DNA of 44,133 nucleotides, from positions 1 to 44,133 of the forward strand of contig MHOK01000009.1 in NCBI GenBank assembly GCA_001820055.1, given 5' to 3'. The notes under the pieces are model-generated. The model was given only the letters and a program-made list of their open reading frames with translations. It searched no databases and had not been told where the DNA came from. Origin of the DNA: Candidatus Spechtbacteria bacterium RIFCSPLOWO2_12_FULL_38_22. Lineage in GTDB: Bacteria > Patescibacteriota > Minisyncoccia > Spechtbacterales > 2-12-FULL-38-22. Positions 1 through 44,133 of the stretch are shown in pieces; positions within the stretch are counted from its first letter, which is position 1, and each line of letters begins with the position of its first letter. Both the position numbers and the translations under genes were made by a program.

Positions 1-96
1 CAAAGGAGGCGGGGCGACGGACTCGCCCGCGCGGAGGAGGGGTCTGGGGAGGAATCCGCGCGGGCTTCGGCTTTCTTTTTTTAAAAAATCGGCGGC
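1..96 (+). repeat. Left arm of a 96-bp perfect inverted repeat (cut by the window edge)
   Basis: Bases 1-96 are the exact reverse complement of 1644-1739; I checked the pairing base by base and found no mismatch. The repeat stops matching at base 97. Base 1 is the window edge, so the left arm may extend further out. The arm is GC-rich and contains its own hairpin (gcccgcgcgga at 25-35 with tccgcgcgggc at 55-65), followed by a T7 run and an A6 run. It encloses four small genes. It could be the end of a mobile cassette or two inverted copies of a dispersed genomic repeat. Confidence 0.95.
25..82 (+). terminator. Hairpin plus T-run inside the left repeat arm, possible terminator
   Basis: An 11-bp stem (25-35 with 55-65, 19-nt loop) is followed after about ten bases by seven T residues at 76-82. 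Read rightward this resembles an intrinsic terminator placed before the cassette genes. The mirror copy at 1644-1739 would act on leftward transcripts. The gap between stem and T-run is longer than usual, so function is uncertain. Confidence 0.35.
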
Positions 97-165
97 TAAA
101 AAATTAGAAAATGTCATAGTGTATTTTAGTATAACATTGTCTGTAAATATAACAAAGTGTAAAAT

Positions 166-501
166 ATGGATAATATGGCTGATAAGTTCAGATCAGATAA
201 ATACCGCAAGGCGAGAGATGGGTACTCTCGGTTTTTGAATGTTCTTTGCGAACATTGTGGCGCAAAAATCCTTGTTTATCAGAAAGACGGCCCCGGCCCT
301 CTGAAACGTCTTTACCTAGATAGGATTTTTGCGCCAGAAAATTTGGCAAATTTTCAAAAACTCTCAATAGGTAATGTGCCGAATTTAATTTGTCAAAAAT
401 GTAAATCTGTTTTGGCTATTCCATATATTTACAAAAAGGAGCAACGAAAAGCATACCGGCTTTTTGTGGGTGCAGTCACTAAAAAAATTACAAAAGTATG
501 A
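166..501 (+). CDS. Small zinc-ribbon protein
   Basis: The 111-aa product has two CxxC pairs, CEHC near residue 29 and CQKC near residue 76, with a basic N-terminus. This is the usual spacing for a four-cysteine zinc ribbon, so it probably binds one zinc ion and perhaps nucleic acid or protein. I do not recognise a named family. ATG at 166 is used; a second in-frame ATG at 175 is possible and no clear Shine-Dalgarno sequence precedes either. Its stop TGA overlaps the ATG of the next gene (ATGA), so the two are probably translated together. It is the first gene of the cassette bounded by the inverted repeat. Confidence 0.75.
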   Translation: MDNMADKFRSDKYRKARDGYSRFLNVLCEHCGAKILVYQKDGPGPLKRLYLDRIFAPENLANFQKLSIGNVPNLICQKCKSVLAIPYIYKKEQRKAYRLFVGAVTKKITKV

Positions 502-704
502 ATCCAGCTTCCGAAAAATTAGGCCTAAACATGAAGCGCATCAGAGCCAAAAAGAAAATGTCGCAAGGTGATATTGCTCGCGCTTTAGAGGTTGATAGGG
601 GTTATATTAGTAATATTGAGAACGGCAAGAAAAATCCAACCCTTGCGACAATCCAAAAGTTGGCTGATGCGCTTGGAGTATCGGCTGATGAACTTTTGAA
701 ATAA
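498..704 (+). CDS. XRE/Cro-CI family transcriptional regulator
   Basis: This 68-aa protein is almost entirely one helix-turn-helix_3 domain: a GLNMKRIRAKKKMSQ start, a recognition region around DRGYISNIENGKKNPTLATI, and the closing LADALGVSADELL typical of stand-alone Cro/CI-like repressors. It probably binds an operator as a dimer. It overlaps the zinc-ribbon gene by 4 bp and ends 4 bp before the NUDIX gene, so it sits in one operon and may autoregulate the cassette. No partner toxin is recognisable. Assignment to the HTH family is secure; the target is unknown. Confidence 0.92.
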   Translation: MNPASEKLGLNMKRIRAKKKMSQGDIARALEVDRGYISNIENGKKNPTLATIQKLADALGVSADELLK

Positions 705-708
705 ATTT

Positions 709-1245
709 ATGAATATGTTATACGAACAAATTGCAAAAATCATAGAGCCCTCAATCTGCGACAGTGAAAACACTCGCATAAATTTCCTTAAGAGATTAGA
801 AGAAGGAAATTTTACTAGAGACGAAAATCCGCAAACTCACTATTGCGCCTATTTCCTTCCTTACGACCAGAAGGAGAAAAAAGTTTTTATCGTCCATCAT
901 AAAAAGTCCGATCTTTGGCTTTCTCCTGGCGGACATATTGATAAAGGCGAAGGACTTTTAGAAACTTTGAATAGAGAAATTGATGAGGAGCTTGGAGTAA
1001 AAAACTTTTTTAAAGAAGCCCAATCTCCATTTTTATTGACTATCACTCCGATTGAAAATAAGGTTCAACCTTGTAAAGTTCATTATGATATTTGGTATTT
1101 AGTTCTCACAGACGGTTCAAATTTTAATGTTGATCCGAAAGAATTTCACGAAACAAGATGGCTAACGATTGAGGAAGCAGAGAAAATCGTTACCGATGGA
1201 CCAAACAGGAAAGCATTAGAAATTGTAAAGAAAAAATATGAATAA
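709..1245 (+). CDS. NUDIX hydrolase
   Basis: The 178-aa protein carries a complete Nudix box at about residues 75-97 (GX5EX7REUXEEXGU; visible as GHIDKGE...REIDEELGV), so the Mg-binding glutamates are intact. The family cleaves nucleoside diphosphates linked to another group; the substrate here cannot be read from the sequence. The roughly 70-residue N-terminal stretch with a HYCAYFLPY strand is the usual leading part of the fold. ATG at 709 or 715 could serve. The gene end overlaps the VOC gene by 8 bp. Confidence 0.93.
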   Translation: MNMLYEQIAKIIEPSICDSENTRINFLKRLEEGNFTRDENPQTHYCAYFLPYDQKEKKVFIVHHKKSDLWLSPGGHIDKGEGLLETLNREIDEELGVKNFFKEAQSPFLLTITPIENKVQPCKVHYDIWYLVLTDGSNFNVDPKEFHETRWLTIEEAEKIVTDGPNRKALEIVKKKYE

Positions 1246-1639
1246 AAAATCACTAGACCCAGCTGGACATTTAACGCTCGCCGTTAGTAATCTTGAAAAA
1301 AGCAAAAAATTTTATAAATCCTTGTTTGGAAAACTGAAATTCAAACAGATTCGAGACGGCGAGCGTAGCGTGGCTTGGGCTACGCGAGAAGGTTTTGGTA
1401 TTTGGATTAGGCAAGCAAAACATGCCAAGCCGCGCTATAAGTATTTTGCGCCTAGCCTTCAACACTTATGCGTAAAAGCAAAAACGAGGAAAACAGTTGA
1501 TGAAATCTACAAGCTTATGTCGGCAAAGAAAATTTTCGTCTTTGACGAACCAAAAGCTTATCCTGAATATACGCCGAAATATTATGCCGTTTTCTTTGCC
1601 GACCCAGATGGAATAAAAATTGAGATTGCCTATTATTAA
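1238..1639 (+). CDS. VOC (glyoxalase/bleomycin-resistance) family protein
   Basis: The 133-aa product starts with HLTLAVSNLEKSKKFYKSLF and ends with FFADPDGIKIEIAYY, the hallmark first and last strands of a glyoxalase/bleomycin resistance/dioxygenase domain. Candidate metal ligands are the His near residue 11 and the Glu near residue 130. The length fits one VOC unit. Substrate is unknown; detoxification or resistance by sequestration is the common role. An internal hairpin (gcgtagc / gctacgc around 1362-1386) lies in the reading frame. It is the last gene of the cassette and its stop sits a few bases before the right repeat arm. Confidence 0.88.
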   Translation: MNKKSLDPAGHLTLAVSNLEKSKKFYKSLFGKLKFKQIRDGERSVAWATREGFGIWIRQAKHAKPRYKYFAPSLQHLCVKAKTRKTVDEIYKLMSAKKIFVFDEPKAYPEYTPKYYAVFFADPDGIKIEIAYY

Positions 1640-1643
1640 TGTT

Positions 1644-1739
1644 GCCGCCGATTTTTTAAAAAAAGAAAGCCGAAGCCCGCGCGGATTCCTCCCCAGACCC
1701 CTCCTCCGCGCGGGCGAGTCCGTCGCCCCGCCTCCTTTG
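1644..1739 (-). repeat. Right arm of the 96-bp perfect inverted repeat
   Basis: Exact reverse complement of bases 1-96. It begins 4 bp after the stop of the VOC gene and ends at 1739. Its internal hairpin (1675-1685 with 1705-1715) is followed, on the minus strand, by a T-run. The ORF-track entry 1620-1892 runs through this arm and is a by-product of its stop-free, GC-rich composition. Confidence 0.95.
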
Positions 1740-1835
1740 CCCCAGAAAAATAGTGGCGGGGCGCATCATTTCAGATTTCGCTCTGCGCCCGTCCATAGCT
1801 TTACGCGAAGGAGGGTTTTGGATTTGTGTATCAAA
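1740..1835. repeat. GC-rich tail next to the right repeat arm
   Basis: The high-GC composition continues about 90 bp beyond the arm into AT-rich DNA. It contains a 7-bp stem (gggcgca 1759-1765 with tgcgccc 1784-1790). The style matches the repeat arm, so the complete repeat unit may be longer than the 96 bp that can be compared inside this window. No gene is seen in 1740-1960. Confidence 0.5.
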
Positions 1836-1945
1836 TTTGGTAAAATAATTTCAAAAGTTTGTGAAGGTTTTAATTCGGGAGCCAATTTTTGAATCATATT
1901 TTGTAATAGTTGTTTTTAATACCCCCCCCGCAGGGTTTATATATT

Positions 1946-1954
1946 TGATATACT
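1946..1954 (+). promoter_or_regulatory. Extended -10 promoter, predicted leaderless start of the 1961 gene
   Basis: TGaTATACT ends 7 nt before the ATG at 1961, so transcription should begin at or next to the start codon. A run of eight C residues (1922-1929) lies just upstream. Confidence 0.5.
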
Positions 1955-1960
1955 TAGAAT

Positions 1961-2428
1961 ATGAAAAAAATAGTGTTGCTAGGTCGTGGTGGGGCAGGTA
2001 AATCAACCACAGCTAGAAAGATCGGTGAGATAGCAAGCTTACCCGTTATTGAATTAGATAAATATTTTTGGCAACCAGGCCTAATACCATTAAGCAAAGA
2101 GAGGTGGATATTAAAACAAAGAGAACTTGCTATTAATGATAGGTGGATTATGGACGGTGACTTGGGCAAATACGATGTTTTAAATGAAAGATTAAAACTA
2201 GCTGATACAATAATAATTTTAAACTTTCCTTTTTGGACCTGTTTTCTTCGTGCATCAAAACGCTCAAAAGAAAGAATGGATTTTTGGTGGTGGCTATTCA
2301 CTTGGCGCTTTTTAGAACTACCTAAAATTATGAAAATGATTAAAGATTATTCGCCGACATCTGCAGTTATAATAATAAAAAGTCAGAAAGAATTAGACAA
2401 TTTTTTAATGAAAATTAAAAACAACTAA
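1961..2428 (+). CDS. Adenylate-kinase-like P-loop protein (FlaR type)
   Basis: This 155-aa protein has a Walker A motif GRGGAGKST at residues 8-16, then a LPVIELDKYFW segment and a RWIMDGDLGKYD segment, the layout of the small P-loop kinases annotated as 'topology modulation protein' or adenylate-kinase-related. These bind ATP and probably phosphorylate a small molecule; the real substrate of this subfamily is not settled. The C-terminus is Lys-rich without a clear lid domain. It stands alone with its own leaderless-type promoter. Confidence 0.85.
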   Translation: MKKIVLLGRGGAGKSTTARKIGEIASLPVIELDKYFWQPGLIPLSKERWILKQRELAINDRWIMDGDLGKYDVLNERLKLADTIIILNFPFWTCFLRASKRSKERMDFWWWLFTWRFLELPKIMKMIKDYSPTSAVIIIKSQKELDNFLMKIKNN

Positions 2429-2497
2429 ATCATTTTTTATTTTTATCCAATCCAAAGTTCTAAATCTGTCTAACAATGCGAGCCAAGAAACTAGATA

Positions 2498-2506
2498 TGT
2501 TAAAAT
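2498..2506 (+). promoter_or_regulatory. Extended -10 promoter of the secreted metalloprotease gene
   Basis: TGtTAAAAT ends 7 nt before the ATG at 2513 and no ribosome binding site is present, predicting a leaderless mRNA. Confidence 0.55.
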
Positions 2507-2512
2507 GAAAAC

Positions 2513-3967
2513 ATGAATAAAGTTTTTAACACAAGATATTTAGTACATTTGGTATTGGCTGGTTTGTTTAGTTTTTTAGTTTTTAACTTGACTTATGCTG
2601 TTAGGCCAAGCGACTATGATCTAAAAGAAGGTGACACTACTAGCGCATCCGGATCTGATGACCCAGACGTTTATATAATTAACGAACATGGATATAAAAG
2701 GTTATTTTTGAATCCAGTCATTTTTAATTTTTATGGACATTTAGGGGGCTTTGCAAAAGTAAAAGCAATTTCTCCAAGTACTCGAGATGCATTTATAACT
2801 TCAGGGCTGTTTCGCAATTGTGAAGCAAACGACGAGAAAGTATACGGGTTAGAATCAACTGGCGAAGATACTTCAATACTTCACTGGATTAACACCACCG
2901 GCGCTCAAGCGGTAATTGACGACCCTAATTTTTTCAAAAAGGTATTTTGTATTAATAATAATGAGTTTAATTGGTATTTAAAAGGCTCAGATTACAACTC
3001 TGTAAACCAAATACCCGTTTACTCTCGAGATACTACATCAACGTCTACTGTAAGAGTGGGAATTATAGAATTTGTGCCACAAAATGTTGTTTATGGTGAT
3101 GTGCACTATGCTTATTTGAAAAAAACATCTGGGTGTTGGCTTAGCTCCGGTGGAGAAATTGGAAACTATTATTGGGTGTCCGGCTCAAATCAATCCATTC
3201 ACTCAAGTGATTGTTACGACATACTAGAAACGTATTCTTTCCTTGATATTTTTAATAACCTCAGTAAGGGCATATCCAAAAATGTTCAGAGGACAATATA
3301 CGGGGAGGAGGATACTATGGAAACACTACATTCTGTTTATTACATTAAAGATTTCTATGAAAAGGAAGCATTAAAATACGGCGTTTCCGACCTAGCAATT
3401 GATATTGATGTAAAGGGTCCTTATATGCTTGCAAGCGATCCACCGTTAGGTGGCCGGTGGGGTGTGGGGGAGGGGGTATGTAACGCCAGTCTAACGGAGT
3501 TTTTTGTCAACGAGGCGATAAGTAGAGGGGTTGATGAAAGCCAATATGATGTAATCGCATACGTATATTTGGGCGATTGGCAACTGTCTGGTAGATCGTA
3601 TGAAGGATTTACGAGTTGCGCAACTGGTTCAAAAAGTTTTATGACAGTTACTACGTGGCGACTTCCACAAGAGGATGAGGGCGTAGTGACACTCGCTCAT
3701 GAATTAGGTCATAGTTTTGGAGCGAGCGATTATTACACATCGCCTTGCCCTCAAAATCCTACATTGTGGTCTTGCGTGAAGGACCCGGAAGGCATACCGG
3801 AGCCAAATAAAATACCTAAGTATCCACAAACAAAGGGCTGCTTGATGGCTCAGATTATAGCATACAATAAACCAGGGTCAGATGAAGCAGGCGACGCAAC
3901 TAGTATTTCCAATCTTAATCAGGCTGTAATATGTGACGCCACAGCCAGAGAGTTTGGCTGGAGATGA
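2513..3967 (+). CDS. Secreted metzincin-like metalloprotease
   Basis: The 484-aa precursor begins with a signal peptide (hydrophobic stretch about residues 12-29). Residues about 50-165 form a segment with repeated phrases such as GYKRLFLNPVIF and NNNEFNWY, which I recall as a widespread module at the N-terminus of secreted Patescibacteria proteins. The C-terminal half contains HELGHSFGASD at residues 396-406, the HExxHxxGxxD zinc site of metzincin-type peptidases, with a CLMAQ segment about 50 residues later as a possible Met-turn. Many cysteines suggest disulfides outside the cell. It probably digests extracellular or host protein; the exact peptidase family is unclear. TGA is its stop. Confidence 0.85.
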   Translation: MNKVFNTRYLVHLVLAGLFSFLVFNLTYAVRPSDYDLKEGDTTSASGSDDPDVYIINEHGYKRLFLNPVIFNFYGHLGGFAKVKAISPSTRDAFITSGLFRNCEANDEKVYGLESTGEDTSILHWINTTGAQAVIDDPNFFKKVFCINNNEFNWYLKGSDYNSVNQIPVYSRDTTSTSTVRVGIIEFVPQNVVYGDVHYAYLKKTSGCWLSSGGEIGNYYWVSGSNQSIHSSDCYDILETYSFLDIFNNLSKGISKNVQRTIYGEEDTMETLHSVYYIKDFYEKEALKYGVSDLAIDIDVKGPYMLASDPPLGGRWGVGEGVCNASLTEFFVNEAISRGVDESQYDVIAYVYLGDWQLSGRSYEGFTSCATGSKSFMTVTTWRLPQEDEGVVTLAHELGHSFGASDYYTSPCPQNPTLWSCVKDPEGIPEPNKIPKYPQTKGCLMAQIIAYNKPGSDEAGDATSISNLNQAVICDATAREFGWR

Positions 3968-4049
3968 TACTAAACTGTTTGCTCTCCGGACTGGAATTTT
4001 ACATAAACACATATTTGTGCGGGGTAGTTAAAAATAACCCAATAAGTTG

Positions 4050-4058
4050 TGTTACAAT
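4050..4058 (+). promoter_or_regulatory. Extended -10 promoter of the 4065 membrane protein gene
   Basis: TGtTACAAT ends exactly 7 nt before the ATG at 4065; no Shine-Dalgarno sequence lies between. Confidence 0.5.
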
Positions 4059-4064
4059 TAGGTT

Positions 4065-4523
4065 ATGAAAAGCAATTTTATTTCAGCAGTTGTTAATATC
4101 ACCATTCTTTCTGTTACTATTTTTGCTGTCAGTATTTATTTTATTTCTAACAATGAACTGATTGGCGTAATAATTTTTGGATTAGGTATTCTTTGTCTTA
4201 TTTCTTTAATTCCCTTTAAAATATCCATAAGTAAGATTTGGCCAGATATCATTTTTGGGTTAATTGATGACGGAATTTTAGCAATATTAGCTATTTTTGG
4301 AGGAAAGATAGCCGGAGTTGCCGGCGCGGTTATCGGCGGTGTTGTTGGCAACGCAATAACAGACGGTATCGCCGGAGTATTCGAGGGATATGCGGCGGAA
4401 AAAATGAGAGCAAAGAACATTTCTGACCAACGGACAATGTTAGGTTCGGCCGTAGGGAAAATGGCAGGATGTCTATTGGGTGCAGGAGCGGTTTTAATCG
4501 TAGCGAACCTGTTTAATATTTAA
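4065..4523 (+). CDS. Integral membrane protein of unknown function
   Basis: The 152-aa protein has about four hydrophobic segments: near residues 8-28, 30-50, 65-95 (interrupted by small residues) and 130-150. The centre is rich in Gly and Ala (KIAGVAGAVIGGVVGNAITD) followed by a charged stretch EGYAAEKMRAKN, which would face the cytoplasm. Glycine-zipper-like packing suggests oligomerisation or helix pairing, but no catalytic motif is visible and I cannot name a family. It lies between two unrelated genes and has its own promoter. Confidence 0.75.
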   Translation: MKSNFISAVVNITILSVTIFAVSIYFISNNELIGVIIFGLGILCLISLIPFKISISKIWPDIIFGLIDDGILAILAIFGGKIAGVAGAVIGGVVGNAITDGIAGVFEGYAAEKMRAKNISDQRTMLGSAVGKMAGCLLGAGAVLIVANLFNI

Positions 4524-4561
4524 GTCTGGTATATAAATATAATTATTTTGCCATTTAAAAT

Positions 4562-5023
4562 ATGAATCTCACAAACTTTTTTCAAAAAAATACTGTTTGG
4601 AAGAAACTTTTTTTCGTATCGTTCTTCCTTTTTCTATATTGGCCCCTAACTAATATACTAGAGGGAGATTACATATCAGCTTTGTGGACTTTTGGAGTCG
4701 GCACGATGCTTTATGCAGGTTCGTATAGTTTACTTAGGTTAGATGGAAAGATACAAATGTTTTGTGGAGTGGCAATTGTTAGCGCAACAGTTTTAACAAT
4801 GTTTATGCTTTTTAGTTTAGGATTAGGTACAGCGACTGAGATTAATTACATAGAATTGGCACCATATATTTTTTCGTCGATTTTTATGTTCATAGCTAGC
4901 TCTCTTAGATTTATTCAAAAATGGGGCTTGAAAACCTTACTTTTGATTTTGTTGATTGCCTGGTTTTCAATAAGGGTACTTAGCTACGTAAAGAGTAAGA
5001 GTATGTTTTATTTGGGATTATAA
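4562..5023 (+). CDS. Integral membrane protein of unknown function
   Basis: The 153-aa protein is strongly hydrophobic with about five membrane segments (near residues 15-35, 38-56, 65-90, 97-115, 121-145) and few charged residues, mostly Lys/Arg at the ends of helices. No conserved motif is recognisable. It lies 38 bp after another small membrane protein gene and could be cotranscribed with it. Hairpins at 5076 and 5114 probably end the transcript. Confidence 0.65.
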   Translation: MNLTNFFQKNTVWKKLFFVSFFLFLYWPLTNILEGDYISALWTFGVGTMLYAGSYSLLRLDGKIQMFCGVAIVSATVLTMFMLFSLGLGTATEINYIELAPYIFSSIFMFIASSLRFIQKWGLKTLLLILLIAWFSIRVLSYVKSKSMFYLGL

Positions 5024-5075
5024 AGATAAACTGTTTTGCAACGCTCATAATTCGGAGATATAATAAATTTTTGTT

Positions 5076-5102
5076 ACTGAACCCGAGGTTAGTAGGTTCA
5101 GT
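5076..5102. other. Small stem-loop after the 4562 gene
   Basis: Perfect 8-bp arms actgaacc (5076-5083) and ggttcagt (5095-5102). Only a weak T-run follows, so it may be an accessory terminator hairpin or a processing signal ahead of the stronger terminator at 5114. Confidence 0.4.
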
Positions 5103-5113
5103 TTAAAATATAA

Positions 5114-5141
5114 AAAAACCACCTTTCACTTGGTGGTTTTT
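5114..5141. terminator. Bidirectional intrinsic terminator
   Basis: Ten-base arms aaaaaccacc and ggtggttttt with an 8-nt loop. T-runs exist on both strands, so it can end the plus-strand membrane protein gene and the minus-strand lipoprotein operon that stops at 5157. Confidence 0.85.
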
Positions 5142-5156
5142 GATGTGTCGTTTTTG

Positions 5157-5723
5157 CTACTCGGAAGGTGCAATTTGGATACGCACAGGTTCTGTATTCA
5201 AAATAAGTGGCTGGTCAAAAACCAGAAGGTTATCACCGTAGATTATTCCCATAGCATCTGTTGCCGCATCTTTAACAATCCAACCAGTACACGATGCACT
5301 TGCGCCCGCCCCGCCGTAGTAGATGCCATCAAGCGACGGCGCTGTAAGGATCATGTTTCCCCATTGACTTTCTTTTATATCCTCCGTAGAAGAAAGAAAA
5401 GCGCATACATTAACAGGGATAGTAGTGCTTACAAAGTAGAGGACCGCATTCCCATTCTCTCCAAGAACATATATATACCACGGATGGTTTATAAGATCTT
5501 GGCGCTGTGTATACTCTACTAAAAGTTCGCGTAAAGGGAAGTTCTCTTGCATGGGTGCTGGGTATAACGCTTCAGCACGTTCAAAGTTCTTCCAACGTGC
5601 GGAGATTGCATCCTTGCGGCTTTCCTCTCCACCCGGAGTTTCTGTAGTGTCACCACATGCCGTACCAAGTAACAAAAAGGCAAGTATTGCTAACAGGAGC
5701 TTGATTCCTAGTTTATTGCGCAT
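5157..5723 (-). CDS. Lipoprotein of unknown function
   Basis: The 188-aa precursor has a classic lipoprotein signal: a basic start, a hydrophobic core and the lipobox LLGTAC with Cys23, followed by a polar linker (GDTTETPGGEE). The mature part has no motif I recognise; it contains a pair of cysteines (CAFL and CTGW) that could form a disulfide. It is probably anchored outside the membrane by lipidated Cys23. Its start overlaps the upstream minus-strand gene by 16 bp, so the two form an operon driven by the promoter at 6172-6199 and closed by the terminator at 5114. Confidence 0.85.
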   Translation of the reverse strand: MRNKLGIKLLLAILAFLLLGTACGDTTETPGGEESRKDAISARWKNFERAEALYPAPMQENFPLRELLVEYTQRQDLINHPWYIYVLGENGNAVLYFVSTTIPVNVCAFLSSTEDIKESQWGNMILTAPSLDGIYYGGAGASASCTGWIVKDAATDAMGIIYGDNLLVFDQPLILNTEPVRIQIAPSE

Positions 5724-6151
5724 CTGGTTTTACCTCCTTCGGGGTAGTTTGTGTCTGGAATCTGGTAAGGAAGATCTGTATCGCGGAATTGTCCTTCGGT
5801 CCAGTCTTTCAAAGCGTCCTGGTTGTATCGTGCGATCGCCTGATGGCGTGCGCCCTTAACTCCGGCGATACTCGTTACTGTGATATTGTATTCACGCGAT
5901 CCAGATTGGTAATATCCAAGTGCAGTAGTAAGTTCATCGATCTGTCCTTCAAGGCCCTGAATGGAAGCACATTGGTTGAAAAAAGTCTGATATGCCTGAA
6001 TCTGGAAGTCTGCCGACTGGATGTCTTTGTGGGCTTCACCACGGCCATAGATGCCCGCGGTTGCAACACCAAGACCCCAAATCGCAACGACTACTAACCA
6101 CAATGCAAGAAAAACGAGTATGACAGTTGTTACTGCTTTACGGTTACTCAC
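5708..6151 (-). CDS. Single-pass membrane protein with extracytoplasmic coiled region
   Basis: The 147-aa protein has one N-terminal membrane helix (about residues 8-33) and a helical, Gln-rich outer part, then a conserved-looking motif ARYNQDALKDWTEGQFRD and a DLPYQI stretch. I do not recognise a named family; it could loosely recall LemA-like helical proteins. The start is GTG with a strong AAAGGAG ribosome binding site 5-7 nt away. It is cotranscribed with the lipoprotein gene behind it, suggesting that both proteins act together at the outer face of the membrane. Confidence 0.8.
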   Translation of the reverse strand: MSNRKAVTTVILVFLALWLVVVAIWGLGVATAGIYGRGEAHKDIQSADFQIQAYQTFFNQCASIQGLEGQIDELTTALGYYQSGSREYNITVTSIAGVKGARHQAIARYNQDALKDWTEGQFRDTDLPYQIPDTNYPEGGKTRCAIN

Positions 6152-6171
6152 GTTTTCTCCTTTCGGTGATG

Positions 6172-6199
6172 ATTATAGCAAAATATTAAAAAAAGTCAA
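6172..6199 (-). promoter_or_regulatory. Consensus-like promoter of the lipoprotein operon
   Basis: On the minus strand TTGACT (6194-6199), a 16-nt spacer and TATAAT (6172-6177), followed by an AAAGGAG ribosome binding site and the GTG start at 6151. This is one of the best sigma70-like promoters in the window. Confidence 0.75.
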
Positions 6200-6213
6200 G
6201 AGCTCACGATAAT

Positions 6214-6242
6214 TTGACTAACTGTCAGTTTTGTGATAGTAT
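6214..6242 (+). promoter_or_regulatory. Divergent promoter of the 6269 gene
   Basis: TTGACT (6214-6219), 17-nt spacer and TGaTAGTAT (-10 at 6237-6242). It stands back to back with the minus-strand promoter at 6172. A short tgac/gtca inverted pair at the -35 could be an operator shared by both genes. Confidence 0.6.
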
Positions 6243-6268
6243 TTTTTTAGTTGTTAGGAGCTGAGAAA

Positions 6269-6586
6269 ATGTCACAAGAAGCTTACAAGGTATTAAAAGA
6301 AGATCTAACAAACGTAGGACTTTTAAATGCTCCCCAAATACAATACGCTTTTGGAAGATGGATTAGCCCCATAGAGCCACTGTCCACTCATGCAAGAAAA
6401 GGTGGCGGGCTGTGGGTAGCTCCGACGCTATCTGTTGCTAGGCAATATGTTAGATATTTAAGAAAAAAACATGGTATTACGGCCAGAGTATTTAAGTGCC
6501 GTATAGGAAAAATTCTTTACAGATCATCGTGCAGAATAAAGACAGATAAGTTATTTTTTACAAAAGCGGACGAAATAAAAATATAG
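6269..6586 (+). CDS. Small protein of unknown function
   Basis: I start the gene at ATG 6269 rather than the TTG at 6251 because AGGAG lies 8-9 nt before this ATG. The 105-aa product is basic, with the sequence GGLWVAPTLSVARQYVRYL in the middle and an Arg/Lys-rich second half. The 'S.A..Y' helix after a Gly-rich strand faintly recalls ADP-ribosyltransferase-like folds, but the evidence is too thin to assign it. It is monocistronic, with its own promoter and terminator, like a cargo gene. Confidence 0.7.
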   Translation: MSQEAYKVLKEDLTNVGLLNAPQIQYAFGRWISPIEPLSTHARKGGGLWVAPTLSVARQYVRYLRKKHGITARVFKCRIGKILYRSSCRIKTDKLFFTKADEIKI

Positions 6587-6618
6587 AGCTCATGCGTTCA
6601 CTCGATATGGGCTTTTTT
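6586..6618 (+). terminator. Intrinsic terminator of the 6269 gene
   Basis: An 8-bp stem including G-U pairs (gagctcat 6586-6593 with atgggctt 6607-6614) is followed by six T residues. The stem starts in the stop codon. Confidence 0.65.
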
Positions 6619-6678
6619 ATTGCGAGGGTGCTGTTTAGTATGGTATGCTCCAAATAGCACCTATACAGGGGAAAGAAA

Positions 6679-6954
6679 GTGAGTTCTCTCGATATGTTCG
6701 GGGTATTTAATACTCCATGTCCTAATTGTGGTAGTAAAGTGGAATATAAATACTATTCTCCTGGATGCGACACCCCGCATCCCCAAGGTGGTATTTACTG
6801 TACGAACGAAAATTGTTGTAACGAATATTCTATTACCGAGTGGTTAGAAATTTCTGCGGGAGAAATAATTGATAAAAGATTGATATCTAGTTTACTAGAT
6901 ATCGAACGAGATAGGGCGTTTAGAAAGCATGGATTAACATGTTGTCCCATCTAA
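6679..6954 (+). CDS. Small zinc-ribbon-like protein
   Basis: The 91-aa product has CPNC near residue 12, then CD, CTNENCC in the middle and a C-terminal CC, giving a Cys-rich N-terminal half typical of a zinc ribbon and an acidic helical second half. Function is unknown. The start is GTG at 6679, supported by AGGGGA about 8 nt upstream and an extended -10 (TGgTATGCT, 6641-6649). It has its own terminator, so it is another single-gene unit. Confidence 0.75.
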   Translation: MSSLDMFGVFNTPCPNCGSKVEYKYYSPGCDTPHPQGGIYCTNENCCNEYSITEWLEISAGEIIDKRLISSLLDIERDRAFRKHGLTCCPI

Positions 6955-6961
6955 CATATTT

Positions 6962-6986
6962 AGTCGTCCGTTAGGGCGACTTTTTT
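6962..6986 (+). terminator. Intrinsic terminator
   Basis: Stem agtcgtcc / gggcgact (one G-U pair) with the tight loop gtta, then six T residues. It ends the zinc-ribbon gene and lies just before the glycosidase promoter. Confidence 0.9.
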
Positions 6987-7004
6987 CTTTGAGCACAAGA
7001 ATCG

Positions 7005-7013
7005 TGTTAAAAT
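7005..7013 (+). promoter_or_regulatory. Extended -10 promoter of the GH1 gene
   Basis: TGtTAAAAT ends 7 nt before the ATG at 7020; no ribosome binding site is seen, so the mRNA is predicted to be leaderless. Confidence 0.55.
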
Positions 7014-7019
7014 AAAATT

Positions 7020-8231
7020 ATGAATCTGAAATTTCCAGAGAATTTTTTTTGGGGATGCGCTACAAGCGCGCATCAAGTGGAGGGCAATAATAAAAACAAT
7101 GATTGGTGGCGCGCAGAACAGATAGGAGAAGTGCCATATAAATCAGAAGAGGCGTGTGATTCATATAATCGCTATCAAGAAGATTTTGATTTAGCAAAAA
7201 AAATGCACAATAACGCGCATCGCTTTTCTATTGAATGGAGCAGAATTGAACCACGCGAAGGAAATTTTAACCAAAATGAAATAGAGCATTATCGTAAAGT
7301 AATTCATGCGCTCAAAGAACGCGGTATGGAGCCGTTTGTTACACTTCATCATTTTACAAACCCTATTTGGTTTGCTGACATCGGTGGTTGGGCAAACAAA
7401 AAAGCGCCTTTTTATTTTGCGCGCTACGCAGAATATGTGGTTAAAAATTTAGGAGAGGAGGTTAAATATTGGATAACCATAAACGAGCCAAATGTATATG
7501 TGGGTATGTTGGCCTTAGGATATGGTCCCTGGACACATTGGCCCGACCAATCTCGTAAAAATTTTTTTAGGTTTATGCGTTTAGCAAAGAACATGACTAA
7601 AGCGCATAAAAAAGCTTATAAAAAAATAAAAAAGTTACAGCCCAATAGTTTTGTAGGGCTTAACCACGGGAATGTTTTTGTTGGTCGCGCTAACAATAAT
7701 CTTGTTACTTATTTCGTCTGGTTTTTAGTTAATTGGTTTAAAAATAAGTTATTTTTAAATAAAGTAGCAAGGTATTTGGATTTTGTAGGTTTTAGCTACT
7801 ATACACGAGTTATAATCACCCCCAGTTTTTCTAATCCGGAAACGTGGGTAAGGTGGGAGCATAAAGATGACAGACCGGTCGCAGATGGTGGCTGGGAAAT
7901 ATATCCGCAAGGTATATATTTTGTTACTAAACAGGCCATGCGCTACAAAAAACCAATTTTTATTTTTGAAAATGGCATAGCCGACGCAGACGACGACCAA
8001 CGGTCTATGTTTATAAAAAACCATTTACGTTGGCTTCATAAGGCAATAAGCGAAGGGGCGGATGTGCGCGGATATTTTTATTGGTCGCTACTGGACAATT
8101 TTGAGTGGGCAGAAGGTTTTAAGCAGAAGTTTGGATTAGTGGAAGTTAATTTTAATACGTTTGAACGTAAAGCGCGCCCAAGCAGTATTTTTTATGCGCA
8201 AATATGTAAAGATAATGAGTTAAAAATTTAA
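7020..8231 (+). CDS. Family GH1 beta-glycosidase
   Basis: The 403-aa protein matches family 1 glycosidases from end to end: the N-terminal FPENFFWGCATSAHQVEG, the acid/base glutamate in TINEPN (E156), the nucleophile in FENG (E317) and the C-terminal WSLLDNFEWAEGF that binds the sugar. It should hydrolyse beta-glucosides or beta-galactosides by the retaining mechanism. There is no signal peptide, so it works in the cytoplasm. It is slightly shorter than the usual 440-480 residues. The next gene, a membrane-anchored glycosidase-like protein, starts 10 bp downstream and is probably cotranscribed. Confidence 0.95.
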   Translation: MNLKFPENFFWGCATSAHQVEGNNKNNDWWRAEQIGEVPYKSEEACDSYNRYQEDFDLAKKMHNNAHRFSIEWSRIEPREGNFNQNEIEHYRKVIHALKERGMEPFVTLHHFTNPIWFADIGGWANKKAPFYFARYAEYVVKNLGEEVKYWITINEPNVYVGMLALGYGPWTHWPDQSRKNFFRFMRLAKNMTKAHKKAYKKIKKLQPNSFVGLNHGNVFVGRANNNLVTYFVWFLVNWFKNKLFLNKVARYLDFVGFSYYTRVIITPSFSNPETWVRWEHKDDRPVADGGWEIYPQGIYFVTKQAMRYKKPIFIFENGIADADDDQRSMFIKNHLRWLHKAISEGADVRGYFYWSLLDNFEWAEGFKQKFGLVEVNFNTFERKARPSSIFYAQICKDNELKI

Positions 8232-8241
8232 AATAAGTTTT

Positions 8242-9315
8242 ATGTTTCAAGTTTTAGGTTTTAAGAAATTTAAATACGGGTTTTTTAAAATTTTTTTCGG
8301 ACTACTTTTGATAGTTTATTTTTTATTTGTAGCTATATATGCTTTTCTTTTTGTTGGTCCCGCACCCAAACCAACAAACATAGAAGAAGCGACTTGGGGA
8401 ATTAATTTTTCACACAGGCAAGCGGAAACACTGGGACTTGATTGGCAAGAAACATTTTTAGCTCTTGCCGATGACTTAAGTGTTGAGTACTGGCGTATTC
8501 CTATTTACTGGGATGAACTAGAACAAGTAAAAGACGAATATGATTTTACAAAGTGGGATTGGCAGATACAAGAGTTAGAAAAAAGAAACGCGAAAGCAAT
8601 TTTAGCAATAGGAGCTAAACTGCCCCGATGGCCTGAATGCCATGTTCCAAATTGGCTTGATGAAGCAAGTCAGGCGACATATGAACAACAGTTATTTCAG
8701 TATATTCGCGAGGTCGTAGCGCGTTATCGTGATAGTAAGGCTGTTTTAATGTGGCAAGTAGAAAACGAGCCATTTCTTTGGCCCTTTGGTGAATGTCCAA
8801 AGCCAGACAGCAAACTATTGGATAAAGAAATTCAACTTGTCAAAGTTTTAGATAAAAAAAATACTTTTGGGGTTCAACATCCAATAATGATTACAGACTC
8901 TGGTGAGTTATCTGTTTGGCTCCCCGCAGGAAAGCGAGCGGATGTTTTTGGTTCAACTTTATATCGCATAATACATAACCCAAAAATTGGATTTTTAGAA
9001 TATACATTTTTTACACCAACTTTTCACGCAAGAAAGGAGGTGTTTTTACATTGGTTTTATCCAGATTTAGAAGTTCAAATTGTTGAGCTTCAGGCAGAAC
9101 CGTGGGTTACTGAGTTGCCAATTAGTGATGTATCTATAGAAGATCAATATAAAACCTTGTCGCCCGAACAATTTGATAAAAATGTTCAATTTGCGCTCGC
9201 CATAGGCACAAAGACATTTTATTTATGGGGAGCTGAATGGTGGTATTGGTTAAAAACTGAAAAAGATATGCCAGAGATTTGGAATAAGGCCAAAAATCTG
9301 TTTTATAAAAATTAG
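8242..9315 (+). CDS. Membrane-anchored clan GH-A glycosidase-like protein
   Basis: The 357-aa protein has an N-terminal membrane anchor (about residues 17-40) and an outer TIM-barrel domain. WQVENEP (E176) looks like the acid/base strand-4 motif 'NEP' and ELQAEPW (E282 or E286) fits the strand-7 nucleophile, as in GH5/GH39/GH42-like enzymes. The ending FYLWGAEWWYWL fits the last barrel strand. The exact family cannot be read by eye. It probably trims a polysaccharide at the cell surface while the GH1 enzyme upstream handles the products inside. Confidence 0.75.
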   Translation: MFQVLGFKKFKYGFFKIFFGLLLIVYFLFVAIYAFLFVGPAPKPTNIEEATWGINFSHRQAETLGLDWQETFLALADDLSVEYWRIPIYWDELEQVKDEYDFTKWDWQIQELEKRNAKAILAIGAKLPRWPECHVPNWLDEASQATYEQQLFQYIREVVARYRDSKAVLMWQVENEPFLWPFGECPKPDSKLLDKEIQLVKVLDKKNTFGVQHPIMITDSGELSVWLPAGKRADVFGSTLYRIIHNPKIGFLEYTFFTPTFHARKEVFLHWFYPDLEVQIVELQAEPWVTELPISDVSIEDQYKTLSPEQFDKNVQFALAIGTKTFYLWGAEWWYWLKTEKDMPEIWNKAKNLFYKN

Positions 9316-9340
9316 TTTGATTGAGGGAATAGCTAAATTT

Positions 9341-9349
9341 TGTTAAAAT
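9341..9349 (+). promoter_or_regulatory. Extended -10 promoter of the PAP2 gene
   Basis: TGtTAAAAT ends 11 nt before the ATG at 9360, giving a leader of only a few nucleotides. Confidence 0.5.
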
Positions 9350-9359
9350 TATTTAAACT

Positions 9360-9884
9360 ATGGTGTTGGATATAAAATTATTCTATTTTTTTAATAACCT
9401 TGTTGATAAGTTTCAGATTTTTGACACTCTCGTTGTTTTTTTCGCCGCTTATTTGCAGTATTTTTTTGTCGCATCATTTTTTATATTTTTGTATTTTTCA
9501 GCGTATTCAAAACGGAAAAAACTTTATATATTGGCAGTAACCACTTTTTCTAGCATTTTTGCTCGCTTGGGAGTAACCGAAATTATTCGCTTTTTTTATC
9601 ATCGTCCTCGTCCGTTTATTACATACCAAATTCATCAACTTATCCCTGAAAACGGCTGGTCGTTTCCATCAGGTCATTCGGCTTTCTTTTTTGCAATAGC
9701 AATGTCTGTGTATTTTTATAATAAAAAATGGGGTATTGGATTTTTTGTTGGCGCAATTTTAATGAATATAAGTCGTATTATCGTAGGAGTACATTACCCA
9801 TCGGATATTATTGGTGGCGCAATTGTGGGCGTGCTTGTTAGTTTTATTGTTTTTCGTATTACCAAAAAATTATCTAAAAAGTAG
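9360..9884 (+). CDS. PAP2-family membrane phosphatase
   Basis: The 174-aa protein carries all three parts of the PAP2 active site: the RFFYHRPRPF segment, PSGH in the middle, and SRIIVGVHYPSD near the end (motifs KX6RP, PSGH and SRX5HX3D; the first Lys is not obvious). About five membrane helices surround them. In a bacterium with this wall-synthesis gene set, undecaprenyl pyrophosphate dephosphorylation (lipid carrier recycling) is the likely role, but phosphatidylglycerophosphate or other lipid phosphates are possible. Confidence 0.9.
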   Translation: MVLDIKLFYFFNNLVDKFQIFDTLVVFFAAYLQYFFVASFFIFLYFSAYSKRKKLYILAVTTFSSIFARLGVTEIIRFFYHRPRPFITYQIHQLIPENGWSFPSGHSAFFFAIAMSVYFYNKKWGIGFFVGAILMNISRIIVGVHYPSDIIGGAIVGVLVSFIVFRITKKLSKK

Positions 9885-9938
9885 GAAAAGGTGTATACTA
9901 AAGTATAAAATAAATAGTAATTTAATCTTAGTATATTT

Positions 9939-10061
9939 ATGTCAAAAAGAAGAACTGGTGTTGAAAAGCATAGAAAGTCACGCTCTCACAAAACCCAAAA
10001 ACGTTTAGAGATAAAACGACTTATGCTTGAAGCTAAAAAAAGTAAGAAAAAGCAAAAATAA
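9939..10061 (+). CDS. Very small, highly basic protein (40 aa)
   Basis: This ORF is below the length of the supplied track. ATG at 9939 to TAA at 10059-10061 gives 40 residues, starting MSKRRTGVEKHRKSRSHKTQ, with more than 40% Lys/Arg/His. It resembles a nucleic-acid-binding tail or a small ribosome-associated protein, but I cannot match it to a ribosomal protein. A TATACT-like box lies about 45 nt upstream. No overlap with other genes. Reality is likely given the complete frame and composition, but unproven. Confidence 0.5.
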   Translation: MSKRRTGVEKHRKSRSHKTQKRLEIKRLMLEAKKSKKKQK

Positions 10062-10126
10062 GGTCCTAGCTCTTGCAATTTTTTAAGAAGTATTGTATAA
10101 TTAAGCTAGAAAAGGAGGGAGCCAGA

Positions 10127-10393
10127 ATGCTATTTGGAGTAAGCCTAACTCTTTTTTTACTTAGCTATCACCTCTGCAAATTCACCGATATTCACGCTAA
10201 GGGCATGCGGCGCTTTGTGCAGACTCTCTTGCTTCTAGGGTTTTTGTTTTTTCTAGCAGGACTTGTCGCCCTTGGGCTAAATCACTGGCTTACACGCATT
10301 ATTGCCAATGTTGTCACTGTGGGTTTCGGCGTTTGGTTGTTGTGGCATAGTCCATGGGCAAAACCCAGAGCAACAGTGCAGGATATTCGATAA
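10127..10393 (+). CDS. Small membrane protein
   Basis: I choose ATG 10127 over the ORF-track start at 10073 because a strong AAAGGAGGG lies 7-8 nt upstream and TTGTATAAT (about 10092-10100) fits as -10. The 88-aa product has two to three membrane helices (residues 1-16, 30-52, 57-75) and a basic C-terminus. No family is recognised. It forms a single-gene unit closed by the terminator at 10398. Confidence 0.75.
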   Translation: MLFGVSLTLFLLSYHLCKFTDIHAKGMRRFVQTLLLLGFLFFLAGLVALGLNHWLTRIIANVVTVGFGVWLLWHSPWAKPRATVQDIR

Positions 10394-10397
10394 GAGC

Positions 10398-10426
10398 AAG
10401 TCCGCCTTCTGAGGTGGACTTTTTTT
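10398..10426 (+). terminator. Intrinsic terminator
   Basis: Nine-bp stem aagtccgcc / ggtggactt (one G-U pair), 6-nt loop, then a T7 run. Confidence 0.9.
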
Positions 10427-10489
10427 GTGCTTGAAAAGCATACTAAACAGTGGTATTCTTTTTTTAGTTCTTGAAAAGGAGGTTGACCT

Positions 10490-11287
10490 ATGTACAAAGT
10501 TGGAAATCCGAGTCAGTTAATTATCGTAAGGCATGCGGAATCAGAATTAAATGTTTTATTACAGGATATAGTAAATGATCCAGAATTTAGAAAATTAAAA
10601 GAACTACTTAGAACAAACCCCTATTCTGGTGTAGTAAGGAAAATCGCCGAAAAATTAAGGCAAAAATATGCTGGTCGCATGGTTGCGGACTATTTGGTTG
10701 GCTTAACGGCGGAGGGCGAACGTCAAGCTCTTGAGACGGGCGTAAAATTAGGACAGATTATTGAACCTTCGGAGATTAATGTTATTTTTGTGTCACCCTA
10801 CGCCAGAGCGTTGCAAACACTAGAAAAACTGAAGGAAACATGGCCAAAACTCAATAACGTACGCACTAGTAGTGTTTTTGTTGAGGACGCGTTAAGAGAA
10901 CAAGAAATGGGCTTAGCGCATACGTATGGCAGTTTTGTTTTATTTTTTGCTCTTAACGATCAAGATAGAAATATGTATTATGTAGACGCGTACGCCCCGT
11001 ATTTTTACAGATTTCCTAACGGAGAAAGCGTGGCTGACTTAAGAGCACGAGTAAATAGTTGGTATGACAGAGTAATGCTTGAACACAGAGGTAGAACGGT
11101 TTTGGTTGTGTCGCATGGTCGTACGATATCCGCAATTAGGGCAAGAATAGAGAATTGGAGTTCTCAAAGGTTTATAGACGAACATGTGGACGGCAAAGTT
11201 CATAATTGTGGTGTTAGTATCTATAGAGATATAAAACAACAACGTGGAATGGAATTAGTGGATTTTAATATGAAACTTTGGGATTAA
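10490..11287 (+). CDS. Histidine phosphatase family protein
   Basis: The 265-aa protein begins with the phosphoglycerate-mutase signature LIIVRHAESELN near residue 10, followed by LTAEGERQALETG and the second catalytic His in VVSHGRT near residue 205. An acidic residue (REQEMG) supplies the proton donor. Such enzymes remove phosphate from sugars, nucleotides or proteins; the substrate is unknown. A long insertion after the RHG motif makes it larger than common 200-aa members. AAAGGAGGT 7 nt upstream fixes the start. Confidence 0.92.
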   Translation: MYKVGNPSQLIIVRHAESELNVLLQDIVNDPEFRKLKELLRTNPYSGVVRKIAEKLRQKYAGRMVADYLVGLTAEGERQALETGVKLGQIIEPSEINVIFVSPYARALQTLEKLKETWPKLNNVRTSSVFVEDALREQEMGLAHTYGSFVLFFALNDQDRNMYYVDAYAPYFYRFPNGESVADLRARVNSWYDRVMLEHRGRTVLVVSHGRTISAIRARIENWSSQRFIDEHVDGKVHNCGVSIYRDIKQQRGMELVDFNMKLWD

Positions 11288-11310
11288 AACGGCTTTAAAA
11301 GCCGTTTTTT
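11286..11310 (+). terminator. Intrinsic terminator
   Basis: Ten-bp stem aaaacggctt / aagccgtttt with a 3-nt loop and a T6 run. It ends the histidine phosphatase gene; the -10 of the next gene follows within a few bases. Confidence 0.85.
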
Positions 11311-11311
11311 A

Positions 11312-11320
11312 TGGTATTAT
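11312..11320 (+). promoter_or_regulatory. Extended -10 promoter of the RNA-modification operon
   Basis: TGgTATTAT ends 7 nt before the ATG at 11328, directly behind the terminator. It should start the four overlapping genes 11328-12886 as a leaderless transcript. Confidence 0.55.
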
Positions 11321-11327
11321 CAGTAGT

Positions 11328-11795
11328 ATGGTTATTGTTTTAGACAATATCAGAAGCATACAAAATGTTGGTACAATTTTTCGTACCGCCGACGCCATAA
11401 ATGTAGAAAAGATATACTTATGCGGAATTACGCCCAGTCCGTTGGACGAATTTGGAAGAAAGCGCCAGCAGTTAGTAAAAATTTCTTTAGGCGCGGAAAA
11501 TTCTATAAAATGGGGGAAATGTAAACAGACATATCGCGTGTTGGATGATTTAAAAAAACAGGGTTACAGAATTTATGTAGTAGAACAAGCTAAAAATTCT
11601 ATCCCGTATTTTAAGGTTAAAATATCAAATAGGAAAAAAATAGTTTTAGTTTTGGGGCATGAGTTGGGAGGAGTATCCAAAAGTACTCTTAAAAGAGCGG
11701 ATAAGATTTTGGAAATACCTATGGCGGGCTCTAAACAGTCGTTGAACGTAGCAATCGCAGGAGCAATTGTTATGTTCCATCTTGAATATACCTAA
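11328..11795 (+). CDS. SPOUT-class (TrmH/SpoU family) RNA 2'-O-methyltransferase
   Basis: The 155-aa protein shows the three SpoU motifs: LDNIRSIQNVGTIFRTADA near the start, LVLGHELGGVS in the middle and IPMAGSKQSLNVAIAGAI at the end. These build the knotted SAM-binding site and supply the catalytic Arg (IFRT). It lacks the N-terminal substrate-binding extension of RlmB, so the target (tRNA or rRNA ribose) is unknown. Its TAA overlaps the ATG of the PCD gene by one base. Confidence 0.93.
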   Translation: MVIVLDNIRSIQNVGTIFRTADAINVEKIYLCGITPSPLDEFGRKRQQLVKISLGAENSIKWGKCKQTYRVLDDLKKQGYRIYVVEQAKNSIPYFKVKISNRKKIVLVLGHELGGVSKSTLKRADKILEIPMAGSKQSLNVAIAGAIVMFHLEYT

Positions 11796-12055
11796 TGGAT
11801 ATTGAAACAGAGTTGGGAAAATTAAAAAACTGGAAATTGCAGGATAATAAAATTATTAAGGATTTTGTATTTAAAAATTTTGCCCAAACAATGATATTTA
11901 TAAATAAGGTAGCAGAGTTTGCAGAAGAACTAAATCACCACCCCGATATGTATATATCGTATAACAAGGTAAAAATAGAATTAACAACTCATGAGGTTGG
12001 TGGGGTCTCTGAGAAGGATTTTGTATTGGCTAAAAAAATAGATGATACTAACTAA
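11795..12055 (+). CDS. Pterin-4a-carbinolamine dehydratase family protein
   Basis: The 86-aa protein has the conserved segment EELNHHPDMYISYNKVKI with the catalytic His pair, followed by LTTHEVGGVSEKD, matching the PCD/DCoH signature. The family dehydrates 4a-hydroxytetrahydropterin and in some bacteria serves other roles. The product is a little shorter at the N-terminus than usual (about 95-110 aa). It overlaps both neighbours (1 bp and 14 bp), so it is firmly inside an RNA-modification operon, an odd setting for a pterin enzyme. Confidence 0.9.
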   Translation: MDIETELGKLKNWKLQDNKIIKDFVFKNFAQTMIFINKVAEFAEELNHHPDMYISYNKVKIELTTHEVGGVSEKDFVLAKKIDDTN

Positions 12056-12314
12056 AAAAAATAGAAGGTTAAAGAAAAATTTTAAACATCATAACGACAA
12101 ACCTCGTATTTTTACTATTATCCGAAAAGAAGATGAAAGCGGTGTAAGTGGTCGTGGCAGAGTTTTGGATGGAGTTGTATTTACTGACGGAAAAACCGTA
12201 GTCAATTGGAGAAGCGACAAACCGAGTATAGCGGTTTACGGCAGTTTTGAAGAGTTTAAAAAAATACACATAGACAGCCATCCCAAAAATAAGACAGAAA
12301 TAGTATGGTTATAG
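12042..12314 (+). CDS. Small conserved hypothetical protein
   Basis: The 90-aa product has a basic N-terminus (KKNRRLKKNFKHH) and then a compact beta-rich domain with GVSGRGRVLDGVVF, WRSDKPSIAVYGSFEEFKKI and the ending EIVWL. I recall short proteins with the same GVSG..G.V..GV.F...PS.A.Y.S.E pattern in many bacteria and phages, with unknown function. It overlaps the PCD gene by 14 bp and the ThpR gene by 10 bp, so it is translated as part of the same operon. Confidence 0.75.
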   Translation: MILTKKNRRLKKNFKHHNDKPRIFTIIRKEDESGVSGRGRVLDGVVFTDGKTVVNWRSDKPSIAVYGSFEEFKKIHIDSHPKNKTEIVWL

Positions 12315-12886
12315 ACAAAAGACTATTTGTAGCGATTGAAATATCAGAAGAATTAAAAAATGAACTTCTAAAAATCAGTTCAAAATACCAAGATAAGGAT
12401 ATCCGTTGGACGAAAGATAAAAATCTACATATCACAGTACAATTTTTAGGTAACATTAAAAGTGTATACACAAAACAGATAGAACAAGAATTAGATGATA
12501 TTGCTCAAAACACAAATCGATTTAGACTAACCATAGATAAAATTATATATGCGCCGCCTGGGGAAACAAAAAATATGATTTGGGTTGTGTTGTCTGACGG
12601 CAGTGGGTATAAAAATTTAACGCTAAAAATATCCAATGCGTTAAGAAAATATATAGATAATAATTTATTGACGAAAGATAAAAATGTAATGCGCGAACAA
12701 AGGACTGCGCATATAACTCTAGCTCGTTTTAAAAGCTATTTAAAATTTGACGATCTTAATTTAGAAAATATCAGAATACAAAATAAGGAGCTAGAGGTAG
12801 GCGGGTATTCCTTGTGGGAGTCATTCCGTGGAAGCAGGGGGACTGAATATAAAATTTTAAAAAAATTTAAATTTAAAAATGTTTAG
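12305..12886 (+). CDS. thpR: RNA 2',3'-cyclic phosphodiesterase (LigT/ThpR)
   Basis: The 193-aa protein starts RLFVAIEISEELKN and carries both HxTx motifs of the 2H phosphoesterase superfamily: HITVQFLG near residue 46 and HITLARF near residue 138. These two histidines cut 2',3'-cyclic phosphates at RNA ends, acting on tRNA fragments. The length is typical. It is the last gene of the operon that begins with the SPOUT methyltransferase, which supports an RNA role. Confidence 0.93.
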   Translation: MVIDKRLFVAIEISEELKNELLKISSKYQDKDIRWTKDKNLHITVQFLGNIKSVYTKQIEQELDDIAQNTNRFRLTIDKIIYAPPGETKNMIWVVLSDGSGYKNLTLKISNALRKYIDNNLLTKDKNVMREQRTAHITLARFKSYLKFDDLNLENIRIQNKELEVGGYSLWESFRGSRGTEYKILKKFKFKNV

Positions 12887-12924
12887 ATCGCAAGAGTAAC
12901 TTTAAGAAATTTGTATTATTTTTT

Positions 12925-12942
12925 TATAATATTAGTACTAAT
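12925..12942 (+). promoter_or_regulatory. TATAAT box with a palindrome at the likely start site
   Basis: TATAAT at 12925-12930 is followed at once by the perfect 12-bp palindrome attagtactaat (12931-12942), which would cover the transcription start of the 12955 gene. It could be an operator for a dimeric repressor. No -35 is obvious. Confidence 0.4.
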
Positions 12943-12954
12943 TTCTATATTTAT

Positions 12955-13194
12955 ATGAAGACACCAGAATTTTTTCCAGGGAATGAATTACAAGGTCCAT
13001 TAAAAAATGTTCAAGAATTACTACAGCAACAAATACAAGTTGATCAACAACTTACAGAAACTGATCCAGCGTATCGCAGAATTAAATCAGAAATGGAAAC
13101 AATTCAAATGCAACTAGAACAAGTTACGCAATGCATTGCACTTTTGGAAGCACATAAAAAATTTCTTGAAGGAAGAAGAAGTAAGAAAAAATAA
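12955..13194 (+). CDS. Small coiled-coil protein
   Basis: The 79-aa product is Gln- and Leu-rich and predicted helical from about residue 15 to 72 (VQELLQQQIQ, MQLEQVTQCIALLEAH), with a basic tail GRRSKKK. The heptad-like spacing of Leu/Ile suggests a coiled-coil dimer. No family is recognised. It ends 9 bp before the alkyltransferase gene and is probably cotranscribed. Confidence 0.65.
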   Translation: MKTPEFFPGNELQGPLKNVQELLQQQIQVDQQLTETDPAYRRIKSEMETIQMQLEQVTQCIALLEAHKKFLEGRRSKKK

Positions 13195-13203
13195 AGGAAT
13201 AAT

Positions 13204-13458
13204 ATGCATAAAACATTTGCGCAAAAGGTATATCAAGTTGTACACGATATACCAAGAGAAAAAGTTTTGACCTACAAAGAAGTGGCACAACACGCAGGAA
13301 GTCCTCGCGCTTATAGAGCTGTGGGTAATTTAATGAATAAAAACTACGACAATACTGTGCCATGTCACAGGGTGATTAGGAGTGATGGAAAGATAGGCGG
13401 TTTTCGCGAGGGTACTACAAAAAAAGTTGCCTTACTTAAAAAAGAGGGCGCAATATAA
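13204..13458 (+). CDS. Methylated-DNA cysteine alkyltransferase-type protein (MGMT C-terminal domain)
   Basis: The 84-aa protein is only the DNA-binding/active-site domain of O6-alkylguanine-DNA alkyltransferase: FAQKVYQVVHDIPREKVLTY, the arginine-finger region SPRAYRAVGN and the active-site PCHRVI. The cysteine is present, so unlike ATL proteins (PWHR) it could transfer alkyl groups. The N-terminal domain of Ogt/Ada is absent, a common state for reduced members. The ending GFREGTTKKVALLKKEGA matches the family. It probably repairs or flags alkylated guanine. Confidence 0.92.
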   Translation: MHKTFAQKVYQVVHDIPREKVLTYKEVAQHAGSPRAYRAVGNLMNKNYDNTVPCHRVIRSDGKIGGFREGTTKKVALLKKEGAI

Positions 13459-13482
13459 AAGTCCACAGCAATGCGGACTTTT
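13457..13482. terminator. Bidirectional terminator between convergent genes
   Basis: Stem aaaagtcc (13457-13464) / ggactttt (13475-13482) with T-runs on both strands. It ends the alkyltransferase gene and the minus-strand gene that stops at 13484. Confidence 0.8.
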
Positions 13483-13483
13483 A

Positions 13484-13753
13484 TTAAGTAGGTATTATTC
13501 TTATCACTCCGCTTACTTGGCTTCTAGGTTCTTGGTTAGAGTATTGTTTCCATTGTCCATACGGACCGTCAGAAGTTAGAAGTTCTTTTATCGTAATACC
13601 ACGCGCAAGATCATGACCGCAGCTCAAACCATTTTCAGTTCTGATTTTGTCACAAAAAAAGTAAGGATCCCATCGAATATTTCCACTCCGCACTGTAATA
13701 GAAACATCAGTATCGCTTGAAAGTTCCTGTGGTAGATCTTGACCGACTAACAT
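13484..13753 (-). CDS. Hypothetical protein
   Basis: The 89-aa minus-strand product has no signal peptide or recognisable domain. It contains two cysteines (FFCDK, LSCGHD) and a central GITIKELLTSDGPYGQW. ATG at 13753 is preceded by a G-rich AGGGGGGAG stretch that is very close to the start, so the ribosome binding site is unusual. It shares a terminator with the convergent alkyltransferase gene. Function unknown; it may be a cargo gene. Confidence 0.55.
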   Translation of the reverse strand: MLVGQDLPQELSSDTDVSITVRSGNIRWDPYFFCDKIRTENGLSCGHDLARGITIKELLTSDGPYGQWKQYSNQEPRSQVSGVIRIIPT

Positions 13754-13816
13754 ACTCCCCCCTAAGACACAAGCTGTGTATAGCGTAACATATTTTAATT
13801 ATTTAATCAAGTTTTT

Positions 13817-14263
13817 ATGGATAAATACATTTGGACTTCACATGCTCAATACAAGATGCGCTATTATAGAATGTCAGAAAGTCTGGTAAAAAGAGTGGTT
13901 CGTTACCCCACAAGGGTAGAGGAGGGGGTGATAGAAAACGCAGTTGCATGCATGAGACCTGCGCATTTAAATAGTACTTCGACCCGTTCGGTACCAGTAG
14001 GCGTTTTGACTGTGGGCTCCCAGCCTTCTCCGCCAGCTGGCGGATTCGGCGGGCAGGCGAAACAGGCCAAGCCTAAAAGATATTCTGAACTGTGGGTAAT
14101 GTATTTGTTGACTTCGTCGACGGGTAACAAAAAACAAACAGAAAGTAATAAACAAAAGCAAGTAAAGATTATCACTGCATGGAGATATCCTGGACTTAGT
14201 CCAAAACGCAATCCAGTACCAGCAAACATACTAGAGGAGGCCAAGAGAATAATTAGTATATAA
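13817..14263 (+). CDS. DUF4258-like protein with an in-frame GC-rich insertion
   Basis: The N-terminus (TSHAQYKMRYYRMSESLVKR, then YPTRVEEG) and the C-terminus (KIITAWRYPGLSPKRNPVP) match small proteins I recall in many Parcubacteria, related to DUF4258/BrnT-like folds. Normally the chain continues from 'VACMRP' to 'ELWVM' with only a few residues. Here about 36 residues rich in Ser, Pro and Gly intervene (roughly 13963-14073 in DNA), GC-rich and holding a perfect 16-bp palindrome. A second low-complexity insert (GNKKQTESNKQKQ) follows. The frame stays open, so the repeat was inserted without breaking the gene. Confidence 0.7.
   Translation: MDKYIWTSHAQYKMRYYRMSESLVKRVVRYPTRVEEGVIENAVACMRPAHLNSTSTRSVPVGVLTVGSQPSPPAGGFGGQAKQAKPKRYSELWVMYLLTSSTGNKKQTESNKQKQVKIITAWRYPGLSPKRNPVPANILEEAKRIISI
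14029..14044. repeat. Perfect 16-bp palindrome inside a coding region
   Basis: tccgccagctggcgga is its own reverse complement. It lies in the GC-rich segment inserted into the DUF4258-like gene, followed by a second GC-rich stretch (cggcgggcaggcg). It looks like one unit of a small dispersed palindromic repeat. Confidence 0.75.
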
Positions 14264-14272
14264 TTCTCAAGG

Positions 14273-14731
14273 TTAATTTATTTCTAAAATAATATATTCT
14301 TTAACTCCAGAAGGGAGTTTTATTTTTATTTTTTCTTTTATTTCATGTCCCATAAAAGCGTTGCCGATGGGGGAGTCGTAGGAAATTTTGCCACTACTGG
14401 GGTCGGAATTTTGGGCTGAAACAATAGTAAAGCCTTGTTCCTTTCCGTCGGAATTTTTTACTTTTAGAATTGAACCGACCTGCACCTTTCCACTGTTAGT
14501 TTTTTCAACTATTATCGCTTGTTTAATAATTATCGCTAGTTCTCTTATACGCATTTCTAATCTAGCCTGACGATCTTTTGCCTGATGGTAGGCATCGTTT
14601 TCGCCCAAATCTCCTTGTTCTATAGCTTCCTTTAAAAGTTTTGCAACAACGGCTCTCTCGTCTTTTTCAAGTTTTTCAAGTTCTTTCTTTAGCTCGTCGT
14701 ATTCTTTTTTTGTAAGTTTAATTTTATCCAT
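14273..14731 (-). CDS. greA: Transcription elongation factor GreA/GreB
   Basis: The 152-aa protein has the N-terminal antiparallel coiled coil (KKEYDELKKELEKLEKDE) with the acidic tip motif QGDLGENDAYHQAK that reaches the RNA polymerase active site, and a C-terminal FKBP-like domain with DSPIGNAFMGHEIKE. It stimulates RNA cleavage by backtracked polymerase. Length fits GreA (about 158). The minus-strand gene starts at ATG 14731; its upstream region contains the long inverted-repeat element at 14771-14881. Confidence 0.95.
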   Translation of the reverse strand: MDKIKLTKKEYDELKKELEKLEKDERAVVAKLLKEAIEQGDLGENDAYHQAKDRQARLEMRIRELAIIIKQAIIVEKTNSGKVQVGSILKVKNSDGKEQGFTIVSAQNSDPSSGKISYDSPIGNAFMGHEIKEKIKIKLPSGVKEYIILEIN

Positions 14732-14770
14732 ATAGGGATCAGGATTTAAGCTAGAGTTAATTTAGCGGAA

Positions 14771-14881
14771 TCAATTTTATAAAAAATAGTACAATTTATT
14801 CCACGCTGCCACTTCGTTCCCGCCTGCCTACGGTAGGCAGGCTTACGACGGAATAAATTGTACTATTTTTTATAAAATTGA
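14771..14881. repeat. 111-bp MITE-like element with 32-bp perfect inverted arms
   Basis: Bases 14771-14802 are the exact reverse complement of 14850-14881 (32 bp, no mismatch). The AT-rich arms enclose a 47-nt GC-rich centre with a second palindrome: gcctgccta (14822-14830), loop cgg, taggcaggc (14834-14842). No ORF lies inside. It sits between greA and the glutaredoxin gene. If transcribed it would form one long RNA hairpin. It could be a miniature mobile element, a structured RNA or a chromosomal landmark. Confidence 0.93.
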
Positions 14882-14989
14882 CCCGTCCTAGAGAGAAACT
14901 AAATTCTGGTTTGAATCCCGCTCCTTAAATACTAGCACATTCTCAAGGAAGTTAAAACTTGATTTACTATTCTGCGGGCTTGACTAGCA

Positions 14990-14998
14990 TGGTATAAT
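14990..14998 (+). promoter_or_regulatory. Extended -10 promoter of the glutaredoxin gene
   Basis: TGgTATAAT, a full extended -10 consensus, ends 30 nt before the ATG at 15028. A second TATAAT follows at 15006-15011, closer to the gene. Confidence 0.55.
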
Positions 14999-15027
14999 AA
15001 GAAAGTATAATTATTAACATTTTAATT

Positions 15028-15264
15028 ATGACTAACGTATTAATCTATTCAACGTCAACGTGTCATTATTGTCATATGGCTAAGGAGTTTTTTAAAGAAA
15101 ATCACATAGAATATAGCGAAAAAGATGTTGGTACGGATATGGATGCAAGGCGCGAAATGATAGAAAAAACAGGTAGTTTAGGGGTACCCGTTATTCAAAT
15201 TGGGGAGGAGACTATTTTAGGATTTGACAAAAAATGGTTACAGGAAAAACTAGGAATTAAGTAA
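15028..15264 (+). CDS. Glutaredoxin-like (NrdH/Grx family) protein
   Basis: The 78-aa protein has the thioredoxin-fold layout: STSTCHYCHMAKEFF with a CxxC dithiol (C12 and C15), the cis-proline loop GVPVIQIG, and a final GFDKKWLQEKL helix. The length and the ending fit NrdH/glutaredoxin-3-like reductants. It reduces disulfides, perhaps of ribonucleotide reductase or peroxide-detoxifying enzymes. The downstream Ni-superoxide dismutase suggests an oxidative-stress neighbourhood. Confidence 0.92.
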   Translation: MTNVLIYSTSTCHYCHMAKEFFKENHIEYSEKDVGTDMDARREMIEKTGSLGVPVIQIGEETILGFDKKWLQEKLGIK

Positions 15265-15283
15265 GCTCGCGCTATGCGCTCGC

Positions 15284-15385
15284 AGTAACCAGTAACTAGT
15301 AACAAGTAAAAATTTTAACGCGTTAGAACAAAAAACATTTCGCCGTAGACGGAATAAAGATTATTAGTTACTTATTACTTTTTAT
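15284..15385. repeat. agtaac-type short repeats in the gap before sodN
   Basis: Three agtaac units follow one another at 15284-15303, and inverted or degenerate versions (agttac, ttatta, ttactt) appear at about 15364-15382. The block lies in the 142-bp gap between the glutaredoxin and Ni-SOD genes, which otherwise contains only a small gcgc-rich palindrome near 15265. It looks like low-complexity repeat expansion; no promoter is clear. Confidence 0.4.
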
Positions 15386-15406
15386 GAGCTTAACAAAATA
15401 AAAGTT

Positions 15407-15853
15407 ATGAAATTTTTAGGTAAGGTTATTGATGCAGGAAATGTATACGCGCATTGTGATTTAATGTGCGGGGTTTACGATCCTGCTCAGGCACGGATTG
15501 AAGCGCAATCTGTTTATAATGCGGTAAAACTATATCAGACAGCACTCAATGACGAGGCGTTTAAACAGCGCACAATTCTTATAAAGGAAGAACGAGCACA
15601 AATAGTTAAGCACCATTTGTGGGTTTTGTGGACGGATTATTTTAAAGAGGAGCATGCGAAAAAATTTAAAAACCTGCATGATTTATTTTGGCAAGCTACA
15701 AAAGCCGCTGGGGATATAAAAAAATCCGTAGAGCTGGCGGATGCGCAGAAATTAATTGATTTGATAGACGAAATTGGTTATATTTTTGAACAAACTAAAG
15801 AAGGATATAATTACAGCGCAGTGAAAAAGAATTTAGAAATTCAAACTAAATAA
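15407..15853 (+). CDS. sodN: Nickel-containing superoxide dismutase
   Basis: The 148-aa precursor has a 15-residue leader followed by H16-C17-D-L-M-C21-GVY, the nickel hook of Ni-SOD in which His1, Cys2 and Cys6 of the mature chain bind Ni, then the conserved DPAQARIEA. The usual Pro in HCDLPCGVY is Met here; all metal ligands are kept. The rest is the four-helix bundle, with the KEERAQIVKHHLWVLWTDYF region conserved in the family. It converts superoxide to peroxide and oxygen in the cytoplasm. The maturation protease gene follows 26 bp later. Confidence 0.96.
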   Translation: MKFLGKVIDAGNVYAHCDLMCGVYDPAQARIEAQSVYNAVKLYQTALNDEAFKQRTILIKEERAQIVKHHLWVLWTDYFKEEHAKKFKNLHDLFWQATKAAGDIKKSVELADAQKLIDLIDEIGYIFEQTKEGYNYSAVKKNLEIQTK

Positions 15854-15879
15854 AAATAAGTTTACTTAATATGGAATAA

Positions 15880-16182
15880 ATGGCGTGGAAATTATCTCCC
15901 ATTTTTAGATATACAGTAGTAGGAAACAGTATGGAGCCAACTTTTTTTGAGGATGACAAAGTCCTTGTAAACAGGTTGGCTTATTTGTTTAAAAAACCAA
16001 AAGTAGGGGACATTGTTGTCGTGAAGCATTCTGGATATACAGACAGGAGCATAATTAAAAGAGTAAAAAACGTAAAAGGTTCTAAGTTTTTTTTGGTGGG
16101 AGATAATATAAGCAATAGCACCGACAGCAGACATTTCGGAGAGATAAGCGAGGAGTATGTTGTAGGAAAAGTAGTAATATAG
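15880..16182 (+). CDS. sodX: Ni-SOD maturation protease (S26 signal-peptidase-like, SodX)
   Basis: The 100-aa protein has a signal-peptidase-I fold with catalytic Ser17 in VVGNSMEPT and Lys60 in SIIKRV, plus the late GDNISNSTDSRHFG box. No membrane anchor precedes the serine box, as expected for the small soluble S26-type peptidase that removes the Ni-SOD leader so that the new N-terminal His can bind nickel. Direct adjacency to sodN supports this role over general protein secretion. The ribosome binding site is weak (GGAAT). Confidence 0.92.
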   Translation: MAWKLSPIFRYTVVGNSMEPTFFEDDKVLVNRLAYLFKKPKVGDIVVVKHSGYTDRSIIKRVKNVKGSKFFLVGDNISNSTDSRHFGEISEEYVVGKVVI

Positions 16183-16205
16183 TTTTTATTCTATGATATT
16201 TAGAG

Positions 16206-16233
16206 TTGTTTTTTAAATTTTGTATGGTATACT
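16206..16233 (+). promoter_or_regulatory. Promoter of the lipoprotein metallopeptidase gene
   Basis: TTGTTT (16206-16211), a 16-nt spacer and TGgTATACT (-10 at 16228-16233). A GAGGA ribosome binding site follows about 6 nt before the ATG at 16263. Confidence 0.65.
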
Positions 16234-16262
16234 GCTTCCAGCACTAAATACGAGGACGAACC

Positions 16263-17276
16263 ATGCGCAGATTAGCGGTAGTTCTGGTGGTAATGGCTAT
16301 AGTTGCAACAGCTTGTTTCAGCGAAGCCGAAACGACCACAACCACTACACAATCGTTTCATAGCTTGCTTGAATTTCCTGATACACTTACGATTCATTAT
16401 GCCGATGGAGTAACTCCGCATGAAAAAGAAATAATAGAATTTGCTTTAGATAGCGTAGATAAATACATATTTCAAGCGAGTGGTATTGAAATGGTGGGCG
16501 AGATGTACATAACTGTAAGTTGGTTGGATTATAAGGATAAGGCGCAACAAATACTTGGCCAAGACGAAGAAACTGCAGAAAGAATGGGTATGAGTTCAAA
16601 GGGCGTTACTGTAACAAAAAGAGGTATAGTTATTATCAACTTGGAGCTTATAAGAGCACTACACGCTAACGATGACCCACGACAAAAAGAGCTTTCTTTT
16701 GACTATGACTTATTCTATGTTATAGCACATGAGTGGTATCACGCTGCGCAGGGCGCTCTATCGTTTGGATGGGACGGTTTGGCTAATTTGCCATCTTGGT
16801 TTACCGAATCTACAGCTAACATGGCAGCTGAATACACAATGAATGCCGCAACTTGTATGGATCTAGGCGAGTTATCAAAAGCGGGACAGCTCAAAGCGAA
16901 AGATTGTACTGACCAAGAAATTATGGAAAAAACCTATAACAGCTTGGCGTATAGATACATGACTTCTTCAGATGAAAGCTACCGTATGTTACGAGCTTTA
17001 TTCCTCTACTTGGTTCCCAAATATGGAGTTCTGCCGGTAAACGATTTTTATAAGATGCTGGGGGATTATGCAGCCCGCCTACATTTAAGCGGGGGTAGTA
17101 GCACTCAACAGAAGTCTTTTCAAGTTTTTGTAAACTCTGTGTGGCAAAAAACACTATTAAGCGCGTATGGTGTACAAGATCAAGCTGAGTTGTTCAGGGT
17201 CGCTAGTAGTTTTGTTGACGAACAGAGCCAGTCGATAGAAGGCAGAGCTATAATCGTTTTAGAACATACACAATAA
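16263..17276 (+). CDS. Lipoprotein with HExxH zinc-peptidase site
   Basis: The 337-aa precursor has a lipoprotein signal with lipobox VATAC (Cys18) and a Thr-rich linker. HEWYH at residues 156-160 is a zinc-peptidase HExxH motif, and SWFTESTANMAAEY about 20-25 residues later supplies a Glu ligand, the gluzincin arrangement. This resembles basic-secretory or DUF4157/peptidase M1-like surface enzymes, but I cannot fix the family. It is lipid-anchored at the cell surface. A strong terminator follows. Confidence 0.82.
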   Translation: MRRLAVVLVVMAIVATACFSEAETTTTTTQSFHSLLEFPDTLTIHYADGVTPHEKEIIEFALDSVDKYIFQASGIEMVGEMYITVSWLDYKDKAQQILGQDEETAERMGMSSKGVTVTKRGIVIINLELIRALHANDDPRQKELSFDYDLFYVIAHEWYHAAQGALSFGWDGLANLPSWFTESTANMAAEYTMNAATCMDLGELSKAGQLKAKDCTDQEIMEKTYNSLAYRYMTSSDESYRMLRALFLYLVPKYGVLPVNDFYKMLGDYAARLHLSGGSSTQQKSFQVFVNSVWQKTLLSAYGVQDQAELFRVASSFVDEQSQSIEGRAIIVLEHTQ

Positions 17277-17284
17277 AAAAATAC

Positions 17285-17310
17285 ATCCCCGAGTAAAGTC
17301 GGGGATTTTT
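17285..17310 (+). terminator. Intrinsic terminator
   Basis: Eight-bp stem atccccga / tcggggat with loop gtaaag and a T5 run. Confidence 0.9.
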
Positions 17311-17349
17311 ACTTGTTTTTTACTTTTTTTGCGCTAGAATGTACATTAT

Positions 17350-18126
17350 ATGGACAACACAGTACAAATACAGGGTTTGCCTGTATTTTATCGTGATAAG
17401 GGGCAAGGAGCGCCTATTTTAATATTACATGGATGGGACTCAAAGTCTGACACCTGGGTAAAGGTACAAGGAAACTTAGTAAATGCGGGTTTTAGAGTTA
17501 TTATCCCGGACTTACCAGGTTTTGGACAGACACCCCAGCCTCCGCGTGTTTGGAGCTTAAAGGATTATTGTGAATTTATACACGAGTTTACTCATAAATT
17601 GAATGTCAGTAAATTTACACTTGCAGGACATTCTTTTGGTGGTAGGATTTCCCTTGCTTATTGTGTCCGCTACCCAGAGGACTTAGATAAGCTCGTTTTG
17701 ATTGCGACAGCTGGAATTAAGCGATATAAACAGTGGAAAGTAAAAATATTTTTATTTCTAGCAAAAATAGGTAATGTTATTTTTTCGGTTCCAATTTTAA
17801 AATATTTTAAATCAATGACAAGAAAAGTTGCCTATAAACTTACAGGAGGACATGACTACGAGAAAGCAAGTCCTAGAATGCGGGGCATAATGAAAAACAT
17901 TTTGAATGAAGATTTGCGCGCTTTTTTGCCTCAAATTACAATACCCACGCTTATTCTGTGGGGGAATAAAGACAAAATGACTCCAGTTAAGGACGCTAGA
18001 ATTTTAAACACAGAGGTAAAAAATAGTCACTTGTATATTTTCCCCAATCAACCTCACGCCCTACAGTTAACAATGCCGGAAGAACTAGCCAGTCGTATGG
18101 CGGACTTTTTAAAAATTGAAACCTAA
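17350..18126 (+). CDS. Alpha/beta hydrolase
   Basis: The 258-aa protein shows the oxyanion motif LILHGWDSKSDTW, nucleophile elbow GHSFGG (Ser near residue 95), an Asp in LWGNKDKMTP and the catalytic His in NQPHALQL. A cap region of basic and hydrophobic helices lies between residues 125 and 180. The substrate is unknown. It heads the cell-wall gene run and ends 12 bp before the MurF-like gene, so it may act on an envelope ester or on an activated intermediate. Its -10 (TAGAAT, 17335-17340) implies a very short leader. Confidence 0.93.
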   Translation: MDNTVQIQGLPVFYRDKGQGAPILILHGWDSKSDTWVKVQGNLVNAGFRVIIPDLPGFGQTPQPPRVWSLKDYCEFIHEFTHKLNVSKFTLAGHSFGGRISLAYCVRYPEDLDKLVLIATAGIKRYKQWKVKIFLFLAKIGNVIFSVPILKYFKSMTRKVAYKLTGGHDYEKASPRMRGIMKNILNEDLRAFLPQITIPTLILWGNKDKMTPVKDARILNTEVKNSHLYIFPNQPHALQLTMPEELASRMADFLKIET

Positions 18127-18138
18127 AAACTACTACAC

Positions 18139-19776
18139 ATGTCTATTTTAATTCCAATAATTTTTACACTCTGGGCTACAACCACATTAAAAAATGTATT
18201 ATTTTGGACATACATATGGCAAGTAAAAGAGTACCGCTTGGACAGAATGAGGGTTCACTTTGAAATGCCAACTAGCGGAAGGTTGGTACTTAATAAACGC
18301 AATCTGGGGTTATCTATATTTTTACTATTTAGTTTTTTGCCATTCAACTTCACAACAGTACTAACTGCGGTTTTAATGCTCGTTTTATACGGATTTTTCA
18401 GTATACGAGTAGTGCAAGAGTTTCAAAACACAGCTCTAAAATTACCTCGTTTTACACTGCGAGGCAGTTTAATTGTCTCGCTGACGGCTGTAATATATAT
18501 ACTTTTAAGCACGGTCGTGTTTTTGTACTTCAATAAATTCATTCTAAACTGGTTTTTACTGGCAGATATTCTAACGCCTCTATTTGTTGCAGGTTCCATT
18601 TTATCTACCCATCCCTTAGCGCTTTGGTCTAAAAATAGGATTATAGCAAAAGCCACGAAGCGCAGAGAAAAATTTAGAAATCTTTTGGTTATTGGCGTAA
18701 CAGGCAGTTACGGTAAAAGCAGTGTTAAAGAGTTAATTGCTGCTATGTTAAAAGATAATTTTCAGGTTGTAAAAACCCCTGCAAATATCAATACGGACAT
18801 AGGAATCGCTCGTATACTGTTAAATAATGTAACCGACAAACACAACGTATTTGTAGTTGAAATGGGAGCCTATAGAAAGGGGGAGATAAAAAAAGCTGCA
18901 CAAATAGTAAAACCCCAAATTGGAATTTTAACTGGAATTAACCCTCAACACATTTCTTTATTTGGCAGTTTGCAAAATATACAAAAAGCTAAGTACGAAC
19001 TTATTGAAGCACTGCCAGATAAAGGTCTTGCGGTATTTAACGGAGATAACGAAAATGTTTTGTCTTTATTTCGTCAGTGTAAAAAACCCAAACGATTATA
19101 TACAACCGCTGGTACATTAGAAAAAATTTACCAAACCATTACTGTTAATTCGCTAAAAAATACACCTCGCGGGCTAGAGATTACTATAGCGGAAAAGGAA
19201 GAAGGAGAGGTTGTATTAAAATCTTCTCTTTTGGGTTTACATAACGCAACAAATATCATCGGTGCGGCAACGGTTGCTCGTGAATTAAATATCAAATATA
19301 GCGACATTAAAAAAGCTCTACTTAAAGTTAAAGCACCACCGCACACTTTACGTATTAGAAAAGGAATAAAAGATTCGACTGTAATTGATGATGCATATGC
19401 GGCAAACGAAGACGGCGTTTTAGCCGCGCTGGAGGTACTGAATAATATGAAAGAAGGATATGGTAAAAAAATATGTATTATGCAACCCCTCATAGAACTG
19501 GGTGATAACGCCGAAAGAGTGCATAAAAGAATCGCATCTCGCGCGGCCGAGGTTTGCGATTATTTAATAATGACATCCCGAGATTATTTTTCTATTGTAT
19601 TTAAAGAAGCTTTGGATAATGGAATGGATAAAGAAAAAATATTTTGTCTGCCAAAATCACAAGAAGCCCTTCGTAAAGCTCAAGAGATAATAGAAAAAGG
19701 TGATATTGTATTAATAGAAAATAGAGTGCCAGATGTAGTATTGAATGGAGTCATACTTCATTCAGCTGACAAGTAA
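18139..19776 (+). CDS. Membrane-anchored MurF-like Mur ligase
   Basis: The 545-aa protein starts with about 155 residues holding four hydrophobic segments, then a complete Mur ligase: ATP loop VTGSYGKSS near residues 187-195, NTDIGIARILL, FVVEMGAYRKGEI, the TGINPQHI segment, and a C-terminal DDAYAANEDGVLAALEVL typical of MurF. It should ligate D-Ala-D-Ala (or another dipeptide) to the UDP-MurNAc-peptide. MurF usually lacks membrane helices; the extra domain would place the step at the membrane near MraY. The DegT-type gene follows after 10 bp. Confidence 0.88.
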   Translation: MSILIPIIFTLWATTTLKNVLFWTYIWQVKEYRLDRMRVHFEMPTSGRLVLNKRNLGLSIFLLFSFLPFNFTTVLTAVLMLVLYGFFSIRVVQEFQNTALKLPRFTLRGSLIVSLTAVIYILLSTVVFLYFNKFILNWFLLADILTPLFVAGSILSTHPLALWSKNRIIAKATKRREKFRNLLVIGVTGSYGKSSVKELIAAMLKDNFQVVKTPANINTDIGIARILLNNVTDKHNVFVVEMGAYRKGEIKKAAQIVKPQIGILTGINPQHISLFGSLQNIQKAKYELIEALPDKGLAVFNGDNENVLSLFRQCKKPKRLYTTAGTLEKIYQTITVNSLKNTPRGLEITIAEKEEGEVVLKSSLLGLHNATNIIGAATVARELNIKYSDIKKALLKVKAPPHTLRIRKGIKDSTVIDDAYAANEDGVLAALEVLNNMKEGYGKKICIMQPLIELGDNAERVHKRIASRAAEVCDYLIMTSRDYFSIVFKEALDNGMDKEKIFCLPKSQEALRKAQEIIEKGDIVLIENRVPDVVLNGVILHSADK

Positions 19777-19786
19777 CTAAAAACAC

Positions 19787-21031
19787 ATGGTTCATATATC
19801 TCTTTCACCAAATTTAGAAAAAGATGACCTTTTAACTGCTTTGAGTAGATTATTTTTTGTTTGGGAATGGAAGGGGAGTAAATATCTAAACAAACTAAAA
19901 AAAATGTTTGCAGATTATTTTGCAAACGATAGTATATATTTTTTTAATAGTGGCAGAAGCGCTCTTTTTGTTTTTTTAAAATCTCTACATCTTAAAATAG
20001 GGGATGAAGTAATAATGCAATCTTTTACTTGCAACGCAGTTGTAAACCCAATCTTGTGGGCTGGCGGTAAGCCAATGTATACAGATATAGATGAAACTTT
20101 TAATTTAGACATACAATCTTTAGAAAAAAATATAACACAAAATACAAAGGCGATAATCGTACAAAACACATTTGGCATTCCGGCGCGCATAGATAAAATT
20201 TTGGAAATCGCAAAAAAACATAGCATTTTAGTAATTGAAGATTGCGCGCATGCTCTAGGAGCTACATACAAAAAACAAAAAGTTGGCACGTTTGGAGATG
20301 TTGCTTTTTTCAGTTTTGGCCGCGATAAGGTTATATCTTCGGTTTATGGCGGAGCGCTTATGATAAATAATGACCTTTTGAAAAAAAACTTTGAAAACGA
20401 ATATAAAAATATTCAACGGCCCTCTGTTTTTTGGACACTTCAACAGTTGTTACATCCTTTAATCACGTATGTTGCTTTGGGCATGTATAATTTTGGAGGC
20501 AAATATGTATTGTTCGGCGCACAAAAAATACATTTATTATCCAAGGCGGTAAGTAAAATAGAAAATTTTGGTAAAAAACCGCAGTACCTTCCATGTTTTT
20601 TGCCCGACTCATTAGCCGCATTGGCATTGAACCAATTTAAAAAACTAGATAATTTAAATCTACACAGACGCAACTTGGCGCGTATTTATGAAAAAAATTT
20701 TAAAGATAGAGACGATGTTTTATATATTGAGCATTACGACGAGGGTACTATATGGTTGCGTTATCCAATAATGCATAGCGATGCAGACAAGATAAAAAAA
20801 GAGGCAGAATTGCGGGGTATGATTTTAGGAGATTGGTATAGAGAGGTTATAGCGCCAGACGGTACAAATATGGAAACTATGAATTATCAACTAGGCAAAA
20901 ATAAAACGGCAGAATATGTGGCTTCAAAAGTGCTTAATTTGCCGACAAACATCAGAACTAGCCAAATGGAAGCGCAAGAAGTTGCTAGTCTTGTAAAAGC
21001 GTATAACTGGAAACAGCAATTTAAAAAATAA
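19787..21031 (+). CDS. DegT/DnrJ/EryC1/StrS-type aminotransferase
   Basis: The 414-aa protein fits PLP enzymes of the sugar-aminotransferase group: SGRSALFVFLKSL, QSFTCNAVVNPILWAGG, VIEDCAHALGATYK (PLP Asp) and FSFGRDKVISS carrying the lysine that binds PLP. Such enzymes make amino sugars on nucleotide carriers or modify cyclitols. Here it lies between the MurF-like and FemAB-like genes, so it may supply an amino sugar for the envelope or a wall precursor. It is 30-40 residues longer than many relatives. No nucleotide-sugar dehydratase or epimerase lies nearby. Confidence 0.9.
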   Translation: MVHISLSPNLEKDDLLTALSRLFFVWEWKGSKYLNKLKKMFADYFANDSIYFFNSGRSALFVFLKSLHLKIGDEVIMQSFTCNAVVNPILWAGGKPMYTDIDETFNLDIQSLEKNITQNTKAIIVQNTFGIPARIDKILEIAKKHSILVIEDCAHALGATYKKQKVGTFGDVAFFSFGRDKVISSVYGGALMINNDLLKKNFENEYKNIQRPSVFWTLQQLLHPLITYVALGMYNFGGKYVLFGAQKIHLLSKAVSKIENFGKKPQYLPCFLPDSLAALALNQFKKLDNLNLHRRNLARIYEKNFKDRDDVLYIEHYDEGTIWLRYPIMHSDADKIKKEAELRGMILGDWYREVIAPDGTNMETMNYQLGKNKTAEYVASKVLNLPTNIRTSQMEAQEVASLVKAYNWKQQFKK

Positions 21032-21057
21032 AAATCCCCGTGGTTTACGAGGATTTT
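21031..21057. terminator. Bidirectional terminator
   Basis: Ten-base arms aaaatccccg (21031-21040) and cgaggatttt (21048-21057) with one C-A mismatch and a 7-nt loop. It closes the aminotransferase transcript and the minus-strand 59-aa gene. Confidence 0.7.
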
Positions 21058-21072
21058 GCAAGAAGAGTACAA

Positions 21073-21252
21073 TTACCGTAAATTTTTACTATTTCCGATA
21101 TCCCTCCCAATCATGTATGCCAAACCAAGAACAACAACTACTGCAAAACTAATTATCGAGTAAGTGACCCAAAGTACCAATAATGCGCAAAATAAACCCA
21201 AACCAATCAGAACTAAAAGCCCCAAACCTAAGTCTTTAAGCGCAGTAAGCAT
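21073..21252 (-). CDS. Small membrane protein (59 aa), absent from the ORF track
   Basis: On the minus strand ATG at 21252 to TAA at 21073 gives 59 residues, just below the track's cutoff: MLTALKDLGLGLLVLIGLGL..., with two adjacent hydrophobic helices (about residues 8-30 and 31-50) and a charged end GRDIGNSKNLR. AAAAGG lies about 6 nt upstream of the start. It fills a 279-bp gap that otherwise looks empty and uses the terminator at 21031. A small membrane peptide is likely; function unknown. Confidence 0.65.
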   Translation of the reverse strand: MLTALKDLGLGLLVLIGLGLFCALLVLWVTYSIISFAVVVVLGLAYMIGRDIGNSKNLR

Positions 21253-21310
21253 TGTGCCTTTTCCTGGCTAGACGGCCGATCTAAAACCACATTAGCATAC
21301 TATATATTTT

Positions 21311-22360
21311 ATGTCAAGTACATCTCTAAAAATCTACGAAATAAGAGAAAAACAAGTTTGGGAAAACTTTGTAACCTCGCAAGAGGAACATTCTTTTTTG
21401 CATTCTTGGGCATGGGGAGAGTTTAATAAAAGCATGGGGGATAAAATATGGCGTCTTGGGGTTTATGAAAGTGGTGAATTAATTGCTGTAGCGTTACTTA
21501 TTAAAGTTCATGCAAGGCGCGGAGATTTTTTATTTGTACCACACGGACCGATCATAGAAAACCAAAAGTATAATTTAAAATTTAAAATTTTAGAAATTTT
21601 GACTAAAGAATTTAGAAAAGCGGCTAAAGAAGAAAAAACTAGTTTTGTTAGAGTAAGTCCGTTATTTAAAAATACTGAAGAAAACGCAGAAGTATTTAGA
21701 AAATTACAGTACAGACCAGCGCCTATATATATGCACGCTGAAGTTACCTGGACATTGTCCTTGAAGAAATCTGAAAATGAACTGCTGTATGGCATGCGTA
21801 AAAATACGCGAAATTTGGTAAGGCGTGCAGAAAAAGAAGAGGTTAAAATAGAGTTTGGCACCAGCCCCGATGCGCTCGATGAATTTATGAAATTATATAA
21901 ACAAACCTCTCACAAGCACTCTTTTATTCCATTTTCTAAGCGTTACATAGAAAATGAAATAAAAGCATTCGATCAAGAAAAAAAATGCAGTATAAAAATT
22001 TATCTTGCCAAATATAGCGGACAATGCATATCGGGTGCTATAATTGTGTTTTACGGAAATAGCGCCTTTTACCACCATGGAGCAAGCGGAAGCGGTTTTT
22101 CAAAGATTCCGGCATCGTACTTATTGCAGTGGGAAGCTATGAAAGATGCAAAAAAAGAAAATAAAGAGTTTTATAACTTTTGGGGCATAGCAAAAAATGA
22201 AGAAGATAAAAAACATCCATGGTATGGACTTAGCTTATTTAAAAAGGGGTTTGGCGGAGAACGAAAAGATTATTTGCATGCGCAGGATTTAGTTATATCG
22301 CCATTGTATTGGTTAAGTTATGCTGTAGATAAAGCAAGACTATGGAAAAGGGGGGTATAA
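21311..22360 (+). CDS. FemAB-family aminoacyltransferase
   Basis: The 349-aa protein has the paired GNAT-like domains of Fem transferases: HSFLHSWAWGEFNKSMGDKI at the start, GMRKNTRNLVRRAEKE in the middle and the closing FWGIAKNEEDKKHPWYGLSLFKKGFGGE. These enzymes add amino acids from aminoacyl-tRNA to the lipid II peptide, forming the cross-bridge. Its place beside aspS and the mur genes supports that role; the amino acid is not readable from sequence. It is shorter than S. aureus FemA because it lacks the coiled-coil arm, like FemX-type proteins. Confidence 0.92.
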   Translation: MSSTSLKIYEIREKQVWENFVTSQEEHSFLHSWAWGEFNKSMGDKIWRLGVYESGELIAVALLIKVHARRGDFLFVPHGPIIENQKYNLKFKILEILTKEFRKAAKEEKTSFVRVSPLFKNTEENAEVFRKLQYRPAPIYMHAEVTWTLSLKKSENELLYGMRKNTRNLVRRAEKEEVKIEFGTSPDALDEFMKLYKQTSHKHSFIPFSKRYIENEIKAFDQEKKCSIKIYLAKYSGQCISGAIIVFYGNSAFYHHGASGSGFSKIPASYLLQWEAMKDAKKENKEFYNFWGIAKNEEDKKHPWYGLSLFKKGFGGERKDYLHAQDLVISPLYWLSYAVDKARLWKRGV

Positions 22361-22404
22361 AAAAGTTAAAAGTTAAATACAAACTTAAAAAATAAAAACC
22401 AATG

Positions 22405-22413
22405 TGCTAAAAT
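22405..22413 (+). promoter_or_regulatory. Extended -10 promoter before aspS
   Basis: TGcTAAAAT ends 9 nt before the ATG at 22422; it may start the aspS-dacA-mraY transcript with almost no leader. Confidence 0.5.
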
Positions 22414-22421
22414 AGATTGAT

Positions 22422-23828
22422 ATGACGCAAAGAATACCAATTAAAGATATAGTTAATAACAAAGATAACTCGGTTACACTCGCTGGATGGGTAAATACTA
22501 GAAGAGACCACGGTAAACTCATTTTTTTAGATTTGAGAGACAGAACTGGTATAGTTCAGCTTGTGATTTCTCAAAAAAATAATCCAGAACTTTATAAATC
22601 CGCCCAAGACATTAAAGACGAATGGGTTATTGAAGTAAGTGGAATGGTAAAGGAGCGTCCTGATAATATGAAAAATCCGCAATTAGAAACAGGACTTTTT
22701 GAGATACCAGTTGCCCAATTAAAAATTCTAAGCAAGGCTGAAACTTTACCCTTTTCAGTAAATACAGACGGATATGATATCTCCGAAGACTTGCGTTTAA
22801 AATATAGATACTTGGACTTGCGCAGGCCAAGAATGGTAGAGCTTCTAAAAATAAAAGATGCCTACAAAGCGGAGATTTCATCTTTTCTTAGAAAAAAAGG
22901 GTTTATGCATATTGATACTCCAATTTTAACCAAATCTACGCCCGAAGGAGCGCGAGACTTTCTAGTGCCTTCACGCAACTACCCAAGTAAGTTTTACGCG
23001 CTACCGCAGTCACCTCAACAATATAAACAGTTGCTTATGGTGGCGGGCGTTGAAAAGTATTTTCAATTTGCAAGATGTTTCCGCGATGAAGACTTGCGTC
23101 AAGACAGATTATTGGAATTTGAACAAATAGATATAGAAATGTCTTTTGTAGATCAGGAAGATGTTTTGAAGTTAATAGAGGAACTCGTTATTTATGTGTC
23201 AGAGAATGTGCTGGGTAAAAAAATTCAAGACAAACCGTTTCCGCGTTTCAGTTACGAGGAATCTATAAAAAAATTTAAAACAGACAGGCCAGACTTAAGA
23301 AAAAATCCAGATGATTCTAGTGTTTTAGCTTATACATGGGTAACCGACTTTCCTATGTTTGAAAAGTCGCAAGACGGAACTATAAACCCCGCGCATCATC
23401 CTTTTACCGCGATTCAAGATAAAGATATACAAAAACTAGACGATAAAAAAGAAGTTTTAAACATAAAAGCAAAGCAGTACGACTTGGCCCTCAACGGTTC
23501 TGAAGTATTTGGAGGAAGTATTAGAACGCATCAATCGGATATTTTACAAAAAGTTTTTGAAGTTTTAGGACATACAAAAAATGAAATTGAAAAAAAATTT
23601 GGACACCTCTTAGAAGCTTTTTCTTATGGAGTTCCGCCCCACGGAGGAATTGCCGCCTCTGATAGGTGGCTAATGGTAATGCTGGGAGAACGCAGTATAC
23701 GAGAAGTATTTGCTTTTCCAACTACAGGAACTGGGCGCGCGGCGATAATGGATGCTCCCAGTGATGTAGATAGCGAACAACTTAGGCAGTTGGGTTTAAA
23801 AATAGTTAAGGCTAGTAAAAAGAAATAA
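22422..23828 (+). CDS. aspS: Aspartyl-tRNA synthetase lacking the GAD insertion domain
   Basis: The 468-aa protein has the N-terminal OB fold (GWVNTRRDHGKLIFLDLRD), class II motif 2 FRDEDLRQDRLLEFEQID near residue 220 and motif 3 with GGIAASDRWLMVMLG near residue 410. After DRPDLRKNPDD, where bacterial AspRS normally has a GAD domain of more than 100 residues, the chain runs straight to YTWVTDFPMFE. This explains the length of 468 instead of about 590. It charges tRNA-Asp; absence of GAD leaves discrimination between tRNA-Asp and tRNA-Asn open. The gene ends 1 bp before the carboxypeptidase gene. Confidence 0.95.
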   Translation: MTQRIPIKDIVNNKDNSVTLAGWVNTRRDHGKLIFLDLRDRTGIVQLVISQKNNPELYKSAQDIKDEWVIEVSGMVKERPDNMKNPQLETGLFEIPVAQLKILSKAETLPFSVNTDGYDISEDLRLKYRYLDLRRPRMVELLKIKDAYKAEISSFLRKKGFMHIDTPILTKSTPEGARDFLVPSRNYPSKFYALPQSPQQYKQLLMVAGVEKYFQFARCFRDEDLRQDRLLEFEQIDIEMSFVDQEDVLKLIEELVIYVSENVLGKKIQDKPFPRFSYEESIKKFKTDRPDLRKNPDDSSVLAYTWVTDFPMFEKSQDGTINPAHHPFTAIQDKDIQKLDDKKEVLNIKAKQYDLALNGSEVFGGSIRTHQSDILQKVFEVLGHTKNEIEKKFGHLLEAFSYGVPPHGGIAASDRWLMVMLGERSIREVFAFPTTGTGRAAIMDAPSDVDSEQLRQLGLKIVKASKKK

Positions 23829-23829
23829 T

Positions 23830-24924
23830 ATGTTTAGAATCCATCTAAGAAAAATAAAATATAAACTTCAGGACATAAGCAGAAAACACAGAACAAAAAT
23901 AAAAGTCTTAGGCCCCCTTTCTGCGTTTATATTAGTAGTAGGGGGTACTATACTACTACTAAACAATTTTGGACAAAACAATGTGCGTCATGACGCTTTA
24001 GAGGACAATGAGTTTAAATTAAGCTTAGTTTCCAGAGAGGATTTTTTAAAAAAGTATCAAAATTTGCGACTAAATACCTTGCCCCAAGGTGATACGCTAA
24101 GCTCGTCCATAAGCGGATTCATAAAAAATAATACTGTAGATGCTCTTTTGCCTGCGCGAAACTGGCAGGTGCAGTTTGAAGATGTTGAAGCAACTAGCGC
24201 ATTAGCAATTTATATGCCCGAAAAAAGAATTTTGTATGGAAGAAACATATTTGAAACACGGCCTATCGCAAGTTTAACAAAACTAATGAGCGCGCTTGTA
24301 ATAATGGATGAATTTAACCTGGATGATGTAATTACAATAACCAATGAAGCAATACTGGAAGAGGGGGATTCCGCGAATTTAGTTGCAGGAGAACAATTTA
24401 GCGTAAAAGAACTACTATACGCACTGCTTTTGGAAAGCAGTAACGATGCAGCCACTGCTTTTAAAATACAACTTGAAAAAAACAAACCTCAAACAAGTTT
24501 TGTTGCCTTAATGAATCTTCGCGCGAAAAATATGGGGCTTCAAAATACTTTGTTTGTAGAACCGTCCGGACTTAGTGAAAAAAATGTATCAAGCGCATAT
24601 GAGCTATCACAAATTTTTTATACAGCGTTTGAAAACCCAATACTCGCCCAAACCATGGCAGAAAGTAGCTACACAACAAAATCTTTAAATAAGGACATTA
24701 CTCATTTTTGGGTTAATTTAAATAGTTTACTGGGCGCTTACGAAGGCTTGCTAGCTGGTAAAACCGGTTTTACCAATGAAGCAGGACCTTCAATGGCCGG
24801 AATCGTTGCCTCACCCATAAAAGACACACATGTTGTTTCTGTAGTGCTTGATGCCCAGGATAGAATAGAAGCAACCCGTCAACTTTTTGACTGGGTAAAA
24901 AAAGCATACATTTGGGAGGAGTAA
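23830..24924 (+). CDS. D-alanyl-D-alanine carboxypeptidase (peptidase S11, DacA-type)
   Basis: The 364-aa protein has a short basic cytoplasmic start, one membrane helix (about residues 36-53) and an outer penicillin-binding domain with SLTK (Ser148, Lys151), SSN (about 203-205) and KTG (311-313). These are the three active-site motifs of low-molecular-mass PBPs, which remove the terminal D-Ala from stem peptides. The C-terminal amphipathic anchor of DacA is missing; the N-terminal helix does the anchoring instead. It lies between aspS and mraY. Confidence 0.94.
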   Translation: MFRIHLRKIKYKLQDISRKHRTKIKVLGPLSAFILVVGGTILLLNNFGQNNVRHDALEDNEFKLSLVSREDFLKKYQNLRLNTLPQGDTLSSSISGFIKNNTVDALLPARNWQVQFEDVEATSALAIYMPEKRILYGRNIFETRPIASLTKLMSALVIMDEFNLDDVITITNEAILEEGDSANLVAGEQFSVKELLYALLLESSNDAATAFKIQLEKNKPQTSFVALMNLRAKNMGLQNTLFVEPSGLSEKNVSSAYELSQIFYTAFENPILAQTMAESSYTTKSLNKDITHFWVNLNSLLGAYEGLLAGKTGFTNEAGPSMAGIVASPIKDTHVVSVVLDAQDRIEATRQLFDWVKKAYIWEE

Positions 24925-24946
24925 ATAAATATAACAAGTATTTATA

Positions 24947-25984
24947 ATGGAAACATTAGAACTAGTTAGAATAATCATTTTAGGAGCTACTGCGTTTGGT
25001 GTGGCATTTTTTTTAACACCTCTTGCAACCCATTTTTTATATAAATATAAATTTTCAAAACAAATAAAATCAGAAAAGGTTGCGCCAGTGTTTAATAAAT
25101 ATCATAAACATAAAGTTGGCACACCTACAATGGGCGGCGTACTTATATGGGGAACTGTTTTATTGTTGTTAGTATTTTTTTACTTAGTTCATCTAATATT
25201 TCCAAACTCTGATTTAGCAAGTTTAAATTTTTTAGATAGAGGTGAAACCTATTTGCCAATTGCTGCTTTAATAATCGCCGCCCTATTTGGATTAGCAGAT
25301 GATATTTTAGGAGTATTACATATCGGTCCTCGGGGTGGGGGATTGCGAATGTCCCATCGCATACTTTTGTATACTGTTGTAGGTGCGCTTGGGGCACTCT
25401 GGTTTTTTTTCAAATTAGATTTGACAACTCTCAACGTGCCTTTCTGGGGTGAGTTTAATATCGGCATATGGTACATACCATATTTTATATTTATTATCGT
25501 TGCTACGGCTTTTTCCACTAACGAGACTGACGGTTTAGATGGATTAAGTAGTGGGATACTTATGGTTGCTTTTGCCAGTCTTGGTATTTTTGCATTTTTA
25601 CAAGGCCATTATCATCTTACGAGCTTTATTGCGATAATATTGGGCGCTTTACTTGCATTTTTGTGGTTTAACATTCCACCCGCCCGTTTTTATATGGGCG
25701 ACACGGGGTCAATGAGTTTAGGAGTAACATTAGGGGTTATAGCTATGCTTACGAGTGCGTCTTTATTGCTTCCATTTATTGGATTTGTATTGGTTATGGA
25801 ATCTTCATCCGTAGTAATTCAAACAATTTCAAAAAAATTTTTTAAAAAGAAAATTTTTCATTCAACTCCAATTCATCATCATTTCGAAGCTCTTGGATGG
25901 CCAGAAAGCAAAATTGTAATGAGATTTTGGATAGTAGCTGTTGTTATGGCCGGATTTGGAATTGTTATTGGAATAGTAGGATAA
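24947..25984 (+). CDS. mraY: Phospho-N-acetylmuramoyl-pentapeptide transferase
   Basis: The 345-aa polytopic protein (about ten helices) contains the MraY signatures KVGTPTMGG, the catalytic aspartates in GLADDILG, NETDGLDGL, FYMGDTGSMSLG and the loop STPIHHHFEALGW. It transfers phospho-MurNAc-pentapeptide from UDP to undecaprenyl phosphate, making lipid I at the inner membrane face. It is flanked by dacA-type and murI genes and is full length. Confidence 0.97.
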   Translation: METLELVRIIILGATAFGVAFFLTPLATHFLYKYKFSKQIKSEKVAPVFNKYHKHKVGTPTMGGVLIWGTVLLLLVFFYLVHLIFPNSDLASLNFLDRGETYLPIAALIIAALFGLADDILGVLHIGPRGGGLRMSHRILLYTVVGALGALWFFFKLDLTTLNVPFWGEFNIGIWYIPYFIFIIVATAFSTNETDGLDGLSSGILMVAFASLGIFAFLQGHYHLTSFIAIILGALLAFLWFNIPPARFYMGDTGSMSLGVTLGVIAMLTSASLLLPFIGFVLVMESSSVVIQTISKKFFKKKIFHSTPIHHHFEALGWPESKIVMRFWIVAVVMAGFGIVIGIVG

Positions 25985-26011
25985 ATTTAATAAAAATATA
26001 AAACTTTTTAT

Positions 26012-26800
26012 ATGCGGCCAATAATACTTTTGGATTCCGGGGTTGGTGGTTTTTCTGTATATAAACCAGCAAAAGAGCTTCTTCCAAACGAAGATTTTAT
26101 TTATATTGCGGATAAAAAATATTTTCCTTATGGTGACCAGCCTGCAAAAATTGTGCAGGAAAGAGTGTTTTCTATAGCCCAGTGGGCTATAGAAAACAAA
26201 GCAAAGATGTTTGTTTTAGCTTGCAATACAGCTACAGTTACCGCAGTCAAAAAATTACGCAAAAAATACTCCAGCATACCAGTCATTGGAATGGTCCCTG
26301 TTATAAAAACTTGTGTGGAACAAACAAAAAATGGAAAGATTGGTGTTATTTGTACACCGCGAACTGCTCGCAGCGCCTACCAAAAGGAATTAATTACCCG
26401 CTTTGCAAACGATAAAAACGTTTATATTAGAAGCTGTCCAGGACTTGTAGAATCAATTGAAAGCATAAAAGGACATGCGGTTGATAATTTATCTGAACTG
26501 CAAAAAGCTCTTTTGTATTTAAAAAATAAAAATATAGATACTTTAGCGCTTGGGTGTTCTCATTTTCCACTTGTTAAAGATAACATCCAAAACTTAGCAG
26601 GAGAAAATGTTTTAATTTTGGATTCGGGGGGGGCTGTATCTAGGCACATAAAAAGAGTCCTAAAAAATAACAAGGATTTGTATAAAAGCAACCACAAAGG
26701 AAGAACACAATTTTACACAACCGCAAAACCGAGTGAATTTGATATAATGATAAAAAGGTATCTGAATCTTAAATCACGCTCTAAACTACTTAGAGTTTAA
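26012..26800 (+). CDS. murI: Glutamate racemase
   Basis: The 262-aa protein has ILLDSGVGGFSV at the start, the two catalytic cysteines in LACNTATV and LGCSHFPLV, and the DKKYFPYGDQP segment. It makes D-glutamate for MurD. The gene includes an uninterrupted run of eight G residues (26626-26633) within LDSGGAV, in an otherwise AT-rich frame; slippage there would disrupt the C-terminus. It ends 6 bp before the amidohydrolase gene. Confidence 0.95.
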   Translation: MRPIILLDSGVGGFSVYKPAKELLPNEDFIYIADKKYFPYGDQPAKIVQERVFSIAQWAIENKAKMFVLACNTATVTAVKKLRKKYSSIPVIGMVPVIKTCVEQTKNGKIGVICTPRTARSAYQKELITRFANDKNVYIRSCPGLVESIESIKGHAVDNLSELQKALLYLKNKNIDTLALGCSHFPLVKDNIQNLAGENVLILDSGGAVSRHIKRVLKNNKDLYKSNHKGRTQFYTTAKPSEFDIMIKRYLNLKSRSKLLRV

Positions 26801-26806
26801 TAAAAC

Positions 26807-28357
26807 ATGTTAATAAAAAATGGAACAATAATTGATGGATCGGGTAGCAAACGATTTGCTGCAGATATTCGAATAGAAAATAAAAAAATAAAAGAAACCG
26901 GCAGGTTAAATAACAAGGGCAATGAGGATGTTTTAGATGCAAAAGGATTATATATAACTCCCGGATTCGTTGATGTTTTGAATCACTCTGATGCTTATGC
27001 TACGTTATTTAGCAATCCCGAACAGGAAAGCTTACTACAACAAGGAGTTACTACTATTTTGATGGGTAATTGCGGAGCTTCTTTGGCGCCTCTTGTTGAT
27101 GGAGTTTTTGTAAACTCTGTACAAAAATGGGGGAGGGTATCAAAAATAAATGTGAACTGGCTAAGCGTTGCTGAATATCTGGAGGAACTAAAAAAGCATA
27201 GTTTTGGCGTAAATGTAGCAACCCTTATTGGCCATTCTACAATTAGAAGAGCACTAAGTGGAGATGAAACTCGCAATTTAAATAATTTTGAACAAAAACA
27301 GCTAGAATATATGGTAGAAACAGGAATGCGGGAGGGAGCTTTTGGCGTATCAAGCGGACTTGCCTATAGTCACGGAGCAAGCGCAACCGCAAAAGAACTG
27401 CGAGCAATTATGGGTATAGTTAAAAGCTATAACGGATTACATTCTATTCATATAAGAAATGATGCGGATAAATTTACCGAATCTGTTAAGGAGGCGCTAA
27501 GCCTTGCAAAAGAAACAGGTGTTAATACAGAACTTTCACATTTTAAAGTGGTGGAAAAAAAATTCTGGGAAAATTTTAAGGGGGCTTTGTCATTGATAGA
27601 AAAACTTAAAAACATTAACTTCGATATTTACCCATACAATTTTACAGCGAGTGTCCTTTATTCATTTTTGCCCGCATGGGCAATAAAAAACGGCAATACT
27701 AGTCTTTTACCAGCGATAAAAGATAAAGTAAAAAAAGCTGAACTAGTAGAGGATATGAAAAAAGATCCCTATTCTTATGGGGAAATGACTGTTGCGATGG
27801 GCTCTATAGCTAATACATATTTTGGTAGAAAAATAGCAGACATTGCCAAAAATCAAGAAAAAGAAGTAGAGGAAGTGGTTTTAGATCTTATTTTAGCTTC
27901 CCACAACAGATTAATTGTGTTTAGCCCAAGCATAGACGAATCTAATATAGAGCTTGCAATAAAAAATCCGAAAAGTTTTGTGAGTTCTGACGGTGTTGGT
28001 TATAAAGAAGAAAATAGAATTGAAGCTGGGTTTGCTCATCCAAGATATTTTGGGGCTTTTCCTAAATTTTTGAATGAATATGTATACAATAAAAAATTAA
28101 TAAGTTGGGAGGAAGCAATAAATAAAATTACCTTAGGACCCGCGCAAAAAATTGGTTTAAAGGATAGAGGAAAAATAGAAAAAGGTTATTTTGCAGATTT
28201 AGTTATATTTAATCCTAAAAAATTACAAAGTAATTCAGATTTAAACAACCCTTATCAATATCCATCCGGCATACATTGGGTTTTGGTAAATGGTCAAGTA
28301 GCTATAAAGGATAAAAAATTAAAATCAAAAGCCGGAACTGTATTAATTAGAAAATAA
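26807..28357 (+). CDS. D-aminoacylase-like amidohydrolase
   Basis: The 516-aa protein matches N-acyl-D-amino-acid deacylases: MLIKNGTIIDGSG, the barrel entry GFVDVLNHSD, the metal-binding Cys in MGNCGAS (C89), SHFKV (H245), and SSDGVGY...HPRYFGAFPKFL, ending with the DRGKIEKGYFADLVIF strap. Relatives have HTHxD at the entry; here the first His is Leu58, while H60 remains. The metal site may therefore be mononuclear. Its place between murI and murD suggests recycling of D-Glu from acylated or peptide forms; that is inference. Its TAA overlaps the ATG of murD. Confidence 0.85.
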   Translation: MLIKNGTIIDGSGSKRFAADIRIENKKIKETGRLNNKGNEDVLDAKGLYITPGFVDVLNHSDAYATLFSNPEQESLLQQGVTTILMGNCGASLAPLVDGVFVNSVQKWGRVSKINVNWLSVAEYLEELKKHSFGVNVATLIGHSTIRRALSGDETRNLNNFEQKQLEYMVETGMREGAFGVSSGLAYSHGASATAKELRAIMGIVKSYNGLHSIHIRNDADKFTESVKEALSLAKETGVNTELSHFKVVEKKFWENFKGALSLIEKLKNINFDIYPYNFTASVLYSFLPAWAIKNGNTSLLPAIKDKVKKAELVEDMKKDPYSYGEMTVAMGSIANTYFGRKIADIAKNQEKEVEEVVLDLILASHNRLIVFSPSIDESNIELAIKNPKSFVSSDGVGYKEENRIEAGFAHPRYFGAFPKFLNEYVYNKKLISWEEAINKITLGPAQKIGLKDRGKIEKGYFADLVIFNPKKLQSNSDLNNPYQYPSGIHWVLVNGQVAIKDKKLKSKAGTVLIRK

Positions 28358-29751
28358 TGAGCTCTAAAAGCAAAACTCGCTATTTAAATACCTGGCGAGG
28401 TAAAACAATAACCCTCATGGGATTTGGTTTATTTGGTGGCGGCACAGAAGACGCCATTTTTTTTATTAAAAACGGTGTTAAAAAATTAATTATTACAGAT
28501 TTAAAGACGAAAAAAGAATTAGAATCTTCAGTTCGAAAGGTAAACCAATTTTTATCCACCATAGAGCAATCCGATCGCCCAATGGTGGAATGGGTGCTAG
28601 GAAAACACAGAGAAAAAGATTTCATAAACACTGATTTAATTATAAAAAATCCCGGAATACCAAATAACTCCATATATCTACAAATTGCAAAAGGTCACAA
28701 TGTAAATGTCGATACATCTATTGGAATATTTTTTAAACTTATGAATCCCAAGAAATTGATTGGTATAACGGGAACAAAGGGTAAAAGCACTGTTTCAAGT
28801 TTAATATACGAAATTATAAAAAATAAATATTCTAATAGCTACATAACGGGAACGCCAGGGACTTCACCGTTAAGTTTTGTAGATAAAAAAGGTTGGGGGG
28901 TTTTAGAATTATCAAGCTGGCGGTTGGAAGGGGTAGATCGCTATAAAAAAAGTCCACATATCGCAGTAATTACGAATATAGAACAGGATCACCTCAATAT
29001 GCATAAGTCTTTTGAAGAGTACAAAAAGGCAAAGAAAATAATATTTAAGTATCAAAATAAAGATGACTATTTAATACTAAACAAAAAATTAAAAACTTTG
29101 GCAAAGAGGACTTTTTCAAAAGTACATTATTTTTCTGGGACACGGGGCTCTGATACTCCCGCAATAGGAGAAGTCTACGCTGAAAATGTAAATGCTGTAC
29201 TACAGGTGGCCAAAGTTTTAAATATTAATAAAAGAGAAGCTATTAACATAATAAAAAAGTTTAAGGGGTTGCATGACAGAATGGAGTTGGTAAGTACAAT
29301 TAATAAAACTAAAATTTATAATGATACAACAGCAACAAATCCGTTTGCGACATTACGCGCTTTAGATAGATTTAAAAACAAAAAAGTTGGTTTGATTATT
29401 GGTGGAGAAGATAAAAATTTAGATTATACTAAGTTGTCAAATGCACTTAAAAAACTTCATTTTGTAACTTTGTTGCCTGGCTCTGCAAGTGATAAAATAT
29501 ATAATACATATAACTTGAAACTTACCGCGTCCGTCCGAAGTTCGCTAACTGGCGGACGAAGGAGGAAAACTTACAACAAAAAACTAACCCAAGTCAAGAC
29601 TCTTCATCAAGCGCTAGCAAAAAGCATTGACTCGAATCCGGAGGTAATTTTATTTTCACCTGCGGCGGCTAGTTTCAATATGTTTAAAAACGAGTTTGAT
29701 AGGGGTCAAAAGTTTAAAGAAACAGTTTTTGAATATAAAAATTCTTTGTAA
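28357..29751 (+). CDS. murD: UDP-N-acetylmuramoylalanine--D-glutamate ligase
   Basis: The 464-aa protein has the N-terminal UDP-binding domain (LMGFGLFGGGTEDA), the ATP loop ITGTKGKST near residues 137-145, LELSSWRLEG, ITNIEQDHLNMH and the C-terminal HDRMELV...NDTTATNPFATLRAL with GGEDKNLDY, the marks of MurD. It attaches D-Glu to UDP-MurNAc-L-Ala. About 15 residues (TASVRSSLTGG...) near residue 395 come from a GC-rich palindromic DNA segment that has no counterpart in the family. The order murI-amidohydrolase-murD places D-Glu supply next to its use. Confidence 0.93.
   Translation: MSSKSKTRYLNTWRGKTITLMGFGLFGGGTEDAIFFIKNGVKKLIITDLKTKKELESSVRKVNQFLSTIEQSDRPMVEWVLGKHREKDFINTDLIIKNPGIPNNSIYLQIAKGHNVNVDTSIGIFFKLMNPKKLIGITGTKGKSTVSSLIYEIIKNKYSNSYITGTPGTSPLSFVDKKGWGVLELSSWRLEGVDRYKKSPHIAVITNIEQDHLNMHKSFEEYKKAKKIIFKYQNKDDYLILNKKLKTLAKRTFSKVHYFSGTRGSDTPAIGEVYAENVNAVLQVAKVLNINKREAINIIKKFKGLHDRMELVSTINKTKIYNDTTATNPFATLRALDRFKNKKVGLIIGGEDKNLDYTKLSNALKKLHFVTLLPGSASDKIYNTYNLKLTASVRSSLTGGRRRKTYNKKLTQVKTLHQALAKSIDSNPEVILFSPAAASFNMFKNEFDRGQKFKETVFEYKNSL
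29526..29566. repeat. Palindromic GC-rich insert inside murD
   Basis: About 40 bp of GC-rich sequence in AT-rich murD, with arms cgtccg (29532-29537) and cggacg (29553-29558) and an inner cgaagttcg. Similar 8-mers (aaacttac) lie on both sides, at 29518 and 29567. The reading frame stays open across it. It resembles the GC-rich palindromic insert in the gene at 13817. Confidence 0.55.
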
Positions 29752-29752
29752 A

Positions 29753-30847
29753 ATGCCTAAGAAAAAAACACAAATTCCAGATAAAATTTTGCTTTGGACT
29801 GTCGTGGCCTTAATTATTATTGGGCTTATTGTATTAATTTCTGCCTCAATTTCTGAAAGTAAAAAAAACTTTAATAATATATATAGTTATTTTTTACACC
29901 AGATAATCTATGGGCTTGGCGCTGGAGGAATACTAGGTTATATCATGTATCGTTTTCCGTACAAAAATTTAAAAAAACTAGCGTTGCCGTCATTTTTAAT
30001 TTCCCTTTTACTAATGCTATTAGTATTTGTACCTGGAATTTCTATAACGACCCGCGGAGCACATCGATGGCTCAATCTCGGTTTTATAACAGTTCAACCT
30101 TCTGAATTTATAAAACTTACTTTTATTATATACCTTTCTGCATGGCTATCCACGCACATAAAAGAGGTGGGCAAAAAATCTAGTTTAATACCTTTTTCAG
30201 CTCTACTAGGTATTTTAACCTTGCTTTTGATATTACAACCAGATCTAAGCACATTGGGTATTATAGTAGCTACTGCGGTTTCTATGTATTTTGTGGCAGG
30301 AGCTAGGTTTAAATACTTGGCCATAATGGGCCTTGCAACCGCAAGTGCATTATTTTTATTCATTAAAACTTCGCCATATCGCTTAAACAGGGTTCTGACA
30401 TTGCTTAATCCATCTAGCGACCCCTTGGGGGTGGGCTACCAAATAAATCAAATTCTAATCGCCGTCGGATCTGGTCGGTGGTTTGGAACAGGTTTATTGC
30501 AGGGAGAACACAAAAAGTTTCTTCCTCTTGCTATGAATGACTCAATATACGCAGTTTGGGCAGAAGAAACAGGATTTATCGGTTCTATTATTTTGATAGT
30601 ATTATTTTTACTACTAGCAGGCCGCGGTTTTAAAATAGCTACATTAATTAAAGATAATTTTGGAAAATTTATAATGACAGGAATTGTAGTTTGGTTTTTC
30701 TTTCAAGCATCTATAAACGTTGCCGCAATTACGGGCATTTTCCCGCTAACCGGTGTTACGGTTCCCTTTATCAGTTATGGGAGTAGCTCCATGGTTATTA
30801 CATTAATGGCAACAGGGCTGATGTTGCAACTGTCAAAAAATGTCTAG
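29753..30847 (+). CDS. ftsW: Peptidoglycan glycosyltransferase FtsW/RodA (SEDS family)
   Basis: I start at ATG 29753, one base after the murD stop, because the ORF-track start at 29696 lies inside murD. The 364-aa protein has about ten membrane helices and the SEDS hallmarks RGAHRWLNLG, QPSEFIKL, LLILQPDLST, GSGRWFGTGLLQGEHKKFLP, VWAEETGFIG and TGVTVPFISYG. It polymerises lipid II into glycan. Placement between murD and murG favours FtsW over RodA. Confidence 0.95.
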   Translation: MPKKKTQIPDKILLWTVVALIIIGLIVLISASISESKKNFNNIYSYFLHQIIYGLGAGGILGYIMYRFPYKNLKKLALPSFLISLLLMLLVFVPGISITTRGAHRWLNLGFITVQPSEFIKLTFIIYLSAWLSTHIKEVGKKSSLIPFSALLGILTLLLILQPDLSTLGIIVATAVSMYFVAGARFKYLAIMGLATASALFLFIKTSPYRLNRVLTLLNPSSDPLGVGYQINQILIAVGSGRWFGTGLLQGEHKKFLPLAMNDSIYAVWAEETGFIGSIILIVLFLLLAGRGFKIATLIKDNFGKFIMTGIVVWFFFQASINVAAITGIFPLTGVTVPFISYGSSSMVITLMATGLMLQLSKNV

Positions 30848-31973
30848 AAAAAAAATAAAAATAGCGTTAACCGGAGGAGGCACTGGGGGACATACTATTC
30901 CTTTAATTGCTGTTGTAAGGGAACTTAGTAGGCGAAGGCAGGTTGAAGCTTTGAATTTAAACTTTACCTATATAGGTCCGAGGCAAGGTTCACAACAAAT
31001 TAAATTAGAAAAAAATATCCAAATAAAACTAATAGTAACAGGTAAATTTAGAAGGTATATAACATTTTCTAGTATTCTTTTTAACTTTATAGATCTTTTT
31101 AAAATACTAATCGGATTTCTTCAAACATTTTTTTACTTAATTTTTGATAGACCAAGTGTGATATTTTCTAAGGGTGGGTATGGTAGTTTTCCCACAGTAG
31201 TAACAGCTTGGATATTAAAAGTACCAGTGATTTTACACGAATCTGATAGTATCTTGGGAGCAACAAATAAAATCTTATCTAGATTTGCAAAAAAAATTGT
31301 TTTATCGTTTTCAACAACTACTAGTTACTTACCAAAAGAAAAACTTATTGTTCTGGGAAATCCCATTAGAACAGAGCTATTTGGAGGAAACCTGCAAGAA
31401 GCAAAAAAAGAGTTTGCCATACAAAGTGATAAACCTGTTTTACTAGTTACGGGAGGTAGCCAGGGCGCGCGTCAAATTAATGATCTAGTGTTAAAAAATT
31501 TAAAAACTTTAGCACAAAATTATGAGATAATACATCAAGCGGGAGAAAAAAACTATTCATCCATTCAAAAAACAGTGTCCGATTCAATAGATAGCTACCA
31601 TGTTTACGCTTTTTTAAACGAAAACCAAATGAAACTTGCCTATGCAATTTCCCAACTTATCGTAGCTCGTGCTGGAGCTGGGATATTTGAAAAAGCTGCT
31701 TTGGGAAAACCGAGCATACTAATTCCACTTCCAACATCTGCAGCTGGGCATCAATTAAAAAATGCGCAAATTTACGAAGAAGCAGGGGCATGTATAGTTT
31801 TAGATCCATTTTCTGTAACACCAAACCAACTTTTAAATACTATTAACCAACTAATGGCCAATAAACAAAGATTGCAAACTATGAGCGAGGCAGCGTTACG
31901 ATTTTCTAAACCAAACGCAGCGCGAGATATAGCAAAACTTATTTTAAAAACCGTAGATGACAAACAAAAATAA
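30840..31973 (+). CDS. murG: UDP-GlcNAc--lipid I N-acetylglucosaminyltransferase
   Basis: The 377-aa protein is a GT-B enzyme with ALTGGGTGGHTIP, FSKGGYGSFPTVV, ILHESDSILGATNK, LLVTGGSQGARQIND and IVARAGAGIFEKAALGKPSILIPLP followed by AAGHQLKNA. It adds GlcNAc to lipid I, forming lipid II, at the inner membrane face. It overlaps ftsW by 8 bp and gltX by 17 bp, so translation is coupled in both directions. Confidence 0.96.
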   Translation: MSRKKIKIALTGGGTGGHTIPLIAVVRELSRRRQVEALNLNFTYIGPRQGSQQIKLEKNIQIKLIVTGKFRRYITFSSILFNFIDLFKILIGFLQTFFYLIFDRPSVIFSKGGYGSFPTVVTAWILKVPVILHESDSILGATNKILSRFAKKIVLSFSTTTSYLPKEKLIVLGNPIRTELFGGNLQEAKKEFAIQSDKPVLLVTGGSQGARQINDLVLKNLKTLAQNYEIIHQAGEKNYSSIQKTVSDSIDSYHVYAFLNENQMKLAYAISQLIVARAGAGIFEKAALGKPSILIPLPTSAAGHQLKNAQIYEEAGACIVLDPFSVTPNQLLNTINQLMANKQRLQTMSEAALRFSKPNAARDIAKLILKTVDDKQK

Positions 31974-33408
31974 AAAAGTGGTTGTTCGCATAGCGCCATC
32001 ACCGACTGGCGCTCTTCATGTAGGAACCGCAAGGACTGCACTTTTCAATTATTTATTTGCAAAACACTATAGGGGTAAATTTATACTTAGAATAGAAGAT
32101 ACTGACAAAGAACGCAGTGATAAAAAGTGGGAAAAGGATATTTTAGACGGATTGCGTTGGCTTGGTATAGATTGGGACGGAAAAATTCATCATCAAAGTA
32201 AAAGAATAAAAATTTATAAAAAATATCTCGATAAAATGCTCAAAGAAAAAAAAGCGTTTTATTGTTGGCACACAAAAGAAGAACTAGATAAAGAACGCGG
32301 TGAACAAACAAAACAAAAACAAGCCCCAAGACATATTTGTAGCTATAGAAATAAAGATGCAACTAAAAAAAATTTAAAAGATGCTATTATTCGTTTTAAA
32401 AACGATACTAAGGATACTTTAAAATTTAACGATCTAATACGCGACGAGATTAAATTTGAATCAGAAAATTTTGGCGACTTTTCAATTGCAAAAAGCCTAA
32501 CCGAACCATTATATAACTTTGCAGTTGTAATAGATGACTACCAAATGAAAGTTACCCATATAATTAGAGGCGAAGACCATATACCCAACACTCCTCGCCA
32601 AATATTGCTACAACAAGCACTGGGTATGCCGATGCCGAAATATGCACATCTTCCGTTAATACTGGGCTCAGATAAAAGTAAACTAAGCAAGCGACATGGC
32701 GCGACTTCTGTCACAGAATATAAAAAACTTGGATATTTGCCTGATGCTCTTTTCAATTTCTTAGCTATTTTAGGCTGGCGCGGAAAAAACGACGAAAAAG
32801 AAATATTAGATCGCAAAGAAATAATACAAGAATTTCTTCTTGAAGATGTGCAAAAATCAGGAGCTATTTTTGATGTAGAAAAACTAAACTGGATGAACGG
32901 TGAATACATAAGAAAAATATCATTAAAAGAACTAACACAATTGTCTATTCCTTATCTCACTGAAGCTGGTTACTTAGACGGAATCAAAAGAAATACTCTA
33001 CAAAAAATACAAAAAATCATAGCGCTAGAACAAACAAGAATGAAAAAGTTATTAGACATTGTAGATACAGCCGATTTCTTTTTTAAACAAAACGACTACG
33101 ACATAACCAAACTATTATGGAAGGACATGAGGAAATTGGAATTGCAAAACATTCTTTTTAGTCTGGATGATATAATAAAAAATATAGATCTAAAAAGTTC
33201 TTGGGATAAAGAAAATTTAGAAAAAATTATCATGCCAGAAGCTGAAAAACTTGGTGACAGAGGAAAAATGTTGTGGCCGTTAAGATACGCCCTTTCAGGA
33301 AAAGACAAATCTCCCGGACCTTTTGAAATAATGGAAATTATAGGTAAAGAAGCAACAATCGCAGTTATAAAAAAGGCCCAAAATAAAATTGCGAAATTAC
33401 AAAAATAA
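31957..33408 (+). CDS. gltX: Glutamyl-tRNA synthetase
   Basis: The 483-aa class I synthetase has the HIGH-type motif PSPTGALHVGTARTALFN, RIEDTDKERS and the KMSKS-type motif SKLSKRHGATSV near residue 245, followed by the all-helical anticodon domain. It charges tRNA-Glu (perhaps also tRNA-Gln if a GatCAB system exists). Its start lies inside the end of murG, which is unusual company for a synthetase and links translation of wall and tRNA-charging genes. The M23 gene starts 2 bp after its stop. Confidence 0.96.
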   Translation: MTNKNKKVVVRIAPSPTGALHVGTARTALFNYLFAKHYRGKFILRIEDTDKERSDKKWEKDILDGLRWLGIDWDGKIHHQSKRIKIYKKYLDKMLKEKKAFYCWHTKEELDKERGEQTKQKQAPRHICSYRNKDATKKNLKDAIIRFKNDTKDTLKFNDLIRDEIKFESENFGDFSIAKSLTEPLYNFAVVIDDYQMKVTHIIRGEDHIPNTPRQILLQQALGMPMPKYAHLPLILGSDKSKLSKRHGATSVTEYKKLGYLPDALFNFLAILGWRGKNDEKEILDRKEIIQEFLLEDVQKSGAIFDVEKLNWMNGEYIRKISLKELTQLSIPYLTEAGYLDGIKRNTLQKIQKIIALEQTRMKKLLDIVDTADFFFKQNDYDITKLLWKDMRKLELQNILFSLDDIIKNIDLKSSWDKENLEKIIMPEAEKLGDRGKMLWPLRYALSGKDKSPGPFEIMEIIGKEATIAVIKKAQNKIAKLQK

Positions 33409-33410
33409 TT

Positions 33411-34676
33411 ATGCGCAAAATTTTAATATTGTGTGTTGTAGTATTTTTAATTACAACCCCGTATTTAAATAGGGGAGAGGTTAACGCGCAAACAGACCAG
33501 GAAATAGAAGATATCCAAACAGAAATTGAAGAACAAGAACGCATACTGCAAGAATTACAAAAAGAACATGAAAGTCAGCAAAAAAACTTACAAGAAGTAC
33601 AAGAGTATGCCGGAAGTTTAAAAGCGCAAATAAATAATTTTGCCGGCCAGGTAAATTTATTGCAAGGCAAAATAAATATTAAAACACAAGAAATTTATAC
33701 CCTGCAGTTAGCGGTACAGAAGTTAGAACTTCAAATTCAACAACAAGAAGAAGAAATTCAGAATAGCAAGGTTCAAATGGCTAGTTTATTTCAAGAAATT
33801 TATAAAAACGATGAAGAAAGTGTCGTAGAGTTATTGTTTAAATACGAAAGTTTTTCTACATTTTACAATCAAGTATATGCCCGCAAAACCCTTAATGATG
33901 CAATCAGTTTAAAACTAGACGAACTAAAGGTGCTGAAAGAAGAACTTGGAAAAGCCCAGGACTCTATAGGGGAAGAACAGCAAGTACTTAGACAAGAACA
34001 GCAAGGCCTACGAGGGCAAAAAATAATTTTAGACGGTCAAAAAATTAAACAGCAGGAACTATTATCTGAAACAAAAAACAGGGAGTCGGCATACCAGGAA
34101 TTAATAATAAGTATACAAGAAAAAGAGCAAGCAATTGAAAGAGAGATATTTGAGCTAGAAGAACAACTTCGTCTTGCTTTAGACCCAAATAGTGTTCCTC
34201 GTTCTTTTCCGGGGTTATTTATGTGGCCAGCAGAAGGACTAATGACTCAAGAATATGGATGTCTTCATACTAAGTGGGCTAAACGCGCATATCCTGCTTG
34301 CGATGAAGGAAAAGGAGGTTTTCACAATGGCGTAGATGTCGCAGCCGCACTCGGAACACACATTGTCGCCGCCAACGACGGTAGGGTAGTGGCAATAGGT
34401 TATGCTCCTTATGCATATGGATATTGGCTCGCGATAGAACACACAAACGGTCTTGTCAGTGTGTATACACACATGTCCTCTTCCAGACCGGTTTCTATAG
34501 GATATAATATAAATAGGGGAGAGGTTGTAGGTTACATGGATAGTACAGGGTTTTCTACAGGTTCGCATACACATTTTATAGTATACGCGCCAAATACATT
34601 TGTTGTAAAACCAAGTAAGCTTTCGGGAACTTTGCCTATTGGAGCAACTGTTAATCCTTTTAATTACCTTCCATAA
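33411..34676 (+). CDS. EnvC-like secreted protein: coiled coil plus M23 (LytM) domain
   Basis: The 421-aa precursor has a signal peptide (to about residue 26), a long coiled-coil region with Gln/Glu heptads (about residues 30-245) and a C-terminal M23 domain with HNGVD (H305, D309) and HTH (H386-H388). All zinc ligands of a lysostaphin-type endopeptidase are present, unlike degenerate EnvC, so it may cut wall peptides itself. The architecture matches EnvC/NlpD-like division factors. It follows ftsW-murG-gltX closely. Confidence 0.93.
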   Translation: MRKILILCVVVFLITTPYLNRGEVNAQTDQEIEDIQTEIEEQERILQELQKEHESQQKNLQEVQEYAGSLKAQINNFAGQVNLLQGKINIKTQEIYTLQLAVQKLELQIQQQEEEIQNSKVQMASLFQEIYKNDEESVVELLFKYESFSTFYNQVYARKTLNDAISLKLDELKVLKEELGKAQDSIGEEQQVLRQEQQGLRGQKIILDGQKIKQQELLSETKNRESAYQELIISIQEKEQAIEREIFELEEQLRLALDPNSVPRSFPGLFMWPAEGLMTQEYGCLHTKWAKRAYPACDEGKGGFHNGVDVAAALGTHIVAANDGRVVAIGYAPYAYGYWLAIEHTNGLVSVYTHMSSSRPVSIGYNINRGEVVGYMDSTGFSTGSHTHFIVYAPNTFVVKPSKLSGTLPIGATVNPFNYLP

Positions 34677-34707
34677 GAAATAGCCATAAAAATTAATAAA
34701 TGTCAAT

Positions 34708-34998
34708 ATGCTTAAAATTATTCGTTTAATTGCAACAATTCTAATTTTATTAGTGCTGGTAACGATAGTAGCACCAGATAGTTTTATTGCCAAAATACCT
34801 TTTCTTTCTAGTTTAAAAATTTTTGTATATGACTTGGGTAGCAATGCCTGGGATTTTTTCACAGATTTATTTGGTAACTTCGGTGACTGGTTAGACCAAC
34901 GCACGGGAAACATAATATCAGATACATTTGATAAAGCCGAGGAAACTACTCAAAATGCCGCAAAAGATACTCTAAATAATATTATCCCTAGTGAGTAG
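34708..34998 (+). CDS. Small single-pass membrane protein
   Basis: The 96-aa product has one N-terminal membrane helix (about residues 5-22), then an aromatic stretch (AWDFFTDLFGNFGDWL) and a polar, Ala/Thr-rich helical tail. No family is recognised. It lies 31 bp after the M23 gene and may be cotranscribed with it. Residues after the helix would face outside if it behaves like a signal anchor. Confidence 0.65.
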   Translation: MLKIIRLIATILILLVLVTIVAPDSFIAKIPFLSSLKIFVYDLGSNAWDFFTDLFGNFGDWLDQRTGNIISDTFDKAEETTQNAAKDTLNNIIPSE

Positions 34999-35062
34999 TG
35001 TTAGTATGTAAAACGATTACTTTTGTACATGGGATTTACGATAACTTTCCACAGGGTAGTGA

Positions 35063-35092
35063 TTGAATAAGATAATAAAGTTATTGTATTAT
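35063..35092 (+). promoter_or_regulatory. Promoter of the Xer-type recombinase gene
   Basis: TTGAAT (35063-35068), an 18-nt spacer and TATTAT (35087-35092). This would give a leader of about 100 nt that contains the hairpin at 35129-35170. Confidence 0.5.
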
Positions 35093-35128
35093 AGAGATAT
35101 AGATACATTCAAATAAATGTGTACGCTG

Positions 35129-35170
35129 GGTAAAGCGTATTATTAAAAGGATATTATAATACGCTTTACC
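35129..35170. repeat. 15-bp perfect inverted repeat in the leader of the recombinase gene
   Basis: ggtaaagcgtattat (35129-35143) and ataatacgctttacc (35156-35170) are exact reverse complements around a 12-nt loop. It ends 29 bp before the ATG of the recombinase. No T-run follows, so it is not a normal terminator. It could be a leader hairpin, a repressor operator or a recombinase-binding site. Confidence 0.85.
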
Positions 35171-35199
35171 TATATTGTGCGAATAATACTGTACCTACT

Positions 35200-36162
35200 A
35201 TGCAACACTCCCCTAAACCTATACTAGACCACATTCCTGACTTCTTAGATTACTGCGAAATAGAAAAGGGATTAGCATCTAAGACGCAAGAAAATTATCA
35301 AAGGTATTTAAATATATTTGTACTTTGGTTAAAGCAAACTAAAAATGAGGGTTTACTCCCCCACCAGCTTACAGCAGAGAACATATGGGATTATAGATTA
35401 TTTCTTTCCCGTAAATATAAAACACAGCAGGGCGGAACTCTTAAAAAAATAACTCAAAATTATTATCTTGTAGCGCTTAGAGCATTACTAGATTACTTTA
35501 CGGACCGCGATATTACTTCCCTGCCCTCTGGCAAGATAAAATTGCCGAAAGATGCAAAACAAAAAACTATAAAATTTCTAAACTTGGAACAAATACGTAA
35601 ACTACTAGAAACTCCTGATATTAAAACTAAAAGCGGGCTTCGTGATAGAGCTATAATTGAAACGCTTTTTTCAACCGGTTTACGCATTGCAGAGCTTACT
35701 GCCCTAAACCGCAATCAAATACATTTTAAGGACAAAGATGGCCTAGAATTGACTGTTGTGGGCAAAGGAAATACCCCTAGAACTGTCTATTTTTCGCCCA
35801 GAGCCCTCCAATGGCTAAAAAGGTACTTGGATAGCCAAAATGACATGGATGAGGCCTTGTTCGTCCATTTTAGAGCTAAAAACAGTGCTGAAAGCAAGCG
35901 ATTATCGGCCCGCTTCATAGAATCGGCTATAAAACGCTATTCCCAGCTTGCAGGGCTTCCCATAAGTGTCACACCACATACATTGAGGCATTCCTACGCC
36001 ACCGACCTTTTAACGCAAGGCGTAGATCTCCGTACGGTGCAGGAATTTTTAGGGCATAAAAATATAACAACTACTCAAATTTATACCCACATTACAAGCA
36101 AGCGCCTAAAGGATATTCACAGAAAATTCCATGGCGGTAATAAGTTAGACAATGAAGAATAA
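35200..36162 (+). CDS. Tyrosine recombinase of the XerC/XerD type
   Basis: The 320-aa protein has the N-terminal SAM-like core-binding domain (EKGLASKTQENYQRYL) and a C-terminal catalytic domain with TGLRIAEL (catalytic Arg near 162), the beta-hairpin Lys region VVGKGNTPR, HTLRHSYATDLL (His261, Arg264) and LGHKNITTTQIYTHI with Tyr near 295. Length and motifs fit chromosomal Xer enzymes that resolve dimers. Only one Xer gene is seen here, so it could act alone, like XerH or XerS. No 28-bp dif-like site was found nearby. Confidence 0.93.
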   Translation: MQHSPKPILDHIPDFLDYCEIEKGLASKTQENYQRYLNIFVLWLKQTKNEGLLPHQLTAENIWDYRLFLSRKYKTQQGGTLKKITQNYYLVALRALLDYFTDRDITSLPSGKIKLPKDAKQKTIKFLNLEQIRKLLETPDIKTKSGLRDRAIIETLFSTGLRIAELTALNRNQIHFKDKDGLELTVVGKGNTPRTVYFSPRALQWLKRYLDSQNDMDEALFVHFRAKNSAESKRLSARFIESAIKRYSQLAGLPISVTPHTLRHSYATDLLTQGVDLRTVQEFLGHKNITTTQIYTHITSKRLKDIHRKFHGGNKLDNEE

Positions 36163-36238
36163 AAATCAAAATGCAGTATCTTGGCATGAAGCCGAGGCTA
36201 AAATATATAAGGAGGATGTTTGTTTATATTCTCTTTGA
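36152..36238 (+). CDS. Possible 28-aa peptide or gene remnant overlapping the Xer stop
   Basis: ATG at 36152, inside the last codons of the recombinase gene, opens a 28-codon frame (MKNKNQNAVSWHEAEAKIYK...) ending in TGA at 36236. The overlap resembles the coupling seen elsewhere in the window, but the peptide is very short and unrecognised. It may be the truncated start of a lost gene. Confidence 0.2.
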   Translation: MKNKNQNAVSWHEAEAKIYKEDVCLYSL

Positions 36239-36240
36239 CA

Positions 36241-36474
36241 CTAAGATTCGTTTCGATGTGAAGGGAACCAGTCAATCACCTTTTTTCGATGTTGGTCTAT
36301 AGACCACATATTATTGCGTTTAAATAGCGCCGGATGTGTTGTTTGAAATTTCTTTAATGCTGTCGTAGTTACGCGGGGAAATCCTGTTGGAATATTTTTA
36401 TTATAAGTTCGTAAAAACTCCGCAAGCGATACTTGTATTTGATTTAATTCTAAATTTTCTTGATTTCCTTGCAT
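36241..36474 (-). CDS. Small conserved hypothetical protein
   Basis: The 77-aa product contains LAEFLRTYNKNIPTGFPRVT and ends WSIDQHRKKVIDWFPSHR. I recall very similar small proteins in many Patescibacteria genomes, always uncharacterised. It looks soluble and helical with aromatic C-terminal residues, like a small nucleic-acid or protein-binding domain. TACAAT ends about 8 nt before the ATG, fitting a leaderless start. Confidence 0.75.
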   Translation of the reverse strand: MQGNQENLELNQIQVSLAEFLRTYNKNIPTGFPRVTTTALKKFQTTHPALFKRNNMWSIDQHRKKVIDWFPSHRNES

Positions 36475-36536
36475 TATAAGTAATTGTACAATACATTAAT
36501 TAAAAAATCAAGGTGTTTCCATTATTTATATAATAA

Positions 36537-36567
36537 AAATGTCACATGGTTTTACCACATGACATTT
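36537..36567. terminator. Hairpin terminator, mainly for the minus-strand 36566 gene
   Basis: Arms aaatgtcacatgg (36537-36549) and ccacatgacattt (36555-36567) pair with two central mismatches. The right arm overlaps the stop of the minus-strand gene and T-rich sequence follows on that strand. Confidence 0.6.
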
Positions 36568-36799
36568 ACCAACGCGCTTCTCCAAATCTGTTATGCCTCT
36601 CGTCTCCATTTGGATCAGGAAGTACAAGCAACGCTAACTGGGCAAATCCCCTACTCCGAGCAAGTTCAGCTGAAGATAATTTCAACTTTTCTTTATCAGG
36701 TAGGTCATAAAAATTACCTCCGCTATTCATACCATACCTGCGTGCGGCTAGCTCCACAGCTTCTAGCGGAGTAATGAACCTCGGTGTTCCTAAAAACAT
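36566..36799 (-). CDS. Hypothetical protein
   Basis: The 77-aa product starts MFLGTPRFITPLEAVELAAR and continues with a hydrophilic, probably helical chain (DKEKLKLSSAELARSRGFAQ). AAGGTG lies about 5 nt before the ATG. No motif is recognised. It has its own terminator and stands between two other minus-strand genes, like the other short single-gene units in this window. Confidence 0.55.
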   Translation of the reverse strand: MFLGTPRFITPLEAVELAARRYGMNSGGNFYDLPDKEKLKLSSAELARSRGFAQLALLVLPDPNGDERHNRFGEARW

Positions 36800-36889
36800 T
36801 GAGCACCTTCTTTCTTTTTAGAGCGTAACCTTTTCTAATATAGCACTCGGAATTAGTATGTCAACAATACACAATATTAAACTAACTTA

Positions 36890-36914
36890 AAACTCCTCTA
36901 GTTAGGAGGAGTTT
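36890..36914 (-). terminator. Terminator overlapping the end of the HD gene
   Basis: Nine-bp arms aaactcctc / gaggagttt with a 7-nt loop. The hairpin includes the last codons and stop of the minus-strand HD gene. Confidence 0.75.
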
Positions 36915-37503
36915 GTGAATTACCTTGCGAGACACGGTCAAGAATTTGGACCGCAAATCCCAATTCAACCGTCAAAGGGTTTCTTGGCCATTTTTTTAGC
37001 AACTTCTCAACGATTCTTCTTTGATTTGCAATATATTTTTCTTTTCCTGTGTTAAATCTGCTGAACGCGCTTTCACCTTCTCTTGCGTAATCTTCAAGCA
37101 AATCGTTCAAGTTTGAAATTAAATCAGCAGATTTTATTAAAAATACACGCCAGTCATCACATCTGCCCAAATCATCCAACATTATTTGTTTACGCTCGTC
37201 CCATGACAAGCTCTTGTCTTTTTCTGTAACACTATGTACCAGATATGCGACCGTTGGCCCAAATCTTGTCATTAATTGTTCTTTGGTAACTTTTCTCTCG
37301 ACAATACTGTCTTCTATGGTATCGTGTAAAATTCCTGCGGCAATTGTTTCTTCGTCGTCAGTTACTCGAGCTAAAATTAAACCCACAGCCAACGGATGCA
37401 CAATATAGGGAATATCTTTGCCTTTTCTTCTTTGTTTGCGGTCTATTTCGTGAACCTGAATCGCAAAATTTATGGCGTCCTTAACTAAACCGCTAAAAAT
37501 CAT
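36898..37503 (-). CDS. HD-domain hydrolase of the SpoT/MESH1 type
   Basis: The 201-aa protein is a single HD domain with the metal ligands in order: AINFAIQVHEIDR, RKGKDIPYIVHPLAVG, GILHDTIEDS and later DLISNLNDL. This matches the hydrolase half of RelA/SpoT and the small alarmone hydrolases. No synthetase or TGS/ACT domain is attached, so degradation of (p)ppGpp or a related nucleotide is the likely role. ATG at 37503 is preceded by GGAAAGGGGA. It is a single gene between two terminators. Confidence 0.9.
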   Translation of the reverse strand: MIFSGLVKDAINFAIQVHEIDRKQRRKGKDIPYIVHPLAVGLILARVTDDEETIAAGILHDTIEDSIVERKVTKEQLMTRFGPTVAYLVHSVTEKDKSLSWDERKQIMLDDLGRCDDWRVFLIKSADLISNLNDLLEDYAREGESAFSRFNTGKEKYIANQRRIVEKLLKKWPRNPLTVELGFAVQILDRVSQGNSQTPPN

Positions 37504-37572
37504 GGTCCCCTTTCCTGTTTTGTAAACTATGTTTAATATAACTTATACAACTAACTTTGTCAATATAAAAAT

Positions 37573-37593
37573 AAAAGCGGTACAACCGCTTTT
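37573..37593 (-). terminator. Terminator at the end of the 37592 gene
   Basis: Nine-bp arms aaaagcggt / accgctttt with a 3-nt loop and T-runs on both strands; it starts inside the stop codon region of the minus-strand gene. Confidence 0.75.
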
Positions 37594-38164
37594 AAGGAAC
37601 ACTATTCGTGGGAAATGGAACTTTTGTATTTACAGTACCAAGCGGAACTACAACAGTATAACGATCTAAATATTTATCGTGGATATGCCACATTTGCAAA
37701 AAATCTTTAGTATCCTGCGATATAGTAACCCGTGGACTTGCGCCATCCTCTTCAACTATGTTTATTCTTCCTGGACTTATTGAATATCTAAACGGAAGAC
37801 CATCACCATCCTTGTCAAAATAAATAATATAGTAATAATAACCATCTGTTTCAAGATTAATATCAACATAGAATGGATTTCCCTCTACTCTTTGCAATGG
37901 GTATGTTCCCGTAATTTCGAAATTAGGTTGAGGTGCTCCCATCCCAATTAAAAGATTAAGCAGTAAAGCAAGTACAAGGCTCGCAAAAGACAGTAAAAAG
38001 AAATCAGTAAGAACCTGCCCTATTTCATAGTCAATGTTTGCAGAAATTGAAAAGATCAACGCTATCACGAAAGCTAGCATGAACCAACCCATCGGCGACC
38101 TCTTTCCATTGGCCACATTTACTAAAAAGAGTATATCATATAATAATTCCTCTGTCCAGTACAT
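37592..38164 (-). CDS. Membrane protein with an extracytoplasmic beta-rich domain
   Basis: I prefer ATG 38164 to the TTG at 38182 because TTAGGG precedes the ATG at a suitable distance. The roughly 190-aa product has two membrane helices (about residues 27-45 and 52-77) and an outer domain with a DKDGDG stretch resembling a calcium-binding loop, and many Tyr residues. No enzyme motif is recognised. It probably faces outside. Function unknown. Confidence 0.7.
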   Translation of the reverse strand: MYWTEELLYDILFLVNVANGKRSPMGWFMLAFVIALIFSISANIDYEIGQVLTDFFLLSFASLVLALLLNLLIGMGAPQPNFEITGTYPLQRVEGNPFYVDINLETDGYYYYIIYFDKDGDGLPFRYSISPGRINIVEEDGASPRVTISQDTKDFLQMWHIHDKYLDRYTVVVPLGTVNTKVPFPTNSVP

Positions 38165-38274
38165 TATCCCTAAGTTCGACAAGAAAGTGCAACAACACGT
38201 TTCCAGCTGATTAACGCCGATGAGTTACAAAACGTTTACTAACAATAACTAAACCAAGGATAACATAATAAAAA

Positions 38275-38296
38275 AAATCCTACACTAGTAGGATTT
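38275..38296. terminator. Terminator of the CPBP gene
   Basis: Nine-bp perfect arms aaatcctac / gtaggattt with loop acta; a T-run follows on the minus strand. It overlaps the stop of the minus-strand gene by 2 bp. Confidence 0.85.
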
Positions 38297-38744
38297 AAAT
38301 AGAAAAAAGTATAATTAATGTAACTACTATGGCGTTGTGGGTCGCATGGGCTATAACAGATGTAAAATAACCTCGTTTCAAGTACACATACGCATATAAT
38401 AAACCTGTAACTCCCTGTATCAACATAAACTGTGGTCCTCCGTGTAACCAACCAAAAAGTACAAAGGAGGTTAAAAATATAACAATATTTTGAACAATCT
38501 TTGTATGAGACGCAAATAATTTTATGGGGAGCGTTCGAAAAAGAAATTCTTCTATAATCGGGGCCGCCACGACAGCTGTAATAAATACCCTTACATAATT
38601 TACGTTCTTATCTCCTAAAATTCCTCCTGAAAAGTTTAAACCCAAAGCGCTTAAGATTGATACGGCTATCGATGAATAAACGACACTTAGTACTCCGAAT
38701 CCAATACCAAACTTCATTCTTTCTGCGTAGCTATACTTTTCCAA
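38295..38744 (-). CDS. CPBP-family intramembrane metalloprotease
   Basis: The 149-aa polytopic protein has the CAAX-protease/bacteriocin-processing motifs: PIIEEFLFR (EExxxR), the WLHGG segment with a metal-binding His, and IAHATHNAIVV (HxxxHN-like). It cleaves substrates within the membrane; in bacteria such enzymes process peptides or act in immunity to bacteriocins. It is shorter than typical members, covering mainly the core. The start is uncertain: TTG at 38744 or ATG at 38717. Confidence 0.9.
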   Translation of the reverse strand: MEKYSYAERMKFGIGFGVLSVVYSSIAVSILSALGLNFSGGILGDKNVNYVRVFITAVVAAPIIEEFLFRTLPIKLFASHTKIVQNIVIFLTSFVLFGWLHGGPQFMLIQGVTGLLYAYVYLKRGYFTSVIAHATHNAIVVTLIILFSI

Positions 38745-38772
38745 TTAGCACCATCTTGTAGAAACTGTACAA

Positions 38773-38781
38773 ATTATATCA
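38773..38781 (-). promoter_or_regulatory. Extended -10 promoter of the CPBP gene
   Basis: On the minus strand TGaTATAAT, a perfect extended -10, lies about 29 nt upstream of the TTG start at 38744, close behind the stop of the DUF218 gene. Confidence 0.6.
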
Positions 38782-38787
38782 CAAAAA

Positions 38788-39318
38788 TCAAAAATCCAAA
38801 CCTTTTCTGCGCATTTTCCAACTTTGAAGTTTTGGAAATAATAAACTTAGAAAATCAAATACTATAGCGAACACACACTGTTTTACGTATTCTTTCCAGG
38901 AAGTGGCGTGACTAGTTGCCCTGACACTTACTTTATTAAATGGTTTCATCAAGAACAAGCTTAGTAATTTAACCTTCAGCCACCAAGGACGCTTACAGTA
39001 AATTACAATTTCGGGTTTAAAATTTAAATCTGGAAATAGTGTAAGCAAAATCTGTTTTGAGTATCTTAGATTATCTATACTGCTCAAGGCTTGTTCTTCT
39101 CTAAATATAACCAAACTAGAGTTTCTCTTTAATAAATATTCCTCCATAACTGCCGCTTCGCTCAAATTCTTATTTTTTGGATTTGTAAATCCCCCAGAAA
39201 CTAAAACAAAATCAAACTTATCCGCATCTTTTGCAACAGCGTCTAAGTGTTCTCTATAAGTATCGTCTAGTTGCGTTCCGTACCCGCACACTATTCCAAC
39301 ACAAAGTTTCCTGGGCAC
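38788..39318 (-). CDS. YdcF/DUF218-family protein
   Basis: The 176-aa protein has the DUF218 pattern: VGIVCGYGTQLDDTYREHLDA, then FVLVSGGFTNPKN, LSEAAVMEEYLL and a later EEQALSSIDNLRYS. Relatives (YdcF, SanA, ElyC) influence envelope synthesis or lipid carrier metabolism. No N-terminal membrane helix is present; the C-terminal part has hydrophobic patches that could touch the membrane. The start is GTG at 39318. Confidence 0.8.
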   Translation of the reverse strand: MPRKLCVGIVCGYGTQLDDTYREHLDAVAKDADKFDFVLVSGGFTNPKNKNLSEAAVMEEYLLKRNSSLVIFREEQALSSIDNLRYSKQILLTLFPDLNFKPEIVIYCKRPWWLKVKLLSLFLMKPFNKVSVRATSHATSWKEYVKQCVFAIVFDFLSLLFPKLQSWKMRRKGLDF

Positions 39319-39414
39319 CCTCTGCTTGCTTTCTAAAAAACTAAATCAACCTTAGCACAAAGTTATCTGCGTGTCTATATTGACATAGGTGGACAAATTG
39401 TGGATTAATTGCAC

Positions 39415-39440
39415 TTGACTTAGGTAAAAAATGATAAAAT
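39415..39440 (+). promoter_or_regulatory. Promoter region in the 39319-39566 gap
   Basis: TGaTAAAAT (-10 at 39435-39440) with TTGACT at 39415-39420, a short 14-nt spacer, gives a leader of about 120 nt for the 39567 gene. The 248-bp gap also holds a gacaaa / tttgtc inverted pair near 39450-39480; no gene is seen in it. Confidence 0.4.
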
Positions 39441-39566
39441 GAAAGTACGGACAAAAATAAACTATACTAATAATTTGTCTGTCAGATGCTACTCTAGATA
39501 AAACTTATCAAGTTTGTAGCATAATATGCACCATGATGTGAGAAAGAAGCCGTTTTTAACACACCA

Positions 39567-40544
39567 ATGCAAGCGCCATTAAAATTTAATAAGCGCAGAA
39601 AAAGTAAAGTAAATAACTTTTTAATAAGGATCTTTCAGCGTCTTGAAAGATGGACCACGCTTGCAGGGTTTAAAGAATTTTTAAAGCATAGAGCAAAAAC
39701 GTTACTTTACGCAGACGGCTTCAACAAAACTTTAGGAGCTATTGGAATTTATGGATTGTACTTATTGGTAACTGTTATACAATTTACAACTCTTATCATA
39801 CTGGTACTCTCTATAGTCGGAAATATCGCCGGAAGCACGGCTCCAATGCTTGCGACCATTGTAAACTCGGACTTAACAGTATTAGAAAAAGTAAAAACTG
39901 TCACGGGATTCACAAAAATTATATCGGCGGATAACGACGACGAAAAGAAAGGAGAACTGAATTGTTCCGATAGCTCACTCCAGTGGAGACCAGACTTAAA
40001 TACTTACATAAAGGAAAATAGAATATACTTAAAAGACGATAAACACGCAGGAACCATAATCTTAAAAGATCCGGTTAGCAGTTTTCTAGGATTTGAGATA
40101 AGTTTTAAATCTTCCATGAGTACCGGAATAAATACAATTCTTTCTTTCAAAAATAGCGAAGGTACACTCAAATACGCCATAGGAGACGGTGATTTTAAAA
40201 CAATCAGATATTCCTTCACTGACAAAACTGGTATTTTGCAAATTCTAGAAACAACAAAGCTTCCCACAAGCATTAATAACCAAGAAGAAATCGGTTTTAA
40301 ATTAAATACACTGGAAAAAGCGCAAGGTACGCTAGTATCAAGCACAATAAGTTACACAGATTTATACAATCAAAACAACAACAAGGACTTAAATGATATT
40401 AACATAACGAGTCCAAAACAATTATATCTTAATATAGGTTTTGGAATTGACGCAAACTTAGAAGATAGTGCTTCGCAAGCGTACCTAGAGATAACGAATT
40501 GTTCTATTGAACAAAACGAACCCTCTAAGTTGCTAAATATCTAA
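39567..40544 (+). CDS. Membrane-anchored protein of unknown function
   Basis: The 325-aa protein has a basic cytoplasmic start of about 60 residues, one or two membrane helices (about residues 68-95) and a large outer domain. That domain is rich in beta-strand-like sequence (NRIYLKDDKHAGTIILKDPV, SFKNSEGTLKYAIGDGDFKT), and two cysteines (LNCSD near 133, ITNCS near 313) could bridge its ends. It recalls a jelly-roll carbohydrate- or protein-binding fold, but this is a guess from strand pattern. It is transcribed alone from a long leader and closed by a strong terminator. Confidence 0.7.
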   Translation: MQAPLKFNKRRKSKVNNFLIRIFQRLERWTTLAGFKEFLKHRAKTLLYADGFNKTLGAIGIYGLYLLVTVIQFTTLIILVLSIVGNIAGSTAPMLATIVNSDLTVLEKVKTVTGFTKIISADNDDEKKGELNCSDSSLQWRPDLNTYIKENRIYLKDDKHAGTIILKDPVSSFLGFEISFKSSMSTGINTILSFKNSEGTLKYAIGDGDFKTIRYSFTDKTGILQILETTKLPTSINNQEEIGFKLNTLEKAQGTLVSSTISYTDLYNQNNNKDLNDINITSPKQLYLNIGFGIDANLEDSASQAYLEITNCSIEQNEPSKLLNI

Positions 40545-40577
40545 CAAATTGGAGGATTATAATTAATTACGGCTTCG

Positions 40578-40612
40578 GGAAAACACGCATTAAAACCGCG
40601 TGTTTTCCTTTT
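40578..40612 (+). terminator. Intrinsic terminator
   Basis: Eleven-bp perfect arms ggaaaacacgc / gcgtgttttcc with a 9-nt loop and a T4 run. Confidence 0.9.
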
Positions 40613-40687
40613 ATATATAAATATAATCATTGTGCGACTAATTGGTTCATGATATTCTTAGTTTTAGTTCCGCATACGGAGTTAAAA

Positions 40688-41680
40688 GTGAAAAAAGCAA
40701 ACATCGTAATTGTGGGTGCAACAGGTAATGTAGGCAGAGAGATGATTGCAGTTTTGGAAGAAAGAAACTTTCCAATTGCTAGATTAAAACTGGTAGCTTC
40801 TGAAAAATCTAGTGGAAAATTTATGAGATATAGAGGCTTTTCACAAGGTGTGGAAGGTTTAAGTAAAGAAATCTTCCACGGCTACGATATCGCACTCTTT
40901 TCTGCAGGAGAAGCTGTAAGCCGTACATGGGCCCCTGTTGCGTGGGAAAGTGGTTGTGTAGTTATTGATAACTCAAACGCATGGAGAATGGACGATGAGG
41001 TTCCTCTTGTTATTCCCGAAGTAAATCCAGAAACTATCGCCGACTACATACGTAAAGGCATTATCGCAAACCCGAACTGTTCTACAATTCAGATGGTTAT
41101 GGCTTTATCACCTTTAGACAAAAATCCTCATCACTACGGGATACAAAACATTATTGTTTCTACATATCAATCCGTATCTGGCGCAGGAGCAGAAGCTGAA
41201 GCAAGGCTCGCAGAAGGCTCTCATGAATTTGATGTAATTCCTCAAATCGGCGAATTTTTAGAAGGTGGCACATGTGAAGAAGAGGCTAAAATGATTAGGG
41301 AAACCAAAAAAATAATGGAAAAGCCCCATTTAAATATTGTCGCAAATACGGTACGAGTTCCTATTTTAAGAGGGCATAGCGAATTTGTATTATTTAACTT
41401 TGATTATTCTTATATCTCTATTGAGGTTGTTAAAGCTTTACTTGCTAGCGCTCCGTGTATAAAACTGACAGATTCATACCCTATAGCACAAGACGCAGTT
41501 GGTACAGATTATGTACTAGTTGGAAGGGTTAGAGAAGAAAAAATATCAGGAGCTGACGATAACCAAAAATGGTTCAGTATGTGGGTTGTAGCAGATAATA
41601 TAAGAAAGGGTGCTGCGACCAATACTGTCCAAATTGCAGAACTACTGTGGAACGGCTATTTAAAAAAGGCATCTAATTAG
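40688..41680 (+). CDS. asd: Aspartate-semialdehyde dehydrogenase
   Basis: I start at GTG 40688 because GGAG lies about 6 nt upstream and the nucleotide-binding strand begins at once (KKANIVIVGATGNVGREMI); the ATG at 40649 adds an unlikely extension. The 330-aa product has the NADP loop, LFSAGEAVSR, the catalytic Cys in NPNCSTIQMV and the later VPILRGHSEFV region with the catalytic His. It makes aspartate semialdehyde for lysine/diaminopimelate or threonine. No other gene of these pathways is in the window. It converges on the matrixin-like gene and overlaps it by 4 bp. Confidence 0.95.
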   Translation: MKKANIVIVGATGNVGREMIAVLEERNFPIARLKLVASEKSSGKFMRYRGFSQGVEGLSKEIFHGYDIALFSAGEAVSRTWAPVAWESGCVVIDNSNAWRMDDEVPLVIPEVNPETIADYIRKGIIANPNCSTIQMVMALSPLDKNPHHYGIQNIIVSTYQSVSGAGAEAEARLAEGSHEFDVIPQIGEFLEGGTCEEEAKMIRETKKIMEKPHLNIVANTVRVPILRGHSEFVLFNFDYSYISIEVVKALLASAPCIKLTDSYPIAQDAVGTDYVLVGRVREEKISGADDNQKWFSMWVVADNIRKGAATNTVQIAELLWNGYLKKASN

Positions 41681-41689
41681 ATGCCTTTT
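41664..41689. terminator. Perfect 26-bp palindromic terminator shared by two convergent genes
   Basis: aaaaggcatctaa followed by ttagatgcctttt, 13-bp perfect arms with no loop between them on paper. The stop codons of asd (TAG, 41678-41680) and of the minus-strand protease (TAA, 41677-41679) sit at its centre, so both coding ends form the hairpin. Confidence 0.88.
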
Positions 41690-42366
41690 AAATTTTCCCT
41701 TATAGAGTTTTGGATATTTCTAAGAAGCTCAATCTCTGTGTCATTGGGAAATGTAATACTTTTTATCCTGGAGGGAAGTTGGTGATACATTAAGTCACCC
41801 TTATCCCCTCCGTGACCTAAACCCAAACAGTGTCCGACTTCGTGATTTAAAATTGAAAAAAAATAACGGAAATTTGAAATTGCAGGATACCTTCCAAACG
41901 GAGTACTGACGTAGGCGATCACGGGTGGTGGAACATAGATATTACATACATACCCCACGTCTGACCAGTAAAACATATAAGCACAAGCCACAGCATCTTT
42001 AATATTGTTACACAGTTTTATTATATCTTGAGGTGAAGCAAGTCTAATTGCAATACGAGCATCGCTTAAATTATCTATTTTTTGAAAAGATAGGTCTCCT
42101 GCCCTTCCCCAATTTTGTGGGTGATTCAATACAAATTCTATAACGACCTCACTGCCTTCATATACTTTGAGATCCAACCCATTATCAATAAAGTACCCTT
42201 CATCTACAGCCCATGTAACTATAAATTCGTTTGTACTTTTGTTATGCTGTGCGTCAACAAGAACGCTAGCTCTATCAACAGCAAAAGAAACTCCTGTCAA
42301 GGTAGTTGCCAATATAAATACCAAAAATCCAACCATCCTAGTACTCTTATACCTTTTCGCCACCAT
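41677..42366 (-). CDS. Secreted matrixin-like (M10) metalloprotease
   Basis: The 229-aa precursor has a signal peptide (hydrophobic to about residue 29, cut after SFA) and the zinc site HEVGHCLGLGHGG (HExxHxxGxxH), followed by DLMYHQ as the Met-turn. This is the metzincin arrangement of matrixins. An RIAIRLAS strand precedes it. AAAAGGAGT lies immediately before ATG 42366, so close that GTG 42363 may be the true start. It is the second secreted metzincin in the window, unrelated in layout to the one at 2513. Confidence 0.88.
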   Translation of the reverse strand: MVAKRYKSTRMVGFLVFILATTLTGVSFAVDRASVLVDAQHNKSTNEFIVTWAVDEGYFIDNGLDLKVYEGSEVVIEFVLNHPQNWGRAGDLSFQKIDNLSDARIAIRLASPQDIIKLCNNIKDAVACAYMFYWSDVGYVCNIYVPPPVIAYVSTPFGRYPAISNFRYFFSILNHEVGHCLGLGHGGDKGDLMYHQLPSRIKSITFPNDTEIELLRNIQNSIRENLKGI

Positions 42367-42397
42367 ACTCCTTTTATGAAATAACTATACTCATACT

Positions 42398-42434
42398 AAC
42401 ATAAAATGCCGCCTCTTTGGACGGCTTTTATGTT
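42398..42434 (-). terminator. Terminator of the CAP-domain gene
   Basis: Arms aacataaaatgccg (42398-42411) and cggcttttatgtt (42422-42434) pair with a single bulged T. It lies just behind the stop of the minus-strand CAP gene. Confidence 0.65.
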
Positions 42435-42458
42435 AAGTAAGGGGGCTCTATGAAGATG

Positions 42459-43514
42459 TTAAATCTGTAGTATCAGCACCAGAAATGTAAGGGAAAGCGC
42501 CCGTTGCACAAAATTGGGCATACCTCGTTTCAATATATATTCTGAAATTAAAAGCCAAGCCAATATAACCCCTAAAAATCCACTTAAACTTATTTTTAAC
42601 ATACTTGGCAATTTGCTAACTAAAATTGTGCGTATATTTAGAAAAAAATCGCTATCCCCCTCTTGCGTAAAGGCTGGTTGATTTTGACTAGTTTGAATTA
42701 AATTATTTTCTTCCTGTAAAATTTTATCTGTAGCTTTGCGCACAACGAACAATTTATCCGGAGACGGAGCATCCTGAATTGGTTCTTGGGTTTTGGGGTT
42801 AGCTAAATCCGGTTGTGGTTTATTCGATTCTTGGGAAGTTTCTTCCCCTAAAATTTCCTCACCGGCTTTCTCATTGGTAACTACTGGTCCTTCTTTTATA
42901 ACCTCCTGTAAAGAACCGCCAGATTGGACAGCCAATGTTTCAAGTACGGGGGTTATCGGGCGCGCAACAAACATTGCAACTACAGTGGTTTGCACCCCAT
43001 TCATATCTCCTGTTGCTACCCCCACTCCAATTTCGGTAAAATAATCGTTTAATATATTGCGCGCGTGGGATGGAGAATTTAACCATGCGGTCACAAGAGG
43101 TTCAACATCATAAAAATCTTTTGCTAAATTTTCTCCAGCAAGAGCATACTTATATCCTACCTTATCTAACCATTGCCATGGCCTTTTACCATCGGGGTCG
43201 TTATGTGAAAAATAATTCCTATCCAACATATCTTGGGCTTTCATTTCTGCGGCTTTAGTAAGTAGATTGCTAGTTCCAAGAGGCAACAAACTTTGAATTT
43301 CGCGAGCAGGATTAACTTGTGAAATAATTATATCTTTTGTAAGCGAGGCTCGTAAAGAATCGGTGTAAAAACTATAAAATGGAGAAACAACCCCTATTAA
43401 AAACATAGAAATAAAAGCGTAACTAATGAACGCCTTTCGTGTATAAGCTCTGGGTATCATATTGTCTTGTGTCTGAACAAAAAATGTTTTCATAAAATTT
43501 ATAAAATTTTTCAT
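42459..43514 (-). CDS. CAP (SCP/PR1, YkwD-type) domain membrane protein
   Basis: The 351-aa protein has an N-terminal membrane segment (about residues 28-46), a CAP domain with KAQDMLDRNYFSHNDPDGKRPW, YALAGENLA and WLNSPSHARNILNDYFTEIGVG (conserved His and Glu residues), a Pro/Glu-rich linker and a C-terminal membrane helix pair (about 305-350). Bacterial YkwD-type proteins are secreted and thought to act at the wall. The C-terminal helices do not show an LPxTG sorting signal. The sortase gene lies just upstream on the same strand. Confidence 0.92.
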   Translation of the reverse strand: MKNFINFMKTFFVQTQDNMIPRAYTRKAFISYAFISMFLIGVVSPFYSFYTDSLRASLTKDIIISQVNPAREIQSLLPLGTSNLLTKAAEMKAQDMLDRNYFSHNDPDGKRPWQWLDKVGYKYALAGENLAKDFYDVEPLVTAWLNSPSHARNILNDYFTEIGVGVATGDMNGVQTTVVAMFVARPITPVLETLAVQSGGSLQEVIKEGPVVTNEKAGEEILGEETSQESNKPQPDLANPKTQEPIQDAPSPDKLFVVRKATDKILQEENNLIQTSQNQPAFTQEGDSDFFLNIRTILVSKLPSMLKISLSGFLGVILAWLLISEYILKRGMPNFVQRALSLTFLVLILQI

Positions 43515-43579
43515 AAAATAAATACATTATCCATACTTATATTATGCCATACATTCAAAAATTCTCGCCAACCTTACGC

Positions 43580-44133
43580 TTAGTAAATTAATTCTGCTCT
43601 TACAACTAAACGCTCCTTGGTAGAAAATAATGGATTACAGGTAATAAGAGTAATTGTTGGATTTTGAGTTGGATCTAAAACCTCTATCGCATCTGGAGTT
43701 ACTATTTTGCTCTCTACCACCTTATAATCATACTGCCTGCCTTCCCAAATTATAGTTATACTATCCCCTATCACTAACTTATCTAAAAGATAAAAAGTAT
43801 CCGAACTAGGAGGGCGATACTGATATCTGTGAGCGCTAAAGGCAGAATTGCCACCATTGTCCGGAGTTGATGTGCTTGGAAAATGCCACGCTCCATTGCT
43901 TAGCGCATACTTTTCATCATCATTTGAGATAACATCAATATCCACGCCAATTTTAGAAATAATTATTCTGTTTTGATTTTCATTAGCAATAACACCGCTA
44001 TCTACAGCGTTTGCTACTGGGCTTGGATCAAAATTCCCCAATGTAACAACCTGCGGAGTGCTTTCCACGTAAGGAATAGAGCCTGACGAGTTTATTTTAT
44101 ATACAACAATAGGGATAAACGGATAAATAACCA
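43580..44133 (-). CDS. Sortase, 5' end outside the window
   Basis: The frame is open to the window end, so the GTG at 44068 in the ORF track is not necessarily the start; upstream codons read VIYPFIPIVVYKINSSG, like the end of a membrane anchor. The visible part shows the sortase fold: GAWHFPSTSTPDNGGNSAFSAHRY with the catalytic His, and TLITCNPLFSTKERLVV with catalytic Cys and Arg. It joins proteins to the wall or to each other. No LPxTG-like tail is evident in the neighbouring CAP protein. Confidence 0.93.
   Translation of the reverse strand, partial: VIYPFIPIVVYKINSSGSIPYVESTPQVVTLGNFDPSPVANAVDSGVIANENQNRIIISKIGVDIDVISNDDEKYALSNGAWHFPSTSTPDNGGNSAFSAHRYQYRPPSSDTFYLLDKLVIGDSITIIWEGRQYDYKVVESKIVTPDAIEVLDPTQNPTITLITCNPLFSTKERLVVRAELIY

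What the first reader, a model, noticed from the sequence alone, without database searches (positions are those of the whole stretch)
14771..14881. MITE-like element with 32-bp perfect inverted arms and an inner hairpin
Arms 14771-14802 and 14850-14881 match perfectly; the 47-nt centre holds a further 9-bp stem with a 3-nt loop. The arms are AT-rich and the centre GC-rich, so it is a composite: perhaps a GC-rich palindromic repeat inside a second AT-rich inverted unit. It carries no ORF and sits in the greA/glutaredoxin gap. It is too long for an ordinary terminator and has no T-run of the usual form.
Basis: seen in the sequence. Interest (0 to 1): 0.65.

Follow-up and report, generated by a model that had tools for sequence, protein, structure and literature searches.

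The report
Nested mobile hairpin repeat, 22 copies
This is one of about 22 copies of a small, non-coding hairpin repeat scattered through a tiny bacterial genome, usually planted right behind the end of a gene; this copy carries a smaller palindrome inside it and sits inside the remains of a third repeat, like Russian dolls.

Summary
In detail: two perfect 32-bp arms and an inner 9-bp/3-nt hairpin, far beyond chance. It is not a single-copy spacer. A covariance model finds 21 copies in the host's 623-kb assembly, and DNA search adds one longer copy (155-nt core). A sister genus has two more longer copies; no other class genome sampled has it. The window copy is a three-level nest: a 19-bp GC palindrome, itself present in nine other class genomes, inside a hairpin unit (14780-14872), inside the outer ends of a different repeat family. 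Arms differ between copies but stay paired: 17 of 28 pairs show changes on both sides. The three long-core copies have unrelated, locus-specific arms. At all 17 other loci the element lies just behind a gene's stop codon, always in the same orientation towards it, never between divergent genes. The greA/glutaredoxin copy is the only exception. Orthologous gaps in relatives lack it. Best reading: a lineage-specific, non-autonomous REP/MITE/SPRITE-like hairpin repeat that settles at, and may act as, transcription terminators. Its mobilising enzyme is unknown; transcription, termination and transposition are untested. 'MITE' is only partly supported: no target-site duplication, fixed terminal repeat or parent transposon was found.

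The parts
14734..14779 (+). left remnant of a second repeat family ('C family', ...ATTTAGCGGAATCAATTTTA), host of the hairpin unit
   Evidence: 89% identical over 45 nt to C-family copy C19:11979-12179; family members at C20, C3, C19, C22, C6
14780..14872 (-). hairpin unit (A type): TAAAAAATAGTACAATTTATTCC arm / core / paired arm; core reads GTCGTAAG..GGCAGCGT on the - strand
   Evidence: 21 model hits in own genome, DNA hits, alignment A2
14771..14802 (+). left arm of the perfect 32-bp inverted repeat (9 outer nt from the C family, 23 nt from the A unit)
14803..14849 (-). 47-nt centre: conserved core GTCGTAAGC ... GGGAACGAAGTGGCAGCGT with an inserted GC palindrome
   Evidence: invariant/near-invariant columns of A2
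14823..14841 (.). 19-bp GC palindrome CCTGCCTACGGTAGGCAGG nested in the core (9-bp stem 14822-14830/14834-14842, loop CGG)
   Evidence: absent from copies at C20, C7, C12b, C16b; clean filled/empty pair in the C family; pattern present in 10 of 142 class genomes, reversed control 0
14850..14881 (+). right arm of the perfect 32-bp inverted repeat
14872..14928 (+). right remnant of the C family (AAAATTGACCCGTCCTAGAG...) followed by an inverted copy of its left end (14897-14928, - strand)
   Evidence: one search hits C9:14872-14903:+ and C9:14897-14928:-
14273..14731 (-). greA (context)
   Evidence: Pfam GreA_GreB and GreA_GreB_N
15028..15264 (+). glutaredoxin (context); followed by a nickel superoxide dismutase at 15407-15853
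   Evidence: Pfam Glutaredoxin, Sod_Ni

Best explanation
A lineage-specific, non-autonomous dispersed hairpin repeat: a conserved ~28-36 nt core (155 nt in long copies) clamped by AT-rich arms that stay complementary. Shown: about 22 dispersed copies; paired changes in the arms; placement just behind gene stops in a fixed orientation at 17 of 17 other loci; a smaller GC palindrome nested in the core; and, in the window, the unit sitting between the outer ends of another repeat family. Inferred: copies spread as hairpin DNA, probably by single-strand transposition or template switching, and preferentially settle in or build terminator hairpins at gene 3' ends, where they can serve as one- or two-way terminators or mRNA-end stabilisers. 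The window copy is a secondary landing inside another palindrome in the divergent greA/glutaredoxin gap, where it is most likely a tolerated passenger or insulator rather than a terminator of either gene.
For: 21 covariance-model hits in G000 and none in the six other genomes of the order searched, plus a long copy at C22:13261 and two in G002. Covariation: 95.4% of cells paired vs 84.3% in shuffles, 17 pairs changed on both sides vs 8.3, 0 of 500 shuffles as high. Long copies share 71-77% core identity but have unrelated arms with 22-28 paired positions. Flanks: the right-hand gene (core orientation) ends toward the element at 17 of 17 loci, core-to-stop distance 12-147 bp, arms often covering the stop codon. 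mraZ-mraW gap: element in G000; none in G001 (gap of about 10 nt); other palindromes in G002. G001's sodN-grx-greA gap has no copy. Clean insertion of a 20-bp GC palindrome in the C3 vs C19/C20 copies of the C family.
Against: No same-genus genome was available, so no close empty site or target-site duplication was seen. The relatives compared are different genera, so absence could also be loss. The seven clearly codirectional loci sharing one orientation are a small sample (two-sided p about 0.016). GT and AC mismatches in the arms are about equal (12 vs 10), so RNA-level selection is not supported. Long copies have short or no T-tracts (sequences). The window copy itself breaks the gene-end rule.
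Confidence: 0.66

Rival explanations
1. Classical MITE: a deletion derivative of a DDE insertion sequence with 23-32 bp terminal inverted repeats, moved by a transposase that binds those repeats, possibly with a TA duplication.
For: Size, AT-rich long inverted ends, no ORF, dispersed copies; about half of the copies (A type) share the arm TAAAAAATAGTACARTTTATTCC with terminal TA on both sides.
Against: Ends are not conserved between subgroups while the core is, the reverse of a MITE; no transposase flanked by these arms in the genome search; TA is inherent in the palindromic ends, so a duplication cannot be told apart.
Confidence: 0.15
2. REP mobilised by the genome's own RAYT (Y1) transposases.
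For: Three Y1_Tnp genes over the Pfam cut-off; location at gene 3' ends and insertion inside palindromes are described for REPs (PMC3733652).
Against: Each RAYT gene is flanked by its own different palindromes (ACTATAGGGTTGCC, CTATAGGGACTCC, TCCTGGGGGTT), none matching core, arms or GC palindrome. The unit is ~93 nt, longer than the 20-40 bp of REPs, and neighbours sit head-to-tail, rare in REPs.
Confidence: 0.1
3. Not mobile: ordinary bidirectional terminators whose loop sequences became similar by gene conversion or segmental duplication.
For: Ordinary hairpins in this genome can have long perfect stems (18 bp in the downstream flank of L006); placement at gene ends; several A-B pairs share ~45 bp of extra flank, i.e. 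larger duplications.
Against: Core conserved in unrelated loci and in another genus with different arms; presence/absence at orthologous mraZ-mraW; window copy lies upstream of both neighbours.
Confidence: 0.09

Closest known systems
[quoted passage not shown] PMC3049150)
   Same: AT-rich, dispersed (30 copies there), A/T-tract ends, long stem, found close to gene 3' ends and between convergent genes; clusters with other repeats that insert into one another
   Different: Different host and sequence. Here the arms vary by copy with paired changes, a core and a GC palindrome sit in the loop, and orientation to the neighbouring gene is fixed in the loci seen.
REP elements of the GTAG/CGTC super-families and their insertion inside palindromes (PMC3733652)
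   Same: Hairpin repeats mainly between codirectional and convergent genes; alternative complementary stem residues; REP dimers reported inside longer palindromes in Anabaena variabilis and Halothiobacillus neapolitanus
   Different: This unit is about 75-138 nt with 22-32 bp arms, not 20-40 bp; no GTAG end; CGTC occurs in the core, not as an unpaired end; no linked RAYT.
Bacterial MITEs (RUP, NEMIS/Correia, ERIC and others; PMC10969869, PMC3733652)
   Same: 70-300 bp, no ORF, long inverted ends, intergenic, nested insertions known
   Different: Terminal repeats not conserved across copies; no target-site duplication or parent element found.
BIMEs (mosaic arrays of palindromic units)
   Same: Composite arrays of A and B units at five loci
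   Different: A and B units are in the same orientation (head-to-tail), with no known transposase.

Membership tests
MITE | Multiple dispersed non-coding copies | tested here: met
   21 model hits + 1 long copy
MITE | Family-wide conserved terminal inverted repeats | tested here: not met
   Arms differ between A, B, C10, C21, C13, C22 and G002 copies while staying paired
MITE | Target-site duplication | tested here: inconclusive
   No consistent flanking duplication; terminal TA is inherent in the palindrome; no close empty site
MITE | Autonomous parent or transposase with the same ends | tested here: not met
   No pair of arm hits brackets a gene in the own genome; assembly 94% complete
REP (GTAG/CGTC) | 20-40 bp palindrome with GTAG or CGTC at one end | tested here: not met
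   Unit about 75-138 nt; CGTC only inside the core
REP (GTAG/CGTC) | Link to a RAYT gene flanked by the same repeat | tested here: not met
   Three RAYTs flanked by other palindromes
REP (GTAG/CGTC) | Extragenic, mainly codirectional or convergent gaps | tested here: met
   17 of 17 other loci behind a gene stop; window copy is the exception
Intrinsic terminator / SPRITE-like | Hairpin right behind a gene end with a T-tract | tested here: inconclusive
   Position met at other loci; A and B arms end in T4-T7, some others have T3 or none
Intrinsic terminator / SPRITE-like | Transcripts end there | not testable with these tools
   No RNA data
Known structured RNA (Rfam) | Match to a covariance model | tested here: not met
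   No match at gathering score in the window, nothing credible for the long copies

The most novel reading that the evidence does not exclude
The conserved core is a mobile loop cassette that inserts into terminator hairpins (or copies one flank into an inverted arm on arrival), so each insertion acquires its own locus-specific stem while the host keeps a working terminator; units then stack inside each other.
Probability: 0.25. Interest if true: 0.7.

Novelty: new variant of a known kind. Interest (0 to 1): 0.45.

Why it matters
Repeats that keep a conserved core but wear a different, nearly perfectly paired stem at each locus, and sit behind gene stops in one orientation, point to a way of spreading that targets or builds terminator hairpins. 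That would let a parasitic repeat persist even in one of the smallest bacterial genomes without damaging genes. It also makes a concrete test possible: compare terminators with and without the core in sister strains.

Tried and rejected
Rfam: nothing at gathering score in the window, and nothing credible for the long copies. Phage records: no match. GTDB R220 and IMG/VR pattern scans: nine and one hits, all chance matches without arms or core. RNA-level selection via GT vs AC mismatch asymmetry: 12 vs 10, no signal. tRNA genes behind the T-arm-like C-family flanks: none called in the loci tested. RAYT ownership: flanking palindromes differ. mfd-dprA synteny for an empty site: G001 is not syntenic there. 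Papers on Patescibacteria palindromic repeats: no description of this family found in the held library.

Full report
OBSERVATION. The two arms at 14771-14802 and 14850-14881 are 32 nt and fully complementary, with 47 nt between them. The window strand folds at -60.4 kcal/mol against -22.2 +/- 3.2 for shuffles. The longest perfect inverted repeat in 60 Markov versions of the window was 15 bp. The centre contains GCCTGCCTA-CGG-TAGGCAGGC at 14822-14842. The coordinates given are right.

COPIES. A DNA search of the host's 623-kb, 24-contig assembly returned hits at many dispersed places. Units were extracted and paired, aligned (A2, 17 sequences) and turned into covariance model R1. R1 finds 21 copies in the host genome and none in the other six genomes of the order. 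The copies lie on contigs C1, C5 (seven), C7, C9, C10, C12 (two), C13, C16 (three), C19 (two), C20 and C21. A longer version with a 155-nt core lies at C22:13261, and two more are in genome G002, a different genus of the same family. None was found in the other 382 class genomes sampled, and pattern scans of GTDB R220 and IMG/VR gave only chance hits. The family is lineage-specific at this sampling.

ANATOMY. In the orientation GTCGTAAG to GGCAGCGT (minus strand in the window) each unit is: arm, GTCGTAAGC, optional GC palindrome, GGGAACGAAGTGGCAGCGT (A) or GGGAATGAGCGTAGCGAATGGCAGCGT (B), paired arm. A arms read TAAAAAATAGTACARTTTATTCC; B arms AAAAGAGTTTGTATAATTTATTTC; others differ further. 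A and B units often stand head-to-tail. The arms vary but remain paired: 95.4% of cells form standard pairs against 84.3% in shuffles, 17 of 28 pairs show changes on both sides, and no shuffle of 500 reaches these values; slid controls are at 43-55%. Related sequences can inflate the shuffle test, but the slid controls and the size of the effect make pairing clear. GT and AC mismatches are about equally common (12 vs 10), so the constraint looks like DNA hairpin or arm-to-arm copying rather than RNA pairing.

LOCUS-SPECIFIC ARMS. The three long copies share 71-77% core identity, yet their arms are unrelated: AAAGGATTTCTGGTA..., ATAGTTTGGATTTATACT..., GGCGGGGATAATTATGC..., each pairing with its own partner over 22-28 positions. 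Two of these arms contain the stop codon of the neighbouring gene (gatB in C22, mfd in G002 C34). The core has therefore met, or made, a different palindrome each time.

NESTING. Level 1: the GC palindrome. Copies lacking it have GTAAGC|GGGAA, copies having it have GTAAG-CCTGCCTACCGTAGGCAGG-CGGGAA, and others have a 35-46 nt longer version. In a different repeat family a 20-bp palindrome of the same kind is cleanly inserted: GGCACGAG|GAG in C19 versus GGCACGAG-CCTGCCTGCCGGTAGGCAGG-GAG in C3. The 19-bp pattern occurs in 10 of 142 class genomes, up to nine times per genome, with the reversed control at zero, in unrelated contexts. Level 2: the A unit, 14780-14872. Level 3: its flanks 14734-14779 and 14873-14903 belong to the 'C family' (members on C19, C20, C3, C22 and C6). 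The C family's own centre is missing here, so the A unit stands in its place. Whether by insertion plus deletion or by exchange is unknown. The window's 32-bp arm is 23 bp of A unit plus 9 bp of C family.

POSITION. Flanking genes were read at all loci. At all 17 other loci (15 in G000, 2 in G002) the gene on the right in core orientation is on the minus strand, so the element sits behind its stop codon, 12-147 bp from core to stop, with arms often overlapping the stop. Seven loci are convergent gene pairs, for which orientation says nothing; seven are clearly codirectional and all have the same orientation (two-sided p about 0.016, my calculation). None is divergent. The window copy is the only exception, lying between divergent greA and glutaredoxin (identities by Pfam). 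The background share of divergent gaps in this genome was not computed.

RELATIVES. The mraZ-mraW gap holds a unit in G000, about 10 nt in G001, and other palindromes in G002. G001 keeps the order sodN-glutaredoxin-greA with a gap that has no copy (no R1 hit in G001). These are different genera, so the comparison shows non-conservation, not a precise empty site.

MECHANISM. Shown: multiplicity, paired variation, placement, nesting. Inferred: spread as a DNA hairpin with a taste for palindromes and gene ends. A and B arms carry A-tract/T-tract ends, so such units can plausibly stop transcription from both sides, but this is untested. Three RAYT transposase genes exist, each flanked by its own different palindromes, so they are candidates only by analogy. 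For the window copy a possible extended -10 (TGGTATAAT, about 14990-15005) lies between the element and glutaredoxin, read by eye and not called by the scan, so the element need not interfere with that gene.

COMPARISON. The closest published relatives are the pneumococcal SPRITE (terminator-like, near gene 3' ends, repeats inserting into one another; PMC3049150) and REPs lodged in longer palindromes (PMC3733652). It fails tested defining features of MITEs (conserved ends, parent element) and of REPs (size, tag, RAYT link), so it is not filed as a member of either, though it behaves like both. No description of this family was found in the held papers. Kind: new variant of a known kind.

Noticed in passing
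L045:2025-2756, L046:1881-2618, L047:2396-3121 (G000 C4, C23, C5): Three RAYT-like Y1 transposase genes, each flanked by its own palindrome family; in L045 and L046 a copy of that palindrome also lies inside the transposase reading frame (encoding ...TIGLPGNPIVGRD..., ...TIGTPGVPIVDTR...).
   Followed up: partly
L040, L041, L042, L073, L074 (G000 C19:11979, C20:5511, C3:8380, C19:29237, C22:44721): A second repeat family ('C family'): outer ends TTTAGCGGA...CCCGCC, arms that vary between copies yet stay complementary, conserved core AGGCACGAGGAGCGA...ATCGTGAGCGACGAG; flanked by T-arm-like GGTTTGAATCC sequence, in L074 by what look like real tRNA 3' ends.
   Followed up: partly
G000 C5:78340-78440, C12 after 18968, C19 after 30315: Three A-B composites share a ~45-bp tail that reads as the start of a truncated gene, (M)IQKVE(N/S)IM(L/F)GVE(T/A)D-stop, resembling the N-terminus of a VOC/glyoxalase-type protein cut by the element.
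   Followed up: no
window 13817-14263: ORF carries an in-frame GC palindrome region (14017-14056, ...QPSPPAGGFGGQAKQ...); the G002 homologue (L094:1356-1730, - strand) is shorter there, like the protein-coding palindromes of Rickettsia.
   Followed up: partly
L119, mraZ-mraW gap of G002: The orthologous gap carries other nested palindromes (CCTGCCTGC...GCAGGCAGG and two more stems) instead of this family.
   Followed up: no
G000:C22:13261-13423; G002:C36:14542-14699; G002:C34:5545-5703: Long-core versions (150-156 nt core; one folds at z = -5.7 with its arms) could be an ancestral structured RNA or full-length element from which the short units derive by internal deletion.
   Followed up: partly
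G000:C5:43444-43537 (L114): The neighbouring peptidase gene appears to read into a lone A-type arm that supplies its stop codon.
   Followed up: no
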